From: Carboxylicivirga sediminis | GTDB lineage: Bacteria; Bacteroidota; Bacteroidia; Bacteroidales; Marinilabiliaceae | Reading direction: 5' to 3' | Assembly (NCBI RefSeq): GCF_018156225.1 | Contig: NZ_JAGTAR010000043.1 | Coordinates: forward strand, 1-46,681 | DNA: 46,681 nt | Shown here: piece by piece, positions 1-46,681 of the stretch | Numbering within the stretch: the stretch's first letter is position 1 | Layout: the number at the start of each line of letters is the position of its first letter | Position numbers and translations under genes: made by a program | The notes under the pieces: model-generated | Databases searched by the model: none | Seen by the model: the letters and a program-made list of their open reading frames with translations, nothing else | Told to the model about the DNA's origin: nothing

Positions 1-20
1 AGAACTCTTAGAATTGTGAG

Positions 21-47
21 AATTGTCCATGGATTCTATGGACAATT
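21..47. repeat. 10-bp perfect inverted repeat
   Basis: AATTGTCCAT at 21-30 and its exact reverse complement at 38-47 are separated by 7 bases. It lies just downstream of the truncated transposase (minus strand). No T-run follows on either strand, so it is not a convincing intrinsic terminator. It could be a site left at the breakpoint that removed the transposase C-terminus. The function is unknown. Confidence 0.5.
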
Positions 48-60
48 AGAGTGTCTCGAT

Positions 61-633
61 TTAAGCTTTTGTGACGTGCGAGGCCGAATGCTTACGATTA
101 TAACACCAATCAGTAGCTTCCCATAATAGTTTCTGATCAGTAGGAAAGCGTAGGCTACTTTCATAGCAAGTAGCATCGGTAACGACTTGTTCCAGCTCTT
201 CCATATAAGGCAACCAATGTTGAGCTAAACACTTTTGAACCCTGTCGATATTCAGTTTTGCTGCCAGCTCACATCGTATCTGGCTAATGATTTTAAAATT
301 CCTGATTTGTTCTCCAACTCCCAATAGTAATCGACAAAACAATTGGTAATGAATATTGAAGTTTAATTGCTCAACTAAGCGTTCGTCTGAACAGCAGGCA
401 TAGTTCTTCAGGAACATTAGCGCTAGTTTGCCTTGTGGGCTAAATATACAATCTGGCCCCATCTTACTTTCAGTTATGCCGAAGTAATCGACTAGCTCAT
501 CCCATGGAATAGCTTGGTAAATTTTACCTAATGAACTAGCAAGGAATTGATTGTATACAACCTGGAAATTATCTTCAATAGAAAAAAGTGGAAGATGAGC
601 TTGAAATTCTGGAATACTTTGTAATTTTATCAC
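61..633 (-). pseudogene. Transposase, truncated at the C-terminus
   Basis: The 190 residues read like the N-terminal half of the large Bacteroidota transposases of the IS1182/IS5-like group with a DUF772-type N-terminal domain. Recognisable stretches are LPLFSIEDN near residue 15, SPQGKLALMFLKNYACCSDERL at about 65-87 and TDATCYES near 152-159, which holds the first Asp of the usual DDE triad. Homology stops after about residue 178 (DWCYN), and the frame closes 12 codons later with an unrelated tail. The remaining catalytic residues and the C-terminal half are therefore missing. Family members are normally well over 400 residues, so this is a dead element. The start is GTG at 633, inside a long inverted repeat (629-711). 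No intact partner half is visible upstream. Family assignment rests on pattern recognition only. Confidence 0.75.
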
Positions 634-711
634 TATTGGAAAAAAAGTAAACCCCGATTTATGGCAAAAGTGCTTGTTTTCGGGGTTTTGTTATACTTTC
701 AAAATAGTGAT
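629..711. repeat. Long inverted repeat at the IS 5' end
   Basis: Outer arms ATCACTATT (629-637) and AATAGTGAT (703-711) are perfect complements. Inner arms AAACCCCGA (649-657) and TCGGGGTTT (680-688) are also perfect. Together they would fold external read-through transcripts into a long hairpin that covers the GTG start of the transposase. Insertion sequences often use such structures to block expression driven from flanking promoters (general IS knowledge; the role here is inferred). The inner stem with its T-run could also work as a terminator on the plus strand. Confidence 0.5.
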
Positions 712-785
712 AATTATTTAATTATCAAAACAATAAGGCCATTTGTGAATATGCCTCATTAAATATAATATAGAGTCTATATTGC

Positions 786-814
786 AAAAGCTCACTATTC
801 AATGGTGAGCTTTT
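786..814 (-). terminator. Intrinsic terminator after the glycosyltransferase operon
   Basis: AAAAGCTCAC (786-795) pairs with GTGAGCTTTT (805-814) around a short loop. Read on the minus strand, the GC-rich stem ends in a U-run just past the stop of the GT4 gene. It marks the end of the 4552-to-820 operon. Confidence 0.75.
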
Positions 815-819
815 GTTGT

Positions 820-1872
820 TTACAGTCGACAGAAAAGTTCGTTGATATTTTGTTCAAACACATCATAAGCAAACTTTGCTTTGATAAGGTCAAAGGCATT
901 CTCACCAACAGCACGTATAGGCTGTTGGTTTCTTATTAGCTCAGTCAGTTTCTGAGCAATAGCAACTGGTGAACGTTCTGTCAGGAAACCGGTTTGATTA
1001 TCCTTAATGACTTCCTTAATTCCACCGGTATCAGTCGAGAGTACCGGAATGCCCAGGGTCATGGCTTCCAGAATGCTGTTGGATATACCCTCGCGCTCAG
1101 ATAATAGTATAAACATGTCAGCATCCTTCATCAGTAATGTCGGCGTATCCACAAATCCATAAAAACGAATTTTGTTGTCAAGCTGAAGGCTGGTTGATTG
1201 CTGTTCGAATTCTTCTTTATTGCGCCCTTCGCCAATGATGCGCACCTCTACCTGTTGCTTTAGTTCATCATCCAGTAGGTTGATTGCCTCAATAAGCAGG
1301 CCGTAGCCCTTTTGCCTGGTAATCCGCCCGCTGCTGACAATAATAAATTTAGCATGTTGTTGCTTCTCGGGCAGAGGACTGTCAGAATAAAATCCGGGAA
1401 TACCATTATAAATGGCATGTATCGGGTGTTGATTAAACAAGGGGTTTTTATTGAGTTCTTCTTTTAGGTAACCGGCATTTACTATTAAACCATCGTTCAG
1501 CGTGCGGTAGTTCAATTTATGCCAGATTGGAATATTCATTTTCCGGCTAACACCCAGGCGAATAATGTGTTTAATACCCAATTGTCTGGCGATGATGCCG
1601 CACATAAAGTATTCCTTTTTTTTGGTGCTGACCACTACATCAATCTGGTTTTGAGCGATAAAACGCTTTAATGCATTAAAGGTGTACCAATCAAAATAGG
1701 AGCGAAAAGGAAGCGTTACGGCCTTTTCCTGTGGGTCAAATTTAGTTAGCAGCTTTGAGCTTTTTCCAACAAAAAAGAGGCGGTGGTGCTTAGATAATGC
1801 TTTCATGGCCATCGCTGTCCATTTTTCATTACCACCCCACGCTTTGGCCGAGCATACAAACAGGATATTCAT
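820..1872 (-). CDS. GT4-family glycosyltransferase
   Basis: A 350-residue GT-B fold glycosyltransferase, probably cytoplasmic or membrane-associated, that adds a sugar during lipopolysaccharide or surface-polysaccharide synthesis. The N-terminus MNILFVCSAKAWGGNEKW is the usual first beta strand and glycine loop. SSGRITRQKGYGLLIEAI (about 180-197) begins the nucleotide-sugar-binding domain. The retaining EX7E motif is present as E261-E269, followed by GIPVLSTDTGGIKEVI. The substrate cannot be read from sequence. It is the last gene of a minus-strand operon and starts 2 bases after the GT2 gene stops, so the two are almost certainly co-translated. Length is normal for the family and no defect is seen. 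Confidence 0.88.
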   Translation of the reverse strand: MNILFVCSAKAWGGNEKWTAMAMKALSKHHRLFFVGKSSKLLTKFDPQEKAVTLPFRSYFDWYTFNALKRFIAQNQIDVVVSTKKKEYFMCGIIARQLGIKHIIRLGVSRKMNIPIWHKLNYRTLNDGLIVNAGYLKEELNKNPLFNQHPIHAIYNGIPGFYSDSPLPEKQQHAKFIIVSSGRITRQKGYGLLIEAINLLDDELKQQVEVRIIGEGRNKEEFEQQSTSLQLDNKIRFYGFVDTPTLLMKDADMFILLSEREGISNSILEAMTLGIPVLSTDTGGIKEVIKDNQTGFLTERSPVAIAQKLTELIRNQQPIRAVGENAFDLIKAKFAYDVFEQNINELFCRL

Positions 1873-1874
1873 GC

Positions 1875-2645
1875 TTATTTGTTTAAACCTTTAAGGGCTT
1901 CTATTCGACGTGCCTTGATAGTTTTAGCATACCACCGTTGATTATCTCCATAGTTATTGCGTAATCCCTCATCGCCATGGTAAAGGTGTTGAGCTATGGC
2001 ATAAAACTTCAGGTTATAGGCCTTGATGCCTGCATGAATCAGGCGTATGGCAAATTCCTTATCATCTGGTCCTTTGCCCGTCATACTTTCTTCATAGCCA
2101 TTGACTTTATAGGCATCGTCTCGCCAGTAGGCCATATTACAGCCCCTTACACCTTTAACTTTCTTATCATCGTACAGCAGGTGCTGGTGCATAATGGCTA
2201 CAGCCTTACTTCTGAAGCTGGAAAGATGGTCGTACTTGAGTTCCTGACAAAATTGGTCCGTAGCCAGTGCTGATATATCTGTTCTGCGTCCAATGACCAA
2301 TCGGTTGGCCTTGGCAAAAGACAGGTGATCTTTCACAAAATGCCTGTCGCAGATAATGTCACCATCTATCTGAATAATGTATGGATGTGAAGCTAGTGCT
2401 ATGGCTTTATTTCGAATGGCATTGATACGGTAGCCTTTGTCCTCTTGCCAAACGTGTATCAATGGACATGGAAAGTCTGCCTTAAACTGGTTAATGATAG
2501 CTTTGGTGGCTTCACCAGAGCCATCATCGGCCACAATGACTTCATCCGGAAGGTGCGACTGAGTAGCTATGCTTTGCAGACATAGTGATAGTGCTTCAGT
2601 CCAGTTATAGGTGGTTAAGAATAAGCTTACTTTAGGGGCGTTCAT
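1875..2645 (-). CDS. GT2-family glycosyltransferase with galactosyltransferase-type C-terminus
   Basis: A 256-residue inverting GT-A glycosyltransferase. VSLFLTTYNW (6-15), VADDGS (38-43) and the metal-binding D94-G-D96 in QIDGDII are the nucleotide-sugar elements. RGCNMAYWRDDAY near 165-178 and GKGPDDKEFAIRL near 188-200 match the C-terminal domain shared with beta-1,4-galactosyltransferase-like enzymes, where the aspartates lie at the acceptor site. A similar architecture occurs in chondroitin-polymerase-like and LPS glycosyltransferases. It sits 12 bases after the GIN lipoprotein and 2 bases before the GT4 gene. A role in surface glycan synthesis is likely, but donor and acceptor are unknown. 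Confidence 0.87.
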   Translation of the reverse strand: MNAPKVSLFLTTYNWTEALSLCLQSIATQSHLPDEVIVADDGSGEATKAIINQFKADFPCPLIHVWQEDKGYRINAIRNKAIALASHPYIIQIDGDIICDRHFVKDHLSFAKANRLVIGRRTDISALATDQFCQELKYDHLSSFRSKAVAIMHQHLLYDDKKVKGVRGCNMAYWRDDAYKVNGYEESMTGKGPDDKEFAIRLIHAGIKAYNLKFYAIAQHLYHGDEGLRNNYGDNQRWYAKTIKARRIEALKGLNK

Positions 2646-2657
2646 ATGATGAATCTT

Positions 2658-3413
2658 TTAATCAATTTTTATTACGTTACCCGTGTTTTGCAGATAACTG
2701 ACCTTTATACGTTCGTGCTCAATAACTGGCTGACCTTTGTAATAGGTATTGCCCGACGAATAGGTATATACCTGCAGGCTGATCACCGGAAAGACTTTAC
2801 AGCTGCCAATTGATTTATGTGTGACCTTAACGGTGTTACTTTTAAGTTCCGAAGCATCAATGTTAACGCTTCCTTCCAGGGTAAATGAGCAATTGGCACT
2901 GTTGCCACCAATGTAATAGTTGCCAATATTATTGTTGCCATACACATTAAGTGTAACATTTTGACAGTCCAGATTGAGTGAGATCTCAGCAAATTTGGCG
3001 CCGCCGTTTACAATCATGGTAAACTGATCAGTCTTAATAGTTTCAGGAGCTTCTAATTCAATGGCCATGTTGGCTGTAATTTTGTTAAGATGCCTGGCAG
3101 AAATACCAATTTCAATGAGTTTGCTTTTTTGCAAGAAGTTCTTTTTGTTATGCTCTATGGTTAGCGTACCATTATCGGTTGACAACTCAAGATCGTCGAG
3201 CAGGCGATTAACGCCTTTAACCAGAACAAGGTCTGTTTCATTGTTGTGTAACACAATACGGCAAGGTGCATCAGCAATAATATGATGGATGGGGCCTATC
3301 ACCTGTTCCTGCTGAGTAATATCACCATCATCCATAAGGTTGTGGATGTATTCGCAGGCACCAAACAGCAGGAGGGTAGTTAAGCTTAAGGCTATGTAAA
3401 TCAATCTTCTCAT
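2658..3413 (-). CDS. Lipoprotein with GIN (DUF2807) domain
   Basis: The 251-residue protein opens with a lipoprotein signal peptide, MRRLIYIALS then LLLFGAC with lipobox cysteine C20. It continues as a repetitive beta-rich region typical of DUF2807/GIN-domain proteins: short strands such as GPIHHIIADAPCRIVLHNN and alternating polar/hydrophobic residues suggesting a beta-helix. Such proteins are common in Bacteroidota and have no established biochemical activity. The start codon overlaps the stop of the PagL-like gene (ATGA, 3410-3413), so the two are translationally coupled. An envelope role is inferred from the signal peptide and neighbours only. Confidence 0.82.
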   Translation of the reverse strand: MRRLIYIALSLTTLLLFGACEYIHNLMDDGDITQQEQVIGPIHHIIADAPCRIVLHNNETDLVLVKGVNRLLDDLELSTDNGTLTIEHNKKNFLQKSKLIEIGISARHLNKITANMAIELEAPETIKTDQFTMIVNGGAKFAEISLNLDCQNVTLNVYGNNNIGNYYIGGNSANCSFTLEGSVNIDASELKSNTVKVTHKSIGSCKVFPVISLQVYTYSSGNTYYKGQPVIEHERIKVSYLQNTGNVIKID

Positions 3414-4552
3414 GCTTTATTCTTCTTGTTGTAACGGAAGCTGTAACCCAGTCCAAATTCCAGAAATTCAGAACGAAAGAAGCTGGCTTTAACGCTAAAA
3501 TTAGCAATTAAGTTCTTGGTAACATAATGCCGTATGCCTAATCTTGGGTAAACTGGCTGAGGCGGTTTAATATTGGTGTGTAAATAAGTGCCAACATTAA
3601 CAAATAAGGTGGTTTTGCCGAGAAAAACATTGTAGGAGGCAAATACGGCATTAAAGAGGTAATCCTGTGTGGAGAAAGTGGCTTCTTCACCGGCTTTCTC
3701 ATAGGCCTCCCAGCTGTACGGAGCTGTTTCAGAGTAAAACTGGTCAAACCCCAGGCCTACTGCTCTTTTTTCATTGATATGCCACAGGTGATTGATGCTT
3801 AAACTACCGCTCCAGTAGAGCTGCTGATTATACGGAGTACTTTGGCTTCTCCCTATGCTGCCCACAATCAATACTTCGCGTTTGTTACTTGGTGGTGCAA
3901 CTTCTTTGGGCAATACAGGTGTTAGTGCATCGTTAAAGTGGTATTTGGCACCAAGGCTGGCAGTGAGGGTGTTGACACCATGGTTGGGTTTGCGGTAGGC
4001 GCCATTGGATAAGTGAGTTAATGAGGCACTGGCAGAAAGCGAGAAATGCTTGTGGATACGGTAATCCATAAGTAATGCCAGACCAATATAGACATTCAGG
4101 TGTGAACTGAAGACAGTATTGTAAGTGTTGGTCTCAATATCAAAAGGTTTAGTGGCATAGCCAAGGCCCATGGATACTTTATTCTGGATGGACAGTTTAG
4201 GACTACGATAGATGTTATAGTTGATATACGGAAAAAGGGCATAGCCAGTCCCATATATATCCTTGTTGCCGAAAGTGCCATAATAAAATCCGAGTCCAAT
4301 TTCAGGGTAATTAAAGTAACTTTCCCAACTTTGGGGTGTAAAGAGGGAGCGTCCATAGGTGATTTCAATGCCTCCCGAAAAATCATCAATAAAGTACATC
4401 ATATTGACATGGTGAGGTACCACAATGCCACCATGGATACGCGTGGTAAGATACGTGTGCTTCTGAAGTTTGTTGTCTATGTTACCAGAGGCTTGACCAT
4501 TTGATGTGACTATAAGGGTAAATAAAATAGTGATTAATAGCAGGCTTCTCAA
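3410..4552 (-). CDS. PagL-like outer-membrane barrel (putative lipid A 3-O-deacylase), C-terminally extended
   Basis: A 380-residue secreted beta-barrel protein. Residues 1-20 form a signal peptide ending near TSNGQ. Residues about 35-210 resemble the lipid A 3-O-deacylase (PagL/acyloxyacyl hydrolase) family. LTHLSNGAYRKPNHGVN contains the expected H180-x-S182 catalytic pair and the N190 region just after it. Classical PagL is under 200 residues. Here about 170 further residues of aromatic-rich strands follow and end in GLGYSFRY, a typical outer-membrane C-terminus, so the barrel is larger than usual. The frame opens at TTG (4552); an in-frame stop lies a few codons upstream and no in-frame ATG precedes the signal peptide. 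It leads the minus-strand envelope operon. The enzymatic assignment is moderate. Confidence 0.72.
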   Translation of the reverse strand: MRSLLLITILFTLIVTSNGQASGNIDNKLQKHTYLTTRIHGGIVVPHHVNMMYFIDDFSGGIEITYGRSLFTPQSWESYFNYPEIGLGFYYGTFGNKDIYGTGYALFPYINYNIYRSPKLSIQNKVSMGLGYATKPFDIETNTYNTVFSSHLNVYIGLALLMDYRIHKHFSLSASASLTHLSNGAYRKPNHGVNTLTASLGAKYHFNDALTPVLPKEVAPPSNKREVLIVGSIGRSQSTPYNQQLYWSGSLSINHLWHINEKRAVGLGFDQFYSETAPYSWEAYEKAGEEATFSTQDYLFNAVFASYNVFLGKTTLFVNVGTYLHTNIKPPQPVYPRLGIRHYVTKNLIANFSVKASFFRSEFLEFGLGYSFRYNKKNKA

Positions 4553-4579
4553 TGTTCTGATTTGTTAATTATTGAGCAG

Positions 4580-4587
4580 CGAAGATA
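4580..4587 (-). promoter_or_regulatory. Possible -7 element of the envelope operon
   Basis: Read on the minus strand this is TATCTTCG, one base from the Bacteroidota -7 consensus TAnnTTTG, 28 bases before the TTG start of the PagL-like gene. No clear TTTG was found at the expected upstream distance, so this is tentative. Confidence 0.3.
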
Positions 4588-4702
4588 ATAAAAGGATAAG
4601 TAAATCAATAGATAAAACCGATACCTGCAGATTAATAACATTTGTTGATTCTCTTTCACAAGGCATATCATTATCTTTACGTTTTTGTTTTTTTTGATAT
4701 AA

Positions 4703-6364
4703 ATGAAAATGATAGAAAATAATATTAAGCGCATAAGTTTTTTAAAAAAGTTACTATTGTCGTGTGTGCTGGCTTGCAGTTGCATGAGCATTGTGGCACA
4801 AGATGATGCTGTTAAGGTGGGTGTGTCTTTGCACACCCAGGTCTCTTCCAACGATATTCGCCCCATGTGGCTCACGGCTAATGAGTGGGGGCGATTTGAA
4901 CAGTTCGGGCATTTTGGCATGCTTACCGAATTGGGGGCACAGTATTTTATATATGACGAGGGTAACTTTTCGCTTGATGCAGGTGTCAGAGGGTTGGTGA
5001 ACGTTGATATCTCAGAAAGTGTATTGCAGGAGGCTTACCTAAGTGGGCATGCCTGGTTTCTTGATTTTTCTCTGGGGAAGCAACAGTTCTCACCCATTAT
5101 TTACAACGATGAACTCACATCGGGTAGTTTTCTGATGAATTCAAATGCCAGACCCATTCCACGCGTTACTGTGGGGATTTTTGATTATTTGCCTTTGGGA
5201 TTCACCAAAAATTGGGTAGAGATAAAAGGTGGTATTTCGCAAGGTTGGTTGAATGATGAGCGAGTGGAACGAAATAATAGTGCCAATGATCTGCTGTTGC
5301 ATGAGAAGTTTGCCTACATCCGCCTGGGAAATACAGCGGTAAAGCCATATGCGGGACTCGTGCATTCAGCATTATACGGGGGTACTCGTCCCAACGGGAA
5401 TAAAATACCGGTAGACTTCTGGTCAACGTTCATGGCTAAGGGTTCGGCTACTTTAGGAGGCGGAGAAGAAACCAATGCTGCTGGTGCTCATATGGGTATG
5501 TGGGATTTTGGTTTTAACTGGAACACAGATAAGGCAGATATACATGTGTATTACCAGAAGCCATTTGCCGATGCTTCCGGTTTAAAAATATATAACCGCT
5601 ACGATAAGGATTACTATTTGGGCTTTTTGATTCATCCGAAGCATATAGAATGGTTAAGCGGTGTTTCTGTTGAAGTTTTTAGAACTGATCATCAATCAGG
5701 GTACGGTATCCCAGACCCATTGTACCCGGTTGACTATGGCGGTCATAAGAAGGGTTCCATCATCTGGATGCATGAAATAAATGATGATTTGGATGGATTT
5801 ATGTACGAGGTATTTGGAGAAACTCGAACAGGCTGGACGGAAGATGAGGTGTCGCGTTACCTGGAGATATCGCTCAATGAGGGGCATATGTATGGAGGTA
5901 GAGATGATTACATGAACAATGGGTCTTATTATAACGGTTGGGTATACCATGGCATGAATATGGGTACCGCACTTTATCATACAGCGGACAAAGTAAGGCG
6001 CTATGCTGCACTATGGGAGGAGGTTGACCAGGTATATTTTTACAATAACAGGGTAAATGGCTTTCATATTGGTGCTGAAGGGCGAATCAATGACAGTTTG
6101 AAATATAGGGTCAAAAGTACTTACACCATTAATAAAGGAAGTTATGGGGAAGAGTTTCGCGGGCGGTATAGTTGGGAACGTACTGAAAACTATTTTTTTT
6201 CAGACTCTAAAAGGCAGGTTTATTCTATGGTTGAGCTGGATTGGAATATGCCATGGATAAAAAATCTGAGTATGAAGGGTAAGTTGGCATTTGATGTTGG
6301 TCAGCTGTATAAATCGGTTGGTGGGCAGATGAGCCTGACTTATGTGCCTAGTCTAAACTGGTAA
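4703..6364 (+). CDS. Wzi-family capsule assembly outer-membrane protein
   Basis: A 553-residue outer-membrane protein of the Wzi (Cap_assemb_Wzi) family, which helps hold or assemble exported polysaccharide at the cell surface. A signal peptide covers residues 1 to about 32 (KKLLLSCVLACSCMSIVAQ). The mature part begins with the characteristic VGVSLHTQVSSNDIRPMWL and ELGAQYFIY strands. GKQQFSPIIYNDELTSGSFL near 130-150 and PIPRVTVGIFDYLPLGF near 152-170 are strong family signatures. The barrel runs to the C-terminus SLTYVPSLNW. ATG at 4703 or at residue 3 (4709) could be the start; both give a usable signal. It is divergent from the PagL operon and precedes the glycosylphosphotransferase gene. 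Confidence 0.87.
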   Translation: MKMIENNIKRISFLKKLLLSCVLACSCMSIVAQDDAVKVGVSLHTQVSSNDIRPMWLTANEWGRFEQFGHFGMLTELGAQYFIYDEGNFSLDAGVRGLVNVDISESVLQEAYLSGHAWFLDFSLGKQQFSPIIYNDELTSGSFLMNSNARPIPRVTVGIFDYLPLGFTKNWVEIKGGISQGWLNDERVERNNSANDLLLHEKFAYIRLGNTAVKPYAGLVHSALYGGTRPNGNKIPVDFWSTFMAKGSATLGGGEETNAAGAHMGMWDFGFNWNTDKADIHVYYQKPFADASGLKIYNRYDKDYYLGFLIHPKHIEWLSGVSVEVFRTDHQSGYGIPDPLYPVDYGGHKKGSIIWMHEINDDLDGFMYEVFGETRTGWTEDEVSRYLEISLNEGHMYGGRDDYMNNGSYYNGWVYHGMNMGTALYHTADKVRRYAALWEEVDQVYFYNNRVNGFHIGAEGRINDSLKYRVKSTYTINKGSYGEEFRGRYSWERTENYFFSDSKRQVYSMVELDWNMPWIKNLSMKGKLAFDVGQLYKSVGGQMSLTYVPSLNW

Positions 6365-6366
6365 TA

Positions 6367-6399
6367 TTGTTTTTTTATATATCTATTTACTTACTTTTG
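6367..6399 (+). promoter_or_regulatory. Putative promoter of the glycosylphosphotransferase operon
   Basis: TTG at 6367-6369 and TACTTTTG at 6392-6399 fit the Bacteroidota -33/-7 pattern with a spacer of 22 bases. Transcription would start about 15 bases before the ATG at 6421. The operon may therefore be transcribed independently of wzi. Confidence 0.45.
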
Positions 6400-6420
6400 T
6401 AAGAAATAAAACACACGCGA

Positions 6421-7818
6421 ATGTTAAAGGAAAAAGAAAGAGTCGTATACAACTTTCTGGCAATATTAGATTCAATCATTGCCTGGCTGGCTCTGGATGT
6501 TGCTTTCTACTTATACTTTGGGCAGTTTACCTTTCTAAGCAATAAGGACTCCATTATTCTGCACCTGGTGGTACTGGGCTTGTGGTTTTTGTTGTCAAAG
6601 GCGTTTAGAACCAATGAAATATATCGCTCCAGGCCATTTTCAATCCTGCTATTTAATGTAATTGGGATGACTATTGTTGGTGTTGGAGCTTTGGCCCTGG
6701 CTGTGTTTATGTTTAACCTGCACTACATAGGTGTCACACCACTAATATACTTTGGTGCTGTATCTGCAACCTTCCTTTTTGTGCTTAAAGTCGTGTTTTT
6801 TTCCTACCTGAAGAGTGCTCGTCGCAGAGGATTAAATTACCGGAACATTCTCATCGTTGGTGATGAGTCTGCAATTACCTTTGTTAAACAGGTGCTGAAA
6901 TATAAAGAATGGGGTTATCGTATAATTGGTGTTGTGGGTAATGAGGAATTACATGAGCGAATTGGCGATCTGGTGCCATTACTTCCTGAGGATGCAGATG
7001 TTGATAAACTAATTGAGGATAAAACAATAGATGAGGTTATCTATTGTCGCGAGAAGGCAAAGATGGAGGAAATAATGGCTCTCTTAACTAGTTGCAATGA
7101 GTTGGGTGTTGTTTTTCGTATGTCATCGCCATTTTTCAATATGCTGACCAATAAAACACACTTGCACTATTTTGACACTACACCTGTGTTAACGATATCC
7201 AATACGCCGGTAGATTACTTGTTGTTGAAATTAAAGAGCGTATTTGATTTTGTCAGTTCCTTTCTGGTCATCACCATTTTTTCACCCTTGTTTATTGGCA
7301 TTGCCATTGGTATTAAACTAAGCTCAAAAGGTCCCATCTTTTTTAAGCAAAAACGTGTAGGGATGCGAGGGCGTAAGTTTTGGGTGTATAAATACCGTAC
7401 TATGGTAACCAATGCCGAGGATCTCAAGGCTAGTTTAATGGAGCAAAATGAAATGGATGGTCCTGTTTTTAAGATTGAGAAGGATCCGCGAATTACAGGG
7501 ATAGGACATTTTCTGCGAAAAACGAGTTTGGATGAGTTACCTCAGTTTTTTAATGTTCTGTTGGGGGATATGTCTATTGTAGGGCCTCGTCCACCTGTGC
7601 CGGCAGAGGTGCGTGAGTATGAACGCTGGCAGCTGAGGCGCTTGTCTATGAAGCCTGGAATAACATGCGTCTGGCAAATATCACCCAGCCGCAACGATGT
7701 GTCTTTTGAGGAATGGATGCGCATGGATTTGGAGTATATTGACAACTGGTCATTAAGGCTTGATTTTGTTATTATATTAAAAACGATTCGAACCATGCTA
7801 AGAGCTGATGGACGGTAA
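6421..7818 (+). CDS. Polyprenyl glycosylphosphotransferase (WbaP/WcaJ type)
   Basis: This 465-residue inner-membrane enzyme would transfer a sugar-1-phosphate from a nucleotide sugar to undecaprenyl phosphate, the first step of capsule or exopolysaccharide repeat synthesis. Four hydrophobic segments fill residues about 10-130. A Rossmann-like CoA-binding-type region follows (RNILIVGDESAITFVKQVL near 140-160). A further hydrophobic segment near 277-300 precedes the catalytic bacterial sugar transferase domain. Its signatures are FFKQKRVGMRG, FWVYKYRTM, ITGIGHFLRKTSLDELPQ and MSIVGPRPP. Length and order are normal for the family. Its stop lies 11 bases before the chosen start of the DUF4296 lipoprotein, so it is the first gene of an operon through cysQ. 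Confidence 0.92.
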   Translation: MLKEKERVVYNFLAILDSIIAWLALDVAFYLYFGQFTFLSNKDSIILHLVVLGLWFLLSKAFRTNEIYRSRPFSILLFNVIGMTIVGVGALALAVFMFNLHYIGVTPLIYFGAVSATFLFVLKVVFFSYLKSARRRGLNYRNILIVGDESAITFVKQVLKYKEWGYRIIGVVGNEELHERIGDLVPLLPEDADVDKLIEDKTIDEVIYCREKAKMEEIMALLTSCNELGVVFRMSSPFFNMLTNKTHLHYFDTTPVLTISNTPVDYLLLKLKSVFDFVSSFLVITIFSPLFIGIAIGIKLSSKGPIFFKQKRVGMRGRKFWVYKYRTMVTNAEDLKASLMEQNEMDGPVFKIEKDPRITGIGHFLRKTSLDELPQFFNVLLGDMSIVGPRPPVPAEVREYERWQLRRLSMKPGITCVWQISPSRNDVSFEEWMRMDLEYIDNWSLRLDFVIILKTIRTMLRADGR

Positions 7819-7828
7819 ATCAATAGTT

Positions 7829-8632
7829 ATGCAGAAGTTTATTTTACTACTAATTGTGCTGGTTTTAGGGAGTGCATGTTCAACTCGTCCAAAGGTACCA
7901 AGGGGCTTGCCTGGTGAGAAAAAGATGGCGGAAATATTAGCCGATGTTTACCAGGTGGAAAGTGTGTTGGGGCAAACACGCCTGTCATATAATTCCGGTG
8001 ATGAAGATCGTGTTTCGGGCTACTATAAATACGTATTGGACAGACACCAGATAAATAAAGCCGAGTTTGATACCGCCATGGCATGGTATTCCGCACATCC
8101 TGTTGTGTTGTCCGATGTTTACAGTGAGGTGATTGAGATTTTGAGCAGGCGAGATGCAGAGCTTAAAAATCAAATGAATAAGGAAAAAGAAGAACAGAAG
8201 AAACTGCCCAAGGTACCCAGTAGGTTAGAGTTGTGGAGCGATACCACAGTGTTCCATGTACCTTTTGATAGGGCTGATTCGTTGGATAACCGTGTGCCAT
8301 ACAATATTGAACTTGATTCTATCAGTGGTGGTATTCTTCGCCTATACGCTGGCTATACCTTCAAAGAAGGTGGATTTTTAGATAGTGCTCAAATGAAGAT
8401 GATCGCCTTGTATGCCGATAGCACTTTGGATACTATATATTACCAGATTCATAAATCATTTAACAAAGTGAATGGTAATATCTCCCATAAAATTGACGCA
8501 GGTAAACACGTGATAAATGTGAGCGGTTTTTTGTTGGAACATGATACAACAACAGCAACGGTGGTTGATATTGAAGAGGTTAAGCTAAATTTCATCCCTA
8601 CTGTTGGAATGGAGAGAGTAGATCTACAATAA
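7829..8632 (+). CDS. DUF4296-domain lipoprotein
   Basis: A predicted 267-residue lipoprotein. I chose the ATG at 7829 rather than the in-frame ATG at 7808 because it begins the signal peptide directly (MQKFILLLIVLVLG), leads into lipobox SAC, and avoids overlapping the preceding gene. The N-terminal half contains EKKMAEILADVYQVESVL and FDTAMAWYSAHPVVLSDVYSEV, characteristic of DUF4296, a Bacteroidota-restricted family of unknown function that forms small helical bundles. The C-terminal half (about 130-267) is beta-rich and less familiar. The stop overlaps the start of the next gene as TAATG (8630-8634), which indicates translational coupling. No biochemical role can be assigned. Confidence 0.85.
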   Translation: MQKFILLLIVLVLGSACSTRPKVPRGLPGEKKMAEILADVYQVESVLGQTRLSYNSGDEDRVSGYYKYVLDRHQINKAEFDTAMAWYSAHPVVLSDVYSEVIEILSRRDAELKNQMNKEKEEQKKLPKVPSRLELWSDTTVFHVPFDRADSLDNRVPYNIELDSISGGILRLYAGYTFKEGGFLDSAQMKMIALYADSTLDTIYYQIHKSFNKVNGNISHKIDAGKHVINVSGFLLEHDTTTATVVDIEEVKLNFIPTVGMERVDLQ

Positions 8633-9147
8633 TGCGCAAGGTTAGTGCTCACTATTATTTAAAGTCGGATGGTACTTTTGGGAAGTCACCAGTTGTAGAA
8701 TTGGATGTCGACGGAAGAATTGTTGGTGTGCGTGAGATGGGTAGTCAATTTAAAGAGGAGGCGGGTTTGGAATATTTCCCCGGTATTATTGTGCCGGGAT
8801 TCGTGGCCTCATGTTCTTCAACTGATCCACATGTTATTGCGTGTGTGAAACGAGTAGGTCTTATTAATGGTGTACTGCGATGGCAAGAGGGCAACGATAT
8901 AATTGCACTCGATGATTATCAACGCGCATGGTCTGCGATAAAGGAAGTCCTTAAAGAGCAAAGGGGTATGGCACCTTTGGGACACTACTTGTTGAAGCAC
9001 ACATTTAGGGCGGCTCAATTGCTTGGTAATACCGAGTGGGGTATTATTGGTGAAGGGGCTATTCCTGGTTTAATTGTTTTGCAAAATATCGATTTGAGGA
9101 ATTTTTCCATTACAGAGAAATCGTCATTTAGAATAATACAGAAATAA
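8632..9147 (+). CDS. Barrel-less amidohydrolase-like protein (degenerate paralogue)
   Basis: This 171-residue protein looks like the two ends of a metal-dependent amidohydrolase joined without the catalytic barrel. The start MRKVSAHYYLKSDG and FPGIIVPGFVASCSS resemble the N-terminal composite strand and the PGFVNxHCH motif of deaminase-like amidohydrolases, but the HxH metal ligands are replaced by SCSS. Residues about 118-171 (LLKHTFRAAQLLG, GEGAIPGLIVLQNIDL) resemble the C-terminal part, where the family has NGAxALG and GKxPGLxLI. Full-length relatives are around 380-400 residues. The frame is intact and is joined by TAATG overlaps to both the DUF4296 gene and cysQ. Catalysis is unlikely. 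A structural or regulatory role, or slow decay, is possible. The relationship is by eye. Confidence 0.6.
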   Translation: MRKVSAHYYLKSDGTFGKSPVVELDVDGRIVGVREMGSQFKEEAGLEYFPGIIVPGFVASCSSTDPHVIACVKRVGLINGVLRWQEGNDIIALDDYQRAWSAIKEVLKEQRGMAPLGHYLLKHTFRAAQLLGNTEWGIIGEGAIPGLIVLQNIDLRNFSITEKSSFRIIQK

Positions 9148-9977
9148 TGAATCAACAAACGCATTTAGCCATAGAAGCAGCTATCGAAGCTGGTAAAGAA
9201 ATACTCAACGTGTTTAACTCGGATGATTTTGGAGTCAGACTTAAGAGTGATGATTCGCCGCTTACTGAGGCCGATTTGAAAAGCCACCAGGTGATAGACA
9301 GTTACCTTAAGGTTACCAATATTCCGGTTTTAAGCGAGGAGGGAGATGCAATTGAATACAACCAGCGAAGTGGGTGGACCCAATTGTGGATTGTAGATCC
9401 GCTTGATGGTACCAAGGAGTTTGTAAAAAGGAGTGGTGAATTTACGGTAAACATTGCGTTAGTTGAAAAGCAAAAACCAATTATGGGAGTGGTTTTTGCG
9501 CCTTATCTGGGATGGTTATACTGGGGTGATGCTGCTGGTGCTTATAAAGCTGAATTGGTAAATAACTGGCAGACAAAGGATGTTGACGAGCTGATAGCAA
9601 ATATGACTGGTGTTCTGCTGCCTTGTCAGGAAACGGAGGTGTGTACTGTGGTAGCCAGTGTTAGCCATTTCTCCAAAGAAACGGAGACCTTTGTGAAGGC
9701 ATTGGAGGAAAAGGAAGGCACTGTGAATCTGGTTTCGCGGGGAAGTTCTTTAAAAATGTGTTTGGTAGCCGAAGGTGCAGCACATCTGTATCCACGCCTT
9801 GGCCCTACTATGGAGTGGGATACTGCAGCCGGACAGGCCGTAGTGGAAGCATCGGGGGGGCAACTGTTCGACTGGCATACAAAGGCGCCCATGAAATACA
9901 ATCGAAAAGATTTGCTGAATGGGTGGTTTTTAACGCTGGCTAGGGGCTTAAATGCAGCTGATTATTGGTTGCTTTAG
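9147..9977 (+). CDS. cysQ: 3'(2'),5'-bisphosphate nucleotidase CysQ
   Basis: A cytoplasmic Mg-dependent phosphatase of the inositol-monophosphatase superfamily. It hydrolyses 3'-phosphoadenosine-5'-phosphate to AMP and so recycles the by-product of sulfate or sulfotransfer metabolism. The 276 residues match the family length. SDDSPLTEADLKSH (34-47), the metal-binding E64 in VLSEEGD, D84-P-L-D87-G-T in IVDPLDGTKEF, and EWDTAAGQAVVEASGG near the C-terminus are the full active-site set. It is the last gene of the operon starting at 6421 and begins in a TAATG overlap with the amidohydrolase-like gene. A link to sulfated glycans made by the neighbours is possible but unproven. Confidence 0.92.
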   Translation: MNQQTHLAIEAAIEAGKEILNVFNSDDFGVRLKSDDSPLTEADLKSHQVIDSYLKVTNIPVLSEEGDAIEYNQRSGWTQLWIVDPLDGTKEFVKRSGEFTVNIALVEKQKPIMGVVFAPYLGWLYWGDAAGAYKAELVNNWQTKDVDELIANMTGVLLPCQETEVCTVVASVSHFSKETETFVKALEEKEGTVNLVSRGSSLKMCLVAEGAAHLYPRLGPTMEWDTAAGQAVVEASGGQLFDWHTKAPMKYNRKDLLNGWFLTLARGLNAADYWLL

Positions 9978-10094
9978 CATCATATTATTGAATGTGTTCA
10001 TTGGCTGTCTTTTTATTCAACACTATTCATCGTTAAAGAATTTTAAATTGCAATTCAAATACTGATTTTTATCACAATACCTCTTTTAATTTCT

Positions 10095-10102
10095 TATCTT
10101 TG
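10095..10102 (+). promoter_or_regulatory. Putative -7 element of pgk
   Basis: TATCTTTG matches TAnnTTTG exactly, 35 bases before the pgk ATG. A good -33 TTTG is not visible at the normal spacing. The 160-bp gap after cysQ and the strong codon bias of pgk fit an independent promoter. Confidence 0.45.
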
Positions 10103-10137
10103 CGACTCATTGTTGAATTATAAAAATCAATACACAA

Positions 10138-11313
10138 ATGGCTGCAATTGACAGTTTTAATTTCGCAGGAAAAAAGGCGATAATCCGTGTGGATTTTAAT
10201 GTGCCTTTAAATGATAAATTTGAAATTACAGACGATACTCGTATACGTGCTGCGGTACCAACCATCAAAAAAGTGTTGGCTGATGGCGGAGCTGTAATTT
10301 TAATGTCTCACTTAGGTCGTCCAAAGGGCGAGGCTAAGCCAGAGTTCTCATTAAAGCATATCGTAGCTCATCTTTCTGCTACTTTAGGTGTTGATGTAAA
10401 ATTTGCACCAGATTGTATTGGTGATGAGGTAAAAGCAATGGCTGCCGATCTTAAAGGTGGTGAAGTATTGTTGTTAGAGAATCTGCGTTTCCACAATGAA
10501 GAAACAAAAGGTGACGAAGGATTTGCCAAGCAGTTAGCTGAGTTGGCTGATGTATATGTGAATGATGCTTTCGGTACAGCTCACCGTGCACATGCTTCTA
10601 CCACTATCATCGCTCAGTTTATGGATGAGAAGATGGCAGGTTACCTTTTAGATAAGGAGATTAAATTCCTAGGTGATACTGTAGAAAACGCCGAAAAGCC
10701 ATTTGTTGCTATCGTTGGTGGTGCTAAGGTATCAGGTAAATTAGAGGTGTTGAAGTCGTTAATCACTAAGGTAGATACTATCTTAATTGGTGGTGGTATG
10801 GCTTATACTTTCCTTAAAGCTCAGGGACACAATGTAGGTAACTCATTAGTAGAGGAAGATTTGGTAGAAACAGCTAAGCAAATTCTGGTTGATGCTGAAA
10901 AGAATGGCGTTAACTTCATGTTGCCTGTTGATAATCTGGCTGCTGATAAATTTGCTGATGATGCAGATATCATGGAAGTTGGTAACGATATACCAGAAGG
11001 TCGCATGGCATTAGACGTTGGTCCTAAAACAACGGCTGCTTACGCTGCTGAGATTGCTGGTGCAAAAACGGTTGTTTGGAACGGTCCTATGGGATGTTTC
11101 GAAATGCCTAACTTCTCAAAAGGTACATTCGGAGTTTGTCAGGCTGTAGCTGATTCATCAGCCGTTTCTATTATTGGTGGTGGCGACTCTGTTGCTGCTG
11201 TTAATCAGAGTGGTTTAGCTGATAAGATGAGCCACATCTCTACAGGTGGTGGTGCTTCTCTTGAGTTCCTGGAAGGAAAAGAATTACCAGGGGTTAAAGC
11301 GATTCGGGGATAA
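10138..11313 (+). CDS. pgk: Phosphoglycerate kinase
   Basis: A glycolytic enzyme that transfers the phosphate of 1,3-bisphosphoglycerate to ADP in the cytoplasm. The 391-residue length is typical. The N-terminal domain shows KKAIIRVDFNVPL near 13-25, SHLGRPKGE and LLENLRFHNEE, which bind 3-phosphoglycerate. The C-terminal domain has FVAIVGGAKVSGKLEVL, GGGMAYTFL, TVVWNGPMGCFE and SIIGGGDSVAAV for nucleotide binding. Codon use looks biased towards a small preferred set, as expected for a highly expressed gene. It stands alone between a promoter-like site and a terminator. Confidence 0.98.
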   Translation: MAAIDSFNFAGKKAIIRVDFNVPLNDKFEITDDTRIRAAVPTIKKVLADGGAVILMSHLGRPKGEAKPEFSLKHIVAHLSATLGVDVKFAPDCIGDEVKAMAADLKGGEVLLLENLRFHNEETKGDEGFAKQLAELADVYVNDAFGTAHRAHASTTIIAQFMDEKMAGYLLDKEIKFLGDTVENAEKPFVAIVGGAKVSGKLEVLKSLITKVDTILIGGGMAYTFLKAQGHNVGNSLVEEDLVETAKQILVDAEKNGVNFMLPVDNLAADKFADDADIMEVGNDIPEGRMALDVGPKTTAAYAAEIAGAKTVVWNGPMGCFEMPNFSKGTFGVCQAVADSSAVSIIGGGDSVAAVNQSGLADKMSHISTGGGASLEFLEGKELPGVKAIRG

Positions 11314-11336
11314 TTATTATATGAAAATATATTAAT

Positions 11337-11369
11337 AGGGCCTGTTGACGTAAGTTGGCAGGCTTTGTT
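11337..11369 (+). terminator. Probable terminator after pgk
   Basis: AGGGCCTG (11337-11344) pairs with CAGGCTTT (11359-11366), including two G-U pairs, followed by a short T-rich stretch. It lies 24 bases past the pgk stop. Confidence 0.5.
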
Positions 11370-11417
11370 GTTTGTCAACTTTCAAGCTTATCAACTCATC
11401 AGCTTTATTTTTACTAT

Positions 11418-11425
11418 TATCTTTG
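11418..11425 (+). promoter_or_regulatory. Putative -7 element of waaA
   Basis: TATCTTTG is an exact TAnnTTTG match, 16 bases before the waaA ATG, which predicts a very short leader. No -33 element is obvious. Confidence 0.4.
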
Positions 11426-11441
11426 CCCAAAAGTTTAATCA

Positions 11442-12674
11442 ATGACGTTACTATATAATATTGGCATTGGGGCTTATTCAATTGCTCTGAAGTTGCTGGC
11501 TCCATTTAATGTAAAAGCTAAGTTGCTACATGAAGGGCGAAAGGAAACACAGCGCAGGATAAAAGAATTGCGGCTGGAAGGTAAGGTTGTGTGGATTCAT
11601 GCTGCCAGTTTGGGGGAGTTTGAGCAAGGTCGTCCAATAATTGAGAAGATTAAAGAGCAGCATCCCGATTATAAGGTAGTGCTTACCTTCTTTTCTCCAT
11701 CAGGTTATGAGGTGCGTAAAAATTTTGATTTGGCCGATCATGTTTTGTATCTGCCGGCAGATACCTGGCGTAATGCCAAGGCGTTTATTCAAGCTGTCAA
11801 CCCCGAAAAAGTCTTTTTCATAAAGTATGAATTCTGGCATCACTTTTTACGTGAGCTGGCAAAGCGCCGTGTGCCCGTATATGGGGTGTCCATGATATTT
11901 AGAAAAGAGCAGACCTTCTTTAAGTCATATGGTGGTTGGTTTCGTAATATGCTGAAGACTTTTGACAAGCTCTATGTGCAGGATGAAGTGTCTGGCAATT
12001 TATTAGCTGGTATCGGAATTATCAACTATTCGGTAGCAGGCGATACGCGTTTTGATCGTGTGCGTACCATTGCCGGGGAGTCGAAGGATTTCGAATTGAT
12101 TGAGCGTTTTGTCGCTTCGGGTCAGAAAGTGATTGTGGCGGGTAGTACATGGGCACCCGATGAAGATATCTTACTCAATTATATCCAAAAGGTAAATGAC
12201 GGGGTTAAGCTGATTATTGCACCTCATGAAATTCATAGGGAACATATCAAGCAGATAGAGGAAAAACTGAATGTGCCATTCTTTCGTTATACCGAAGAGG
12301 CAGCAGAGCCTGATAAAGCTCGTGTATTGATTGTCGATACGATTGGTATGCTATCGTCTATCTACAAATACGGACAGGTTGCTTATATTGGCGGCGGATT
12401 TGGCGTGGGAATTCATAACACCTTGGAAGCTGCTACTTATGGCATGCCAGTGCTTTTTGGGCCGAATTACAGGAAGTTTAAGGAGGCGCGCGACTTGATT
12501 GAGGTTAAGGGCGGTTTTTCTGTAAAAGATGCCAATGAGTTTAACCGGCAAATGGAAAGCCTATGGGATGAGCCTGATACTTTAAAAGCGCTGTCTGCTA
12601 ATGCACGTCAATATGTGGATAGGATGTGTGGAGCAACCAGCTTAATTATGACCGAGCTGTTTGCTGAGGATTAA
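11442..12674 (+). CDS. waaA: 3-deoxy-D-manno-octulosonic acid (Kdo) transferase
   Basis: A membrane-anchored GT30 enzyme that transfers Kdo from CMP-Kdo to lipid A precursor, starting the LPS core. The 410 residues begin with a short hydrophobic segment (YNIGIGAYSIALKLLAPF). VWIHAASLGEFEQGRPIIE near 49-67 carries the conserved glutamate of the active site. VVLTFFSPSGYEVRK, VFFIKYEFWHHFLREL and VPVYGVSMIFR follow. The C-terminal GT-B half has VIVAGSTWAPDEDILL, LIIAPHEIHREHI and AYIGGGFGVGIHNTLEAATYGMPV. All landmarks are intact. The presence of this gene shows a Kdo-containing LPS, the substrate context for the PagL-like protein at 3.4-4.5 kb. Confidence 0.95.
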   Translation: MTLLYNIGIGAYSIALKLLAPFNVKAKLLHEGRKETQRRIKELRLEGKVVWIHAASLGEFEQGRPIIEKIKEQHPDYKVVLTFFSPSGYEVRKNFDLADHVLYLPADTWRNAKAFIQAVNPEKVFFIKYEFWHHFLRELAKRRVPVYGVSMIFRKEQTFFKSYGGWFRNMLKTFDKLYVQDEVSGNLLAGIGIINYSVAGDTRFDRVRTIAGESKDFELIERFVASGQKVIVAGSTWAPDEDILLNYIQKVNDGVKLIIAPHEIHREHIKQIEEKLNVPFFRYTEEAAEPDKARVLIVDTIGMLSSIYKYGQVAYIGGGFGVGIHNTLEAATYGMPVLFGPNYRKFKEARDLIEVKGGFSVKDANEFNRQMESLWDEPDTLKALSANARQYVDRMCGATSLIMTELFAED

Positions 12675-12696
12675 ATATTAATTGAAATATACTAGA

Positions 12697-12731
12697 GAAG
12701 CTGAAGAACGATGTTTTTCAGCTTTTTTTAT
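12697..12731 (+). terminator. Intrinsic terminator after waaA
   Basis: AAGCTGA (12698-12704) pairs with TCAGCTT (12718-12724), followed by a run of seven T. It starts 24 bases after the waaA stop. Confidence 0.75.
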
Positions 12732-13109
12732 TTGTATTTAATAGTGTGTTAATAACATTCCAAAAAATGGAATTTAGGTGTGGTATTCAGATTTTTTATT
12801 GATGCATAAGTGGTGGTGATCGCATTATACTAATAGTAATTTCAGTCCTTTTGAAAATTACAATAGCTAGCAGGAAATTTTCTTCTTGTGTTAATAAAAA
12901 TATCAAAATGGAAAACTTTCTCAATAATCGGGAGATGTTAAAGTGTTGGAATATAGCCTTTAGATAAAAAGTTTTGGACAACTTTGGGTGGATGTTGAAA
13001 ACTATTGTTTGCTCAAAGTATCAACCTTTGCTAACTTGCAATCACGTAAAAAGGGAATCAAAAAAATACTAAATACCATTTTATCAACACCTTAAATTTT
13101 TGTGAGCAA
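12732..13109 (+). other. Gene-free leader region upstream of nrdJ
   Basis: About 380 bases contain no credible gene. A short inverted repeat, ATTCCA (12757-12762) with TGGAAT (12768-12773), is visible. A 19-codon frame at 12908-12967 has no supporting feature. I looked for the conserved box of a cobalamin riboswitch (GCCACTG-like), which would make sense before a B12-dependent enzyme, and did not find one. No good palindromic NrdR box was seen. The function of this long leader is unknown. Confidence 0.5.
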
Positions 13110-15665
13110 ATGGCTGTTAAAGAAATCGACCTAAAAACTAAAAATGTGAGTAAAACTTATACCTATGATGAAGCATTTAAAGCTTCGCTTGAATATTTTC
13201 AAGGAGATGAGTTGGCTGCACGTGTATGGGTAAATAAATATGCCCTTAAAGATTCGGATGGTAATATTTATGAGTCTAATCCGGATGAAATGCATTGGCG
13301 TTTGGCCCGTGAGATTGCACGAGTAGAGGAGAAGTATGCCAATCCTATGACGGTAACCAAGCTTTATGATCTGTTGAAGAACTTCAAATACATTGTACCG
13401 CAGGGTGGGCCCATGTCAGGTATTGGTAATACTTATCAAATTGCTTCATTATCCAATTGTTTTGTAATAGGTGATGATGGCCCGTCTGATTCATACGGTG
13501 GTATCATGAAGGTTGATCAGGAGCAGGTACAACTGATGAAGCGTCGTGGTGGCGTTGGTCATGATTTGTCTCACATTCGCCCTAAAGGATCACCTGTTAA
13601 AAATTCGGCATTGACTTCAACCGGTATTGTGCCTTTTATGGAGCGTTTCAGTAATTCAACGCGCGAAGTGGCACAGGATGGTCGCCGAGGAGCTTTAATG
13701 CTTAGTGTATCCATCAAACACCCCGATTCGGAGTCGTTTATTGATGCAAAAATGGAGCAGGGCAAGGTGACTGGTGCCAATGTATCGGTAAAAATTGATG
13801 ATGAGTTTATGCAGGCTGTGGTTGATGGTGAGAAATACACACAGAGCTACCCGGTAGGAGCTAAAGAGCCTAAATATACGAAAGACATAGACGCAGCTGC
13901 ATTGTGGTCGAAGATTGTTCATAACGCCTGGAAATCAGCTGAGCCAGGTATTCTTTTCTGGGATACGATTATTAAAGAATCGGTACCTGATTGTTATGCC
14001 GATTTAGGCTATAGGACGGTTTCTACCAACCCTTGTGGTGAAATTCCATTGTGTCCATACGATAGCTGTCGACTAATTGCATTAAACCTGTATTCATACG
14101 TTGAAAATCCGTTCACCCCAAAGGCCAAGTTCAACTTTAAGCTGTTCCGTGAGCACGTAGGTTATGCACAGCGTATTATGGATGATATTATCGACCTTGA
14201 ATTAGAAAAGATTGACGGCATCCTGGAAAAGGTCATTGCGGACCCAGAGAGTGATACGGTGAAACGTGTTGAGCGCGAGTTGTGGGAGAACATCCATAAG
14301 AAAGCCGAAGAAGGACGACGTACAGGTGTAGGTATCACTGCCGAAGGTGATATGTTGGCGGCGCTTAACTTACAATATGGAAGCGATGTAGCTGTTGATT
14401 TCTCTATTGAGGTGCATAAAAACCTGGCTTTGGCTGCTTATGGTTCGTCAGTTGAACTGGCTAAAGAGCGTGGCGCATTCCCAATTTTTGAGGCAGCTAA
14501 GGAAGCTAACAACCCATTTATTAATCGTCTGTTTGAAGCCGACCCTAAGTTGGCTGAGAATATGAAGAAATATGGTCGCCGTAATATTGCTGCACTCACC
14601 ATCGCACCAACAGGAACGACCAGTCTGATGACACAAACCACTTCAGGTATTGAGCCAGTATTCCTGCCAGTTTATAAGCGTCGCCGTAAGGTGAATCCCA
14701 ATGATCCGGAAACACGTGTTGACTTTGTGGATGAGGTTGGTGACAGCTGGGAAGAATACACCGTGTTCCACCATAAGTTTGTGACCTGGATGGAAGCCAA
14801 TGGCTATGAAACTGCCAAAAATTACACCCAGGAAGAATTGGATGAGCTCGTGGCCAAGTCACCATATTATGGGGCTACTTCCAATGATGTGGATTGGGTG
14901 AGCAAAGTGCGCATGCAAGGTGGTGTTCAAAAGTGGGTAGATCACTCCATCAGTGTGACCATCAACCTGCCAAATGATGTATCGGAAGAGTTGGTTGGTA
15001 AACTATATGTTGAAGCCTGGAAAAGTGGCTGTAAAGGCGTAACTGTTTATCGCGATGGTAGTCGTGCCGGTGTGTTGGTGGCTAACGATAAAAAGGATGA
15101 AGTAAAGACGACCGGTTTCCCTAAGAAGCGTCCGGATGAGTTGGATGCTGATGTGGTGCGTTTCCAGAATAACAAAGAAAAGTGGATTGCTTTTGTTGGA
15201 TTAATTGATGGTAAACCATACGAGATATTTACTGGTTTGTCAGATGACGAGGATGGTATTTTACTGCCAAAATCTGTACTTACAGGAAAAATCATCAAGA
15301 ATCGTGAGGAGGATGGTACATCACGTTATGATTTCCAGTTTACTAATAAGCGAGGCTACAAAACCACCATTGAAGGACTATCGCACAAATTTGATAAGGA
15401 GTTCTGGAATTACGCCAAATTAATCTCAGGCGTATTACGTCATCAAATGCCTATCGAGGGTGTGATTGAATTGGTGGCTGGCTTGCAGCTCGACAGTGAA
15501 TCTATCAATACCTGGAAGAACGGTGTTGAGAGAGCACTTAAAAAGTACATTCCTAATGGCACAAAAGCCAAGAAAGGAAATTGTGAAAACTGTGGTTCTG
15601 ATGAGTTAATCTACCAGGAAGGGTGTTTGATTTGTAAGAGCTGTGGTTCATCAAAATGTGGTTAA
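13110..15665 (+). CDS. nrdJ: Adenosylcobalamin-dependent (class II) ribonucleotide reductase
   Basis: An 851-residue cytoplasmic enzyme that reduces ribonucleotides to deoxyribonucleotides using coenzyme B12 as radical source, so it works with or without oxygen. LSNCFVIGD holds one redox cysteine (C117). MKRRGGVGHDLSHIRPKGSPV and GRRGALMLSV are substrate-site stretches. STNPCGEIPLC carries the thiyl-radical cysteine C309. ALTIAPTGTTS lies further along. GCKGVTVYRDGSR ends the barrel domain. A C-terminal domain finishes in a zinc-ribbon-like CxxC pair (CENCGSDELIYQEGC then CKSCGSSKCG), which also supplies the terminal redox cysteines. No small subunit gene is adjacent, as expected for class II. 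Length and motif set are complete. Confidence 0.95.
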   Translation: MAVKEIDLKTKNVSKTYTYDEAFKASLEYFQGDELAARVWVNKYALKDSDGNIYESNPDEMHWRLAREIARVEEKYANPMTVTKLYDLLKNFKYIVPQGGPMSGIGNTYQIASLSNCFVIGDDGPSDSYGGIMKVDQEQVQLMKRRGGVGHDLSHIRPKGSPVKNSALTSTGIVPFMERFSNSTREVAQDGRRGALMLSVSIKHPDSESFIDAKMEQGKVTGANVSVKIDDEFMQAVVDGEKYTQSYPVGAKEPKYTKDIDAAALWSKIVHNAWKSAEPGILFWDTIIKESVPDCYADLGYRTVSTNPCGEIPLCPYDSCRLIALNLYSYVENPFTPKAKFNFKLFREHVGYAQRIMDDIIDLELEKIDGILEKVIADPESDTVKRVERELWENIHKKAEEGRRTGVGITAEGDMLAALNLQYGSDVAVDFSIEVHKNLALAAYGSSVELAKERGAFPIFEAAKEANNPFINRLFEADPKLAENMKKYGRRNIAALTIAPTGTTSLMTQTTSGIEPVFLPVYKRRRKVNPNDPETRVDFVDEVGDSWEEYTVFHHKFVTWMEANGYETAKNYTQEELDELVAKSPYYGATSNDVDWVSKVRMQGGVQKWVDHSISVTINLPNDVSEELVGKLYVEAWKSGCKGVTVYRDGSRAGVLVANDKKDEVKTTGFPKKRPDELDADVVRFQNNKEKWIAFVGLIDGKPYEIFTGLSDDEDGILLPKSVLTGKIIKNREEDGTSRYDFQFTNKRGYKTTIEGLSHKFDKEFWNYAKLISGVLRHQMPIEGVIELVAGLQLDSESINTWKNGVERALKKYIPNGTKAKKGNCENCGSDELIYQEGCLICKSCGSSKCG

Positions 15666-15692
15666 TATCTGCCAAATAAGTAACCTAAAAGA

Positions 15693-15726
15693 AAAAGAGA
15701 CATCGTTGCGGTGTCTCTTTTCTTTT
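15693..15726. terminator. Bidirectional terminator between nrdJ and porX
   Basis: AAAAGAGACA (15693-15702) pairs perfectly with TGTCTCTTTT (15712-15721). A-tracts and T-tracts flank both sides, so it can stop the converging nrdJ (plus) and porX (minus) transcripts. Confidence 0.85.
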
Positions 15727-15731
15727 GGTAT

Positions 15732-17291
15732 TTAATTGCCTCTTCCGCGCAGGGTGATGCACGGAATAATCATTTCTTCCAGTGATATGCCGCCGTGCTG
15801 GAATGTATCACGGTAATAGCTTACATAGTGGTTGTAATTGTTGGGATAGGCAAAAAAATCATTGTTGCAGGCAAAAATATAGGCTGTTGACACATTATAC
15901 CTTGGCAGTGATGCTTCACCAGGTTTTAATACTTCATATACCTCCTTTGACTTGTAAGAAAGATTTTTACCTTGCTTATACCGCAGGTTGGTATTCACAT
16001 TTCTGTCACCAACTACCTTAACCGGATGTTGTACGCGAGTGGTGCCATGGTCGGTGGTAATCACCACTTTAATATCTTCATCTTTCAACTTTAGAAGTAA
16101 TTCTCTTAGTGCTGAGTGCTTATACCACGACTGGGTCAGGGAGCGGTAGGCTGCTTCGTCGGGGGCCAGCTCTTTAATCATCTTTACTTCAGTGCGGGCA
16201 TGCGACAGCATATCTACAAAATTAAACACGACAGCGTTCAAGTCGTTTGGCAACAAGCTGTGTAGTTCATCCAGCAGGCTTTTGCCAGCTTCGCTATCAG
16301 ATATTTTGCGATAAGCATAACTGTGTTTCAGGCGAAAGCGTTCCAGCAGTGTGCCTAAAAGCTCTGCTTCATATTTGTTTTTGCCTTCATCGCTGTCATC
16401 GTCTACCCAGTACTGAGGATATAGTTCTTTTATTTGTGCTGGCAGCAAGCCTGAGAATACTGAATTGCGGGCATATTGGGTGGCTGTTGGTAAAATACTG
16501 AAATACGGGCACTCATCTTCAATAATAAAGTCTTCCACAATGGTTTTCTTCAGTACTTCCCACTGGTCGTACCTAAAGTTGTCTATTACAATGAAAAATA
16601 CTTTTTGTCCATCGTTGAGTAGAGGTAGGACTTTGCTCTTAATGAGGCTGTTCGACATGAGCGGTGCCTCTTCTGGTTTCTTTAGCCACGAAAGGTAGTT
16701 GCGTTTAACAAACTTGGTAAAGGTTTGAGTTGCTTCATTCTTTTGCATGCTCAGTACTTCATCCATTGTGCCGTCTCCTTGTTCCAGTTCCAGCTCCCAG
16801 TATATCAACTTTCGGTATACATCCACCCAGTCGTTATGGGTAAATGAATCGTTTATCTTCAGGGCTATCTGTCCGAATTGTGACTGATAGCCTGAGGTGG
16901 TGGTTTTAGTAACTAATTCCTTTTTGTCAAGGTGTTTTTTGATGGATAGTAATATTTGTCGCGGATTAACCGGCTTAATCAGGTAGTCGGCAATTTGATT
17001 CCCTATAGCCTGATCCATAATATCCTCCTCTTCACTCTTGGTAATCATGATAACAGGCACTTCAGACCGGAACTCTTTCAGTTGTGTTAATGTCTCCAGT
17101 CCCGATAGCCCGGGCATATTCTCATCCAGAAAAATCAGATCATAGAATGTGGCTTTGACCATTTCCAGGGCATCATGCCCATTGGTGGCAGTATCAATCT
17201 CATAACCTTTTTCCTTGAGAAAAAGTATGTGAGCTCTCAGGTGTTCTATTTCGTCGTCCACCCAAAGGATATTTATTTTATTATCTGTCAT
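15732..17291 (-). CDS. porX: PorX: response regulator with PglZ/alkaline-phosphatase-like effector domain
   Basis: A 519-residue regulator of the type IX secretion system. A receiver domain covers residues about 7-120: acidic DD at 12-13, phosphorylated D56 in LIFLDENMPG, T84 in VIMITKS, and K106 in YLIKPVNP. A helical linker follows. Residues about 215-515 form a PglZ domain of the alkaline-phosphatase superfamily: VFFIVIDNFRYDQW (D236), PTATQYARN near 267-275 with the candidate nucleophile threonine, NFVDMLSHAR (D359, H363), and TTDHGTTR (D413, H414) for metal binding. Studies of PorX in related bacteria report zinc-dependent phosphodiesterase activity and contact with PorL or a sigma factor. 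It lies 61 bases after porW/sprE, so the two form an operon. Confidence 0.93.
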   Translation of the reverse strand: MTDNKINILWVDDEIEHLRAHILFLKEKGYEIDTATNGHDALEMVKATFYDLIFLDENMPGLSGLETLTQLKEFRSEVPVIMITKSEEEDIMDQAIGNQIADYLIKPVNPRQILLSIKKHLDKKELVTKTTTSGYQSQFGQIALKINDSFTHNDWVDVYRKLIYWELELEQGDGTMDEVLSMQKNEATQTFTKFVKRNYLSWLKKPEEAPLMSNSLIKSKVLPLLNDGQKVFFIVIDNFRYDQWEVLKKTIVEDFIIEDECPYFSILPTATQYARNSVFSGLLPAQIKELYPQYWVDDDSDEGKNKYEAELLGTLLERFRLKHSYAYRKISDSEAGKSLLDELHSLLPNDLNAVVFNFVDMLSHARTEVKMIKELAPDEAAYRSLTQSWYKHSALRELLLKLKDEDIKVVITTDHGTTRVQHPVKVVGDRNVNTNLRYKQGKNLSYKSKEVYEVLKPGEASLPRYNVSTAYIFACNNDFFAYPNNYNHYVSYYRDTFQHGGISLEEMIIPCITLRGRGN

Positions 17292-17352
17292 AATCAGATT
17301 TTAGTCGTCGGTACATCAAATGATTCATCTGCATTATGCAAATACCGCACCA

Positions 17353-20300
17353 TTAATAGGTCGATTTAAAGAAGGTCTCATACCCATTCACTTCACCGGA
17401 GGCTTCCAGTTTCTTCAGGTTACTTGCGGAAATAGCCCAGATGTAATGCTCTTTTTGCTTAAAATCGCGTGTAAGATACGGGTACTTATCCATACCTTTT
17501 ATGTAAGTCAGGGCTTCATCGGCATTGCTGAAACCATCAATCTGAACCATGCGATAGTCGTCTGCAAAATCAATTAACTGTACTTTGTTACTGGTACCAA
17601 TGTTGTTGCGGGTATATGATGCGAAGTTTTTATGTACGCGATTAAAATCAAGGCGTGTTTTTCGAATCATTACCACTACCAGATGACCTTCTGTTTTGGT
17701 TTCGTCAAATAAAGACGTTTTTTCAGATTGAACAGATGCTTCCTCTTCAGGTTCAGTCACAGTCAAAGGTTTTTCAACTTCATCTTTGACTTCTGCAGGA
17801 GGTGTTACAGCGGTTGCTTCAGTGCTTTCCTTTTGCCCACTGATTACTTTTTCTTCTTCTTGAATAGTAATTTCAGTTGTTTTGCTGGTTTCAACATTAC
17901 TGTCATTGCCAATGGTTTCATTGGACCTGATAGAAGTGTCAGATGTCTGCTGTGGCAGTACTTGTTCTTCTGTTATTGTCTCTGTCACCTCTGCTTGAAC
18001 AGTTGGTCGTACCTTATCCAATTCCTTTGCATCTGCATGTTGCAGGTAGTACTTATCAAAGAATTCGATGTATTCTTTAACCAATCCGGATAGATAAAAC
18101 TTGCTCGTGTTGCTTTCGGATATGATAATCACCTCCTTATTTATCTTCTCAAAGCCAAAGAACTGATGGTTTTCCCGCAATCCATAGAAGTAATCCATGG
18201 CTTCAACCCGATTGGCAAAACCACTAACAACAATAGCTGCAGAACCATCCAGTAATCGCTTTTGCTGAATTTCAAAATCATGCAGCAGGTAGCGTGAGAA
18301 GTTGTAGTCGGCCACATCGTAAATAGCTTTATTGATATTACCTTTTTTGATGGACATGACAACTAACTCGTATGGCTCATTTTCGATGTATAGATAACCT
18401 GCTTGTTCATCTGTTGTATCCATCGTGCTATCAGCTTTTGCATGTTGCTGACTGGCTTGGCCTGGAGCATTGGCAAACAGTGTTCCCTGTACGGGTGTTT
18501 TGCCAGCTTCAATGTGTTCGAGTAAAGCCTGTGCTAAGGCTGCTTCTTCACTTTCTTTGTTATTGTTTATAATAGTGGTGAGGTCCGTTTTAAAAGCCTC
18601 AACAGCTCCCTGTTTGCCATATGACAAACCGCGCAGCAATAAGTATTTGTTAGCAAGGACGGCTTCGCCCTCAACGTCTTCAATAGCTCGACTGCTATTG
18701 GTAATTACTTCGTCGAAACGGCCAAACAGGAAGGCCTCGTAAGTAGCTTCATATGCTTTTGATTCAGCTGCTTTCTTATCCTGAATTTTTTGTAAAAAGT
18801 CAGGATCATTTAAGAAAGCCACAAAACGGTGGTTCGGAAACTCTTGTTCGATTCGTGATTGCGTTGCCAGCATACCCGCCTGATCGCCATTGAGGCGGTA
18901 GGCGTTATACAGAGCTATAAGTGCCTCATCACGCGATTCGGCATGAGGGTAGCGACGCAGCAACTCCTCAAAAGCATCAATAGCTTTCGGGTAATTTTCG
19001 AGTCGATCCATAAAAACCAACCCTTGTTCGAGTAGGGCATCCTCAATCTTCTTGTCTGATATTTGTCGCTTTTCCTTGCTAAGAGGTATATCAGCCAGTA
19101 GTTGCTCACGTGTTGGCACAGCCTGACTGGTTTCGCCGGCCTGCTGATTCGCCTGGTTGTCACTTTCTTTATTTGTGCCAGAGTCTCCTTGCTCAAACGG
19201 ATTGTCGGGCATAGCAAACGGATCATCTGTTGGTTCGTCAGCTAGTTTGCTTTTATCTTTTCGTCGCCAGTTATCTTCCAGCTTGCGCTTGCCCCAGCGT
19301 TTCTCAAACTCCATTTTGCCCATCGCCATCGAAGTTTGGTTGTAGAAATACCATTTGCCGGTTTGCCCAAAGTTGTTTGTATTACCTCTGTTTTGGTAGA
19401 AAAAAGCATCGCTCAGGCTTTCTTCTTCCTGCATTTTTCTGAGTTTTTCCTGTTCCGCTTCTTTTTCAGAAATGATATTATCGAGGTAGGCATAAAGCAC
19501 AGGTTCGCTCATATCGGCCAGATGCTGCAGGCTATCCTCACGTTCCACTGTCAGAAGGTGATCAACTAATCCGCTTAGCCCATAGTGGCGTTCCTTCAGT
19601 TCATCCAGTTTCTCATAGTCCTCGTTTATGACCGTCAACGCACTGTCATAATAAAAATAGGCATTGGCATAGTCCATTCGTTTATAGTAGATCTCTCCAG
19701 CTTCACGATACGACAGGCCTTTTTGATTTGAATTATCAATACTGGCATTCACTGAGCGCTTAAAGTTAGTCAGTGCTTCTGCTTCATTGTTTTCCTGTAG
19801 AGCTACTTTACCAAAGGCATAGTAGATACGGTCCAGGTAGTCACTGTTCTTCTTATCCTTGCGCAGTTTGTGAAGCTGCTTTTTAACTTCTGCGATATTA
19901 GCGTCTTTGTACACAATGGATGCCTGGTTCACCTTAGCATTAAAGGTCATCTCATAGTCGGCACTGGCTTTAGCCACATAAGCGAAAGCATTGGCGGCTT
20001 CATTGCGCTGGTTGTTCAGCAAATACAATTGTCCCAATATATAGGAGTAGCGCAGACGTTTGTGTTTGTTTGATTCATCGTTAACAGCATTTTGCAGGTA
20101 TGGGATAGCCTCAATGGATTTTCCCTGCACTAGCAACAAATTGGCGTATACCGCCATATAATCCGAGTATAATTCAAGTGGAGCATTGCCACCCAAATCA
20201 TAGCTTTCAAGGGCTGCCAAGGCGGCAATGTAATCGCCTTTGTCGGTATAAGCGCGGGCTTGCCATAGCAGGGCCTCATACATAGATTCTGAGTTGGGGA

Positions 20301-20772
20301 AGTCGCGGACTACCTGCTGCAAGGTGCGTATGGCCAGCAGCTGTTCATGTTTATATACCTGAGCCTTGCCAATCAGTACATAGGCATCATCTACCCATGC
20401 ATTAAATTCCTTTTTGCTGTAAAATTCAGCGGCATAAGCATTGTTTCTCGACCGTTTTTTGGGCTTAGCCGTAATAGAATGTTTTTTTATCAGTTTCTGT
20501 CCTTTTTCAATGGCACGATCCATGTCGCCTGTGGCTACAGAGGCGGCATCAGGATCCGATGATTCAAATACGGGTAAAATATTGGAGTAGTCATTCTGGT
20601 ACCCTTCAATTATAGCTTTGTCGCCATTTTTAAAAGCTTCCCTGCCGTTGTAATAAACATTGTAATAGGCAGTCAGGTTGTGGTAGTTGCGGCTTACCCA
20701 AGTGTTTTTTTTTGTGCTGCAGCTCCAAACTAAAAGCAGGGTAAGTATAATGCTGATTTTTCTAAGAATCAT
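17353..20772 (-). CDS. porW: PorW/SprE T9SS lipoprotein with TPR repeats
   Basis: A 1139-residue outer-membrane lipoprotein of the type IX secretion system (PorW in Porphyromonas, SprE in Flavobacterium), thought to link the PorKLMN motor ring to the SprA/Sov translocon. The signal peptide ends in a lipobox at C18 (LLVWSC), followed by STKKNTWVSRNYHNLTAYYNVYYNG, a signature of the family. Tetratricopeptide-like helices occupy about residues 125-450 and 580-780. A Glu/Thr/Ser-rich low-complexity stretch (about 950-1035) separates these from a C-terminal repeat that pairs HLVVVMIRKTRLDFNRVHKN with an earlier half near 800-900. It heads the operon with porX. The gene is divergent from a sigma-54 response regulator. 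Confidence 0.9.
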   Translation of the reverse strand: MILRKISIILTLLLVWSCSTKKNTWVSRNYHNLTAYYNVYYNGREAFKNGDKAIIEGYQNDYSNILPVFESSDPDAASVATGDMDRAIEKGQKLIKKHSITAKPKKRSRNNAYAAEFYSKKEFNAWVDDAYVLIGKAQVYKHEQLLAIRTLQQVVRDFPNSESMYEALLWQARAYTDKGDYIAALAALESYDLGGNAPLELYSDYMAVYANLLLVQGKSIEAIPYLQNAVNDESNKHKRLRYSYILGQLYLLNNQRNEAANAFAYVAKASADYEMTFNAKVNQASIVYKDANIAEVKKQLHKLRKDKKNSDYLDRIYYAFGKVALQENNEAEALTNFKRSVNASIDNSNQKGLSYREAGEIYYKRMDYANAYFYYDSALTVINEDYEKLDELKERHYGLSGLVDHLLTVEREDSLQHLADMSEPVLYAYLDNIISEKEAEQEKLRKMQEEESLSDAFFYQNRGNTNNFGQTGKWYFYNQTSMAMGKMEFEKRWGKRKLEDNWRRKDKSKLADEPTDDPFAMPDNPFEQGDSGTNKESDNQANQQAGETSQAVPTREQLLADIPLSKEKRQISDKKIEDALLEQGLVFMDRLENYPKAIDAFEELLRRYPHAESRDEALIALYNAYRLNGDQAGMLATQSRIEQEFPNHRFVAFLNDPDFLQKIQDKKAAESKAYEATYEAFLFGRFDEVITNSSRAIEDVEGEAVLANKYLLLRGLSYGKQGAVEAFKTDLTTIINNNKESEEAALAQALLEHIEAGKTPVQGTLFANAPGQASQQHAKADSTMDTTDEQAGYLYIENEPYELVVMSIKKGNINKAIYDVADYNFSRYLLHDFEIQQKRLLDGSAAIVVSGFANRVEAMDYFYGLRENHQFFGFEKINKEVIIISESNTSKFYLSGLVKEYIEFFDKYYLQHADAKELDKVRPTVQAEVTETITEEQVLPQQTSDTSIRSNETIGNDSNVETSKTTEITIQEEEKVISGQKESTEATAVTPPAEVKDEVEKPLTVTEPEEEASVQSEKTSLFDETKTEGHLVVVMIRKTRLDFNRVHKNFASYTRNNIGTSNKVQLIDFADDYRMVQIDGFSNADEALTYIKGMDKYPYLTRDFKQKEHYIWAISASNLKKLEASGEVNGYETFFKSTY

Positions 20773-20801
20773 GAATTCTCTTTTCGACTTTAGGTATTAC
20801 T

Positions 20802-20856
20802 AAGACCTTCAGTATGGTTATAAATAACCTTGTTAAGGTCTTTATATTCAAAAATA
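20802..20856 (-). promoter_or_regulatory. Putative porW -7 element and nested hairpin in its leader
   Basis: On the minus strand TATTTTTG (20856-20849) matches TAnnTTTG, about 77 bases before the porW ATG. Directly downstream, AAGACCTT (20802-20809) pairs with AAGGTCTT (20835-20842), and inside it GGTTA (20816-20820) pairs with TAACC (20825-20829). The nested stem would lie at or near the 5' end of the porW-porX transcript. A -33 element is not clear. The regulatory role is inferred. Confidence 0.4.
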
Positions 20857-21021
20857 ATAGCTTTTGTTTAAGTATTAGCTTTTTAACTAACTAAACTCGT
20901 ATTTGACAAAAATATTTCATTAATCGTCAAAAATAGCCATGTAGAGCAAAAACAATTTTTAAATTTACCAATTATCGGTTCAGACCACTCTTGGTGAGGA
21001 TGTGTAGATTTAGCTAAAATT

Positions 21022-22371
21022 ATGAGAATTAATATCATTGAAGACGACAGAGTTTTTAACAAACTGATTGAACATACGCTTAAACTCAATCCGGAATATG
21101 AGGTATCTACCTTTTTTAACGGGAAAGATTTTATCCGCAGCCTTGATAATAATCCGGATGTTGTGACGCTTGACCTGGGCTTACCTGATTTTACCGGTAA
21201 TGAAATTCTTAGAAAGATAAAACGATATAATCCTGAGATTGATGTGATTATTATTTCAGGGCAGGACGATGTATCAACGGCTGTTCAGCTGCTGAGGGAA
21301 GGAGCCTATGATTACATTACCAAAGATGAAAATATTAAAGAGCGCCTGCTGCACGCCATCAATAATATTAAAAACAAGCAATCGCTTAAAAATGAAATTA
21401 CTCAGCTTAAAACCGAGATAGGTAATAAATACGATTATAAAAATGCCATTATAGGTGACAGCCCGGCTATAAAGGCCGTGTATGCGCTTATTGACAAAGC
21501 TGTGAATGTACCCAATATCAATGTGTCGGTATATGGTGAAACTGGTACGGGTAAGGAGCTAATCGCCAAAACAATTCACTATAATTCGCCGCGCAAGGAT
21601 AAGCCTTTTATTGCTGTCAATATGGGCGCTATCCCACGTGAACTTATCGAAAGTGAGTTGTTTGGTCATGAGAAAGGGGCTTTCACCGGTGCTATTAACA
21701 CTAAGAAAGGCAAGTTTGAAGAGGCTGATGGAGGGACTGTATTCTTAGATGAGATTGGCGAGATGGATTTCAACCTGCAGGTGAAGTTGCTGAGAGTGTT
21801 GCAGGAAAGAGAGATTACACGAGTAGGCGGTAATGCGGTTATTAAAATTAACACACGTATTATTACAGCCACCAATAAAGATCTGGCTGAAGAATCACGT
21901 AAAGGTAATTTCCGCGAAGACTTGTACTATCGCTTGCTGGGACTGCCCATTCACCTGCCTTCGTTAAAAGATCGCAATAAAGATGTGCTGCTGCTGAGTA
22001 GCTTTTTCCTGAAAGCCTTTTGTAAAGAGAACGGGCTTAAGAAAATTGATTTAACACCGCGTGCAAAAAAAAAGCTGTTGAGTTACAATTTTCCGGGTAA
22101 TGTAAGGGAGTTGAAAGCCATTGTTGAGTTGGCGGCTGTGCTAACTAATACTAATATTATTGATGAGGAGCACATCGTCTATAACTCTACCCAAGGCGAA
22201 ATGGAAATGTTTGGGCGCGAGATGACACTAAAGGAATACACCGAATCAATTATCCGGCACTTTCTTAAAAAGTACAATAATAATGTGCTTAAGGTGGCGG
22301 CCAAACTGGATATTGGTAAGTCCACTATCTACAACCTGATAAAAAGAGATAAAGAAGCAGAGTTGAATTAG
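21022..22371 (+). CDS. Sigma-54-dependent response regulator (NtrC family)
   Basis: A 449-residue transcription activator with three domains. The receiver (1-120) has acidic ED at 7-9, phosphorylated D51 in VVTLDLGLPD, and K101. The AAA+ domain (about 143-370) has Walker A GETGTGKE (172-179), the sigma-54-contacting GAFTGA (219-224), Walker B GGTVFLDEIGEM (237-248), and FPGNVREL. The C-terminal Fis-type helix-turn-helix is near 415-445 (NNVLKVAAKLDIGKSTIYNLIK). It would open promoters recognised by RpoN. No sensor kinase gene is next to it, so it is an orphan here. It diverges from porW with a shared 249-bp gap, so regulation of the T9SS operon is worth testing but not shown. Confidence 0.93.
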   Translation: MRINIIEDDRVFNKLIEHTLKLNPEYEVSTFFNGKDFIRSLDNNPDVVTLDLGLPDFTGNEILRKIKRYNPEIDVIIISGQDDVSTAVQLLREGAYDYITKDENIKERLLHAINNIKNKQSLKNEITQLKTEIGNKYDYKNAIIGDSPAIKAVYALIDKAVNVPNINVSVYGETGTGKELIAKTIHYNSPRKDKPFIAVNMGAIPRELIESELFGHEKGAFTGAINTKKGKFEEADGGTVFLDEIGEMDFNLQVKLLRVLQEREITRVGGNAVIKINTRIITATNKDLAEESRKGNFREDLYYRLLGLPIHLPSLKDRNKDVLLLSSFFLKAFCKENGLKKIDLTPRAKKKLLSYNFPGNVRELKAIVELAAVLTNTNIIDEEHIVYNSTQGEMEMFGREMTLKEYTESIIRHFLKKYNNNVLKVAAKLDIGKSTIYNLIKRDKEAELN

Positions 22372-22513
22372 GCATTTCCAGCCGATCTGTTTCATGAAGC
22401 TCTAAATACGTCCGTTAATTGTCAGCAAGTTCTTTCTAAACAGGCAGAATAGGTGTTGAGATTTTTTTTGTAGCTTTATGTTAATGCTTAACACAAATCT
22501 TAAATACCTGACT

Positions 22514-23023
22514 ATGAAAAAATACATTAGAAAATACCTCTTAATAGTAGCATCTGTGATGTGGGTGCTTCTTATTTTATTGGGTGCAATTTTATTTAAT
22601 TGGTTCGATCAAGGGATAGATGTTTTTTTATCGAAGCTTGTTTTTCCAACACTCCTCATAATAATAACGAGTTTGGTTCAGTGGATGGTGTCAAAACCCA
22701 TCGCCGAATATATGGATAGTCCCAATATGGAAGTTCCCGACTTCTCGGTTGTTAAGAATCACAAGCTGCAACACAAAAAGGGTCTAAGTCTTGAAGACCT
22801 GGCAAAGAGTTTGCCTAAACGGTTTGTTGTATCGCACATTGATACAGAAAGTAAAAAGATAAAGCTCTACGATAAAAATATATGGCAATGGGGTATTGGT
22901 TACATCATTGAAATGAGGCCGGAGGAAACCATTGTCTTTAGTATCCCATTTAGTAGTCACGCTATTGGAGCTGAGCGTGTTCGTGAAAAGAGTGTTGCTC
23001 AGCTAATGGCTTGCCTGGTTTAA
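22514..23023 (+). CDS. Small membrane protein, unknown function
   Basis: Not recognised. The protein is about 169 residues from the ATG at 22514, chosen over one 12 codons upstream because MKKYIRKYL runs straight into the first membrane helix. Two hydrophobic segments (about 8-30 and 40-56) are followed by a soluble domain of about 110 residues with alternating strands (RFVVSHIDTESKKIKLYDKN, IIEMRPEETIVFSIPF). It stands alone between the response regulator and the transglutaminase gene. An inner-membrane protein with a cytoplasmic sensor-like or scaffold domain is a guess. Confidence 0.65.
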   Translation: MKKYIRKYLLIVASVMWVLLILLGAILFNWFDQGIDVFLSKLVFPTLLIIITSLVQWMVSKPIAEYMDSPNMEVPDFSVVKNHKLQHKKGLSLEDLAKSLPKRFVVSHIDTESKKIKLYDKNIWQWGIGYIIEMRPEETIVFSIPFSSHAIGAERVREKSVAQLMACLV

Positions 23024-23100
23024 TTTCCAAGGCATGGATTTTGTAGATTATTAGTGTTCGATTCTTTATTTTTAAAGCAAAGTACAAAGTAACTTCTAAA

Positions 23101-24075
23101 ATGAGAACAGGTTTAATCTACTTATTTTTAATATTATCTGGTAACCTGGTGCTTGCGCAGGTTAAGCAAGAGGTGATTACCAAGGTGGATACTTATCCAT
23201 TCAGGTTTAACCATTACGAGCAACTGAGCAAGCGGGTGATGGCCGATTTTGAGGGGGACTACGACCGGGCAGCTGCCATATATACCTGGGTGGCGCGGAA
23301 CATCCAATACGATGCTAAAGCTTTCTTCTCGGGACGGACGATTAAATCAGTCCGATACTCTTATCGTAATGAAGCGGAGAAGATACAAAAGGAGCAAGCT
23401 CTGAGAGAAGAGCTCGCCATGGAGACGCTGAAAAAGAAAAGAGCTGTCTGCCAGGGCTACTCCGAATTATTTCGATTGGTATGCAGGGCATGTGGTATCA
23501 GGTGCGAAGTTATCAGTGGATACTCACGAACAGGGGTGAGTGACATAGGTCAGTCGAAACCCAAAGCAGATCATGCCTGGAATGCCATAATAATTGATAA
23601 TGCATGGCTGTTTGTTGATGCTACGTGGGGTGCCGGCCACGTAAATTATAAAACAAAGCAGTTTGTGCCTGACTTTACGGCGGCCTATTTTGCGGTTGAT
23701 GCTGATATGTTTACATATAATCATTTTCCGGAAGAGCCAGCCTGGAATTATACCAAACTCTCCTTGAAAGACTTTTCGGAACAGCCGCTGGTGTATCATT
23801 CCTTCTTTGGAAAAGGCTTTGAGCTGGTATCCCGTCAAGGAAAGATCACAAAAGCGCGCAAGGGTCAAATTGTTATTGAGCTGAAGGCAACCAGCGATAA
23901 ACAGCACACTTTCTATTATGCCTTTAGAGACATGAAATATATGCAGCCTGCAAGGATTGATGTAAAAGGGAAGCTACACGTTTTAACTATCGACGTGGGC
24001 AACCGGCGCTCGGCATATGTCGATATCATCATTGATGATGAGACGGTGTTGACTTACCAGTTGCAGTTGAGATAG
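23101..24075 (+). CDS. Secreted transglutaminase-like protein
   Basis: A 324-residue exported protein with a transglutaminase/protease-like core. A signal peptide covers residues 1-20 (LIYLFLILSGNLVLAQ). The papain-like catalytic triad is visible: C117 in RAVCQGYSELF, H158 in KADHAWNAI, and D173 in WLFVDATWGAG. This is the arrangement of the KY/cytokinesis-type transglutaminase domain (DUF3857-adjacent families). IYTWVARNIQYD (60-71) is the conserved helix before the core. The C-terminal 110 residues are beta-rich and may bind a target. The family includes peptidases and cross-linkers, so the substrate is unknown. No operon partner is close. Confidence 0.85.
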   Translation: MRTGLIYLFLILSGNLVLAQVKQEVITKVDTYPFRFNHYEQLSKRVMADFEGDYDRAAAIYTWVARNIQYDAKAFFSGRTIKSVRYSYRNEAEKIQKEQALREELAMETLKKKRAVCQGYSELFRLVCRACGIRCEVISGYSRTGVSDIGQSKPKADHAWNAIIIDNAWLFVDATWGAGHVNYKTKQFVPDFTAAYFAVDADMFTYNHFPEEPAWNYTKLSLKDFSEQPLVYHSFFGKGFELVSRQGKITKARKGQIVIELKATSDKQHTFYYAFRDMKYMQPARIDVKGKLHVLTIDVGNRRSAYVDIIIDDETVLTYQLQLR

Positions 24076-24103
24076 TGTATTGCTTTTTTGTTCTTCTTAG
24101 CGC

Positions 24104-24335
24104 AGGTCTGCGGGAGCAATTTAGAAATTTGTTTTTCGTCTTGTAGATCTGCAAGAGTAATTTACAAATTTGTTTTTCGACCTGATTGTTGATTAACACG
24201 AAAAACAAATTCGTTTTTGGACTTTACGGTTTGCAGGATTCATAACAAATTTGTTTTTCAACTTTACTGAAGGTGAGGTTCGAAAACAAGTTTGTTATGC
24301 AACATGATTGATGTGCAGGTTGGAAAACAAAAAAT
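24104..24335. repeat. Cluster of short direct and inverted AAATTTGTTTTTCG-type repeats
   Basis: Two tandem 41-bp units lie at 24104-24144 and 24145-24185. Each carries AAATTTGTTTTTCG (24125-24138, 24166-24179). Further copies occur inverted at 24199-24211, direct and overlapping at 24207-24220, direct at 24247-24260, and inverted and degenerate at 24281-24294 and 24322-24335. Arms 24241-24257 and 24283-24299 pair at 16 of 17 positions and would form a hairpin. The cluster is noncoding and follows the transglutaminase gene. It may be a decaying family of dispersed repeats or a structured RNA. Confidence 0.7.
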
Positions 24336-24342
24336 GAATTAG

Positions 24343-24513
24343 GGATTATGGTCCTCACTTCTCATTTCTATCCCCTTTTCCACTGCCTATGTGAAGCACA
24401 CCAAAAGAGCCGTGGCAATATACAATGGCACACTTATAACCGAAACTAAGGAGGTGGCACAAATAAACTGTGGTGCAACATCAGCCGGAATAGGATTAAA
24501 AGTTACTTTCTAG
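24343..24513 (+). other. Possible remnant coding segment (56 codons)
   Basis: An uninterrupted frame without an ATG runs from just after TAG at 24340-24342 to TAG at 24511-24513. Its C-terminal residues (AIYNGTLITETKEVAQINCG then GIGLKVTF) alternate like beta strands, so it could be the 3' end of a lost gene. I recognise no family. The rest of the gap to leuS (24514-24743) holds only AT-rich sequence, a possible -7 element TAATTTCG (24675-24682) and a small inverted repeat before the leuS start. Confidence 0.25.
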
Positions 24514-24743
24514 GTAATGTAAACAGTTTTTTTGTAAAAGTTGAAGAATAAAAGTGTAGGTTAGTTGAAAACAAGACCTGTGCTTTTTAAAATATGTAGA
24601 CTTCTTAGATGTAAAAATGTCTTAAATCACATATTTCACAAAGCTTTACACCACATCCTTTTAATAAGTTTTACTAATTTCGCGTTTTGAAATCTAAGTA
24701 ATGAATAGATGATGCCTAAGGTGCATCATTTCAACCTTATAAT

Positions 24744-27527
24744 ATGGAATACAATTTTAAAGAGTTAGAACAAAAGTGGCAAAAGCACTGGAGCGATAAC
24801 AAAGTTTACAAAGTGGAGGTGGACAACAGTCGCCCCAAGTACTATGTGTTGGATATGTTTCCTTACCCATCAGGAGCAGGCTTGCACGTAGGACATCCAC
24901 TCGGTTACATTGCTTCTGATATCTACAGCCGCTACAAGCGATTAAACGGTTTTAACGTGTTGCACCCAATGGGGTATGATGCCTATGGCTTGCCTGCCGA
25001 GCAGTATGCTATTCAAACAGGTCAGCATCCGGCTATCACCACTGAAAACAACCTGAACCGCTACCGTGAACAGCTCGATAAAATTGGATTCTGTTACGAC
25101 TGGGACCGTGAGGTAAAAACCTGCGATCCTGACTATTACCACTGGACACAGTGGGCTTTCATCCAGATGTTCAAACACTACTACTGCAACCAGGCCAAAC
25201 AGGCACGCCCAATCAGCGAGTTGGTTGAAGTGTTTGGTAAAACCGGTACCGAAGGGCTGGACTTAGCATGTAGTGAAGAACTGAGCTTTACAGCTGAGGA
25301 ATGGAAGGCTAAGAGCGATAAAGAACAGCAGACTATTTTACTCAACTACCGTTTGGCTTACCTGGCCGATACCATGGTGAACTGGTGTCCTGCATTAGGT
25401 ACTGTTCTGGCCAATGATGAGGTGAAGGAAGGTTTGTCTGTGCGTGGTGGTCACCCAGTGGAGCAAAAAGTAATGCGTCAGTGGTCTTTACGTGTGTCGG
25501 CCTATGCTGAGCGTTTGCTGGATGGACTGAATAATGTGGATTGGAGTGATTCGCTGAAAGAAATTCAACGTAACTGGATTGGTCGTTCGGAAGGTGCTGA
25601 AATGACTTTCAAGGTGAAAGAATCGGATGTGGAGATGGAAATTTTCACCACACGTGCCGATACAGTGTATGGTGTGACCTTTATGGTGCTGGCTCCCGAG
25701 AGTGAATTGGTGGACCAGCTGACAACACCTGAGCAACGTGCCGCTGTTGATGCGTATATAGAAGAGACGAAGAAACGTACCGAACGTGAACGTTTGGCCG
25801 AAGTGAAGAAAGTAACCGGCGTTTTCTCCGGAGCTTATGCTATCAACCCTTTAACCAATGAAGAGATTCCGGTTTGGATCAGCGACTATGTGTTGGCGGG
25901 CTATGGAACAGGAGCTATTATGGCGGTGCCGGCGCACGATTCGCGCGACTTTGCATTTGCCAGGCATTTTGAGTTGCCAATTCGACAGGTGGTCATACCG
26001 GTAGGAGCTGAGGAAACTGATCCGATGACCTGGGAAGACTCAATTGACTCCAAAGAAGGTACAATGGTTAATTCGGGCATCATCAACGGACTTGATGTGC
26101 AGGAGGCCATTGCCAAAACAAAAGAATACATTGCCGCAAAAGGCATTGGTAAAGTAAAGGTGAACTATCGCCTGCGCGATGCTATCTTTAGTCGTCAGCG
26201 CTACTGGGGCGAGCCATTCCCTGTATACTATAAGGATGATATGCCTTACATGCTGGACGAGTCTAAATTGCCATTGACTTTGCCTGAGATTGATAAATAT
26301 TTGCCCACTGAGCAAGGCGAGCCGCCATTAGGACGCGCTAAAGGTTGGGAAACTGAAGAGGGCTATCCCCTTGAACTAAATACCATGCCAGGCTTTGCCG
26401 GTTCATCGGCCTACTACCTGCGCTACATGGACCCTAAGAACAAGGAGAAATTAGTAGGTGAGGAAGCTAACAAGTATTGGCAGGATGTTGACCTTTATAT
26501 AGGCGGTACCGAGCACGCTACCGGTCACTTGATTTATTCACGTTTCTGGAACAAGTTTCTGTTCGATATTGGCGAGGTGATTAAAGACGAGCCGTATAAG
26601 AAGCTGATTAATCAGGGTATGATTCAGGGCCGTTCTAATTTTGTGTATCGCAAGAAAGGTACCAACACTTTTGTTTCATACAATCTGCGTAATGAGTATG
26701 ATGTACAGGAAATTCATGTGGATGTTAACATTGTTCGCAATGATGAGCTGGATATGGAAGCGTTTAAAAAGTGGAGCCCCGATTACGCCAATGCTGAGTT
26801 CATCCTTGAAGATGGCAAGTACATTTGTGGCTGGGCCGTTGAAAAAATGTCCAAGTCGATGTACAACGTAGTGAACCCAGATACGATTATTGCTGATTAT
26901 GGTGCTGATACCTTACGTTTGTACGAAATGTTCCTGGGGCCATTAGAGCAATCTAAACCTTGGGATACCAATGGTATTGATGGTGTACATAAATTCCTGC
27001 GCAAAACATGGCGCTTGTTCTACAAAGACGATGCTTTTGTGGTAAGCGATGAAAAAGCGACACCAGATGAACTGAAAGTGCTGCATCGTACCATTAAGAA
27101 GATAACTGAGGATGTAGAACGTTTCTCTTTCAATACCTGTGTAAGTGCATTTATGATTTGTGTGAATGAACTCAATGACCTTAAATGCACCAAGCGTGAG
27201 ATACTTGAGCCATTGCTGGCCTTACTGGCACCATTTGCTCCTCATATGAGTGAAGAGCTTTGGCATGCACTGGGCCACACCACTACCGTGTGCGATACAA
27301 AGTGGCCTCAGTTGAATGAGAGCTATCTGGTGGAGTCTTCGGTGACTTACCCGGTATCGTTCAATGGTAAGATGCGTTTCAAAATCGATCTGCCGGCTGA
27401 CATGAGTAATGCAGACATTGAGAAATCGGTGATGGAGCATGAGTCAGCAGCCAAATGGTTAGAGGGTAAAACGGTGCGCAAGGTGATCATCGTTCCCAAG
27501 AAAATTATCAATATTGTAGTGGGATAA
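24744..27527 (+). CDS. leuS: Leucyl-tRNA synthetase
   Basis: A class I aminoacyl-tRNA synthetase that charges tRNA-Leu in the cytoplasm. The 927-residue protein has the ATP-binding HIGH variant H48-V-G-H51 in [12 protein letters not shown], an editing (CP1) domain with [20 protein letters not shown] near 295-315 and [16 protein letters not shown] near 390-405, and KMSKS at 701-705. The anticodon-binding helical domain and a short C-terminal domain complete it. An insertion around residues 160-200 ([20 protein letters not shown]) is usual in Bacteroidota LeuS. No T-box leader is apparent upstream. Confidence 0.98.
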
Positions 27528-27552
27528 ACTATTTGCTAAATAAATTGTATTA

Positions 27553-27586
27553 AAAGCCTGACATGTTTTATGTTGGGCTTTTTTTA
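27553..27586 (+). terminator. Intrinsic terminator after leuS
   Basis: Bases 27553-27564 pair with 27570-27581 (12 bp with two G-U pairs) around a 5-base loop. The stem is followed by T-tract to 27585, 25 bases after the leuS stop. Confidence 0.82.
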
Positions 27587-27613
27587 AGTTGAGATTAGCC
27601 GGAGCTTTTATTG

Positions 27614-27700
27614 TGCCCCCATCGCCTTGTGGCACTTCCCCAAGTGGAAGATTGAATCAATTCTCCCCTTGGGGAGACATCCGAAGGGAGAGGGGGATGA
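27614..27700. repeat. Palindromic intergenic element
   Basis: A GC-rich, hairpin-forming stretch between leuS and the YitT gene. TCCCCAAG (27637-27644) is complementary to CTTGGGGA (27668-27675), and the second arm sits in a near-palindrome TCTCCCC-TT-GGGGAGA (27662-27677). The phrase CTTGTGGCACTTCCCCAAG and the GAAGGGAGAGGGGGA end resemble interspersed elements I know from several Bacteroidota genomes (memory only). Only one copy is visible here. Confidence 0.5.
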
Positions 27701-27739
27701 GCTATTAATTATCATTTGAAAGTATTTAAACAGAAAACC

Positions 27740-28609
27740 ATGCAAAACACATCAACCATATTAAAAGAATTCCGAAGCTACCTGATGCTCACAATTGGTT
27801 TGGCAATTGGCACACTGGGGTGGACAGCCTTTCTGATTCCGGCCAAAATTGTTGGGGGAGGCTTAACAGGTATTGCCACTATATTATACTTTGTTGCCGG
27901 CTGGGATGTGGGTTTAACCTCATTGATAATTAATATAGGTCTCATCCTTTTGGCTATGCGTATACTGGGTGCTTCATTTGGTATTAAAACCATTTACTGT
28001 GTTCTGGTATTTTCCGGTTTGTTAACACTGCTTCGCCCAATGTTTTCAGAGCCTGTAGTTTCCGAAGTAATGATGAACGCCATTATTGGTGGTATACTGG
28101 GCGGAATTGGTGCAGGTATTGTATTTGTAAATGGCGGTAGCACAGGAGGTGTTGATATTATCGCCATGATTATTAATAAGTATAAGAACATCAGTTTGGG
28201 GCGTTTGCTGCTTGGAATGGATGTTATTATCATTTCTTCTTCCTTTTTTCTGGTGCAAACGTCATCAATTGAAACAGTCGTTTATGGTTTTATGACCATG
28301 GCCATATTAGCCTATACGGTTGATATGGTGATATCGGGTAATAAGCAAACGGTACAGTTCTTTATCATCTCCAAAAAGCCGGACGAATTAAGGAAGTCGG
28401 TGATTTTTGATGCTGAACGCGGGCTGACCATCCTACATGGTACTGGTGGCTATTCAGGAGAAGAGCGCAAGGTGCTGATGGTAATAGCACGAAAAAGTGA
28501 GACTCAGGAAGTATTTAAGGTGATCAAGCAAATCGACCCGGATGCATTTATTACTGTTGGAACTGTAATGGGTGTGTATGGCCAGGGTTTCGATAAAATT
28601 AAGATATAA
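27740..28609 (+). CDS. YitT-family membrane protein (DUF161 + DUF2179)
   Basis: A 289-residue integral membrane protein from the ATG at 27740. A TTG eight codons earlier is in frame but less likely. Five to six hydrophobic helices with GGGLTGIATIL near 35-45 and FVNGGSTGGVDIIAMIIN near 130-147 match the glycine-rich repeats of the YitT/DUF161 family. The soluble C-terminal part (about 215-289; GLTILHGTGGYSGEERKVLMVIARKSE, then IDPDAFITVG) is DUF2179, a small alpha/beta domain. The family is widespread in bacteria. Substrate and function are not firmly established; a transporter or membrane sensor is assumed. Confidence 0.9.
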   Translation: MQNTSTILKEFRSYLMLTIGLAIGTLGWTAFLIPAKIVGGGLTGIATILYFVAGWDVGLTSLIINIGLILLAMRILGASFGIKTIYCVLVFSGLLTLLRPMFSEPVVSEVMMNAIIGGILGGIGAGIVFVNGGSTGGVDIIAMIINKYKNISLGRLLLGMDVIIISSSFFLVQTSSIETVVYGFMTMAILAYTVDMVISGNKQTVQFFIISKKPDELRKSVIFDAERGLTILHGTGGYSGEERKVLMVIARKSETQEVFKVIKQIDPDAFITVGTVMGVYGQGFDKIKI

Positions 28610-28678
28610 TTTTTGAGGTATCTGTTGTAACATTAACCGGTGTATTGTTAATTTGTATGCACTTCTAAACAAAACAGG

Positions 28679-29950
28679 ATGACCAAAAAGAAATTATTTA
28701 TTCCCATTATTGCCGTTTTACTTTTAATTCCAGTTGTTTACCTGTTGGTTAACAGGTGTAACCACCCCATATCGCCGGTAACGGAAGAGACTCTTGACTC
28801 ATTGGATGTAATTGAGTTGCCGGAACCTGATTTGTTATATGGTTTGCCGGTTGATTCATTTCAGATAGAAGAAAATACTGTGAAGCGTAATCAGTTTTTA
28901 GCTGATATCTTTCTGAAAGCAGGGGTTGATTATCCAACTATCAATACAATAGTAGAGAAGACAAAACCGGTATTTGATGTGCGCAAGATAAAAGTGGGTA
29001 ATCAATATCATCTGTTTTTTAGCCCTGATACTTTAAAGCAACTCAGGCATTTTGTATATGCCATTGATAATACCGATTACATGGTAGTTACGCTTGGCGA
29101 TTCAATACATGCTTATCGTGATATAAAGGAAACCAGAAGGGAGCTCAAGACAGCATCCGGAGTCATCAATTCGTCCTTGTGGGTAACCATGACGGAGAAT
29201 GATATTAATCCTTTGCTGGCCATTGAGTTATCTGAAATATTTGCCTGGACTGTTGATTTCTTTGGTATTGAAAAGGGCGATAATTTTAAGGTGTATTACA
29301 ATGAACTATATGTGGATAGTGTAAGTATAGGCATTGGAGAGGTACAAGCAGCTGTTTTTCATCATCGGGGGCGGGATTATTATGCATTCAACTATGAGGA
29401 GGATAGTGTTAAGCACTTTTTTGATGAAGAGGGGCAGAGTTTGCGCAAAGCCTTTTTGAAGGCGCCGTTGAAGTTCTCGCGAATTAGCAGTCGCTTCTCA
29501 AATAGCCGTCTGCATCCGGTGTTGAAAATTCGCCGGCCACACCATGGAATCGACTATGCGGCACCTACCGGGACACCAGTTTATGCTTTGGGTGATGGTC
29601 GGGTGATTGCCAGAGACTATCAAAAACGTGGTGGTGGTAATTACATTAAAATTAAGCATAACAGTGTATATACAACTGTTTATATGCACTTACACGGATT
29701 TGCCAAAGGTATTAGTAAAGGTACGCAGGTGCGCCAGGGGCAACTCATCGGTTATGTTGGTTCTACTGGCTTATCCACCGGACCACACCTCGATTTTAGA
29801 GTATATAAAAACGGGCATCCGGTTGATCCTTTAAAGATTGATGCACCGCCGGTTAATCCGGTTAAGGAAGAGCATATGCAAGACTACAAACAATATATTG
29901 TTCCTTTGAAGGCACAGGTTGATGCTATTCCTTTGCCAGTATCAAATTAG
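28679..29950 (+). CDS. Membrane-anchored M23 (LytM-like) endopeptidase homologue
   Basis: A 423-residue protein with an N-terminal membrane anchor (residues about 6-25) and a periplasmic domain. The central part (about 70-250) resembles the OapA/LysM-like and helical region that precedes many M23 domains. Residues about 268-395 form the LytM fold: SSRFSNSRLHPVLKIRRPHHGIDYAAP with H288-xxx-D292, MHLHGFAKG with the catalytic-type histidine, and GPHLDFRVYKNGHPVDP. In canonical M23 enzymes the last motif is HxH. Here the second histidine, a zinc ligand, is replaced by D372 (H370-L-D372). It may use Asp as ligand or be a non-catalytic activator. A terminator follows, so it is monocistronic. Confidence 0.9.
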   Translation: MTKKKLFIPIIAVLLLIPVVYLLVNRCNHPISPVTEETLDSLDVIELPEPDLLYGLPVDSFQIEENTVKRNQFLADIFLKAGVDYPTINTIVEKTKPVFDVRKIKVGNQYHLFFSPDTLKQLRHFVYAIDNTDYMVVTLGDSIHAYRDIKETRRELKTASGVINSSLWVTMTENDINPLLAIELSEIFAWTVDFFGIEKGDNFKVYYNELYVDSVSIGIGEVQAAVFHHRGRDYYAFNYEEDSVKHFFDEEGQSLRKAFLKAPLKFSRISSRFSNSRLHPVLKIRRPHHGIDYAAPTGTPVYALGDGRVIARDYQKRGGGNYIKIKHNSVYTTVYMHLHGFAKGISKGTQVRQGQLIGYVGSTGLSTGPHLDFRVYKNGHPVDPLKIDAPPVNPVKEEHMQDYKQYIVPLKAQVDAIPLPVSN

Positions 29951-29967
29951 AAGAAATGTAATCAAAA

Positions 29968-29998
29968 CAAAAAAAGGAGCTGTACAGCTCCTTTTTTT
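29968..29998. terminator. Bidirectional terminator between the M23 gene and purN
   Basis: GGAGCTGTACAGCTCC (29976-29991) is a perfect palindrome flanked by A-tract and T-tract. It can stop the plus-strand M23 transcript and the minus-strand purN transcript, which converge here. Confidence 0.88.
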
Positions 29999-30070
29999 GT
30001 TGATATACCTTCTGTATACATTTAAAATGTCAAATCTGGTTTTCTGAACGACTATCGGATATATTGCCCG

Positions 30071-30634
30071 TTAAAGCAGCAGCTTTTCAATGGTTTTAGG
30101 GAAATAATCGTATTCCAGTTGATGCACCTTTGAAGCCACTTCGTCAGATGTGTCGCCAGCTAAGACTTTACATTTGGCCTGACATATAATATTACCTTCA
30201 TCGTATTTTTCATTGACATAGTGGATGGTAATACCCGATTCAGATTCGCCATTGGCCACTACCGCTTCATGAACACGCTGTCCATACATACCTTTGCCTC
30301 CATATTTTGGCAGAAGCGCCGGGTGAATATTGATAATTTTATCAGGAAAGGCATTTACATAGGCACCAGGTACCAGCCAAAGGAAGCCGGCGAGCACAAT
30401 CAGATCGGGGTTAATGGCGCGTAAATCCTCTAAAACTAAGAGGTTTTGGGCGAATTCTTTTCGACCAAATACCATGTAAGGGACTCCCTGTTGCTTGCAA
30501 CGTTCTATTACATAGGCGTTTGGATTGTTTGTGTAGACCTTGCTTATTTCGACCTTACCGTTTTCTTTAAAATATTTAACAATGTTTTCCACATTTGATC
30601 CGGAGCCGGATGCAAAGAGAACTATCTTTTTCAT
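30071..30634 (-). CDS. purN: Phosphoribosylglycinamide formyltransferase (GAR transformylase)
   Basis: A cytoplasmic purine-synthesis enzyme that formylates glycinamide ribonucleotide with 10-formyltetrahydrofolate. The 187 residues fit the family. FASGSGSNVENIVKYF (7-22) is the phosphate loop. INIHPALLPKYGG carries catalytic N102 and H104. HYVNEKYDEGNIICQ carries catalytic D145. It is divergent from acpP, an arrangement common in Bacteroidota. A TATTTTTG -7-like site lies on the minus strand at 30684-30677, about 43 bases before the ATG. Confidence 0.96.
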   Translation of the reverse strand: MKKIVLFASGSGSNVENIVKYFKENGKVEISKVYTNNPNAYVIERCKQQGVPYMVFGRKEFAQNLLVLEDLRAINPDLIVLAGFLWLVPGAYVNAFPDKIINIHPALLPKYGGKGMYGQRVHEAVVANGESESGITIHYVNEKYDEGNIICQAKCKVLAGDTSDEVASKVHQLEYDYFPKTIEKLLL

Positions 30635-30724
30635 TTTCTTATGTTTGCGCGTTTAAAAAATAGCAAAAATCAGGGACAAAAATAGCCAAAAATGACCATG
30701 AAATGTTAATTTCTTTACACGAAG

Positions 30725-30756
30725 TTTGAATTATTATCCACAAATGTATTTCTTTG
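30725..30756 (+). promoter_or_regulatory. Putative acpP-fabF-rnc promoter
   Basis: TTTG (30725-30728), a 20-base spacer and TTTCTTTG (30749-30756) fit the Bacteroidota -33/-7 pattern with one mismatch. The spacing equals that of the tRNA and thiL promoters in this window. The leader would be about 45 bases. Confidence 0.5.
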
Positions 30757-30808
30757 CAAAGTTGTTTAAGAACATTTTATTAGTATTAATTTAAAAAAAC
30801 TTAGAGCT

Positions 30809-31045
30809 ATGTCAGACGTTGCATCAAGAGTAAAAGCAATTATCGTAGACAAGTTGGGAGTTGACGAGACTGAAGTTACACCAGAAGCTAGCTTCACTAA
30901 CGACTTAGGAGCTGACTCACTTGACACTGTAGAATTAATTATGGAATTCGAAAAAGAATTCAACATTGCTATTCCAGATGATCAGGCTGAGAATATCGGT
31001 ACAGTAGGTGATGCTGTTGCTTACATCGAAGAAAACGCAAAGTAA
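30809..31045 (+). CDS. acpP: Acyl carrier protein
   Basis: A 78-residue acidic protein that carries growing fatty acids on a phosphopantetheine arm. The attachment serine is S37 in [17 protein letters not shown]. The four-helix sequence runs from [14 protein letters not shown] to [14 protein letters not shown]. Codon bias is strong. It lies 28 bases before fabF and is probably co-transcribed with it and rnc. Confidence 0.98.
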
Positions 31046-31073
31046 GAAAGAGTAGGATACGTTAAAAGTAGTT

Positions 31074-32321
31074 ATGGAGTTAAAAAGAGTAGTTGTTACG
31101 GGGCTGGGTGCCATTACCCCGCTGGGTAAGACTGTTGAAGAGACATGGACGAACCTGGTTAATGGAGTAAGTGGTGCTGCACCTATTACTCAATTTGACG
31201 CCTCTAAATTCAAAACGCAATTTGCGTGTGAGGTAAAGAACTATGATCCGAAAGAGTATTTTGATCGTAAAGAAGTGCGCAAGCTCGATCTTTACGCTCA
31301 ATATGCTATGATTGCAGCCGATCAGGCCATTGCTGATGCAAAGCTTGATGCCGAAGGAATCGACACTAACGAGGTTGGTGTAATCTGGGGTGCTGGAATC
31401 GGCGGATTGAAGACTTTCCTTGATGAAGTGTCAGGATTTGCTAAAGGGGACGGAACACCACGTTTGAGTCCTTTCTTTATTCCGAAAATGATTGCTGATA
31501 TTGCTCCGGGGCATATTTCTATGAAATATGGTTTCCGCGGACCAAACTTCGGTACTGTTTCGGCTTGTGCTTCATCAACCAACGCAATTGGCGATGCCTA
31601 TAACTTAATTCGTTTAGGTAAAGCCAAAGCATTTGTAACCGGAGGTTCAGAAGCTGCTATTAATGAAGCCGGTGTTGGCGGATTTAATGCTATGCAAGCT
31701 TTGTCAACCCGTAATGATGATCCTAAAACTGCATCTCGTCCATTCGATAAGGAGCGTGATGGATTTGTGATGGGAGAAGGAGGTGCTTCTATTATTCTTG
31801 AAGAATATGAGCATGCCGTGGCCCGTGGTGCCAACATCTACTGTGAAATAGTAGGCGCAGGTATGACAGCCGACGCTCATCACTTAACAGCACCGCATCC
31901 AGAGGGATTGGGAGCAAAGAGGGTTATGGAAAATGCCTTAAAGGATAACAATATTGATCCAACTGAAGTAGATTATATCAATGTACATGGTACATCTACA
32001 CCGTTAGGTGATATTGCTGAAACCAAAGCTATTAAAGAAGTGTTTGGTGAGCATGCCTTTAAATTGAACATCAGTTCAACAAAATCCATGACCGGACACT
32101 TGCTTGGAGCAGCCGGGGCTGTAGAGTCTATGGCTTGTATCCTTGCCATTAAGAACGGTATTGTACCGCCAACCATTAACCACTTTGTAGACGATCCGGA
32201 AATTGACAATGCGCTGAATTTTACATTTGATAAGGCGCAGGAACGTACTGTTAAAGTGGCTTTATCCAATACATTTGGATTCGGTGGTCACAATGCATCT
32301 GTGGTATTTAAAGCATTGTAA
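31074..32321 (+). CDS. fabF: 3-oxoacyl-ACP synthase II
   Basis: A condensing enzyme of fatty-acid elongation; the cytoplasmic dimer condenses malonyl-ACP with acyl-ACP. The 415-residue length is standard. The active-site cysteine is C165 in TVSACASSTNAIGDA. The two catalytic histidines are in INVHGTSTPLGD and MTGHLLGAAGAVE. The C-terminal NTFGFGGHNASVVFK motif is intact. It sits in the conserved acpP-fabF-rnc order, and rnc begins 6 bases after its stop. Confidence 0.98.
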   Translation: MELKRVVVTGLGAITPLGKTVEETWTNLVNGVSGAAPITQFDASKFKTQFACEVKNYDPKEYFDRKEVRKLDLYAQYAMIAADQAIADAKLDAEGIDTNEVGVIWGAGIGGLKTFLDEVSGFAKGDGTPRLSPFFIPKMIADIAPGHISMKYGFRGPNFGTVSACASSTNAIGDAYNLIRLGKAKAFVTGGSEAAINEAGVGGFNAMQALSTRNDDPKTASRPFDKERDGFVMGEGGASIILEEYEHAVARGANIYCEIVGAGMTADAHHLTAPHPEGLGAKRVMENALKDNNIDPTEVDYINVHGTSTPLGDIAETKAIKEVFGEHAFKLNISSTKSMTGHLLGAAGAVESMACILAIKNGIVPPTINHFVDDPEIDNALNFTFDKAQERTVKVALSNTFGFGGHNASVVFKAL

Positions 32322-32327
32322 AAAGCT

Positions 32328-33068
32328 GTGATTAAACCGCTTTTGCACATTATAAAACTTTTCTCTCCAAGGAGGGAAAAGTTTTATAGTTTTATAAAGG
32401 ATGCAACCGGCATAAAGCCTGATAATATTCAAATTTATCAACAGGCTTTTATCCATAAGTCCGCCATGAAAAAGGGGGAGGATAAGCGCTTTGTTAATAA
32501 TGAACGCCTGGAGTTTTTAGGCGATGCAATGCTTGGAGCTATTGTTGCTGACCAATTATACAAGCATTTTCCTACAAAAAACGAGGGATTCCTTACCAAA
32601 ACCCGCTCTCGTATCGTTAATCGTAATCGCCTGAATAAAATTGCACTTAAAATGGGATTAGGCAACTGGATTGATGCACAATCAAAAATTGATATTGCTC
32701 AAACCAGTATATTGGGTGATGCTTTAGAAGCATTGATAGGTGCAGTATATGTAGATAAGGGTTATAAGGATTGCGAAATATTTATTGTTGAGCGTATAAT
32801 TGATCGCTATATCGATCTGAAAGCTATTGCCAAAAAGGATAGTAACTACAAGTCGCTACTTATTGAACTTGGACAAAAGCATAAACGTAGTGTGCATTTC
32901 ATTACGGAAGAAAAGCATCTGACTGACGCTATAGCACCAACTTTTATTTCTCGGGCTGCTGTAGATGGTGAAGTGATTGGTCAGGGAGAAGGCTTTTCCA
33001 AAAAAGAAGCACAGCAAAATGCCGCTAAAATCGCCCTCAGAGTTTTACGGAATAAGGATGCAAATTAA
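32328..33068 (+). CDS. rnc: Ribonuclease III
   Basis: A double-strand-specific endoribonuclease for rRNA maturation and mRNA turnover. The 246-residue protein has the signature NNERLEFLGDAMLGAIVAD near 57-75 with its metal-binding Glu/Asp, a second acidic site near ILGDALEALIGAVYVDKG, and a C-terminal double-stranded RNA-binding domain (about 175-243, ending KKEAQQNAAKIALRVL). The start is GTG at 32328. N-terminal residues IIKLFSPRREKFYSFIKDATGIKPDNI align by eye with the start of other Bacteroidota RNase III proteins, so the N-terminus is real. That makes the strong hairpin at 32351-32388 lie inside the coding sequence. It is the last gene of the acpP-fabF-rnc unit. Confidence 0.95.
   Translation: MIKPLLHIIKLFSPRREKFYSFIKDATGIKPDNIQIYQQAFIHKSAMKKGEDKRFVNNERLEFLGDAMLGAIVADQLYKHFPTKNEGFLTKTRSRIVNRNRLNKIALKMGLGNWIDAQSKIDIAQTSILGDALEALIGAVYVDKGYKDCEIFIVERIIDRYIDLKAIAKKDSNYKSLLIELGQKHKRSVHFITEEKHLTDAIAPTFISRAAVDGEVIGQGEGFSKKEAQQNAAKIALRVLRNKDAN
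32351..32388 (+). promoter_or_regulatory. 18-bp hairpin within the first codons of rnc
   Basis: Bases 32351-32368 are complementary to 32371-32388 at all 18 positions (17 Watson-Crick pairs, one G-U at 32364/32375). Only two bases separate the arms, so the closing pairs open to form the loop. The stem includes codons 9-20 of rnc. RNase III autoregulates its own mRNA in Escherichia coli by cutting a leader stem-loop. A cut here would inactivate the rnc message directly. The sequence AAGGAGG lies in the hairpin at 32369-32375. The regulatory role is inferred. Confidence 0.7.
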
Positions 33069-33140
33069 GTGATTAGCATGCCATTAGAGAAAAGTGCTGT
33101 TAATTAATGTTAATTAGAGAGGATAATCCTTTTAGCCTGC

Positions 33141-33148
33141 TATTTTTG
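33141..33148 (+). promoter_or_regulatory. Putative -7 element of rprXY
   Basis: TATTTTTG is an exact TAnnTTTG match. It ends 5 bases before the rprX ATG, so transcription would start at or very near the start codon, giving a leaderless or nearly leaderless message. A -33 element is not evident. Confidence 0.4.
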
Positions 33149-33153
33149 TTTCT

Positions 33154-34740
33154 ATGAGTAAAAAATTCATTCTTGGGCTAACTATAATAATGGCCATAGC
33201 ATTGGTTGGAATCACATACATTCAGGCCATGTGGATTTTAAATGCTTCAAAGATTGAAGAAGAGCAGTTTGATAAATCTGCCATGCAGGCGCTGGACCAG
33301 GTGGTTGTTCGCTTAGAGAAGGACGAAGACATGCGTTTCGCCCGTAGTCCACAGTTTTCATTTGATAATAGTAATGTACCAGCCAAGCTGCGTAGTGATA
33401 ATAAATATTTTAAGGGGAAAGAAAAAATTGATAATGGTGTTGTTCAGGAAGATATCAGTATTCAGTTTAATTTAAATGCCTCTGGCGTATATAGTTTTTC
33501 TCAATATTTCCGAGACTCACTTGTTACCACTTTTAAAGGCAGGACCCAATACATTAGCAGCGAACGGTCGGATCCGTTTACGGGAGCCATGAGTGCCATT
33601 CAAAATGAGTGGCGGCGTCGTTACAATAAACAGCGTGAGGCACAGGAAAAAGCTTTACTGCAGGATGAACCAATTGAGAATCGTATTGATGTTTTTCGAT
33701 TGGAACAATATATATTTCAGCATCTTGAGGAGAAAGGGATAGTAGTGCCGTTTGAGTTTGCTATCATAAATTCGAAAGGGCAAACAGTGCACCAAACCAA
33801 GAATTATGAAAAGCATAAGCCTTCTGATTTATATTCATCATTGCTATTCCCCAATGACTATCACAAACAAGCTAATTATCTGAAGTTACATTTTCCAGAG
33901 AAGCCAAATCCAATTCTGGAATCTATGGGCTTAGTGGTACCTTCGGCCGCATTCACACTGATTGTGATTTTACTGTCTATTGTTACGATTATTATTATTG
34001 TCAGGCAAAAGCGATTGGATCAGATAAAGAATGATTTTATCAATAACATGACCCATGAATTTAAGACCCCTATTTCAACCATATCGCTGGCATCGCAGAT
34101 GTTAAAAGATGGTTCTGTGGCCAAAACACCCAAGACCTTACAGCACATTTCCGGGGTGATTCAGGATGAAAGTAAACGATTAAGTTTTCAGGTGGAGAAG
34201 GTGCTGCAGATGGCTATCTTTGAGAAAGGCAAGTCGGGGCTTAAGCTTAAGCGATTGGATGTAAACGATTTGATACATCATGTAACCAATAACTTCCGTA
34301 TTAAGGTTGAGAATCAGCAAGGTAAAATATTTGAACGACTGGAAGCAAAAAACAGCATTATTACCGTAGATGAGGTGCATTTTACAAATGTTATTTATAA
34401 CTTGCTCGACAATGCCGTTAAATACAGGAAAGGGGCTCCTGTGCTTTATGTAAAAACATGGAACAAAAACAATGGAATCGTTATTTCTGTTAAAGATAAT
34501 GGCATGGGGATATCAAAGGATAACCTCAAACGAATATTTGAAAAATTTTATCGCGTTCCAACGGGCAATGTGCATAATGTAAAAGGCTTCGGATTAGGCC
34601 TTGCATATGTAAAAAAAATCATTGATGACCATGGTGGTCAGATTTCCGTTGAGAGCGAAATAGAAGTTGGCACAAAATTTGACATTTTCCTACCTCTAAA
34701 AAACACAAAAGAATGGAAAAAGAATATAAAATCCTCCTAA
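33154..34740 (+). CDS. rprX: Sensor histidine kinase RprX-like
   Basis: A 528-residue inner-membrane sensor kinase. Helix 1 (4-29) and helix 2 (about 259-285) enclose a periplasmic sensor domain of about 230 residues with no recognised fold. DFINNMTHEFKTPISTI holds the phospho-accepting H301. The ATPase domain has NVIYNLLDNAVKY (N box), VKDNGMGISKDNLKRIFEKFYRV (G1/F boxes) and VKGFGLGLAYVKKIIDDHGG (G2). The partner gene rprY overlaps the last 28 bases, as in other Bacteroidota where the pair is named RprX/RprY. The stimulus is unknown; in related species the pair has been linked to stress and metabolic control. Confidence 0.88.
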   Translation: MSKKFILGLTIIMAIALVGITYIQAMWILNASKIEEEQFDKSAMQALDQVVVRLEKDEDMRFARSPQFSFDNSNVPAKLRSDNKYFKGKEKIDNGVVQEDISIQFNLNASGVYSFSQYFRDSLVTTFKGRTQYISSERSDPFTGAMSAIQNEWRRRYNKQREAQEKALLQDEPIENRIDVFRLEQYIFQHLEEKGIVVPFEFAIINSKGQTVHQTKNYEKHKPSDLYSSLLFPNDYHKQANYLKLHFPEKPNPILESMGLVVPSAAFTLIVILLSIVTIIIIVRQKRLDQIKNDFINNMTHEFKTPISTISLASQMLKDGSVAKTPKTLQHISGVIQDESKRLSFQVEKVLQMAIFEKGKSGLKLKRLDVNDLIHHVTNNFRIKVENQQGKIFERLEAKNSIITVDEVHFTNVIYNLLDNAVKYRKGAPVLYVKTWNKNNGIVISVKDNGMGISKDNLKRIFEKFYRVPTGNVHNVKGFGLGLAYVKKIIDDHGGQISVESEIEVGTKFDIFLPLKNTKEWKKNIKSS

Positions 34741-35396
34741 CCGAAGATGATGAGAATCTAGGTATGTTGCTTCGTGAATATTTAGAAGCAAAAGGTTTGA
34801 AGACTGATTTATTACCTGATGGCGAAGAAGGCTATAAAGCGTTTATGGCTAACAAATACGATATCTGTATTCTGGATGTTATGATGCCTAAAAAAGATGG
34901 GTTTTCATTGGCTAAAGATATCAGAATGGTAAACACTGAAGTGCCAATTATCTTCCTGACAGCTAAATCATTAAAGGAAGATATCTTTCAGGGTTTTAAG
35001 ATAGGGGCAGATGATTATCTGACCAAGCCTTTCAGTATGGAAGAATTATTGTTCCGTATTGAAGCTATTTTACGCCGTACTAAGGGGGGGAATACAGCAC
35101 AAGAGTTCTATCAACTTGGAAAATATAAGTTTGATACTCAGAAGCAGCAGCTAATTGAAGGTGAAAATACCATTAAACTGACTACAAAAGAGTCAGAGTT
35201 ACTGAAGCTGTTATGTACAAATGCGAATAAAGTATTAGAGCGTAATTTTGCTTTGAAAACCATTTGGGTAGATGATAACTACTTCAATGCGCGTAGTATG
35301 GACGTTTACATCACGAAGCTAAGAAAGCATCTTAAAGATGAGCCAAGTGTTGAAATCATTAATGTGCATGGTAAGGGCTATAAGCTTGTAATGTAG
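34713..35396 (+). CDS. rprY: Response regulator RprY (OmpR family)
   Basis: A 227-residue DNA-binding response regulator. The receiver has EDDEN (11-15), the phosphorylated D55 in CILDVMMPKKDG, T83 in FLTAKS, and K105 in YLTKPFS. A winged-helix domain covers about 130-226, with LTTKESELLKLLCTNANKVLERN and the recognition region SMDVYITKLRKHLKDEPSVEIINVHGKGYKL. The N-terminus KILLTEDDENLGMLLREYL is close to RprY proteins I know from Bacteroides and Porphyromonas. Translation starts within the rprX coding sequence, so expression is coupled. A terminator follows at 35424. Confidence 0.92.
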   Translation: MEKEYKILLTEDDENLGMLLREYLEAKGLKTDLLPDGEEGYKAFMANKYDICILDVMMPKKDGFSLAKDIRMVNTEVPIIFLTAKSLKEDIFQGFKIGADDYLTKPFSMEELLFRIEAILRRTKGGNTAQEFYQLGKYKFDTQKQQLIEGENTIKLTTKESELLKLLCTNANKVLERNFALKTIWVDDNYFNARSMDVYITKLRKHLKDEPSVEIINVHGKGYKLVM

Positions 35397-35423
35397 CAGA
35401 TACACATTTCGATAAGATATGAC

Positions 35424-35454
35424 ACCGTCTGGCCATTGGTCAGGCGGTTTTTTT
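35424..35454 (+). terminator. Intrinsic terminator after rprY
   Basis: Bases 35424-35434 pair with 35438-35448 (11 pairs, two of them G-U) with a 3-base loop, followed by a run of seven T. It lies 28 bases past the rprY stop. Confidence 0.85.
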
Positions 35455-35491
35455 GTCAGATTTAGTAACTTGGCAATGCAATTGTTAAATT

Positions 35492-36478
35492 ATGGATAAG
35501 TTCAGAACAGAAATTACGGTTGATAAGGCAGATGAGTTAATCGGCTACGATTCCAGGTTATTGTTTATGGGTAGCTGTTTTGCTTCTAATATCGGTAGTT
35601 ACTTTTCGGGCAATTGCCTGAATGCCTTGGTTAATCCATTTGGAGTATTGTACAACCCGTTTTCGATTGCCACATCCTTAGAACGTATGATCAACCATCA
35701 ATCGTTTAACGACGAGGATATACTGTTACATAACGGAACGCATCATACCTTCTATCATCATAGCCAGTTTAACCATGTTGATAAGAATAAATTTCTCGAT
35801 GCGATTAATACCTCATTAATGACCAGTACGGCTTTTCTGGAGCAGGCAGATGTCTTAGTTATCACCTTTGGTACATCGTGGGTGTATCAATACCATGCGC
35901 TTGGTATGGTGGTATCGAACTGCCACAAATATCCGGCTCGTGATTTTACCCGTTATCGTTTATCGGTAGCCGACATTGTGAGCCGTTACCATGAGCTATT
36001 AACCACCATTCGTGAGTGCAACCCTAACTTGCGGGTGATTTTTACCGTTAGTCCTGTCCGGCACTGGAAAGATGGGGCACATGGCAATCAGCTAAGTAAA
36101 GCCACATTGCTATTGGCTATTGAGCAGCTCATACAGGAGTGTTATTTTGCTACTTATTTTCCATCTTATGAATTATTGCTGGACGATTTACGCGATTATC
36201 GTTTCTTCGCCGATGATATGCTGCACCCTTCTGATAAGGCAGTTGAATATATCCGGGAGAAATTTATTGAATCGCAGTTTGACGCTGATGCAAAAAGTGT
36301 GTTAGCTCAATTGTCAAAGCTTATTCAGGCCGCTAAACATCGACCGTTTAATCAAAGCTCTGAAGCTCATCAAACTTTTGTAAGAAATCATATTAAAAAG
36401 GCGGAAGAATTTCAGACTAAATATCCGGCTTTGGAACTTTCACGAATAAAGGAGAGCTTCAAAGAACAAATGATATAA
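35492..36478 (+). CDS. GSCFA-domain protein
   Basis: A 328-residue protein of the GSCFA family, named for the motif seen here as MGSCFASNIG (27-36). The N-terminal core shows the SGNH-hydrolase-like pattern: the GSCFAS serine, a central NPFGVLYNPFSIA, the GTSWVY loop near 128, and DDMLHPSDKAVEY near 242-254 with the expected catalytic Asp-His pair. A lipase/esterase-type fold is therefore plausible, possibly acting on surface glycans, but the family has no established reaction. No signal peptide is visible. It stands alone between the rprY terminator and one shared with gcvH. Confidence 0.9.
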   Translation: MDKFRTEITVDKADELIGYDSRLLFMGSCFASNIGSYFSGNCLNALVNPFGVLYNPFSIATSLERMINHQSFNDEDILLHNGTHHTFYHHSQFNHVDKNKFLDAINTSLMTSTAFLEQADVLVITFGTSWVYQYHALGMVVSNCHKYPARDFTRYRLSVADIVSRYHELLTTIRECNPNLRVIFTVSPVRHWKDGAHGNQLSKATLLLAIEQLIQECYFATYFPSYELLLDDLRDYRFFADDMLHPSDKAVEYIREKFIESQFDADAKSVLAQLSKLIQAAKHRPFNQSSEAHQTFVRNHIKKAEEFQTKYPALELSRIKESFKEQMI

Positions 36479-36506
36479 AAAAAAGCGACCTCTTGGCCGC
36501 TTTTTT
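36477..36506. terminator. Bidirectional terminator between the GSCFA gene and gcvH
   Basis: AGCG-ACC (36484-36490) pairs with GG-C-CGCT (36495-36501) with one mismatch. A nine-A tract precedes and a six-T tract follows. It serves the two converging genes and overlaps the GSCFA stop. Confidence 0.75.
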
Positions 36507-36525
36507 GTTCGTATAAAGGTTGTGA

Positions 36526-36903
36526 TTAACCAATAACTTCTTTGTATTGCTCAGCTGTAAGTAAGTCATCTAATTCAGCAGTGTCGGCAATTTTTACTTT
36601 AATCATCCAACCGCCGCCAAAAGGCTCTTTGTTAACAAGGTCTGGCTGGTCTTCCAACTCTGGGTTAACCTCTATTACTTTACCAGTAATTGGCATGTAC
36701 AGGTCAGAAACAGTTTTTACAGCTTCGATAGTACCAAATACTTCTTCTTTATCCAGTTCTTCGTCTTCAGTTTCTATTTCAACAAAAACGATATCGCCCA
36801 ACTCTCCTTGAGCAAATTCTGTAATACCAATGGTTGCTGTATCACCATCAATTAGAACCCATTCGTGGTCCTTTGTATACTTTAGATTTTCAGGTACATT
36901 CAT
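36526..36903 (-). CDS. gcvH: Glycine cleavage system H protein
   Basis: A 125-residue lipoyl carrier that shuttles the aminomethyl intermediate between P, T and L proteins. The lipoylated lysine is K63 in FGTIEAVKTVSDLYMP. The preceding HEWVLIDGDTATIGITEFAQGELGDIVFVE is the conserved N-terminal part. The other glycine-cleavage genes are not in the window. Its position just downstream of sprA is a known arrangement in Bacteroidota. A minus-strand -7-like site lies about 32 bases upstream. Confidence 0.97.
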   Translation of the reverse strand: MNVPENLKYTKDHEWVLIDGDTATIGITEFAQGELGDIVFVEIETEDEELDKEEVFGTIEAVKTVSDLYMPITGKVIEVNPELEDQPDLVNKEPFGGGWMIKVKIADTAELDDLLTAEQYKEVIG

Positions 36904-36934
36904 GATTGAACGATTTATTTTATTTACGATGATT

Positions 36935-36942
36935 CAAATGTA
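36935..36942 (-). promoter_or_regulatory. Putative -7 element of gcvH
   Basis: Read on the minus strand it is TACATTTG, an exact TAnnTTTG match, 32 bases before the gcvH ATG. No -33 match at usual spacing was found. The remaining gap to the end of sprA (36943-37139) shows nothing else recognisable. Confidence 0.45.
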
Positions 36943-37139
36943 AAGAATTTATTAAAATAATTCTATGACTTGCAGGCAAGGGCATTTTCAATCTTGCGGC
37001 TTTTTAGGTTGTAAGATGCATTGTATCAACTATTAACAAAACTTACTACTAGCCAAACCCTAATAAAAATCATAAATAAAAGTGTGAACAAAAACGCAAT
37101 TCAACTGATGGAGCTTTTGGGATTGTTAATTATCCAACT

Positions 37140-40100
37140 TTATTGTGCCAATGAGAAGCGAAAACTCACACCAAAATTAGAGTTAGTTATCGGGTAAGAT
37201 AACGATACATACGGTGTATTAACTTTAGTGTCGTAAAACAGCTGCATATTAAAGCGCTCGCTTAAGGCATAATCAGCCGTGAACTTTACACTTGTAATTT
37301 TCAAACCCGCTGTCAGCTGATTGTAATCCTCCTGAATTTTCCTGATAAAGCTGATGTTATCCTGAATGGAAAAGTCGGCGCGGATATTTAAATCGTTACT
37401 GATTGACTTCTGGCTGCTCCCTTTTCCGAAGATGAGGTTCATTTTATCAAAACGGTAACCTAAACCGATCACCAGCTCATCATTATAGTTTTCTATCACC
37501 TGGTTGTTACCCATACTTAAACTTAGTGTGCGGGCTTTTTTAATTTCTGCTCTGGTAGTAATTGAATTGGTCCAGGTCACATTTACGCCAATCAGTGGAC
37601 TAAACTGCTCGGTAATAGTGATGGCATTTACATCGTATTCGGTAATAATTCCATCGGCCTCAGGCGGCGTACGTGAGATATAGGCTCCCATATTGTAGGT
37701 TGAACGATAAGCATGTGTCAAATCGAATGACTTAATAACCTTTTGGAAAGCCTTTATTCGTGACAATCCGTCATATGTAACACGCCAGTTTGGTTGTATT
37801 CTTGATAGGGATGGAAACTGTTCGGTAAAAATGGAATTGGCACTCTTACCCGAATATGCTGCCAGAAACGCCGGAATTAATACCTCCTGGTCGTTTAAAT
37901 CTGTTGTTCCAAGCCGGTTGGCAATAATCTGCCTGTTACTTTTAAACTCATCGAAGGTAGAAGAAGTTAAGGCTCCCGTTCTTTCAGGTTTGTCAAAGGC
38001 TGTTTTAAAAGCATTAAAACTCATTGAGAAACGACCATTGGCAGTGCGCCCGGTTGCTGTTGAGCTGCCCCCAAAATAGTATTCGTTAATATTTCGTTCA
38101 TAGCTTCTGTCGGCATTTAAGTCAACTCGCAGTCCGCGTATGGGTTCCAGTGTAAACTTAATTGAGAAATCTTCACCATGTGTCATCACATAAGGATTCA
38201 CCATGGTTGTGTCATCTGTTAACCAGCCATTATTGGCGGCATCGATAGCGAAATTTCTATCTTGCCACCCTAATATAAATGGTACACCCGGTGCAGTAAA
38301 ACCAGTTGATGTACCCATAAAACCAGCAGCAGGCGTATAACCCGGCAGAATAGTTCCGTTCTGTTCCGAATAAGAAACACTCATGTTTTTAATCGACGTC
38401 ATTAACAAGGCAGTGTAGTCCACTACCTTTTGCATTGGCGAATTGTTTTCGGTTACTGTACCGGTTACCATCACACGCGCGTTTTCAACGGATTTCTCGG
38501 GTACAAACTCCACTTTATTCTTCCCGAGTGTATTCACCTGCCCGCGCACAGGTTTGCCAGTGGCGTCAAATACTCTTACTGAGGTTTCGGTTGTTTTTAG
38601 TTTGTGATTGATGGTGATGGCGGCATCCTTATCCAGTTTTACGTTGGTTTGGTTATACCTAACGGTGCGTTTACCATCATTATTACTGGTTGTTCTTCTT
38701 CTCGATGAACGGTATTTCTTATCCAGTTCATTTAGGTATGATACCTTCTTGTACAAAGTGGTCATGTTTAACTGACCGTTGGCCTGTACTACATTTGAGT
38801 TACGAATCGTATTTCCCCAATCAGGCGAATCGCTCTCATTTTCAAACAAAGGTTGGGCTTCCCACTGATACATACCACGGTACTGCAGTGTGGCAGAGGT
38901 GAAATCCAGCATCGGTATTTTATTGATTGGTAGCGTATAGCTTACATCAAAATTATGCTGATAGGTAGTTGTTCGGCCCATGCTTTTAATGTTGCGCCAC
39001 ACTTCATCGCGCCATTCGTAGTAAGCATCGCGGTCGTAATCTTTATTAACAGCTCCTTCCGGTTCATCAATTCGCGCATTGGTAATAGCCCTGAAGTTCA
39101 GTTTTAACGATTTGGTGAGGTTGTAGCGCATGTCAAAGTGACGATTCCAGTCAAAATCCTTCGATACGGTTAAGGCCGGACTTATTGGTGAACCGGTATT
39201 GTTGCGCAGTTGTATTTCGCGGTACTGCCGGTCAAATTCCCAACTGTACGATATTTGATTGGGCAGATAATAAAAATTGAAATCACGAACCAATGCCAGT
39301 GCATTGCTATTAAAGCTCTTCTTAAACGGTTCCACTGCTTTTGGGCGGGCATTGTAATTATAGGCTAAGATGCCCCGGTAATTTTTATCCGTTGAATGAT
39401 CAGTTTCTACATCGTGCCTGGTCGTTTCGTTGTACGAATACGTAGCCGATATATTTGAAGGACTATAAAAGTGTACTTTTTCTTTCTTAGGAAGTAATTT
39501 GACATTGGTGAAATTGACACTCTTCCGTTTAATCACATTCTGTGACATATCCTTAATGGAGTCTCTGGCTGCTTCATTTTCGGCATTGTCAAGTGCCACA
39601 TCTAATGGAATATCCGGGTCGAGTGGGTAATACTTAGGACTGGCCACTGATTTTGAGTAACCAAAATAGAATGGCACACTAAGCGCTGATTCAGGCCCAA
39701 GCAGTTTGCCAAGTTCCAGGTTGGTGGCAATGTCATACTGGAAGAAATCTTCCTGGCTGCGCTCCTGGACATTTTGGTCGATACTACCCCAGCCAACGGT
39801 GCTTTTCTTACCAGCTACCGATACATTACCCAGGTCGGCCAGTTTAACGGTCATACGGGCATTGGCTGCCCATCCTCCTTCTTCATTAAAGTCGGTCAGG
39901 CGCAATTCATTCATCCATACTTCAACCGATTTGCTTGTTGAGCCTCGGGTTCGCACACCCATGGTAATTGTTCGGATGTTACTCAGGTTCGGATTACCTC
40001 TCACTGACACAAAGTTGGTTGGCGTTTCAGGATCGGGCATAATATACACCTGATTAAATGTTATGTCGGAGCCTTCCTGTCGTTTCTCATCGTTACGGCG

Positions 40101-43100
40101 CAGCTTAACTGTCTGAAACAGCTCAAGGGGTATATTCATTTCATTTTCCTCGGGCCATACCTTATATCGGTCATCAATATTATTATTGTTATATCTGTCT
40201 TTAGGCGTCAATTTTAAAGGTATTTCATATTCATAGTAGTTATCGTTGTAATCACTACCCACCCTGATGAATGCCATCATCTCATTATCCAACAAGCCTC
40301 TGTCATCCACATCTTCGGCGTGAATAAACATTTTCATACGCTTATATTGACGGATATCGATACTCACGTTCTTGTATACGGCTCGGGCATCACCACCAGC
40401 CAAATCCAGTACCTTCAGTAGTAATGATTGCTCATTCAATTCACGGAGTTGCGGGTTAGCCGGGTCAATAACACGATCGATGCCCGGAGGAAGCACATAG
40501 TTAACAGGCGTCTTCTCCGAGCTTTCCTCAATATTTACTACGGATACTTCAAATTTCGTATCTGCATTGCCAGCACCGTTTTCGTAGAGTGATTCGGTGA
40601 ACTTACGCCAGTCGGCCTTTATAAGGTCGAGCGTTGCCATACGCAGGATGGTGGTGTCACTAAAACCTTTCATAAACATACGCATGAAGCGGATGCTTCT
40701 TAAATCGCTGATGGAGCCAATGGTAGCTGTTGGGTTTTGTATCGGTATGCGAAACTGGTACCAATTGGCTCGCACACCATTTTTATCTTCAACTGTACTT
40801 TCTCGTTTATCCACAATGTAGGGGTTCGCCTCAATACTCATGGTGTTTTTAGAGATAGGTATCTCGTATTGAAAATAGCTCTCGTTTTCACTAAGAGTAT
40901 TATCGTTGTTAATGTCTTCCATGTCGGGCAGTGCTTTGGCTGCTCGTTTAGTGCCATCACCTTCAAACTCTGAAGGCAGGGAGTTACCCTCCGGGTTGTT
41001 GAATAGCTTATAGCGATCCAGGATGCTCGTCTCATTTTCGTCGTGCTTACCACCCAGAAAGTAGAGGTAATCATCTGATGCCGGGTCGGCCAAAAGTGCC
41101 TGGCGGGCTGCTTCGTCCAAATCACCTCCCATGCTTTCTATAACATTCAGAAAGGCATAGGGTTGTTTCCGATAGAAATAGCGTTCTTTGGCAGAGTTCA
41201 TGCCATTTAAGCCCACATCCTGTGCCAAGCGCGTAGCCGGGTCGTTACTAAAGGCGTTAACCAGGTTCTGCTTACGTGGTACATATCCCCAGTTGGTAGA
41301 ATCCACATCAAAAGGTTCACCAGGGCCAGGTAAGCCATTCTCAAAAGATTTACGTGTATCTCTTAAGATATCTTCCGAAATATTACCCAGGTTAAAATAG
41401 ATTTTTCCGTCATTTTTTTGAATCCCGTCGTTGTATACATACGGGTCCATCATCCAGAATTCGATGTATTCGATGTTGGCGGCTTCAAAGTCTGGAACGT
41501 TAACCTGACGCATCATACCTCCCCATCGTTCCTCCGGATTTTTAAGCGAACCATCGCGATTGATACCATGACCATAATTATCAGTGGCTGCACCGCTTGT
41601 TCCGGCGTCAAAGTTATACGGACCACGTTCGCGCGGGTAGAAGGCAATGTTCAGTACGGGCAGGTTGGTGGGTTGGCCATATGGCGCTTCGCGGTTGGGG
41701 AAAATCTCCTGCTCATATACTTCTCTTACAAAGTGGTTTTTCTTTTGCTCTTCATCTGCTTTAATATGCCCCGGTGTTTGCGTACTCTTTCGTAAAAAAA
41801 GTGGATCGATGGTATACCAGGCAAGACGTGCCCGGTTAATGCCTGAATAAAGATTATCGATCAATCCGGCTTCTTTAAAAAGCTCCTCTTGTCCCTGTGG
41901 CGTACTGGCCAGTTGCCAGGCCAGCCAGTTACGCATGTCGTAGGGGATACGTGTGCCTTCAAAATCATCAATGTACGATGTACCTGATTCATCGATGACT
42001 TTAGGGTGTCCGGGTATCAGCTGAGCAAATTCCCCTTCAAAGGTGACACTCGACATCTCTTTGGTTTCCACCAGCGGTAGCTTATCAATGATTTCGGTAA
42101 TACCCATCGACTCGGTGTAGAAAGAGGTATTTAAACCCCAGATGGTGTTAGCAATTGGCTCGTCGCCAATATTTACCTTTTGTGTTAAGGGCCGTTCGCG
42201 TAGGTGCATAATGGTACCACCTACATTAAAGTTTTCGTTGAACTGATAATCGAGGTGAGTCCCCATCAGTGTTTTGGTTTGCAGAGCAAACAGTGATTGG
42301 TTTTCGAGTGATACCTGAATAGGTGTGCCCGAGGACAGGATACCCTGATTGATGATGCGCACCCGACCCAATGTGTAATCAACCGTATAGTCCTGGTTTT
42401 CGACCAAACGAATACCACCTGCAGTAACTATTACCGAACCTTGAGGGATATTCATCGCGTTAAGCGAAATTTCGGAACCGGAACTGGATTTATAGCGGCC
42501 TTTTAGCTTGTACTTGTTGCGCGAGGCATCCTGCTCAGCCAGAATCTGTGTGCTATCGTAAAGTGATTGGAAAACATACTTCTTCACCAAATCTTTGTCG
42601 GCCAGTGCTCCGCCCAGCTGCTTTTTCATATTGCTTCCGAACGGCTCCAGCACCGGGAAGATGATGCGTCCGTTATCAGGTTTGATGGTGATGTTATCAA
42701 CGTAGTCAAATATACCATCGGGTTGAAAATCATTATTGGAGTTGAGGTTATCCAGATTCATCAAGCGAATGAATAACTGCCCCATTACATTTTCAGGCCC
42801 TTCGGGCAGGTAATTAATGTCGCCGCCGGTACTGTCATTGGTGTAGGTGACATTCATGATAAAATCCTCACGATTAATCTGGTAGGCATTAATCGAGTAG
42901 ATGTTTTTCATCATCAGGTCCCAAGTTGGGTTTTTCTTATTAATGCCCTTTATGATGCCTGGAGACAGGTTGGTGGGCTTTAGCAGCTTAAGAAATAATG
43001 TTTGCTCTGCTTCGTTTTGAGTATTCGAAAATTCACCAACCATAAAGGTTTGGCCGTTGTAGGTATATTCGTAAGCTATACACAGTACTTCATCGGCATT

Positions 43101-44504
43101 GAGCGAGGTGTTTAAAGAGATATAACCCAATTTGGGATGCACTGAATACTCAGTGTCGGATAGTTTGCGGGCATTCTCCAGCTTCTCGTAGTCAATGGCG
43201 TTGTAGAAATAATTGTTTTCGAGCGGTGCAAGTGTGGCAGTTACCTTGTTAATGTCGCGCACAGAGTTATATGTCGAATTCATTTGAGCATACAGGTTGT
43301 TTGCTTCATTACGAGGCGAAACATTAAGCTGCCCGCCCCACAGGCTTGTGTTGTGGGTGTGCTGGCGGTTTTCTCCTAAATCGACAAATCCCACAATATT
43401 ACGAGATTCCTTTACATCGCTACGATTATTAGTGACCCATACTTCAACGCGGGTAACGTTAATGGGACTGTTGATAAGTGGGAGGCGCTCCAGTGCTTTA
43501 TCGTAATTATCTCTGAAATACTTACTCAAAAAGAAGTGACGGTTACGATCGTATCTATCGGCATGTATTTCAAACTCCTGAGTTTGTGCGCCACCTTCGA
43601 TGCTCATTACAGATGTTTCGCCTTTTTGCTGCGAGAAGATACTTGTTACGGTAAGCTTACCAAATTGCATTTCAGTCTTTACCCCAAACAGGCTTTGACT
43701 ACCCGTAATTAGTGTTCCGGGTAGTGGCAGTGTTACGTTACCGGCTTCTACTTTTTTCAGAATATCATCCTCACCTCCTTCGTATTCTAGGTTAATCTGG
43801 TTTTCAAAATCGAAAGTAGCTTCTGTATTGTAGTTAACGCCCAATTTCAGTTTTTCACCAATACTTCCACTCAGGTTCATTTGTATTTTCTCCTGAAAAT
43901 CGAAGGTGGTGGTTTTTCGTAAGCGCTCCTGTAGTGTCGGGTTATCTATTTTGGTATGCTGAATGCCCACTTTAAGTTCGGCCATGCCCTGCAGGCGCAC
44001 ATTAATGGCATTACTGCCAAATATCCCTTCAAATGCTTCGCCACCAACATTCTTCCACATCTGGTTGAAAACTGAGTTGTCGCCATACTGGTTGGCCTCT
44101 TCCTGCTGTTTCTGTCGCCAGTAGGAGATAACTGATTTACGGGTGTTGTAGTCGAGGTAATCATCAAGTGGCATGGAGTAGGGCAGTCTCACATCCATGT
44201 TGCCTACTTTACGGTATAGGGTAACATTGCCTGTTTTATAGTCATACTCGGCCCGGTAATCCATGTTTGAAGGATCGCTGAGGTTGAGGCCGCCTTGCTC
44301 TTCTTCTTCCAGCAACGGATTACCACTGTTATCGTTAATCTGGTACTTAAGATCAACCGGTTCTGTTACTTTAAGTGAGTCGGGTTGCTGGAAGTATATT
44401 TCCTTATAATTACTGGTTGTACCATGCGAAGATGAAGTACTACCAACGGCAAACGTGATGGTTAATACAATAAAGGCAATCGTATATTGTAGCGTTTTTC
44501 TCAA
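37140..44504 (-). CDS. sprA: SprA/Sov, the T9SS outer-membrane translocon
   Basis: A 2454-residue giant outer-membrane protein that forms the secretion pore of the type IX system. A signal peptide covers residues 1 to about 28 (LQYTIAFIVLTITFAVG). The N-terminal YFQQPDSLKVTEP and LRLPYSMPLDDYL stretches, the repeated FEGEFAQLIPGHPKVIDESG with YIDDFEGTRIPYDMRNWLAWQLAS near 850-890, and WMNELRLTDFNEEGGWAANARM near 1520-1540 are family signatures. The rest is long beta strands building the 36-strand barrel known from structural work on the Flavobacterium protein. The C-terminus NFGVSFRFSLAQ ends in an outer-membrane pattern. The frame opens at TTG (44504), with no in-frame ATG before the signal. 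It lies 22 bases after ruvA. Confidence 0.95.
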   Translation of the reverse strand: MRKTLQYTIAFIVLTITFAVGSTSSSHGTTSNYKEIYFQQPDSLKVTEPVDLKYQINDNSGNPLLEEEEQGGLNLSDPSNMDYRAEYDYKTGNVTLYRKVGNMDVRLPYSMPLDDYLDYNTRKSVISYWRQKQQEEANQYGDNSVFNQMWKNVGGEAFEGIFGSNAINVRLQGMAELKVGIQHTKIDNPTLQERLRKTTTFDFQEKIQMNLSGSIGEKLKLGVNYNTEATFDFENQINLEYEGGEDDILKKVEAGNVTLPLPGTLITGSQSLFGVKTEMQFGKLTVTSIFSQQKGETSVMSIEGGAQTQEFEIHADRYDRNRHFFLSKYFRDNYDKALERLPLINSPINVTRVEVWVTNNRSDVKESRNIVGFVDLGENRQHTHNTSLWGGQLNVSPRNEANNLYAQMNSTYNSVRDINKVTATLAPLENNYFYNAIDYEKLENARKLSDTEYSVHPKLGYISLNTSLNADEVLCIAYEYTYNGQTFMVGEFSNTQNEAEQTLFLKLLKPTNLSPGIIKGINKKNPTWDLMMKNIYSINAYQINREDFIMNVTYTNDSTGGDINYLPEGPENVMGQLFIRLMNLDNLNSNNDFQPDGIFDYVDNITIKPDNGRIIFPVLEPFGSNMKKQLGGALADKDLVKKYVFQSLYDSTQILAEQDASRNKYKLKGRYKSSSGSEISLNAMNIPQGSVIVTAGGIRLVENQDYTVDYTLGRVRIINQGILSSGTPIQVSLENQSLFALQTKTLMGTHLDYQFNENFNVGGTIMHLRERPLTQKVNIGDEPIANTIWGLNTSFYTESMGITEIIDKLPLVETKEMSSVTFEGEFAQLIPGHPKVIDESGTSYIDDFEGTRIPYDMRNWLAWQLASTPQGQEELFKEAGLIDNLYSGINRARLAWYTIDPLFLRKSTQTPGHIKADEEQKKNHFVREVYEQEIFPNREAPYGQPTNLPVLNIAFYPRERGPYNFDAGTSGAATDNYGHGINRDGSLKNPEERWGGMMRQVNVPDFEAANIEYIEFWMMDPYVYNDGIQKNDGKIYFNLGNISEDILRDTRKSFENGLPGPGEPFDVDSTNWGYVPRKQNLVNAFSNDPATRLAQDVGLNGMNSAKERYFYRKQPYAFLNVIESMGGDLDEAARQALLADPASDDYLYFLGGKHDENETSILDRYKLFNNPEGNSLPSEFEGDGTKRAAKALPDMEDINNDNTLSENESYFQYEIPISKNTMSIEANPYIVDKRESTVEDKNGVRANWYQFRIPIQNPTATIGSISDLRSIRFMRMFMKGFSDTTILRMATLDLIKADWRKFTESLYENGAGNADTKFEVSVVNIEESSEKTPVNYVLPPGIDRVIDPANPQLRELNEQSLLLKVLDLAGGDARAVYKNVSIDIRQYKRMKMFIHAEDVDDRGLLDNEMMAFIRVGSDYNDNYYEYEIPLKLTPKDRYNNNNIDDRYKVWPEENEMNIPLELFQTVKLRRNDEKRQEGSDITFNQVYIMPDPETPTNFVSVRGNPNLSNIRTITMGVRTRGSTSKSVEVWMNELRLTDFNEEGGWAANARMTVKLADLGNVSVAGKKSTVGWGSIDQNVQERSQEDFFQYDIATNLELGKLLGPESALSVPFYFGYSKSVASPKYYPLDPDIPLDVALDNAENEAARDSIKDMSQNVIKRKSVNFTNVKLLPKKEKVHFYSPSNISATYSYNETTRHDVETDHSTDKNYRGILAYNYNARPKAVEPFKKSFNSNALALVRDFNFYYLPNQISYSWEFDRQYREIQLRNNTGSPISPALTVSKDFDWNRHFDMRYNLTKSLKLNFRAITNARIDEPEGAVNKDYDRDAYYEWRDEVWRNIKSMGRTTTYQHNFDVSYTLPINKIPMLDFTSATLQYRGMYQWEAQPLFENESDSPDWGNTIRNSNVVQANGQLNMTTLYKKVSYLNELDKKYRSSRRRTTSNNDGKRTVRYNQTNVKLDKDAAITINHKLKTTETSVRVFDATGKPVRGQVNTLGKNKVEFVPEKSVENARVMVTGTVTENNSPMQKVVDYTALLMTSIKNMSVSYSEQNGTILPGYTPAAGFMGTSTGFTAPGVPFILGWQDRNFAIDAANNGWLTDDTTMVNPYVMTHGEDFSIKFTLEPIRGLRVDLNADRSYERNINEYYFGGSSTATGRTANGRFSMSFNAFKTAFDKPERTGALTSSTFDEFKSNRQIIANRLGTTDLNDQEVLIPAFLAAYSGKSANSIFTEQFPSLSRIQPNWRVTYDGLSRIKAFQKVIKSFDLTHAYRSTYNMGAYISRTPPEADGIITEYDVNAITITEQFSPLIGVNVTWTNSITTRAEIKKARTLSLSMGNNQVIENYNDELVIGLGYRFDKMNLIFGKGSSQKSISNDLNIRADFSIQDNISFIRKIQEDYNQLTAGLKITSVKFTADYALSERFNMQLFYDTKVNTPYVSLSYPITNSNFGVSFRFSLAQ

Positions 44505-44526
44505 AGATTCAATGTAATGTGAATAA

Positions 44527-45108
44527 TTACATAATTTTAAGGGCTTGCTTAATCAAGTCTTCCACCTTTAAGTCGGGTGATTGAGCCAAAAGCTTGTCAA
44601 GAGCTTTTTGGGCGCTTGCTTTGGCAAAGCCTAGCATTACTAATGCAGATAACGCTTCTTCGCGGATAGTATTGTCTTGTGTTGCGAAAATTTTCTGATC
44701 GACTGGCTCTTTACTTAATTTATCTTTCAGATCGACAATTACTCGTTGGGCTGTTTTTGCTCCAATACCTTTTACTCCTTTAATGACATTTACATTACCG
44801 GTAAGTATAGCACCACTCAACTCTTCTGGAGAAAGCGATGAAAGCATCATGCGGGCGGTGTTAGCTCCAATGCCAGAGACCGAAATGAGGTGACGGAACA
44901 AATCACGTTCCGATGGATCGGCAAAGCCATATAAGGCAAAGGCATCCTCGCGTATGTTCTCGTGAATAAATAGCTGGGCTTCCTTTTTGCCATCGAGGCG
45001 CGAAAAAGTATTAAGTGAGATGTGCAATAAATAGCCTATGCCATTAACATCAATAATAACATGGGCAGGACTAGATTCGGCAATTTTGCCACTGATATAC
45101 TCGTACAT
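44527..45108 (-). CDS. ruvA: Holliday junction branch-migration protein RuvA
   Basis: A cytoplasmic tetramer that binds four-way DNA junctions and recruits the RuvB motor in recombination repair. The 193-residue length is standard. Domain I is an OB fold (MYEYISGKIAESSPAHVIIDVNGIGYLLHI). Domain II has two helix-hairpin-helix motifs, ISVSGIGANTARMML near 74-88 and IKGVKGIGAKTAQRVI near 109-124. Domain III is the flexible C-terminal RuvB-binding helix bundle (about 145-193). It forms an operon with sprA, a common neighbourhood in Bacteroidota. Confidence 0.97.
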   Translation of the reverse strand: MYEYISGKIAESSPAHVIIDVNGIGYLLHISLNTFSRLDGKKEAQLFIHENIREDAFALYGFADPSERDLFRHLISVSGIGANTARMMLSSLSPEELSGAILTGNVNVIKGVKGIGAKTAQRVIVDLKDKLSKEPVDQKIFATQDNTIREEALSALVMLGFAKASAQKALDKLLAQSPDLKVEDLIKQALKIM

Positions 45109-45127
45109 TATGAATTAGGTTATGCTG

Positions 45128-45157
45128 TAAAGATATAAATGAAATAGCTGATGCAAA
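45128..45157 (-). promoter_or_regulatory. Putative ruvA-sprA promoter
   Basis: On the minus strand TTTG (45157-45154), an 18-base spacer and TATCTTTA (45135-45128) approximate the Bacteroidota pattern with one mismatch. The -33 box lies in the loop of the thiL terminator hairpin. The start would be about 15 bases before the ruvA ATG. Confidence 0.4.
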
Positions 45158-45178
45158 AACTTTTCACATCAGCTATTT
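45142..45178 (-). terminator. Hairpin after thiL
   Basis: AAATAGCTGATG (45142-45153) and CATCAGCTATTT (45167-45178) are perfect 12-base complements with a 13-base loop, starting a few bases past the thiL stop. The U-run on the minus strand is weak, so termination may be partial. Confidence 0.65.
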
Positions 45179-45181
45179 TAT

Positions 45182-46231
45182 TTACTGTTTATTTTTTAGT
45201 GGATTCCAGCCCTGAGCCTGTAATTCCACTTCCTGATCGGCATTGGTAACCAAGTAGCTCCCTTTGCTTTCTTCGGTAATATGTCCTATGATGTAAATAT
45301 TCACATCGCCTGCATCTTTAAATTTCTCATAATCGCTCTGGCTGATTGTAAAGAGTAGCTCATAGTCTTCGCCGCCATTCAGTGCCGTCACCAGCGGGTT
45401 AATGCCCATTTCTTCGGCCAGCATAGCTGTTGTGGGGTCGATAGGAATCTTGTTTTCATATACCCGACAGCCTGTTTTTGACTGAGAACATATATGTATC
45501 AGTTCGCTTGATAAGCCATCTGAAATATCTATCATAGCTGTTGGTACTACCTCCAGTTTCTGCAGTAGTTCTGTTACTTCTTTACGTGCTTCTGGTTTAA
45601 GCTGGCGACCCAAAATATAATCGTATCCGCTCAAATCGGGTTGAACACCTGGGTTATCTGAATATACTCTCTTTTCACGCTCCAATAGTTGCAAACCCAT
45701 ATATGCACCACCTAAATCACCTGAAACGCAAATGAGATCATTGGGTTTAGCTCCATTGCGGTAGGTTAATTTGCTGGCATCAGCCTCTCCCATGGCGGTG
45801 ACGCTTATGGTAAGACCGGTTAATGAAGAGCTGGTGTCGCCACCAACCAAATCAACATTATAATAGTCACAAGCTGCATAAATGCCCTCGTAAAGTTCGT
45901 CCAATGCTTCAACCGACATCTTTGAGCTTAAGCCAAGTGACACGGTAATTTGCTTCGGGGTTGCATTCATGGCATAAACATCACTAACGTTAACCACTAC
46001 CGCTTTATAGCCAAGGTGCTTAAGTGGGGTGTAGGTTAAGTCAAAATGAATGCCTTCTAATAAAAGGTCTGTTGTAACAACTGTTTTCTTATCGCTAAAA
46101 TCTAACACAGCCGCATCGTCGCCAACGCCCTTAATGGTTGCAGGGTGCTTTAATTTAATATTATCTGTCAGATGGTGTATTAATCCAAACTCTCCTAATT
46201 GTCCTAACTCCGTTTTTTTAACCTCGCTCAT
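45182..46231 (-). CDS. thiL: Thiamine-monophosphate kinase
   Basis: A cytoplasmic enzyme that phosphorylates thiamine monophosphate to thiamine diphosphate with ATP. The 349-residue length fits. GVGDDAAVLDFSDKKTVVTTDLLLEGIHFDL near 36-66 is the ATP/metal-binding region of the PurM/ThiL fold. VVNVSDVYAMNATPKQITVSLGL, VDLVGGDTSSS, CVSGDLGGAYMGLQLL and MIDISDGLSSELIHIC are the further conserved acidic motifs. NGGEDYELLFT is near the C-terminus. It is the first gene of the minus-strand thiL-ruvA-sprA run but has its own terminator-like hairpin. No thiamine riboswitch is seen upstream. Confidence 0.96.
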   Translation of the reverse strand: MSEVKKTELGQLGEFGLIHHLTDNIKLKHPATIKGVGDDAAVLDFSDKKTVVTTDLLLEGIHFDLTYTPLKHLGYKAVVVNVSDVYAMNATPKQITVSLGLSSKMSVEALDELYEGIYAACDYYNVDLVGGDTSSSLTGLTISVTAMGEADASKLTYRNGAKPNDLICVSGDLGGAYMGLQLLEREKRVYSDNPGVQPDLSGYDYILGRQLKPEARKEVTELLQKLEVVPTAMIDISDGLSSELIHICSQSKTGCRVYENKIPIDPTTAMLAEEMGINPLVTALNGGEDYELLFTISQSDYEKFKDAGDVNIYIIGHITEESKGSYLVTNADQEVELQAQGWNPLKNKQ

Positions 46232-46253
46232 AGATGCTATTTTATATAAGGGG

Positions 46254-46285
46254 CAAAATTAAGAATTGATTGGATGTGCCACAAA
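46254..46285 (-). promoter_or_regulatory. Putative thiL promoter
   Basis: On the minus strand TTTG (46285-46282), a 20-base spacer and TAATTTTG (46261-46254) match the Bacteroidota consensus exactly. The leader to the thiL ATG is about 17 bases. Confidence 0.6.
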
Positions 46286-46416
46286 GGTTTTAAATCTATT
46301 TTATTACACCTTTTAATTCTTTTTGACTTTTTAGGCTATTAGTTGACTTGCGAATGGCATAGTGCTTGCTTTATTACTTTTGATTTTTTCATAGATTTGG
46401 GTTTAGGTTATTGATG

Positions 46417-46452
46417 AAGCGTTTCTGTAATTCTGCAGAAACGCTTTTTTTT
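46417..46452 (+). terminator. Strong orphan terminator on the plus strand
   Basis: AAGCGTTTCTG (46417-46427) pairs perfectly with CAGAAACGCTT (46436-46446) around an 8-base loop, followed by eight T on the plus strand. The minus strand has no T-run after the stem. The nearest plus-strand gene upstream is more than 9 kb away, so the terminator implies an unannotated plus-strand transcript starting between about 46260 and 46400. Two -7-like boxes, TACTTTTG (46375-46382) and TAGATTTG (46392-46399), precede it. Confidence 0.6.
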
Positions 46453-46529
46453 ATCTATGGTTGTGTTCTGCCAGCCTGTGTTTTAGGAAGGTTTTAAGGT
46501 TTGGAGTCGCGTTTTTATAATTAAAAAAG

Positions 46530-46561
46530 TTTGCATGCTAATATTTAATAGTCTATATTTG
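46530..46561 (+). promoter_or_regulatory. Promoter of the initiator tRNA gene
   Basis: TTTG (46530-46533), a 20-base spacer and TATATTTG (46554-46561) match the Bacteroidota consensus exactly. The tRNA begins 45 bases after the -7 box. Confidence 0.65.
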
Positions 46562-46605
46562 CATCCGCATTTGGGACAGATAACAAGCGTGTTATTAAGA
46601 TATAT

Positions 46606-46678
<73 letters not shown>

Positions 46679-46681
46679 CTA

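What the first reader, a model, noticed from the sequence alone, without database searches (positions are those of the whole stretch)
32351..32388. RNase III gene carries a near-perfect 18-bp hairpin inside its own first codons
The arms at 32351-32368 and 32371-32388 pair at every position, with one G-U. The paired region encodes residues 9-20 (KLFSPRREKFY part) of rnc. The N-terminal protein sequence matches other Bacteroidota RNase III by eye, so this is real coding sequence. RNase III cuts its own leader stem-loop in E. coli. Here the substrate would be within the open reading frame, so cutting would destroy the message. The hairpin also hides an AAGGAGG run. It could instead act as a partial attenuator between fabF and rnc. 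Selection for base pairing and for protein sequence would have to coexist, which is unusual.
Basis: partly seen in the sequence, partly recalled or inferred. Interest (0 to 1): 0.75.

Follow-up and report, generated by a model that had tools for sequence, protein, structure and literature searches.

The report
RNase III gene's self-targeting coding hairpin
The gene for the RNA-cutting enzyme RNase III carries, inside its own first codons, a long RNA hairpin that many Bacteroidales keep by matched mutations even when this changes the protein, so the enzyme probably cuts its own message there to limit its own amount; no cut has been measured.

Summary
The hairpin is 19 bp with a 4-nt loop (32349-32390, rnc codons 8-21). 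Its pairing is conserved: in 30 aligned family members (27 distinct) 97.7% of cells pair and 13 of 18 pairs change on both sides while staying paired. All 34 family loci beat synonymous-codon shuffles. The mirror centre sits at the same codon boundary in Marinilabiliaceae, Bacteroides, Phocaeicola, Dysgonomonas, Draconibacterium and others: 60 of 79 named loci, 39 of 114 loci from other families of the order. Of those 114, 17 have instead a different rnc hairpin 45 nt downstream and 58 have neither. Within the family G.U (52) far outnumbers A.C (1), so the sense mRNA is what is selected. Nearly every compensating change alters the protein. The window's genome has one strong copy; Rfam has no match.

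Best explanation (inferred): RNase III cuts this hairpin in its own mRNA and so limits its own level, as shown for S. aureus and S. coelicolor at other coding sites. A transcription attenuator is the main rival and is not excluded (U-rich 3' side in many loci). DNA palindrome, ribosome-site hiding and chance are poorly supported. Cleavage is untested. New variant of a known kind.

The parts
32349..32390 (+). Conserved hairpin A in the rnc coding sequence: 5' arm 32349-32367, loop 32368-32371, 3' arm 32372-32390; mirror centre between 32369 and 32370
   Evidence: Fold; 13 of 18 pairs changed on both sides in relatives; RNAalifold gives the same helix plus one outer pair; only strong match of the covariance model in the genome, 67.9 bits
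32328..33068 (+). rnc, ribonuclease III, 246 aa, GTG start 42 nt before the hairpin centre
   Evidence: TIGR02191 above cut-off, residues 25-238; ORF
32328..32399 (+). N-terminal segment (residues 1-24) that lies before the matched part of the RNase III family profile and contains the hairpin-coding residues 8-21
   Evidence: Profile match starts at residue 25
31074..32321 (+). fabF, upstream gene; its stop codon ends 6 nt before the rnc GTG
   Evidence: TIGR03150; fabF C-terminal motif upstream of rnc in 138 of 138 loci called as hairpin A
30809..31045 (+). acpP, acyl carrier protein, upstream of fabF; co-transcription with rnc is presumed
   Evidence: NF002151

Best explanation
The hairpin is a post-transcriptional operator for RNase III that is also translated. 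In rnc mRNA (presumably acpP-fabF-rnc), codons 8-21 fold into a helix of about 20 bp just downstream of the initiating ribosome. When free RNase III exceeds its other substrates it binds and cuts this helix, which splits the rnc reading frame and starts decay of the rnc part, so that enzyme synthesis falls; ribosomes moving through the segment would open the helix and compete with cutting. The N-terminal segment is probably held in its present form largely by the RNA pairing. SHOWN here: the conserved pairing, its location, sense-strand selection within the family, amino-acid-changing compensation, one strong copy in the genome. INFERRED: cutting by RNase III, feedback, competition with ribosomes.
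For: Pairing conserved with covariation (97.7% of 486 cells paired; 57 doubly changed cells against 13.8 in shuffles, 0 of 500). 34 of 34 family loci beat synonymous shuffles (at most 1 of 150 as good). Mirror centre fixed at one codon boundary (mean pairs of 16: family 14.8, named loci 12.7, order 9.9; profile means 6.1-6.2). Hairpins of score 27 or more, over up to 540 nt around the anchor of 114 order loci, lie at two rnc coding sites (33 at A, 15 at B) and near the fabF/rnc junction (4), none elsewhere. In the family 52 G.U against 1 A.C. Stem median 20 bp, the same size class as stems flanking 23S (18 pairs of 19 positions) and 16S (17 of 17) rRNA in a same-genus genome. One strong model match in the genome, in the gene for the enzyme that cuts such helices. 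Precedent: S. aureus RNase III cuts its own mRNA in the CDS (PMC3386247); S. coelicolor has one of two sites in the rnc cistron (PMC10126417).
Against: No cleavage, RNA-seq or mutant data. 58 of 114 order loci and 18 of 79 named loci have neither hairpin by the energy test (a few of them, such as L177, L186 and L190, do have A by stem score), so the control is not universal. Outside the family the strand asymmetry is weak (110 G.U to 65 A.C at the fixed register). The 3' side is U-rich in many loci, which a terminator would also need. One family genome (G462, L287) folds only weakly. A cut near the start of an ORF could be protected by ribosomes. Sequence resemblance between the hairpin and the rRNA stems is no more than AT-richness.
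Confidence: 0.66

Rival explanations
1. Another RNA-level role: the helix, about 20 nt after the start codon, slows or gates early translation (for example coupling rnc to fabF translation or holding a weak GUG start low), or is the target of a different nuclease or RNA-binding protein. RNase III is not involved.
For: Start codon lies exactly 42 nt before the centre in 110 of 138 hairpin-A loci, 91 of them GTG; fabF is directly upstream.
Against: Site B lies 45 nt further into the gene, so a fixed distance to the start is not essential if B does the same job; the model finds one strong site in the genome, in the gene of a dsRNA-cutting enzyme.
Confidence: 0.14
2. Transcription attenuator: a partial intrinsic terminator between fabF and rnc, perhaps relieved by ribosomes translating rnc.
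For: Counting from an inner stem of at least 5 pairs with 3 G-C, 14 of 34 family and 77 of 104 other hairpins have 6 or more U in an 8-nt tail. The span 8-36 nt after the centre is more U-rich in loci with A (mean best 6.09 of 8) than in their synonymous shuffles (5.50) or in loci without A (4.81).
Against: After the full stem only 2 of 34 and 6 of 103 have 6 or more U, so the U bases are mostly inside the conserved helix; pairing is conserved through these outer A-U pairs too; the window's own tail has 5 of 8 and the scan did not flag it; a helix of about 20 bp with few G-C pairs is longer than terminators need (general knowledge). Part of the U-richness comes from Phe and Tyr codons, since shuffles keep most of it.
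Confidence: 0.13
3. Quasi-palindrome correction by template switching during replication makes both arms match without selection.
For: Would also give paired changes on both arms.
Against: It should remove G.U and A.C mismatches alike; in the family 52 G.U against 1 A.C remain. It does not explain the same codon position over many families, nor 0 of 90 such hairpins in the rest of rnc.
Confidence: 0.04
4. A palindromic DNA site for a protein.
For: Near-perfect palindrome in DNA.
Against: Arm sequence varies while pairing stays; in the family G.U is tolerated and A.C is not; the covariance model prefers the sense strand (67.9 against 45.9 bits).
Confidence: 0.02
5. By-product of a conserved peptide (K-L-L / K-K-F gives self-complementary codons) or chance.
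For: The B-site peptide and Lys/Leu/Phe codons do raise the shuffled mean in some loci (null means to about 20).
Against: Synonymous shuffles keep the peptide and lose the hairpin (family mean z -5.9); amino acids change together with pairing.
Confidence: 0.01

Closest known systems
S. aureus rnc mRNA, RNase III cleavage in the coding sequence (Lioliou et al. 2012, PMC3386247; passages read, author name recalled)
   Same: RNase III target helix within its own ORF; proposed negative feedback; reported there as conserved among staphylococci
   Different: There cutting is shown, at U+296 in a long irregular helix; here the helix is at codons 8-21, near-perfect, found across many Bacteroidales families, and cutting is unproven
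S. coelicolor absB/rnc operon autoregulation (Xu et al. 2008; not held, known from passages of PMC10126417 and PMC2936110)
   Same: One of two RNase III sites lies in the rnc cistron
   Different: Cuts were mapped in loops of stem-loops and the second site lies upstream; homology of position was not examined
E. coli rncO, leader stem-loop of rnc (Matsunaga et al. 1996; seen only as citations and short statements in PMC3386247 and PMC3997798)
   Same: RNase III operator near the 5' end of rnc
   Different: Untranslated leader in E. coli; translated here, right after fabF

Membership tests
RNase III-autoregulated rnc mRNA | A stem-loop of RNase III-substrate size in the rnc transcript | tested here: met
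   19 bp in the window; median 20 bp in 137 loci, the window's included
RNase III-autoregulated rnc mRNA | Structure under selection in relatives | tested here: met
RNase III-autoregulated rnc mRNA | Cleavage of that stem-loop by RNase III | not testable with these tools
   Needs in vitro cleavage or end mapping
RNase III-autoregulated rnc mRNA | rnc mRNA or protein rises when RNase III is inactive | not testable with these tools
   Needs a mutant
E. coli rncO (untranslated leader operator) | Stem-loop upstream of the start codon | tested here: not met
   Hairpin starts 21 nt after the first base of GTG, inside the ORF
Intrinsic terminator or attenuator | G-C-containing stem followed by a U-tract | tested here: inconclusive
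   Not flagged in the window; 8 of 137 with 6 or more U after the full stem, but 91 of 138 after an inner stem, more than synonymous shuffles give
Ribosome-site sequestering hairpin | Start codon or ribosome site inside the helix | tested here: not met
   Start at 32328, helix from 32349; the AAGGAGG is not conserved
Any Rfam 15 family | Score above gathering threshold | tested here: not met
   12 matches up to E 5 in 31900-33200, all below threshold

The most novel reading that the evidence does not exclude
A translated RNA operator that is ancestral to a large part of Bacteroidales: the N-terminal segment of RNase III there exists in its present form because it encodes the enzyme's own brake, its amino acids follow the RNA pairing, and in other lineages the brake has moved to a second place in the same gene (site B) instead of being lost.
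Probability: 0.46. Interest if true: 0.78.

Novelty: new variant of a known kind. Interest (0 to 1): 0.62.

Why it matters
If true, Bacteroidales, gut Bacteroides among them, have a self-control circuit for RNase III of which I found nothing in print (searches; the library holds only open-licence papers). It is also a clear case in which an RNA structure, not the protein, appears to dictate amino acids at a protein's start, with an exact position and simple tests. It would add to the evidence that RNase III autoregulation sits at different sites in different bacteria.

Tried and rejected
Rejected or weak: ribosome-site hiding, DNA palindrome and template switching (strand asymmetry in the family), dispersed repeat (one strong match in the genome; next distinct place 25.7 bits, E 0.3; 150 of 4084 first-look candidates were scored), Rfam families (the best, MIR5148 on the minus strand, 27.7 of 93.5 bits, is what I would expect of any near-perfect hairpin).

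Led nowhere: sequence mimicry of rRNA processing stems (similar length, no convincing sequence likeness). A tree test of whether hairpins A and B replace each other: 79 columns, 81 of 141 inner branches unresolved, 2 usable pairs, no verdict. Searches for RNase III work in Bacteroides or Bacteroidetes: nothing relevant.

Limits: the first score (ungapped stems) misses bulged hairpins such as that of B. fragilis L214. The energy test covers 250 of 268 loci: 16 lack the G..P anchor (15 of them from other classes of the phylum) and 2 (L040, L236) do not reach far enough upstream. For other classes the anchor-free test found 18 of 19 without a significant hairpin. In other orders of the class the mirror profile has no clear peak at A (best 8.0 at another place, 7.6 one nt from A). 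L168 and L176 had no motif and were dropped. The 114 order loci are a choice of mine from capped lists, mostly one or two per family. For alignment A2 I left out 4 of 34 family loci with another codon number or register (L023, L024, L029, L031). fabF control blocks pass the 1% level more often than expected (9 of 209), so single z-scores should not be over-read.

Full report
WHAT IS THERE. The gene order is acpP - fabF - rnc - sensor kinase. rnc starts with GTG at 32328, 6 nt after the fabF stop. Codons 8-21 form a 19-bp helix with a 4-nt loop at 32349-32390.

IS IT MORE THAN CHANCE. With the protein and codon usage kept and synonymous codons shuffled, the stem score of 39 is never reached (0 of 300; mean 16.3). 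In the same test the other 29 ORFs of 150 aa or more that I took from the window score at most 29; 0 of 90 blocks in the rest of rnc and 9 of 209 blocks of fabF from 30 relatives pass the 1% level, the best at 28.

IS IT CONSERVED. Of 60 genomes near the window, 56 have rnc. All 34 family members among these keep a hairpin at this place by the energy test (33 of 34 by the ungapped score). In 30 aligned members (27 distinct) 97.7% of cells pair; 13 of 18 pairs show changes on both sides; 57 doubly changed cells against 13.8 in shuffles; sliding the partner by one column drops pairing to about 64%. RNAalifold finds the same helix unprompted, with one more outer pair. A covariance model from these finds one strong site in the window's genome, 67.9 bits on the sense strand and 45.9 on the other (next distinct place 25.7 bits, E 0.3), and matches 61 of 71 family genomes at E 0.01 (in G029 the match lies on another contig than rnc, and I did not check each match against rnc). 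Of the other 10, 6 have no detectable rnc; 3 of the remaining 4 have the hairpin in a form one codon shorter and 1 folds weakly.

HOW FAR DOES IT REACH. Without aligning DNA, I counted mirror pairs around every position relative to the Gly of the GFxP motif. The best centre is exactly 13 codons upstream in the family (14.8 of 16), in the named loci (12.7) and in the order (9.9), against profile means of 6.1-6.2; in other orders of the class there is no clear peak there. By synonymous-shuffle energies 60 of 79 named loci have it, among them Bacteroides, Phocaeicola, Hoylesella, Dysgonomonas, Draconibacterium, Marinifilum and Labilibaculum. B. fragilis (L214) has it with a one-base bulge. In the order 39 of 114 have it, and 5 of 19 in other orders of the class. 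Outside the class, 18 of 19 loci show no significant hairpin.

A SECOND SITE. 20 of 114 order loci, 17 of them without A, have a different strong hairpin centred 45 nt downstream, typically in the codons of a peptide like KNIFGFYPGNIF. When all hairpins of score 27 or more are listed over up to 540 nt around the anchor in those 114 loci, they fall at A (33), at B (15) and near the fabF/rnc junction (4), with none elsewhere. That reads as turnover of one function within one gene, but the tree could not test whether A and B replace each other. 58 of the 114 have neither by the energy test.

WHICH MOLECULE. In the family, at the true register, there are 52 G.U and 1 A.C cells of 486; in slid registers the two are of the same order (for example 78 to 60). 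G.U on the sense strand would be A.C on the antisense, so the sense RNA is what is selected there. Outside the family the fixed register gives 110 to 65, and at site B 24 to 12, which decides nothing (bulges and loops put many cells out of register).

RNA OVER PROTEIN. Because the mirror centre is a codon boundary, third positions pair with first positions and second with second. Among all pairwise double changes in A2 none is synonymous on both sides: 768 change the amino acid on both sides and 415 on one (pairwise counts, not independent events). In L008 a Leu-to-Arg and a Lys-to-Thr difference keep one pair together. The segment lies before the matched part of the RNase III family profile, which begins at residue 25, and this may be why it can follow the RNA.

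HOW IT MOST LIKELY WORKS. RNase III cuts long helices (established knowledge). The helix is a median 20 bp in 34 family loci and in 103 others, in the same size class as stems around 23S (18 pairs of 19 positions) and 16S rRNA (17 of 17) in a same-genus genome (that RNase III cuts these two is inference). The start codon is 42 nt before the centre in 110 of 138 hairpin-A loci, 91 with GTG, so the helix begins about where an initiating ribosome ends (inference from the known footprint). I propose feedback: surplus RNase III cuts its own reading frame. S. aureus does this at another coding site (PMC3386247, passages), and S. coelicolor has one of two sites in the rnc cistron (PMC10126417, passages). 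The cut itself is not shown here.

THE MAIN RIVAL. An attenuator is not excluded. After the full stem a U-rich tail (6 of 8) is rare (8 of 137), but after a shorter inner stem 91 of 138 have one, and the 3' side is somewhat more U-rich than synonymous shuffles give (6.09 against 5.50). Against it, those U bases are mostly paired in the conserved helix, and the window's own tail has 5 of 8. In vitro transcription and 3'-end mapping would decide.

WHAT IS NEW. I found no report of this element: no Rfam match above threshold, no mention of RNase III in the main text of a comparative survey of structured RNAs (PMC2864571, term search), and nothing in literature searches of an open-licence library. 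It is a widely conserved and translated variant of a known kind of control.

Noticed in passing
window 1878-2645 (-): Another ORF has a strong hairpin in its first 60 codons (score 29, 0 of 300 synonymous shuffles as good). Not identified.
   Followed up: no
window 29966-30001: Perfect 18-bp inverted repeat with A/T tracts between the convergent ORFs ending at 29950 and 30071; looks like a two-way terminator.
   Followed up: no
window 24164-24306: Two inverted repeats (34 nt at 76% and 16 nt at 94% complementary) sharing an ACAAATTTGTTTTTC motif between ORFs 23101-24072 and 24744-27524.
   Followed up: no
window 45136-45184: 24-nt inverted repeat, 88% complementary, between two minus-strand ORFs.
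   Followed up: no
L039, L043, L048, L078, L092, L093, L095, L120, L122, L124, L125 and others: Hairpin B, a second coding hairpin in rnc, 45 nt downstream of A, in lineages mostly without A.
   Followed up: partly
L138, L142, L144, L148: In loci from another order (flavobacteria-like by memory) a shorter significant hairpin lies at about the A site (in L138 one nt from the A centre), perhaps the same element; L140 has a like stem that is not significant.
   Followed up: partly
L046, L069, L188: Three loci without A or B have a strong hairpin near the fabF/rnc junction, roughly where E. coli has its leader operator.
   Followed up: no
G026, G028, G457-G460: Six family genomes show no rnc by protein search, including one 97% and one 95% complete: loss or assembly gap.
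   Followed up: no
rnc start codon, 138 hairpin-A loci: GTG stands at the presumed start in 91 of 138, TTG in 12 and ATG in 7: a conserved weak start.
   Followed up: partly
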